DNA of 10,513 nucleotides, taken from the NCBI GenBank assembly GCA_021604825.1, contig BQJS01000165.1:1-10513 (forward strand), read 5' to 3'. How positions within the stretch are numbered: position 1 is the first letter of the stretch; every line of letters starts with the position of its first letter. Made by a program: the position numbers and the translations under genes. This DNA is from Phycisphaerae bacterium. GTDB lineage: Bacteria; Planctomycetota; Phycisphaerae; UBA1845. This document shows positions 1 through 10,513 of this stretch, one piece after another. Below the pieces are notes generated by a model. It was not told where the DNA came from. It saw only the letters and a program-made list of their open reading frames with translations, and ran no database searches.

Positions 1-887
1 GGGTCGCCAAACCGGCAGTTAAACTCCAGCACTTTTGGACCAGCCGCCGTGAGCATCAAGCCGACATACAAAACGCCACGATAAACGCAGCCCTCACGAC
101 GCAATCCGTCGAGTGTTGGGATGATGATTTCATGCTGCACGCGTTCGAGTAGGGCGTCGGTGGCGTGGGGCGAGGGAGAGACGGAACCCATCCCACCAGT
201 GTTTGGGCCCTCGTCGTTGTCGCCCAGTCGTTTGTAATCCTGGGCCGTTTCCAAAACGTAAATCGTTCGATCATCGACGAGCGCGAGTACGGATATCTCG
301 GGGCCTTTGAGGCGTTCTTCGACGACAACGGTCTGTCCCGCATCACCGAACTGCCCCTTGACCATCATCTGCTCGACGGCGAGCAGTGCTTCATAAGGTT
401 CTTCGCAGACGATGACGCCTTTGCCAGCCGCCAATCCGGCGGCTTTGACGACCTGTGGCGTGTCGCGGGTGGCGATGTACTCTTTTGCCCGTTCCAGCTT
501 GTCGAAGATGCGGGCCTCGGCCGTCGGGACCAACGCTTGAGTCATGAGGTGTTTTGCAAAAGCCTTGTCGCCCTCAAGCCGGGCGGCAGACTTGGACGGG
601 CCGAAAATGCACAATCCCTCGTCGGTGAATCGATCAACGATGCCGGCGCACAAAGGCGCTTCCGGTCCGACAATGGTGAAGTCGATTTGGTTTGATTTGG
701 CGGCTGCAACGACCGCGTCGTGATCGTTGAAATCCACCTCCAGGTTCGTGGCGATCGCAGCCGTTCCAGCGTTTCCGGGCAGACAATACAGCTTGCCCAG
801 TTGGGGGCTTTTGGAAATCGCAATGGCAATGGCGTGTTCTCGTCCACCTCTACCGATGATTAGTACATTGAGCGGGCAATCGGGCAT
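1..887 (-). CDS. purD: Phosphoribosylamine--glycine ligase (GAR synthetase), N-terminal 295 codons
   Basis: PurD joins phosphoribosylamine and glycine with ATP to give GAR, the second step of de novo purine synthesis in the cytoplasm. The minus-strand frame is open from ATG at 885-887 to the window edge, and the gene continues off the left side. Seen in the translation: the N-terminal nucleotide-fold motif IIGRGGREHA (residues 11-20; the family usually has GSGGREHA, so R13 is a small variation), GPEAPL (74-79), the ATP-grasp segment VVKAAGLAAGKGV (146-158), DYKRLGDNDEGPNTGGMG (217-234) and the metal-binding stretch LEFNCRFGD (287-295). Full-length PurD is about 420-430 residues, so roughly 130 are missing. 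A GGAG lies about 10 nt upstream of the ATG and supports this start. No other purine gene is visible beside it. The family call is secure. Confidence 0.97.
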   Translation of the reverse strand, partial: MPDCPLNVLIIGRGGREHAIAIAISKSPQLGKLYCLPGNAGTAAIATNLEVDFNDHDAVVAAAKSNQIDFTIVGPEAPLCAGIVDRFTDEGLCIFGPSKSAARLEGDKAFAKHLMTQALVPTAEARIFDKLERAKEYIATRDTPQVVKAAGLAAGKGVIVCEEPYEALLAVEQMMVKGQFGDAGQTVVVEERLKGPEISVLALVDDRTIYVLETAQDYKRLGDNDEGPNTGGMGSVSPSPHATDALLERVQHEIIIPTLDGLRREGCVYRGVLYVGLMLTAAGPKVLEFNCRFGD

Positions 888-918
888 TGACAGAATCTCC
901 AAGGTTACTGGTGCGCGA

Positions 919-947
919 ATGTTACGCACGATTCGGAAAATCAACAA
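919..947 (-). promoter_or_regulatory. Candidate sigma70-like promoter for purD
   Basis: On the minus strand TTGTTG (942-947) and TAACAT (919-924) are separated by 17 nt, about 32 nt upstream of the purD ATG. The -10 matches the consensus at 4 of 6 positions and the -35 at only 3. Position and spacing are right, but the match is weak and could be chance. No PurR-like operator was recognised. Confidence 0.28.
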
Positions 948-981
948 TACGGGCAGTGAATTATTCGAGGGTGGTGATCAC

Positions 982-1016
982 AAAAAAGGGTGCCGCGATC
1001 AGTGACCGCGGCACCC
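982..1016 (-). terminator. Rho-independent terminator of the M6 protease gene
   Basis: A perfect 10-bp GC-rich stem (GGGTGCCGCG at 988-997 paired with CGCGGCACCC at 1007-1016) encloses a 9-nt loop. On the minus strand it is followed at once by six T residues (982-987). It lies about 30 nt beyond the TAG stop at 1045-1047, in the right orientation to end that gene before purD. There is no matching T-run on the plus strand, so it acts in one direction. It implies that purD is transcribed separately. Confidence 0.9.
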
Positions 1017-1044
1017 AGAGGTGATCATGGAGGTAATGCTGCTT

Positions 1045-4000
1045 CTAACGTTGCCGCCGATGTCTTGGACGGCGAGCTTTCATGCGGCTGAAGCCAAGCA
1101 GCATCATGAGCATCGCTGCGGTTCCTGTACCACCGCATGGGACGTCAGCACCGCAATCGGCGTTATCTGTGGTGTCCGTATCGACGCATTCGCCATTGAC
1201 GCAATTCTGGCCCGTCGGGCAGTCCGCGTTGGCGGTGCATGCCGCGTCGTCGGTAGTGCACTCGCCGTCAACGCAAGTCTCACCTTGTGGGCAGTCTTGG
1301 CTGGTTTCGCAACCGTTGGTTGAAACCTGGCAAACGGTGTCAACGCAGACTTCGCCTTCAACGCAGTCGGCTGTCGACTCGCAGTCAGCGCCGGGCAGAC
1401 TGGTTTGCGGCAGCGGAATGGCGCAGCCCTCATCGTCAACGGCTGTCCCGGGCGGTGTGCCCTGGCAGAGGTCATTGCAATTGGGAACGCCATCGACGTC
1501 GGAATCGGTCTCCGCAACTCCACAACCGCATACGCCGGCGGCGGCTTTGCTGGCATCGTTGGGGCAATCATCGCAAGCGTCGCCTGCGCCGTCGCCATCG
1601 CTGTCGAGTTGGTTACCGTTTGAAGTGTCCGGACAGTTGTCGACGCAATCGAGGTCGCCGTCGCCATCACTGTCGCTATCCGCCGAACCGCAACCGCACA
1701 CACCGACAGCAGTCTTGTTGGCGTCGTTCGGACACGCATCACAGGCGTTGCCGCGACCGTCACCATCGCTGTCGGTTTGATTGGCATTGGCATTCAGCGG
1801 GCAGTTGTCGTTACAGTCGGGAATGCCGTCAAAGTCTGGATCTTCTTCCTCGACCCCACAGCCACATGCACCCGCTTCGGTTTCATTGGCGTCATCCGGA
1901 CAATCATCCACGCAATCCGGAGTGCCATCGTTGTCGGTATCGATTCGGTCGTCGGCTTCGTCACCGGTTCCGTTGGTGCAGACGTCGATGCAATTGGGCA
2001 CACCATCTCCATCCGAATCGGTTTCTGGGATGCCGCAATTGCAGCTACCGGGGGATGTCTTGGCCGGATCGGTTGGGCATCCGTCATTGCAGTTCGGCGT
2101 CCCGTCATTGTCAGTGTCGGTTTCAGGTGTACCGCAACCGCAAGTACCGGGTGCAATTTTCAAGAAATCGTTGGGGCAGCCGTCACACGGGTCAAACGTT
2201 CCGTCGTTGTCGGAATCGCCCTGGCAACCGTCCGGAATGCGGTCATTGTTGCAATCTGCACATTCGGCAGCGTTGGCGAAACCGGTCGGACAATTGGCAA
2301 TGTCATCCGTATCCAGAATCTGGTTGTCGTTGCAATCCTCACATTCGTCCGGAATGTCAGTGTTATCAACGTCAGGACTGGAACCCAAGGCAATATCACA
2401 TTCATCGAGAACATCGTTGGCGTTGCAGTCGTTGCCATCGATCTCGCAAATGTCTTGGATCTGGTTGTTGTTGCAATCGTCGTCCGGTTCGCACTCATCG
2501 AGGATGAGGTTATTGTTGCAGTCGTTGCCCGCAAGTTCGCAGATGTCCAGAACGCCATTGTTGTTGCAATTGTCCTGTGACTCGCACTCATCCGGAATCG
2601 AGTTGACGTTGCAGTCTTCGCTGCCAGCGGCGATGGCGCAGATGTCGAGTTCGCCATTGTCGTCGCAGTCGGCTTGGGACTGACATTCGTCTGGGATGTT
2701 GTTCCCGTCGCAGTCTTCAGACACGGTGCCGATGTCAATCGTGTCGGCAATACCGTTGGTGTTGCAGTCAGGTATGCAAACGCAGTTGTCGGTGCATTGT
2801 GAGTCAACGGGCACCTCGCCGCACGGACAGACATCCGGTGCCAACTTGCTGGAATCGAATGGGCAACCATCACAGGCATCGCCCGCGGGGTCGCCATCGT
2901 TGTTGATCTGATCGGCGTTGGGTATTTCAGGGCAGTTGTCCGAGTCCGTCGGTATACCGTCCAGATCGTCGTCGCGTGGGCCCACGGTAATGTTTTTACC
3001 GATCGTCTCCATCAGGCCGCTGTTGGGATTCGAGTTTAGTACCGTAAGCAAAACGTTGGCACCAAGTGGGAATCCCTGAGCATAGGTGTGTTCAACAATT
3101 TCTCCCGCATCTTCTACGACCTCGCCGTCTCCAAAATCCCACGTAAACTCGAGATCGGGATTGCCCAGTGCAAAAAATTCGTCGCGTGTCTGCGAAGCAT
3201 CAAATCGTACGTGCAACGGATTGGTCGGAGTTGGGTATGTGACTGTGAACTCTGGGAACATCTTTGGAATGACGTTGCCATTTTGGAATGTGACGGGCGG
3301 GCTATAACTCGATTTTCCTGTTGTAAAGAACGTGAATTCGTCCGGCGTGTTCAAGTTGTCGTTTGTCGACGAGAAACTGTGGATGCGGTACGACACGTTT
3401 CCAGCATTGTTGCTGTTTCCAGGATTACTTGCCAAAATCAGTTCGGTGCTGTTGGGCACTGAAATAATCTTATAAAAGCCAGTAACCGCATTCGTCCCAC
3501 CAGTGATTCTCACGACGTCGTTTGCGTCAAAATCGCTTGCGTCGAAGTTGGCAGATGCGTCCGTCAGTTTGAACTGGCCATTAAGATTTGAAACGTCGCC
3601 GGTTGAGCCCACGATCCCCGTCCAGTTGATCGTAAAGGAGACTTCGTTTTCGTCGCTGGTGTAGGGGACTCCGGTCGTTGCCGGATTCTGGAAGCCTGAC
3701 GCGTCTCCGAAAACAGCCCATATTTCGGCTCCAGGATTGGTGTGGTCGATACAGAGCAGGGTCCAACGTTCAAACTTCGATGTTGAGATGTCCACATCGA
3801 TCGGTCCCGACTGGCCCACAATTTCACCGCGACCCTTGTTTGAACCAGCCGGTTTACCGGGCGACGACACCGGATCGGTGCGCCCATCTTGACCGGGGCC
3901 TGGAACCAATCTCGCGTAGAAGAAGTAAGTGCCATCGCCAGGGAGGCTGATAAGGGGGACATTGTAAGTGCCATTAATCAACCCAGGACCTTTGGATTGG

Positions 4001-7000
4001 GTTGGGGTAAGTAGTGTTCCGTCGAAGCCGCTATTGTCAGTGTCAAAGTAGAATTCGATCGTCGTGCCGCCATCGTAGTCGAATGCTTCGTAACGCAATC
4101 GATAATTCGATCCGACAACTTGTCCCAATTGTGACGTGCTAAAATTGAGGGACGGTACGAGACGTGGATTCCAGAAGAATAACACGAATGAACTCTCATC
4201 TGTTTCAAAAATATCCAGAATAGAAATGCCGCTGGCATCACCGCTATACCAGGTTGAATCAGGCGTCGTCCCAGCTTCAAGCCATTCTCTAACACCAAAG
4301 CCATCTGGGCCGGGGCTGGTTCCGGGGAAGGGGTCTCCAGAATCACCAGCGTCGGAACCGTTGTCCGCCTGTACGATACCGTAGACCGGATTCGAGCCCA
4401 CACGTTGCACCAGAGGTTGCGATTCTGCCGAGTTCAAGTTGTCGTCGGGCAGGTTGACGTGCATGATCAGCAATCCCTCGCCCGGCGCATTTCGTGAAAA
4501 GTTGATGACGTTGCCACCGACGCCACCCAGGTCCATTGGGTCGTTGTCGGTCAACCGCCAAAAATAGAATCGCTCTTCCAGTTGGGGATCCGCGTTGTTG
4601 CCTCTATTCTGATAGTAAAACACAGAGTTGGTTGGCTCGAGTGCAAAGTCAGGTATTTCGATGACTGTTGGAATCAACGGTTCGAGAACGTCAGTAAGGT
4701 CAGTGACTTCAATCCATGGTGCATGCGCGGTGCCAACAGCCAATGGAATGCCGGTTTCAAGTGGACCACCTTGTCCAACGAACTTTTCTTTTAGCACCGG
4801 AGACGGGTGAACGAGTCCGCCAGCCATAATGTCCCACCCGCCGACGGGTATATCCACAATGCCTTGACCGTCCAGGTATACGTCATAGTCGTAAAGGTCT
4901 GGATAGCGTTCCCAAACATGAAGCCACTCGTGGGCCATTAGCGTCTTGCTGAAGTCATTGACGCTACCACCGGTCTCGCCAACGTCACCCAATGCCGTAC
5001 CGAAGTCGGAGAAATAAATCGGAGATAGTGATCCGAGATCCTCTTCGACCACCTGAATCGGAAGATCCATGCCGGGAGCAGGGAGTTGGAACAAACCACG
5101 ACCGCCTGGCGCCAAGCCTGGCGCGATAATCCCAGCGGGCAGCACGAAAGTCGAATGTACAAAGTTTACACCGACCTCGACCTCAAAGCCGTTTGTGACG
5201 ACCACCGACTGCTTGGTTGACATGATGAGATTGTCCCAATCCGCAACGCCGTCATGGACTTCGACGGCATCTTCCGTGAGACGGCGTCGATTAAATGGAT
5301 AGGCTTCGCTGGGACTTCCATCGCCTGGCGTCGCCGGATCTGCATCACGTGCGTAGTTTTCTGTGCCCACATCCCGGACTTCGCCTTGATCAAGAAGCCC
5401 GTCAAGGTTGTAATCGCGCTTCATCGCAACGCCGGAGGTTGCGTCATCGTCCTTGCGCCATGTCAAGAACTCCAGAGTCAATACGTTTCCACCGTCGTAA
5501 CCAGAGGTGCCATGAATGTTGTATGCAAACGGACCGGCTGGAGGAACCGTATTGTCAAGGTTTGTTTCCCCCGATCCTGGATTGTTCGGGCCGCGATCGT
5601 GACCCCACGGGGTACTTGCAAATGGAGATGTCACTTCTCCAAATCTTCCATCGCCGCCGTACCATTCGCCCCTAAAGCCAATGGTCGTTGCATCAGGTGC
5701 CCCATTCGTATCGAGAAATGGCTGTCCGACAAAACCGGAATAACTCGGCGGATCAATCCAAAAGCTTCTGGTGTGATAGATCGAGGATGGTAAGTCCTGG
5801 AACTCAGCTGGACCATCATAATACCCGTCCTCGTCGGGCCGGATGATGTTTGAGTTACCGATTCCGTCATTGCCATCCACAATGTCGCCGTTACCAACAC
5901 TTTCTTCGTCCGTCACCGGAACATGACATTCCGGCATTAGCGGATCGCCGTCGACGTCGTTTGTGTCGGTTGGATCAGGGTCACATTCTTCACCACCACG
6001 GCGGGCATTGGTGCCTCCGGCATTTGGGCGGAATGGGCGATAGCGATCGTTGTTAGTTTGATTGGGACTTGTAGGATTAAACGGCTGCATGTCGGGAATA
6101 TTGATGGGCCATTCGGGTGCATCTGGAGCAGGAACCGGCCGCACACCCACCGCGTAATGCGAGTCGCGCCAGTAGTCCCTCCACCACCGACCGTATGAGA
6201 CAATGGAGTTGCCGTAACCCGAGCCGGGAGGTGGCGTTGTCAAAGGCAGTGGGAACAGAATGTCCAAATCATTCGATCGTTGGAGCTTTGAATTCCCTCT
6301 ATCGACCCATGAATCTGGACCGTCGTACTTGCCATTTCCGCAGCGGGCGATCAGTGCGTCGGCATCACCGGGATAGTTGCGCTTGATGTAGGCGATTGCC
6401 CACGCCCGACTGCCCACACTCTCTGCATCACCGTCGTCGGTATTGTTTTCGCTTGGATCGAGTCGGACCCATGGGCCGTCGGAGCTTTCGGCCTCTGGGT
6501 AGTAGACGAGCAAAAAGTCTTCGAACGGCTCCGGAAAGTCCCACTGCTCATTCTCGTTTTCGTCGCAGAATTCGTCGCCGTTGATTAATCCGTCAAATTC
6601 GCATGTCACATTCTCACCACTGCCAACCCGCTGTCCGTAGCCGTCCGCAGTGCTTTCGATCAATGCGTCATAGCGACCGTCATTGTCCATGTCCAAGAAA
6701 CGCTCGCCAGGCGTCCACACTTCAATTCCATTCGTGTCATAGTCTTCAAGGCCGGGAGGATCTTCTTCTGCTCCCGAATACGGGTCGTCCTCGGTCCCAG
6801 TTGAATTATCATTATTGTACGATCCATTGTAATCGATCATGAACTGTTGCTTACTTTGATCAAATTCCTCACCGACGAAGTTGAAGAGCAAGAAATCCCC
6901 GTCAAGATCGTCGAACGTGATTTCCTGTGCGCCGCCGTTTGGAAGGAGTGGCCAAGGGACTTCACCCCAATCGAAGACATCGCCTGCGACGGTGACTTCA

Positions 7001-7275
7001 CCGTAGGAGATTTCTCTCCAATATTCGTTGAATGAATGAATCGATGGATCAAAGTCATCAAAGTATTGAGCGAAGATGTCTTGTGGTTCCACAGAGGTCA
7101 CCCCTGGCGGGGGATATCCGCCGTTAACGGATTTGGGGGGCACGACCATCATCACTGTGAACTTGCGTTCTTCGGCGACGGCTTGCGTTGCCACGAACAG
7201 CGAGAAGACGGTTGCCCAAACCAAGCCTGAGCAGACCCAGTTGCAGATACCTTGTGTGCGGTTGTCGGTTTTCAC
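1045..7275 (-). CDS. Giant exported M6-family zinc metalloprotease with PKD, calcium-loop repeats and C-terminal anchor
   Basis: A predicted secreted or surface zinc endopeptidase of 2076 residues. I chose GTG at 7273-7275 because GGGGAG lies 5 nt upstream and a classical signal peptide follows (basic start, hydrophobic stretch, cleavage after TQAVA). A TTG at 7315-7317 in the same frame would add 14 polar residues. Order of parts: signal peptide (1-34); start of an M6-like fold (about 40-110, including SFNEYWREISYGEVTVAGD); long acidic insertions with D-x-D-x-D-G calcium-type loops (about 120-680); zinc site HEWLH (782-786) followed by YPDLYD, and GGWDIMAGG (812-820), which matches the Met-containing segment of M6 peptidases; beta-rich region (about 900-1330); PKD domain with FTWDFGDGE (about 1343-1432); first TSP3-like unit (1433-1473); DCNxN repeats (1503-1686); TSP3-like repeats (1687-1951); CxxxxDCPxGExCVxGxC units (1964-2031); sorting-like tail (2041-2076). 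M6 proteases such as immune inhibitor A are usually well under 1000 residues. Substrate is unknown. It probably forms a single-gene transcript ending at the 982-1016 terminator. Confidence 0.88.
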   Translation of the reverse strand: MKTDNRTQGICNWVCSGLVWATVFSLFVATQAVAEERKFTVMMVVPPKSVNGGYPPPGVTSVEPQDIFAQYFDDFDPSIHSFNEYWREISYGEVTVAGDVFDWGEVPWPLLPNGGAQEITFDDLDGDFLLFNFVGEEFDQSKQQFMIDYNGSYNNDNSTGTEDDPYSGAEEDPPGLEDYDTNGIEVWTPGERFLDMDNDGRYDALIESTADGYGQRVGSGENVTCEFDGLINGDEFCDENENEQWDFPEPFEDFLLVYYPEAESSDGPWVRLDPSENNTDDGDAESVGSRAWAIAYIKRNYPGDADALIARCGNGKYDGPDSWVDRGNSKLQRSNDLDILFPLPLTTPPPGSGYGNSIVSYGRWWRDYWRDSHYAVGVRPVPAPDAPEWPINIPDMQPFNPTSPNQTNNDRYRPFRPNAGGTNARRGGEECDPDPTDTNDVDGDPLMPECHVPVTDEESVGNGDIVDGNDGIGNSNIIRPDEDGYYDGPAEFQDLPSSIYHTRSFWIDPPSYSGFVGQPFLDTNGAPDATTIGFRGEWYGGDGRFGEVTSPFASTPWGHDRGPNNPGSGETNLDNTVPPAGPFAYNIHGTSGYDGGNVLTLEFLTWRKDDDATSGVAMKRDYNLDGLLDQGEVRDVGTENYARDADPATPGDGSPSEAYPFNRRRLTEDAVEVHDGVADWDNLIMSTKQSVVVTNGFEVEVGVNFVHSTFVLPAGIIAPGLAPGGRGLFQLPAPGMDLPIQVVEEDLGSLSPIYFSDFGTALGDVGETGGSVNDFSKTLMAHEWLHVWERYPDLYDYDVYLDGQGIVDIPVGGWDIMAGGLVHPSPVLKEKFVGQGGPLETGIPLAVGTAHAPWIEVTDLTDVLEPLIPTVIEIPDFALEPTNSVFYYQNRGNNADPQLEERFYFWRLTDNDPMDLGGVGGNVINFSRNAPGEGLLIMHVNLPDDNLNSAESQPLVQRVGSNPVYGIVQADNGSDAGDSGDPFPGTSPGPDGFGVREWLEAGTTPDSTWYSGDASGISILDIFETDESSFVLFFWNPRLVPSLNFSTSQLGQVVGSNYRLRYEAFDYDGGTTIEFYFDTDNSGFDGTLLTPTQSKGPGLINGTYNVPLISLPGDGTYFFYARLVPGPGQDGRTDPVSSPGKPAGSNKGRGEIVGQSGPIDVDISTSKFERWTLLCIDHTNPGAEIWAVFGDASGFQNPATTGVPYTSDENEVSFTINWTGIVGSTGDVSNLNGQFKLTDASANFDASDFDANDVVRITGGTNAVTGFYKIISVPNSTELILASNPGNSNNAGNVSYRIHSFSSTNDNLNTPDEFTFFTTGKSSYSPPVTFQNGNVIPKMFPEFTVTYPTPTNPLHVRFDASQTRDEFFALGNPDLEFTWDFGDGEVVEDAGEIVEHTYAQGFPLGANVLLTVLNSNPNSGLMETIGKNITVGPRDDDLDGIPTDSDNCPEIPNADQINNDGDPAGDACDGCPFDSSKLAPDVCPCGEVPVDSQCTDNCVCIPDCNTNGIADTIDIGTVSEDCDGNNIPDECQSQADCDDNGELDICAIAAGSEDCNVNSIPDECESQDNCNNNGVLDICELAGNDCNNNLILDECEPDDDCNNNQIQDICEIDGNDCNANDVLDECDIALGSSPDVDNTDIPDECEDCNDNQILDTDDIANCPTGFANAAECADCNNDRIPDGCQGDSDNDGTFDPCDGCPNDFLKIAPGTCGCGTPETDTDNDGTPNCNDGCPTDPAKTSPGSCNCGIPETDSDGDGVPNCIDVCTNGTGDEADDRIDTDNDGTPDCVDDCPDDANETEAGACGCGVEEEDPDFDGIPDCNDNCPLNANANQTDSDGDGRGNACDACPNDANKTAVGVCGCGSADSDSDGDGDLDCVDNCPDTSNGNQLDSDGDGAGDACDDCPNDASKAAAGVCGCGVAETDSDVDGVPNCNDLCQGTPPGTAVDDEGCAIPLPQTSLPGADCESTADCVEGEVCVDTVCQVSTNGCETSQDCPQGETCVDGECTTDDAACTANADCPTGQNCVNGECVDTDTTDNADCGADVPCGGTGTAAMLMMLLGFSRMKARRPRHRRQR
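1048..1155 (-). other. C-terminal sorting/anchoring tail of the M6 protease
   Basis: The last 36 residues form a tripartite tail: a short Cys/Gly motif (CGADVPCGGTG), a hydrophobic stretch of about 12 residues (AAMLMMLLGFS), then a strongly basic end (MKARRPRHRRQR). This is the general design of PEP-CTERM, GlyGly-CTERM and MYXO-CTERM tails, where a short motif is processed and the helix and Arg cluster hold the protein in the inner membrane until then. The motif here fits none of the named families exactly; the cysteines resemble MYXO-CTERM most. The design is seen directly; the sorting role is inferred. Confidence 0.6.
1183..1386 (-). repeat. Three Cys-rich modules of CxxxxDCPxGExCVxGxC type (protein-level)
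   Basis: Inside the M6 protease, three consecutive units of about 22-25 residues each carry five or so cysteines: CESTADCVEGEVCVDTVC, CETSQDCPQGETCVDGEC and CTANADCPTGQNCVNGEC. They are degenerate at DNA level. Similar small disulfide modules occur near the C-termini of surface proteins of myxobacteria and planctomycetes. They probably form a stiff disulfide-bonded stalk next to the membrane tail. Confidence 0.7.
1423..2217 (-). repeat. TSP3-like calcium-binding repeats with CGCG linkers (protein-level)
   Basis: Residues 1687-1951 of the protease contain about seven units of roughly 33-40 residues. Each has an acidic loop such as DSDNDGTPNCND, then CP-x-D-A/P-x-K and a small CGCG or CNCG turn. 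The D-x-D-x-D-G-x-x-D spacing is that of thrombospondin type 3 calcium loops. Units vary, so this is an old protein repeat and not a recent DNA duplication. The repetitive D/N/C codons also create long meaningless open frames on the opposite strand. Confidence 0.8.
2218..2769 (-). repeat. Alternating DCNxNxIPDEC / NCNNNGxLDIC repeats (protein-level)
   Basis: Residues 1503-1686 of the protease hold about ten short calcium-loop units. Seven consecutive ones end alternately in DEC and DIC: NNIPDEC, NGELDIC, NSIPDEC, NGVLDIC, NLILDEC, NQIQDIC, NDVLDEC. The linker after a DEC unit is short (QSQA, ESQD, EPDD); the linker after a DIC unit is AIAAGSE, ELAGN or EIDGN. The real period is therefore a pair of loops, about 27-33 residues. 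Repeats of this DCNGNGIPDEC type are frequent in planctomycete exported proteins. Confidence 0.75.
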
Positions 7276-7280
7276 GGCAG

Positions 7281-7286
7281 CTCCCC
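7281..7286 (-). promoter_or_regulatory. Ribosome binding site that fixes the M6 protease start
   Basis: GGGGAG on the minus strand lies 5 nt before GTG 7273-7275. The upstream TTG at 7315-7317 has no comparable purine-rich sequence. The site therefore supports the GTG start and places the signal peptide right at the N-terminus. Confidence 0.65.
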
Positions 7287-7312
7287 AATGGCTCGTTTGG
7301 TTGTCTTGATCC

Positions 7313-7354
7313 AGCAAGCAGTGTGAATCTTGTAGGGTGAATCTTCGAGCAAGC
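7313..7354. promoter_or_regulatory. Symmetric nested direct repeats upstream of the M6 protease (possible operator)
   Basis: Reading the plus strand: AGCAAGC (7313-7319), 3 nt, GTGAATCT (7323-7330), 6 nt, GTGAATCT (7337-7344), 3 nt, AGCAAGC (7348-7354). Both repeats are exact, direct and evenly spaced. The inner pair is offset by 14 bp and the outer pair by 35 bp. The block lies 38-79 nt upstream of the GTG start, where a promoter or leader would be. Its function is unknown; a regulator binding site is an inference. No convincing -35/-10 pair was found near it. Confidence 0.4.
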
Positions 7355-7681
7355 GTTTATTTAGTAAGCATCAATCTTGTTGACTCTAATAATCTGCCGA
7401 CCAGTTCCTCAGACCTGAGAATGCGGACAAGAATGCGTTCCGCAATTGTTGGATACCGGTTCGGTTTGGGCGATTGAATTCGTTGATCTAGAACGAACCG
7501 CTGAATCAACCAGCGCTCGAATGTCAGCACGCCGAGCGCCACCCGCAAGAATCGCGCTTTCCGTCATCCTAGACTTCTTAGTGGACGAACTACAACGTCG
7601 ATTGTCGTCGATGCACGGGTGTCCAGTCAAGTCTCGTTGAACGCAGAACTTATGAACCGTCACTGATATCTGGACGTTGCC
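7355..7681. other. Spacer without a supportable gene
   Basis: This stretch lies between the M6 protease leader and the hairpins behind the redoxin gene. It contains short open frames on both strands (for example minus 7357-7548, 63 codons from a TTG, and plus 7446-7640, 64 codons). None has a convincing start, ribosome binding site or recognisable motif, and they overlap each other. A small inverted repeat, TTCGTT/AACGAA, surrounds a GATCTA core near 7480-7500. It may contain the protease promoter or a decayed gene, but I see nothing firm. Confidence 0.5.
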
Positions 7682-7737
7682 AGATCAGCCGGTTTGTCTG
7701 ATCTTGTGTAACTCGATTCCAAGGTCAAAAAATCGAG
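7682..7737 (-). terminator. Two adjacent hairpins behind the redoxin gene (weak terminator candidate)
   Basis: On the minus strand the first hairpin starts 3 nt after the TAA stop: CTCGATT/AATCGAG, a perfect 7-bp stem at 7731-7737 and 7712-7718 with a 12-nt loop. The second is AGATCAG/CTGATCT, a perfect 7-bp stem at 7698-7704 and 7682-7688 with a 9-nt loop. Neither is followed by a U-run; the only T-run is inside the first loop. They could stabilise the 3' end or act as a Rho-assisted stop. A classical intrinsic terminator is not shown. Confidence 0.35.
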
Positions 7738-7740
7738 GGC

Positions 7741-8676
7741 TTATCGGCCTTCGTCTTTAAGTGATCTGACTCGTTCTAGGATTGGACCCCAAGACGCGCG
7801 GTGGTGAACCATCATCGGGAATATCTCACGAACACGCCCCGATTTATCAATCAAGTAGGTGCTGGTCTGATGATATCGGCCCTTGGTTTGACCTTTGAGG
7901 TCGGCGACCACTCTGAACTTTGGAGCGGGTTTGAAGTGCTTCAGGAATTTGGCATGTGTTACCAAATCCTTATCCTCCTGCGCCACTGCGACAACCACGG
8001 TATCGAGTTTCTCAAATTCGTCATAGCTTTCCTGCAACTGAACCAGTTGCTTCGCGCAGAACGGTCACCAAAACGCCCGGTAGGTTGTGATTATGATGTT
8101 TGACTTGCCGATTAATTCGGCGAGATCAACCTGCGTGCCATCAGCTTGCGGTAGCGAGATGGCCTTGACCTTCTCGCCTATCTTCACAAAGCCATTGCCA
8201 CTCCATGATGCGTCGCCGACTTCGACTTCTACGCCAGCGCCATGTGCGACGACAGGGACGGCCAGCCGCTTGCGAACGAATTGGCTGGTACCGTCCTCCG
8301 AATCCACATAAGCCACAAAGTTGATCGCGATTCGATCATCGGCAGTCGGTGCCTCGAGCAGCTTGAATTCGATTCTGGTTGACTTGGATTCCAGGGCTCG
8401 TTCAAACGGCGCATGCAGGAATTCATTCTTGGCCAATGCCTTGTGTTCCTTGAGTACTTCACCGACCAATTCGATCGACTTGGGAACTTCGATTTGAATC
8501 AGCGGGACCGGGATGCCGGAATTTTCAACGGATGCATCGGCTGGGAGGTCCCAATCAAACGTGACGTGATAGGTTTCTCCGACCTTCAACTGTTCCGCAT
8601 CAATCTTCGCGGAAATCTCAATGGCGTTGGGTTGCAGAATCCCCAGCGCCATGGTGCAAAGCAGTGGCATCCACAT
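7741..8676 (-). CDS. Selenocysteine-containing thioredoxin/peroxiredoxin-like protein (UxxC), read through TGA 8065-8067
   Basis: A predicted 311-residue redox protein, if the single in-frame TGA is decoded as selenocysteine. ATG 8674-8676 is preceded by GGAG with a 10-nt spacer; the stop is TAA 7741-7743. Residues 1-18 (MWMPLLCTMALGILQPNA) are hydrophobic and may be a weak signal or anchor, though they lack basic residues. Residues about 20-165 are beta-rich with a conserved-looking start (KIDAEQLKVGETYHVTFDWD) reminiscent of DsbD N-terminal-like domains; that likeness is tentative. Residues about 166-311 are a redoxin: NIIITTYRAFW-U204-PFCAKQLVQLQ, then TVVVAVAQED, FRVVADLKGQ and STYLIDKSGRVREIF, all in family order. 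U204 takes the place of the first Cys of CxxC; C207 is kept. Likely reaction: thiol-disulfide exchange or peroxide reduction; the substrate is unknown. It is apparently monocistronic. Ordinary gene calling would give a 203-residue truncated product or a C-terminal fragment. Alternatives are a pseudogene or a sequencing error. Confidence 0.88.
8029..8061 (-). promoter_or_regulatory. Candidate bacterial SECIS hairpin
   Basis: Counting the U of UGA as 1, GCAACUG (18-24) pairs perfectly with CAGUUGC (28-34) around a GUU loop (25-27). A short lower helix, UUCU (7-10) with GGAA (36-39), may extend it across an internal loop. Bacterial SECIS elements lie inside the coding region just after the UGA and present a small apical loop with a G near its start, which SelB recognises. 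In E. coli fdhF the key loop bases are G23 and U24; here the loop is G25-U26-U27. The bulged U of fdhF is not obvious, and bacterial elements are known to vary. Confidence 0.75.
8065..8067 (-). other. In-frame UGA read as selenocysteine (U204)
   Basis: The codons around it are TAC CGG GCG TTT TGG TGA CCG TTC TGC GCG AAG (Y R A F W U P F C A K). The frame is open for 203 codons before and 107 after. Redoxins of this family have Cys at exactly this position, a classical Cys-to-Sec exchange. The next base is C, a context that tends to make UGA a poor stop. Confidence 0.85.
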
Positions 8677-8779
8677 TTAACTTATTCTCCAGAGAGTTGA
8701 CTGCGCCCGGTTTGTGACCCGCCAGCCCCGCATGAATCGTGAACGGTGGCCATCGAGTCAATCATTGGATCTGAAAGAG

Positions 8780-8809
8780 ATCATAAGCGATACAGGGTGG
8801 AATGGACAA
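8780..8809 (-). promoter_or_regulatory. Candidate sigma70-like promoter of the selenoprotein gene
   Basis: On the minus strand TTGTCC (8804-8809, 4 of 6 matches) and TATGAT (8780-8785, 5 of 6) are spaced by 18 nt. They would give a leader of about 95 nt before ATG 8674-8676. This is the best -35/-10 pair in the divergent region. It is sequence-based only. Confidence 0.45.
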
Positions 8810-8907
8810 CAAATTATCGGAACCGCCCGCGTGACCCGTCGCGTTTGACTTTGCATTCGCGTAAAAAGCAATTAGCCTGTGAACAACACGATTTGAGCGA
8901 AGACTAG

Positions 8908-8927
8908 CTGAACGCAAGGGAGTTCAG
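8908..8927 (+). promoter_or_regulatory. Hairpin presenting the Shine-Dalgarno of the sucrose-phosphate synthase gene
   Basis: CTGAAC (8908-8913) and GTTCAG (8922-8927) form a perfect 6-bp inverted repeat around the 8-nt loop GCAAGGGA. The loop contains nearly all of the Shine-Dalgarno AAGGGAG (8916-8922), and the ATG begins at the very next base, 8928. The site defines the start codon. It could also tune translation by displaying or hiding the SD, or serve as a DNA operator. Confidence 0.5.
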
Positions 8928-10513
8928 ATGTCGGAAAGAACCGGTCGTTACATCATGCTCGTCAGTGTTCATGGCCGCGTCCGTGGCTCTGAGATGGAGT
9001 TGGGCGCTGATCCCGATACCGGTGGGCAGATTACGTACGTCGTCGAGTTGGCCCGTGCCCTCATTGATCATCCCGATATCGACCGCGTCGATCTGGTCAC
9101 CCGGCGGCTGATCGACCCCAAGGTAGATTCCAGCTACGCCGAGCCGATCGAAGCGCTGGCCCCCAATGTGAACATCGTTCGCATCGAATGTGGTCCCAAG
9201 CGATATTTGGCAAAGGAATCATTGTGGCCCCATCTCGATAGCTTCTCAGATAACCTGCTCCATTTCCTGCGTAATCAAGGACGGATTCCCGACTTGATCC
9301 ACGGGCATTATGCTGACGCCGGTTATGTGGCCGGTCGGTTGTCGTCGCTTCTGGGGATTCCCATGGCCTTCACCGGGCACTCGCTCGGACGGGTCAAGAA
9401 GCAACGTTTGCTCGAACAAGGGATGGCCGAAGAGTCGATCGAAAAGCGCTATCGGATCAGTCGCCGCATCGAGGCTGAGGAATACGCCTTGGATAACGCG
9501 ACGTTCGTCGTCACGAGCACCAATCAGGAAGTCGAACAGCAGTACGAACTTTACGACAACTATCAACCCAAACGAATGACGGTGATTCCGCCGGCGGTTG
9601 ATCTCAGTCGCTTCACACCACCGCCGAGAAGTTGGCGCAACCTCCCCAAGATTCACAAAGCCATCACGCCGTTTCTCGAAGATTGGGGCAAGCCGATGAT
9701 CCTCGCGGTGTCGCGCCCCGATCCGCGGAAAAACATCTCTGCGTTGATCAAGGCATACGGTGAGAATGAAGCCCTTCGCGATGTCGCCAATCTGGTGATC
9801 GTTGCGGGCAATCGAACAGATATCAGCAAACTTGACCGTAGTGCTCGCGAAGTGATCAACGAGATTCTTCAATACGTGGACCTTTACAACCTCTACGGTC
9901 AAATGGCATATCCGAAGAACCACGATTCCAGCGACGTGCCTTATCTGTATCAATTGGCGGCGAAGACCAAGGGGGTGTTTGTAAATCCGGCATTGACCGA
10001 ACCGTTTGGGTTGACGCTCCTGGAGTCGGCGGCCAGCGGTTTACCGATCGTTGCCACTTCAGATGGTGGTCCGCGAGACATCATCGGACTGTGCAAGAAC
10101 GGCGTGCTGATCGACCCGCTCGACACGGATGCGATGGGGGAGGCACTGCTGGGCGCCGTTTCTGATCGGGCGCAATGGGGCAAGTGGTCGCGCTCCGGTT
10201 TGCGCGGAGCCCATCGACATTATTCCTGGGCGGCGCACGTTAAGAAATATGTCAGCACCGCTAGCTCCGCGATCCGCACGTCCCATAAACGCCAGCGCAC
10301 GCTTTCGACGGCGGCTAGACTCATTACGGCTGATCGAATTGTGGTTTGCGACATCGACAACACGTTGGTTGGCGACAAGAGCGGGCTTCGCGAATTGATC
10401 CGTCGACTTAAAGATGTCGGATCGCACGTGGCATTCGGAATAGCGACCGGACGAAGTCTCGAATTGACGCTATCTGTCTTGCGTGAGTGGAAGATTCCAA
10501 CGCCACAACTCTT
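8928..10513 (+). CDS. sps: Sucrose-phosphate synthase-type GT4 glycosyltransferase fused to a HAD phosphatase domain, 5' 528 codons
   Basis: Sucrose-phosphate synthase makes sucrose-6-phosphate from a nucleotide-glucose and fructose-6-phosphate; the HAD domain removes the phosphate. Sucrose would act in the cytoplasm as compatible solute or reserve. ATG 8928-8930 follows AAGGGAG by 5 nt, and the frame is open to the right edge. Seen: the SPS signature VHGRVRGSEMELGADPDTGGQ (14-34, split here: HGRVRG, MELG, DTGGQ), HGHYADAG (125-132), TGHSLGRVK (149-157), the donor-site SRPDPRKN (262-269), NPALTEPFGLTLLE (353-366), then a linker of about 90 residues and the HAD start VVCDIDNTLVGD (472-483; D475 and D477 are the catalytic aspartates) and ATGRS (506-510). 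Full SPS-SPP fusions are about 700 residues, so most of the phosphatase lies outside. Strict substrate choice (sucrose against, say, mannosylfructose) cannot be decided by eye. Confidence 0.93.
   Translation, partial: MSERTGRYIMLVSVHGRVRGSEMELGADPDTGGQITYVVELARALIDHPDIDRVDLVTRRLIDPKVDSSYAEPIEALAPNVNIVRIECGPKRYLAKESLWPHLDSFSDNLLHFLRNQGRIPDLIHGHYADAGYVAGRLSSLLGIPMAFTGHSLGRVKKQRLLEQGMAEESIEKRYRISRRIEAEEYALDNATFVVTSTNQEVEQQYELYDNYQPKRMTVIPPAVDLSRFTPPPRSWRNLPKIHKAITPFLEDWGKPMILAVSRPDPRKNISALIKAYGENEALRDVANLVIVAGNRTDISKLDRSAREVINEILQYVDLYNLYGQMAYPKNHDSSDVPYLYQLAAKTKGVFVNPALTEPFGLTLLESAASGLPIVATSDGGPRDIIGLCKNGVLIDPLDTDAMGEALLGAVSDRAQWGKWSRSGLRGAHRHYSWAAHVKKYVSTASSAIRTSHKRQRTLSTAARLITADRIVVCDIDNTLVGDKSGLRELIRRLKDVGSHVAFGIATGRSLELTLSVLREWKIPTPQL

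What the first reader, a model, noticed from the sequence alone, without database searches (positions are those of the whole stretch)
7741..8676. Undetected selenoprotein: redoxin with Sec at the first position of CxxC, hidden by an in-frame TGA
Seen directly: a 203-codon frame and a downstream open frame share one reading frame and are separated only by TGA 8065-8067. Translation across it gives YRAFW-U-PFCAKQL, where redoxins have FWCPFC. All family features downstream continue in order with no other lesion. Known: Cys-to-Sec exchange in UxxC redoxins is the commonest kind of bacterial selenoprotein, and gene callers truncate at the UGA. Inferred: the host uses Sec, and this is a functional enzyme. 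I cannot tell whether this exact architecture has been described.
Basis: partly seen in the sequence, partly recalled or inferred. Interest (0 to 1): 0.93.

Follow-up and report, generated by a model that had tools for sequence, protein, structure and literature searches.

The report
Hidden selenocysteine redox enzyme in planctomycetes
A gene that is stored cut short at an in-frame TGA belongs to a bacterial redox-protein family in which all 43 relatives checked keep that TGA and a hairpin just after it, so the TGA is very likely read as the rare amino acid selenocysteine and the protein is predicted to work as a selenium-based redox enzyme.

Summary
On the minus strand (8676..7741) a 311-codon frame holds one internal TGA, 8067..8065. 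In all 43 other genomes whose codon I read, the aligned codon is TGA; in 42 of them 102-122 further codons stay open, and one runs off its contig. The part after the TGA is under purifying selection. A 6-bp hairpin at fixed spacing is kept in 47 of 47 TGA loci (44 of this family) against 6.3 on average when synonymous codons are resampled, and resembles the bacterial SECIS model. In the class surveyed 32 of 33 gene carriers have a selA match, against 115 of 364 others. In two genomes the gene follows selB, selA, tRNA-Sec and a deiodinase-like TGA gene. Cys homologues align at this codon, but only in single-domain redoxins; no full-length Cys form was found, and 46 of 48 database hits end right before the TGA. 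New is the family: a beta-sandwich without Pfam match fused to a Prx/ResA-like UxxC domain. The window's own genome is not held; its Sec machinery is inferred.

The parts
7741..8676 (-). Whole coding frame, 311 codons with U204, stop TAA at 7741-7743
   Evidence: Translation with TGA=U shows one internal stop; start, stop and GGAGA at 8686-8690 read
8065..8067 (-). In-frame TGA, predicted selenocysteine codon (residue 204)
   Evidence: TGA in 43 of 43 other genomes of the family whose codon was read
8034..8050 (-). Predicted bacterial SECIS hairpin, 6-7 bp with GUU top, starting at the 15th nucleotide after the TGA
   Evidence: 98.1% of cells paired on 23 sequences, 4 of 7 pairs changed on both sides; 47 of 47 TGA loci keep 6 bp, synonymous resampling mean 6.3, maximum 15
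8056..8058 (-). Cys207 codon, second position of UxxC, likely resolving residue
   Evidence: Invariant in 23 of 23
7825..8181 (-). AhpC-TSA / redoxin domain (residues 166-284)
   Evidence: Pfam PF00578, 65.2 bits against a cut-off of 26; profile hits to Bcp1 3drn, 3hdc and ResA in the PDB
8197..8628 (-). N-terminal beta-sandwich domain (residues 17-160) without Pfam match
   Evidence: No Pfam family at E<=1 for the window's copy; of 23 members two families match one member each, best E 0.051; AlphaFold2 pLDDT 84.8
8629..8676 (-). Hydrophobic N-terminal stretch (residues 1-16), possible signal peptide
   Evidence: Mean Kyte-Doolittle +1.31 in the window, at least +1.0 in 21 of 23 with start codons chosen by my rule; pLDDT under 50; no signal-peptide predictor was run

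Best explanation
The TGA at 8067..8065 lies inside one conserved coding frame and very likely is read as selenocysteine, which would give a 311-residue two-domain redox protein, predicted to be exported, with a U-P-F-C active site. Shown: the frame, the conserved TGA, the covarying hairpin, purifying selection after the TGA, Sec genes in relatives, and linkage to them in a few. Inferred: SelB with Sec-tRNA(Sec) binds the hairpin that starts at the 15th nucleotide after the UGA and inserts Sec. Inferred: Sec204, in the first Cys place of ResA-type CxxC motifs, attacks a disulfide or peroxide, Cys207 resolves it to a selenenylsulfide, and a thioredoxin-like donor reduces it again. The N-terminal beta-sandwich has no conserved Cys and would serve binding or docking rather than catalysis.
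For: Frame and TGA. TGA at the aligned position in 22 of 22 loci of a codon-blind scan and in 16 further class and 5 further phylum genomes. dN/dS after the TGA 0.055-0.194 in 15 of 15 pairs, 0.076-0.281 before it (dS near or above 1, so rough). Hairpin; coupled synonymous codons CAA-TTG 31, CAG-CTG 14, CAG-TTG 2, CAA-CTG 0 of 47. Over cut-off in 22 genomes: tRNA-Sec 17, selB 18, selA 17, selD 20; one in-frame TGA in 20 of 20 selD matches that reach its N-terminus (position read only in L119). selA at E<=1e-30 in 32 of 33 carriers against 115 of 364 others, Fisher p 3e-14. Gene clusters in L119 and L120. Cys at the same position in 9 single-domain homologues.
Against: No selenium was measured. 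The window's own genome is not held. Of 22 relatives' genomes tRNA-Sec is below cut-off in 5, selB in 4, selA in 5, selD in 2 (MAGs; completeness not told). The tRNA-Sec model is over its cut-off in 5 of 14 control genomes, so that cut-off is lax; the 17 counted score 64.6-76.6 bits, the next match 49.6. 3 of 9 Cys homologues also form all 7 hairpin pairs, so protein sequence helps the hairpin. One control, further pair types, is not clear (59 of 500 shuffles as high). The window's hairpin region alone is not unusual (z -0.64). P0015 is stored with Trp at this position, perhaps called with code 4; its DNA was not seen. The Arg at 270, Prx-type by recall, is Gln in the window and five others of 23.
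Confidence: 0.94

Rival explanations
1. The gene ends at the TGA: a 203-residue protein, with a decayed or separately translated remnant behind it.
For: It is stored this way: 46 of 48 hits, the window's own record among them, end there. A TTG-started 98-aa ORF is listed after it.
Against: The cut falls inside the redoxin domain, before the UxxC. The part after it evolves under purifying selection, dN/dS 0.055-0.194, in one frame in 42 of 43 genomes, the other running off its contig. The covarying hairpin and the selA association would be unexplained.
Confidence: 0.03
2. TGA is read as another amino acid such as Trp, by a changed code or leaky readthrough.
For: P0015 is stored with Trp there.
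Against: TGA ends the same gene in 8 of 23 members. The hairpin, the Sec genes and the Cys homologues all point to Sec.
Confidence: 0.02
3. Sequencing error for TGC or TGT.
For: The Cys homologues use TGC or TGT.
Against: The same TGA in 43 other genomes.
Confidence: 0.005

Closest known systems
Prx-like thiol:disulfide oxidoreductase selenoproteins, PF00578, UxxC/UxxU (table passages of PMC13188914; 'Prx-like 1' of the GOS survey PMC2398784)
   Same: PF00578 domain, UxxC, Sec in the first place
   Different: Here an N-terminal beta-sandwich domain is fused, and no full-length Cys form was found; the GOS table gives Prx-like 1 2,740 Cys homologues to 225 Sec forms
SelL-related redox proteins (NCBIfam NF040769)
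   Same: 23 of 23 members match, best E 9.4e-10
   Different: The window scores 34 bits against a cut-off of 120; UxxC, not the UxxU that I recall for SelL
ResA-type thiol-disulfide oxidoreductases
   Same: U204 and C207 fall on the WCxxC motif of 3hdc and ResA in profile alignments
   Different: No Pro in the stretch before YLID, where the cis-Pro usually stands (recalled); 47.5 bits against the ResA cut-off of 170
Bcp-type peroxiredoxin (3drn)
   Same: Best profile hit in the PDB, E 1e-12
   Different: U204 falls on Thr and C207 on Ser of that chain: a TxxC-type site, not UxxC
Single-domain Cys redoxins of Planctomycetota (L129, L133-L140)
   Same: RA[HN]W-C-PxC at the same column in 9 of 9
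   Different: No N-domain found upstream, and a separate branch of the tree

Membership tests
Bacterial selenoprotein gene | In-frame TGA conserved with coding constraint after it | tested here: met
Bacterial selenoprotein gene | bSECIS: 4-16 bp stem, 3-9 nt loop with G in its first two positions, 16-37 nt from UGA, MFE at most -7.5 (model in PMC13188914 section 5) | tested here: met
   Six outer pairs and an early loop G in 47 of 47, about 20 nt from UGA to loop, 50-nt MFE -8.9 or lower in all. Against: the 6-bp stem scored alone with an open 5-nt loop reaches -7.5 in only 12 of 47; the seventh pair or flanking pairs make up the rest
Bacterial selenoprotein gene | selA, selB, selC, selD in the same genome | not testable with these tools
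   Window's genome not held; in 22 relatives all four are over cut-off in 15
Bacterial selenoprotein gene | Homologues with Cys at the Sec position | tested here: met
   9 single-domain loci with TGC or TGT; none of full length
Bacterial selenoprotein gene | Selenium in the protein | not testable with these tools
   Needs 75Se labelling or mass spectrometry
Prx-like thiol:disulfide oxidoreductase (PF00578, UxxC) | PF00578 domain above cut-off with UxxC | tested here: met
   65.2 bits against 26 (Cys put for U); UPFC
SelL_rel_redox (NF040769) | Score above the curated cut-off of 120 bits | tested here: not met
   34 bits
ResA (NF002854) | Score above the curated cut-off of 170 bits | tested here: not met
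   47.5 bits
DsbD N-terminal domain (for residues 17-160) | Same fold and the active-site Cys pair (pair recalled) | tested here: inconclusive
   Foldseek rank 1 is 6dps, E 2.5e-3, but rmsd 8.6; not among the VIA-align rows shown; no conserved Cys in the domain

The most novel reading that the evidence does not exclude
This is a family of obligate selenoproteins: an exported enzyme in which a domain of no known family is fused to a Sec redoxin and which exists only with selenocysteine, so methods that find selenoproteins through Cys homologues and callers that stop at TGA both miss it. Together with a deiodinase-like selenoprotein it rides in selD-selB-selA-selC islands and forms a selenium-dependent envelope redox pathway of planctomycetes.
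Probability: 0.4. Interest if true: 0.72.

Novelty: new variant of a known kind. Interest (0 to 1): 0.57.

Why it matters
46 of 48 database hits are 192-227 residue stubs that end one codon before the active-site TGA, and the 7 of them that carry a source name are called 'hypothetical protein', so the catalytic half of an enzyme is missing from annotation. A family without full-length Cys homologues is the kind that the usual Cys/TGA-pair searches would likely miss, and the coupled synonymous codons make it a clean test case for bacterial SECIS models in Planctomycetota.

Tried and rejected
Wrong-strand translation at first. The window alone gives no tRNA or RNA-family evidence, and its hairpin region alone is unremarkable (z -0.64); only the alignment and the synonymous resampling made the case. 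The viral-contig scan found no relative. Conserved neighbours as a clue to function: among 26 loci compared, many short, the sucrose-phosphate-synthase and giant-protein genes recur beside the gene only in L001-L004 and L022, and purD in four of these five, so rejected. N-domain as a DsbD-N member: left open; the fold searches give weak or generic beta-sandwich matches and the profile has no PDB hit better than E 0.85. A low phylum match in G692 (E 2.4e-14, profile positions 77-303, three TGA) was not followed. Seven literature searches brought up no paper that, by listing or passages read, describes this family. PMC4807772 treats selenoproteins of other Planctomycetes (passages; its table S9 was not readable here). 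The word start 'planctomy' does not occur in the held text of PMC13188914, PMC9312934 or PMC12013277. The reviews list a 'Redoxin family protein', UxxC, whose sequence I could not compare, so overlap with it is not excluded.

Full report
Observation. On the minus strand, 8676..7741 is one frame of 311 codons with a single internal stop, TGA 8067..8065; it ends with TAA. The stretch after the TGA is open only in this frame (0 stops; 2-7 in the other five) and keeps a similar codon-position G+C pattern. Pfam AhpC-TSA and Redoxin matches run across the TGA (Cys put for U).

Relatives. A protein search with the readthrough product returned 14 proteins, 12 of them 202-204 or 195 residues long besides the window's own record P0002 and P0015. 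A profile search returned 48 (only 7998 candidates were scored), of which 46, P0002 included, end at [YF]RA[FHY]W, the residue before the TGA, and none is 260 residues or longer; the other two are P0015, with Trp at the position, and P0049, a generic redoxin. A scan of the species-genome collection with two peptide patterns that do not cover residue 204 matched 39 stretches; 23 encode a relative, giving 22 distinct loci, all titled Planctomycetota or Phycisphaerae/Phycisphaerales except L004, titled Alphaproteobacteria but drawn within the class of G001. In 22 of 22 and the window the aligned codon is TGA, followed by 102-117 open codons.

Wider survey. In 397 genomes of the class (at most five candidates scored in each), 33 have the gene at E<=1e-30, each with at least one in-frame TGA. 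I read the codon in all 33, 17 of which were already known: L089-L118 and L120, G301 and G392. All are TGA. G301 runs off its contig 37 codons later. In 392 genomes of the phylum, five further full-length members (G417, G500, G445, G530, G725) are TGA; a second copy in G021 shows one TGA in the listing but its position was not read. Together that is 43 genomes besides the window. G530 and G725 are divergent (UGRC and USVC instead of UPxC).

Cys homologues. Nine phylum loci (L129, L133-L140) have TGC or TGT at the aligned codon, with RA[HN]W-C-PxC; the profile of the N-domain finds nothing upstream of them. Three others (L130-L132) are Sec redoxins of a different build, WW-U-L[YF]C with 261-280 codons after the TGA, also without the N-domain. 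Other weak redoxin matches were not read. In a redoxin-domain tree of 56 rows the 44 two-domain Sec genes lie on one side of a branch (96/87), and the 9 Cys forms (100/99) and the 3 other Sec forms (99/93) each on theirs; the bootstrap had not settled, the root is not known, and L127 and L128 are long branches.

Coding constraint. In 15 pairs of the six closest genes dN/dS is 0.076-0.281 before and 0.055-0.194 after the TGA (dS near or above 1, so values are rough). U204 and P205, C207, Q210, Q233, E234, D235, D277, P287, R293 and W296 are invariant in 23.

SECIS. A hairpin GCAACUG-GUU-CAGUUGC starts at the 15th nucleotide after the TGA. On 23 sequences 98.1% of cells pair (shuffles 94.0%, 0 of 500 as high) and 4 of 7 pairs change on both sides (0 of 500); the number of further pair types is not beyond the shuffles (59 of 500); slid structures pair 4-40%. 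RNAalifold predicts the same stem unaided. Over 47 distinct TGA loci (44 of this family, 3 of the other build) all keep the six outer pairs; resampling synonymous codons by pooled usage keeps them in 6.3 on average and in 15 at most over 1000 trials. Gln and Leu codons in the two arms are coupled: CAA-TTG 31, CAG-CTG 14, CAG-TTG 2, CAA-CTG 0 (loci are related, so these are not independent events). In the Cys loci 3 of 9 keep the stem against 1.1 expected; they may be relics or chance. The published model (section 5 of PMC13188914) is met in stem length, loop, early G and spacing, and in energy when the 50-nt region is folded; the 6-bp stem alone meets the energy limit in 12 of 47.

Sec machinery. 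In the 22 genomes, over cut-off: tRNA-Sec 17, selB 18, selA 17, selD 20; all four in 15, at least one in 22. Controls over cut-off among 14 named genomes: tRNA-Sec 5, selB 2, selA 1, selD 2; the tRNA-Sec cut-off is therefore lax, but the 17 counted matches score 64.6-76.6 bits and the next one 49.6. In the class sample selA matches at E<=1e-30 in 147 of 397 (144 over cut-off): 32 of the 33 gene carriers and 115 of 364 non-carriers (taken as the same draw by their handles; Fisher p 3e-14; species are related, so p is optimistic). The exception, G006, has selD with a TGA and a selB split over two frames below the cut-off. Many genomes have selA without this gene, so it is not the only reason to keep the Sec system.

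Linkage. In L119 (G116) selD with a TGA, selB, selA, tRNA-Sec, a deiodinase-like gene with FGCLT-U-PPF and the redoxin gene follow on one strand; in L120 (G343) selB, selA, tRNA-Sec, the deiodinase-like gene and, about 1.3 kb on, the redoxin; in L121 (G205) selB-selA lie about 8 kb upstream with other genes between ('deiodinase-like' is my reading of the motif, no family search was run on it). These were picked because and 36 listed gene and selA on one contig; they are 3 of 33. The window itself shows no such cluster within 10.5 kb.

Structure and function. AlphaFold2 on 23 sequences gives pLDDT 89.3, pTM 0.86. The C-terminal half matches Bcp/peroxiredoxin and ResA structures. The N-terminal half folds as a beta-sandwich without a clear relative and has no conserved Cys. 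The N-terminus is hydrophobic in 21 of 23, given start codons chosen by my rule, so export is likely but no predictor was run. From this I infer a Prx/ResA-like Sec oxidoreductase of the cell envelope; substrate and reductant are unknown.

Literature. Sec redoxins with UxxC are a known kind: 'Prx-like thiol:disulfide oxidoreductase' and 'Redoxin family protein' in PMC13188914 (abstract, sections 5 and 9, passages of section 7) and PMC9312934 (passages), 'Prx-like 1' and 'Prx-like 3' in PMC2398784 (passages and section 9), where the fused domains as a rule hold a conserved Cys, unlike here. PMC4807772 (passages) reports Sec machinery and selenoproteins in other Planctomycetes. PMC12013277 (passages) says that SECIS-independent methods use Cys/TGA pairs. 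I met no description of this two-domain family in searches (listings, and the passages named), nor an NCBIfam model whose cut-off the window's protein reaches, nor a Pfam model for its N-domain.

Noticed in passing
L119 whole; L120 whole: selB-selA-tRNA-Sec followed by a deiodinase-like gene with in-frame TGA (FGCLT-U-PPFLRN) and the redoxin gene: a selenium gene island; selD with TGA stands before it in L119.
   Followed up: partly
L130, L131, L132: Another Sec redoxin group, WW-U-L[YF]C, with 261-280 codons after the TGA and no N-domain found upstream; the extension was not analysed.
   Followed up: no
L135, L136, L137: Cys redoxins that still form all seven pairs of the SECIS-like hairpin; possible relics of a Sec ancestor, or chance.
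   Followed up: no
G358:C353:463-1812 (no locus): The selA match of this genome is listed with one TGA inside; not looked at.
   Followed up: no
window 1045-7317 minus: 2090-residue protein with weak PKD, thrombospondin-3 and M6-metalloprotease-domain matches below cut-offs; a relative recurs next to the redoxin gene in L001-L004 and L022.
   Followed up: partly
window 8928-10511 plus: Sucrose-phosphate synthase with the start of a fused sucrose-phosphatase domain, cut by the window end.
   Followed up: no
L127 (G530), L128 (G725): Divergent members with UGRC and USVC in place of UPxC.
   Followed up: no
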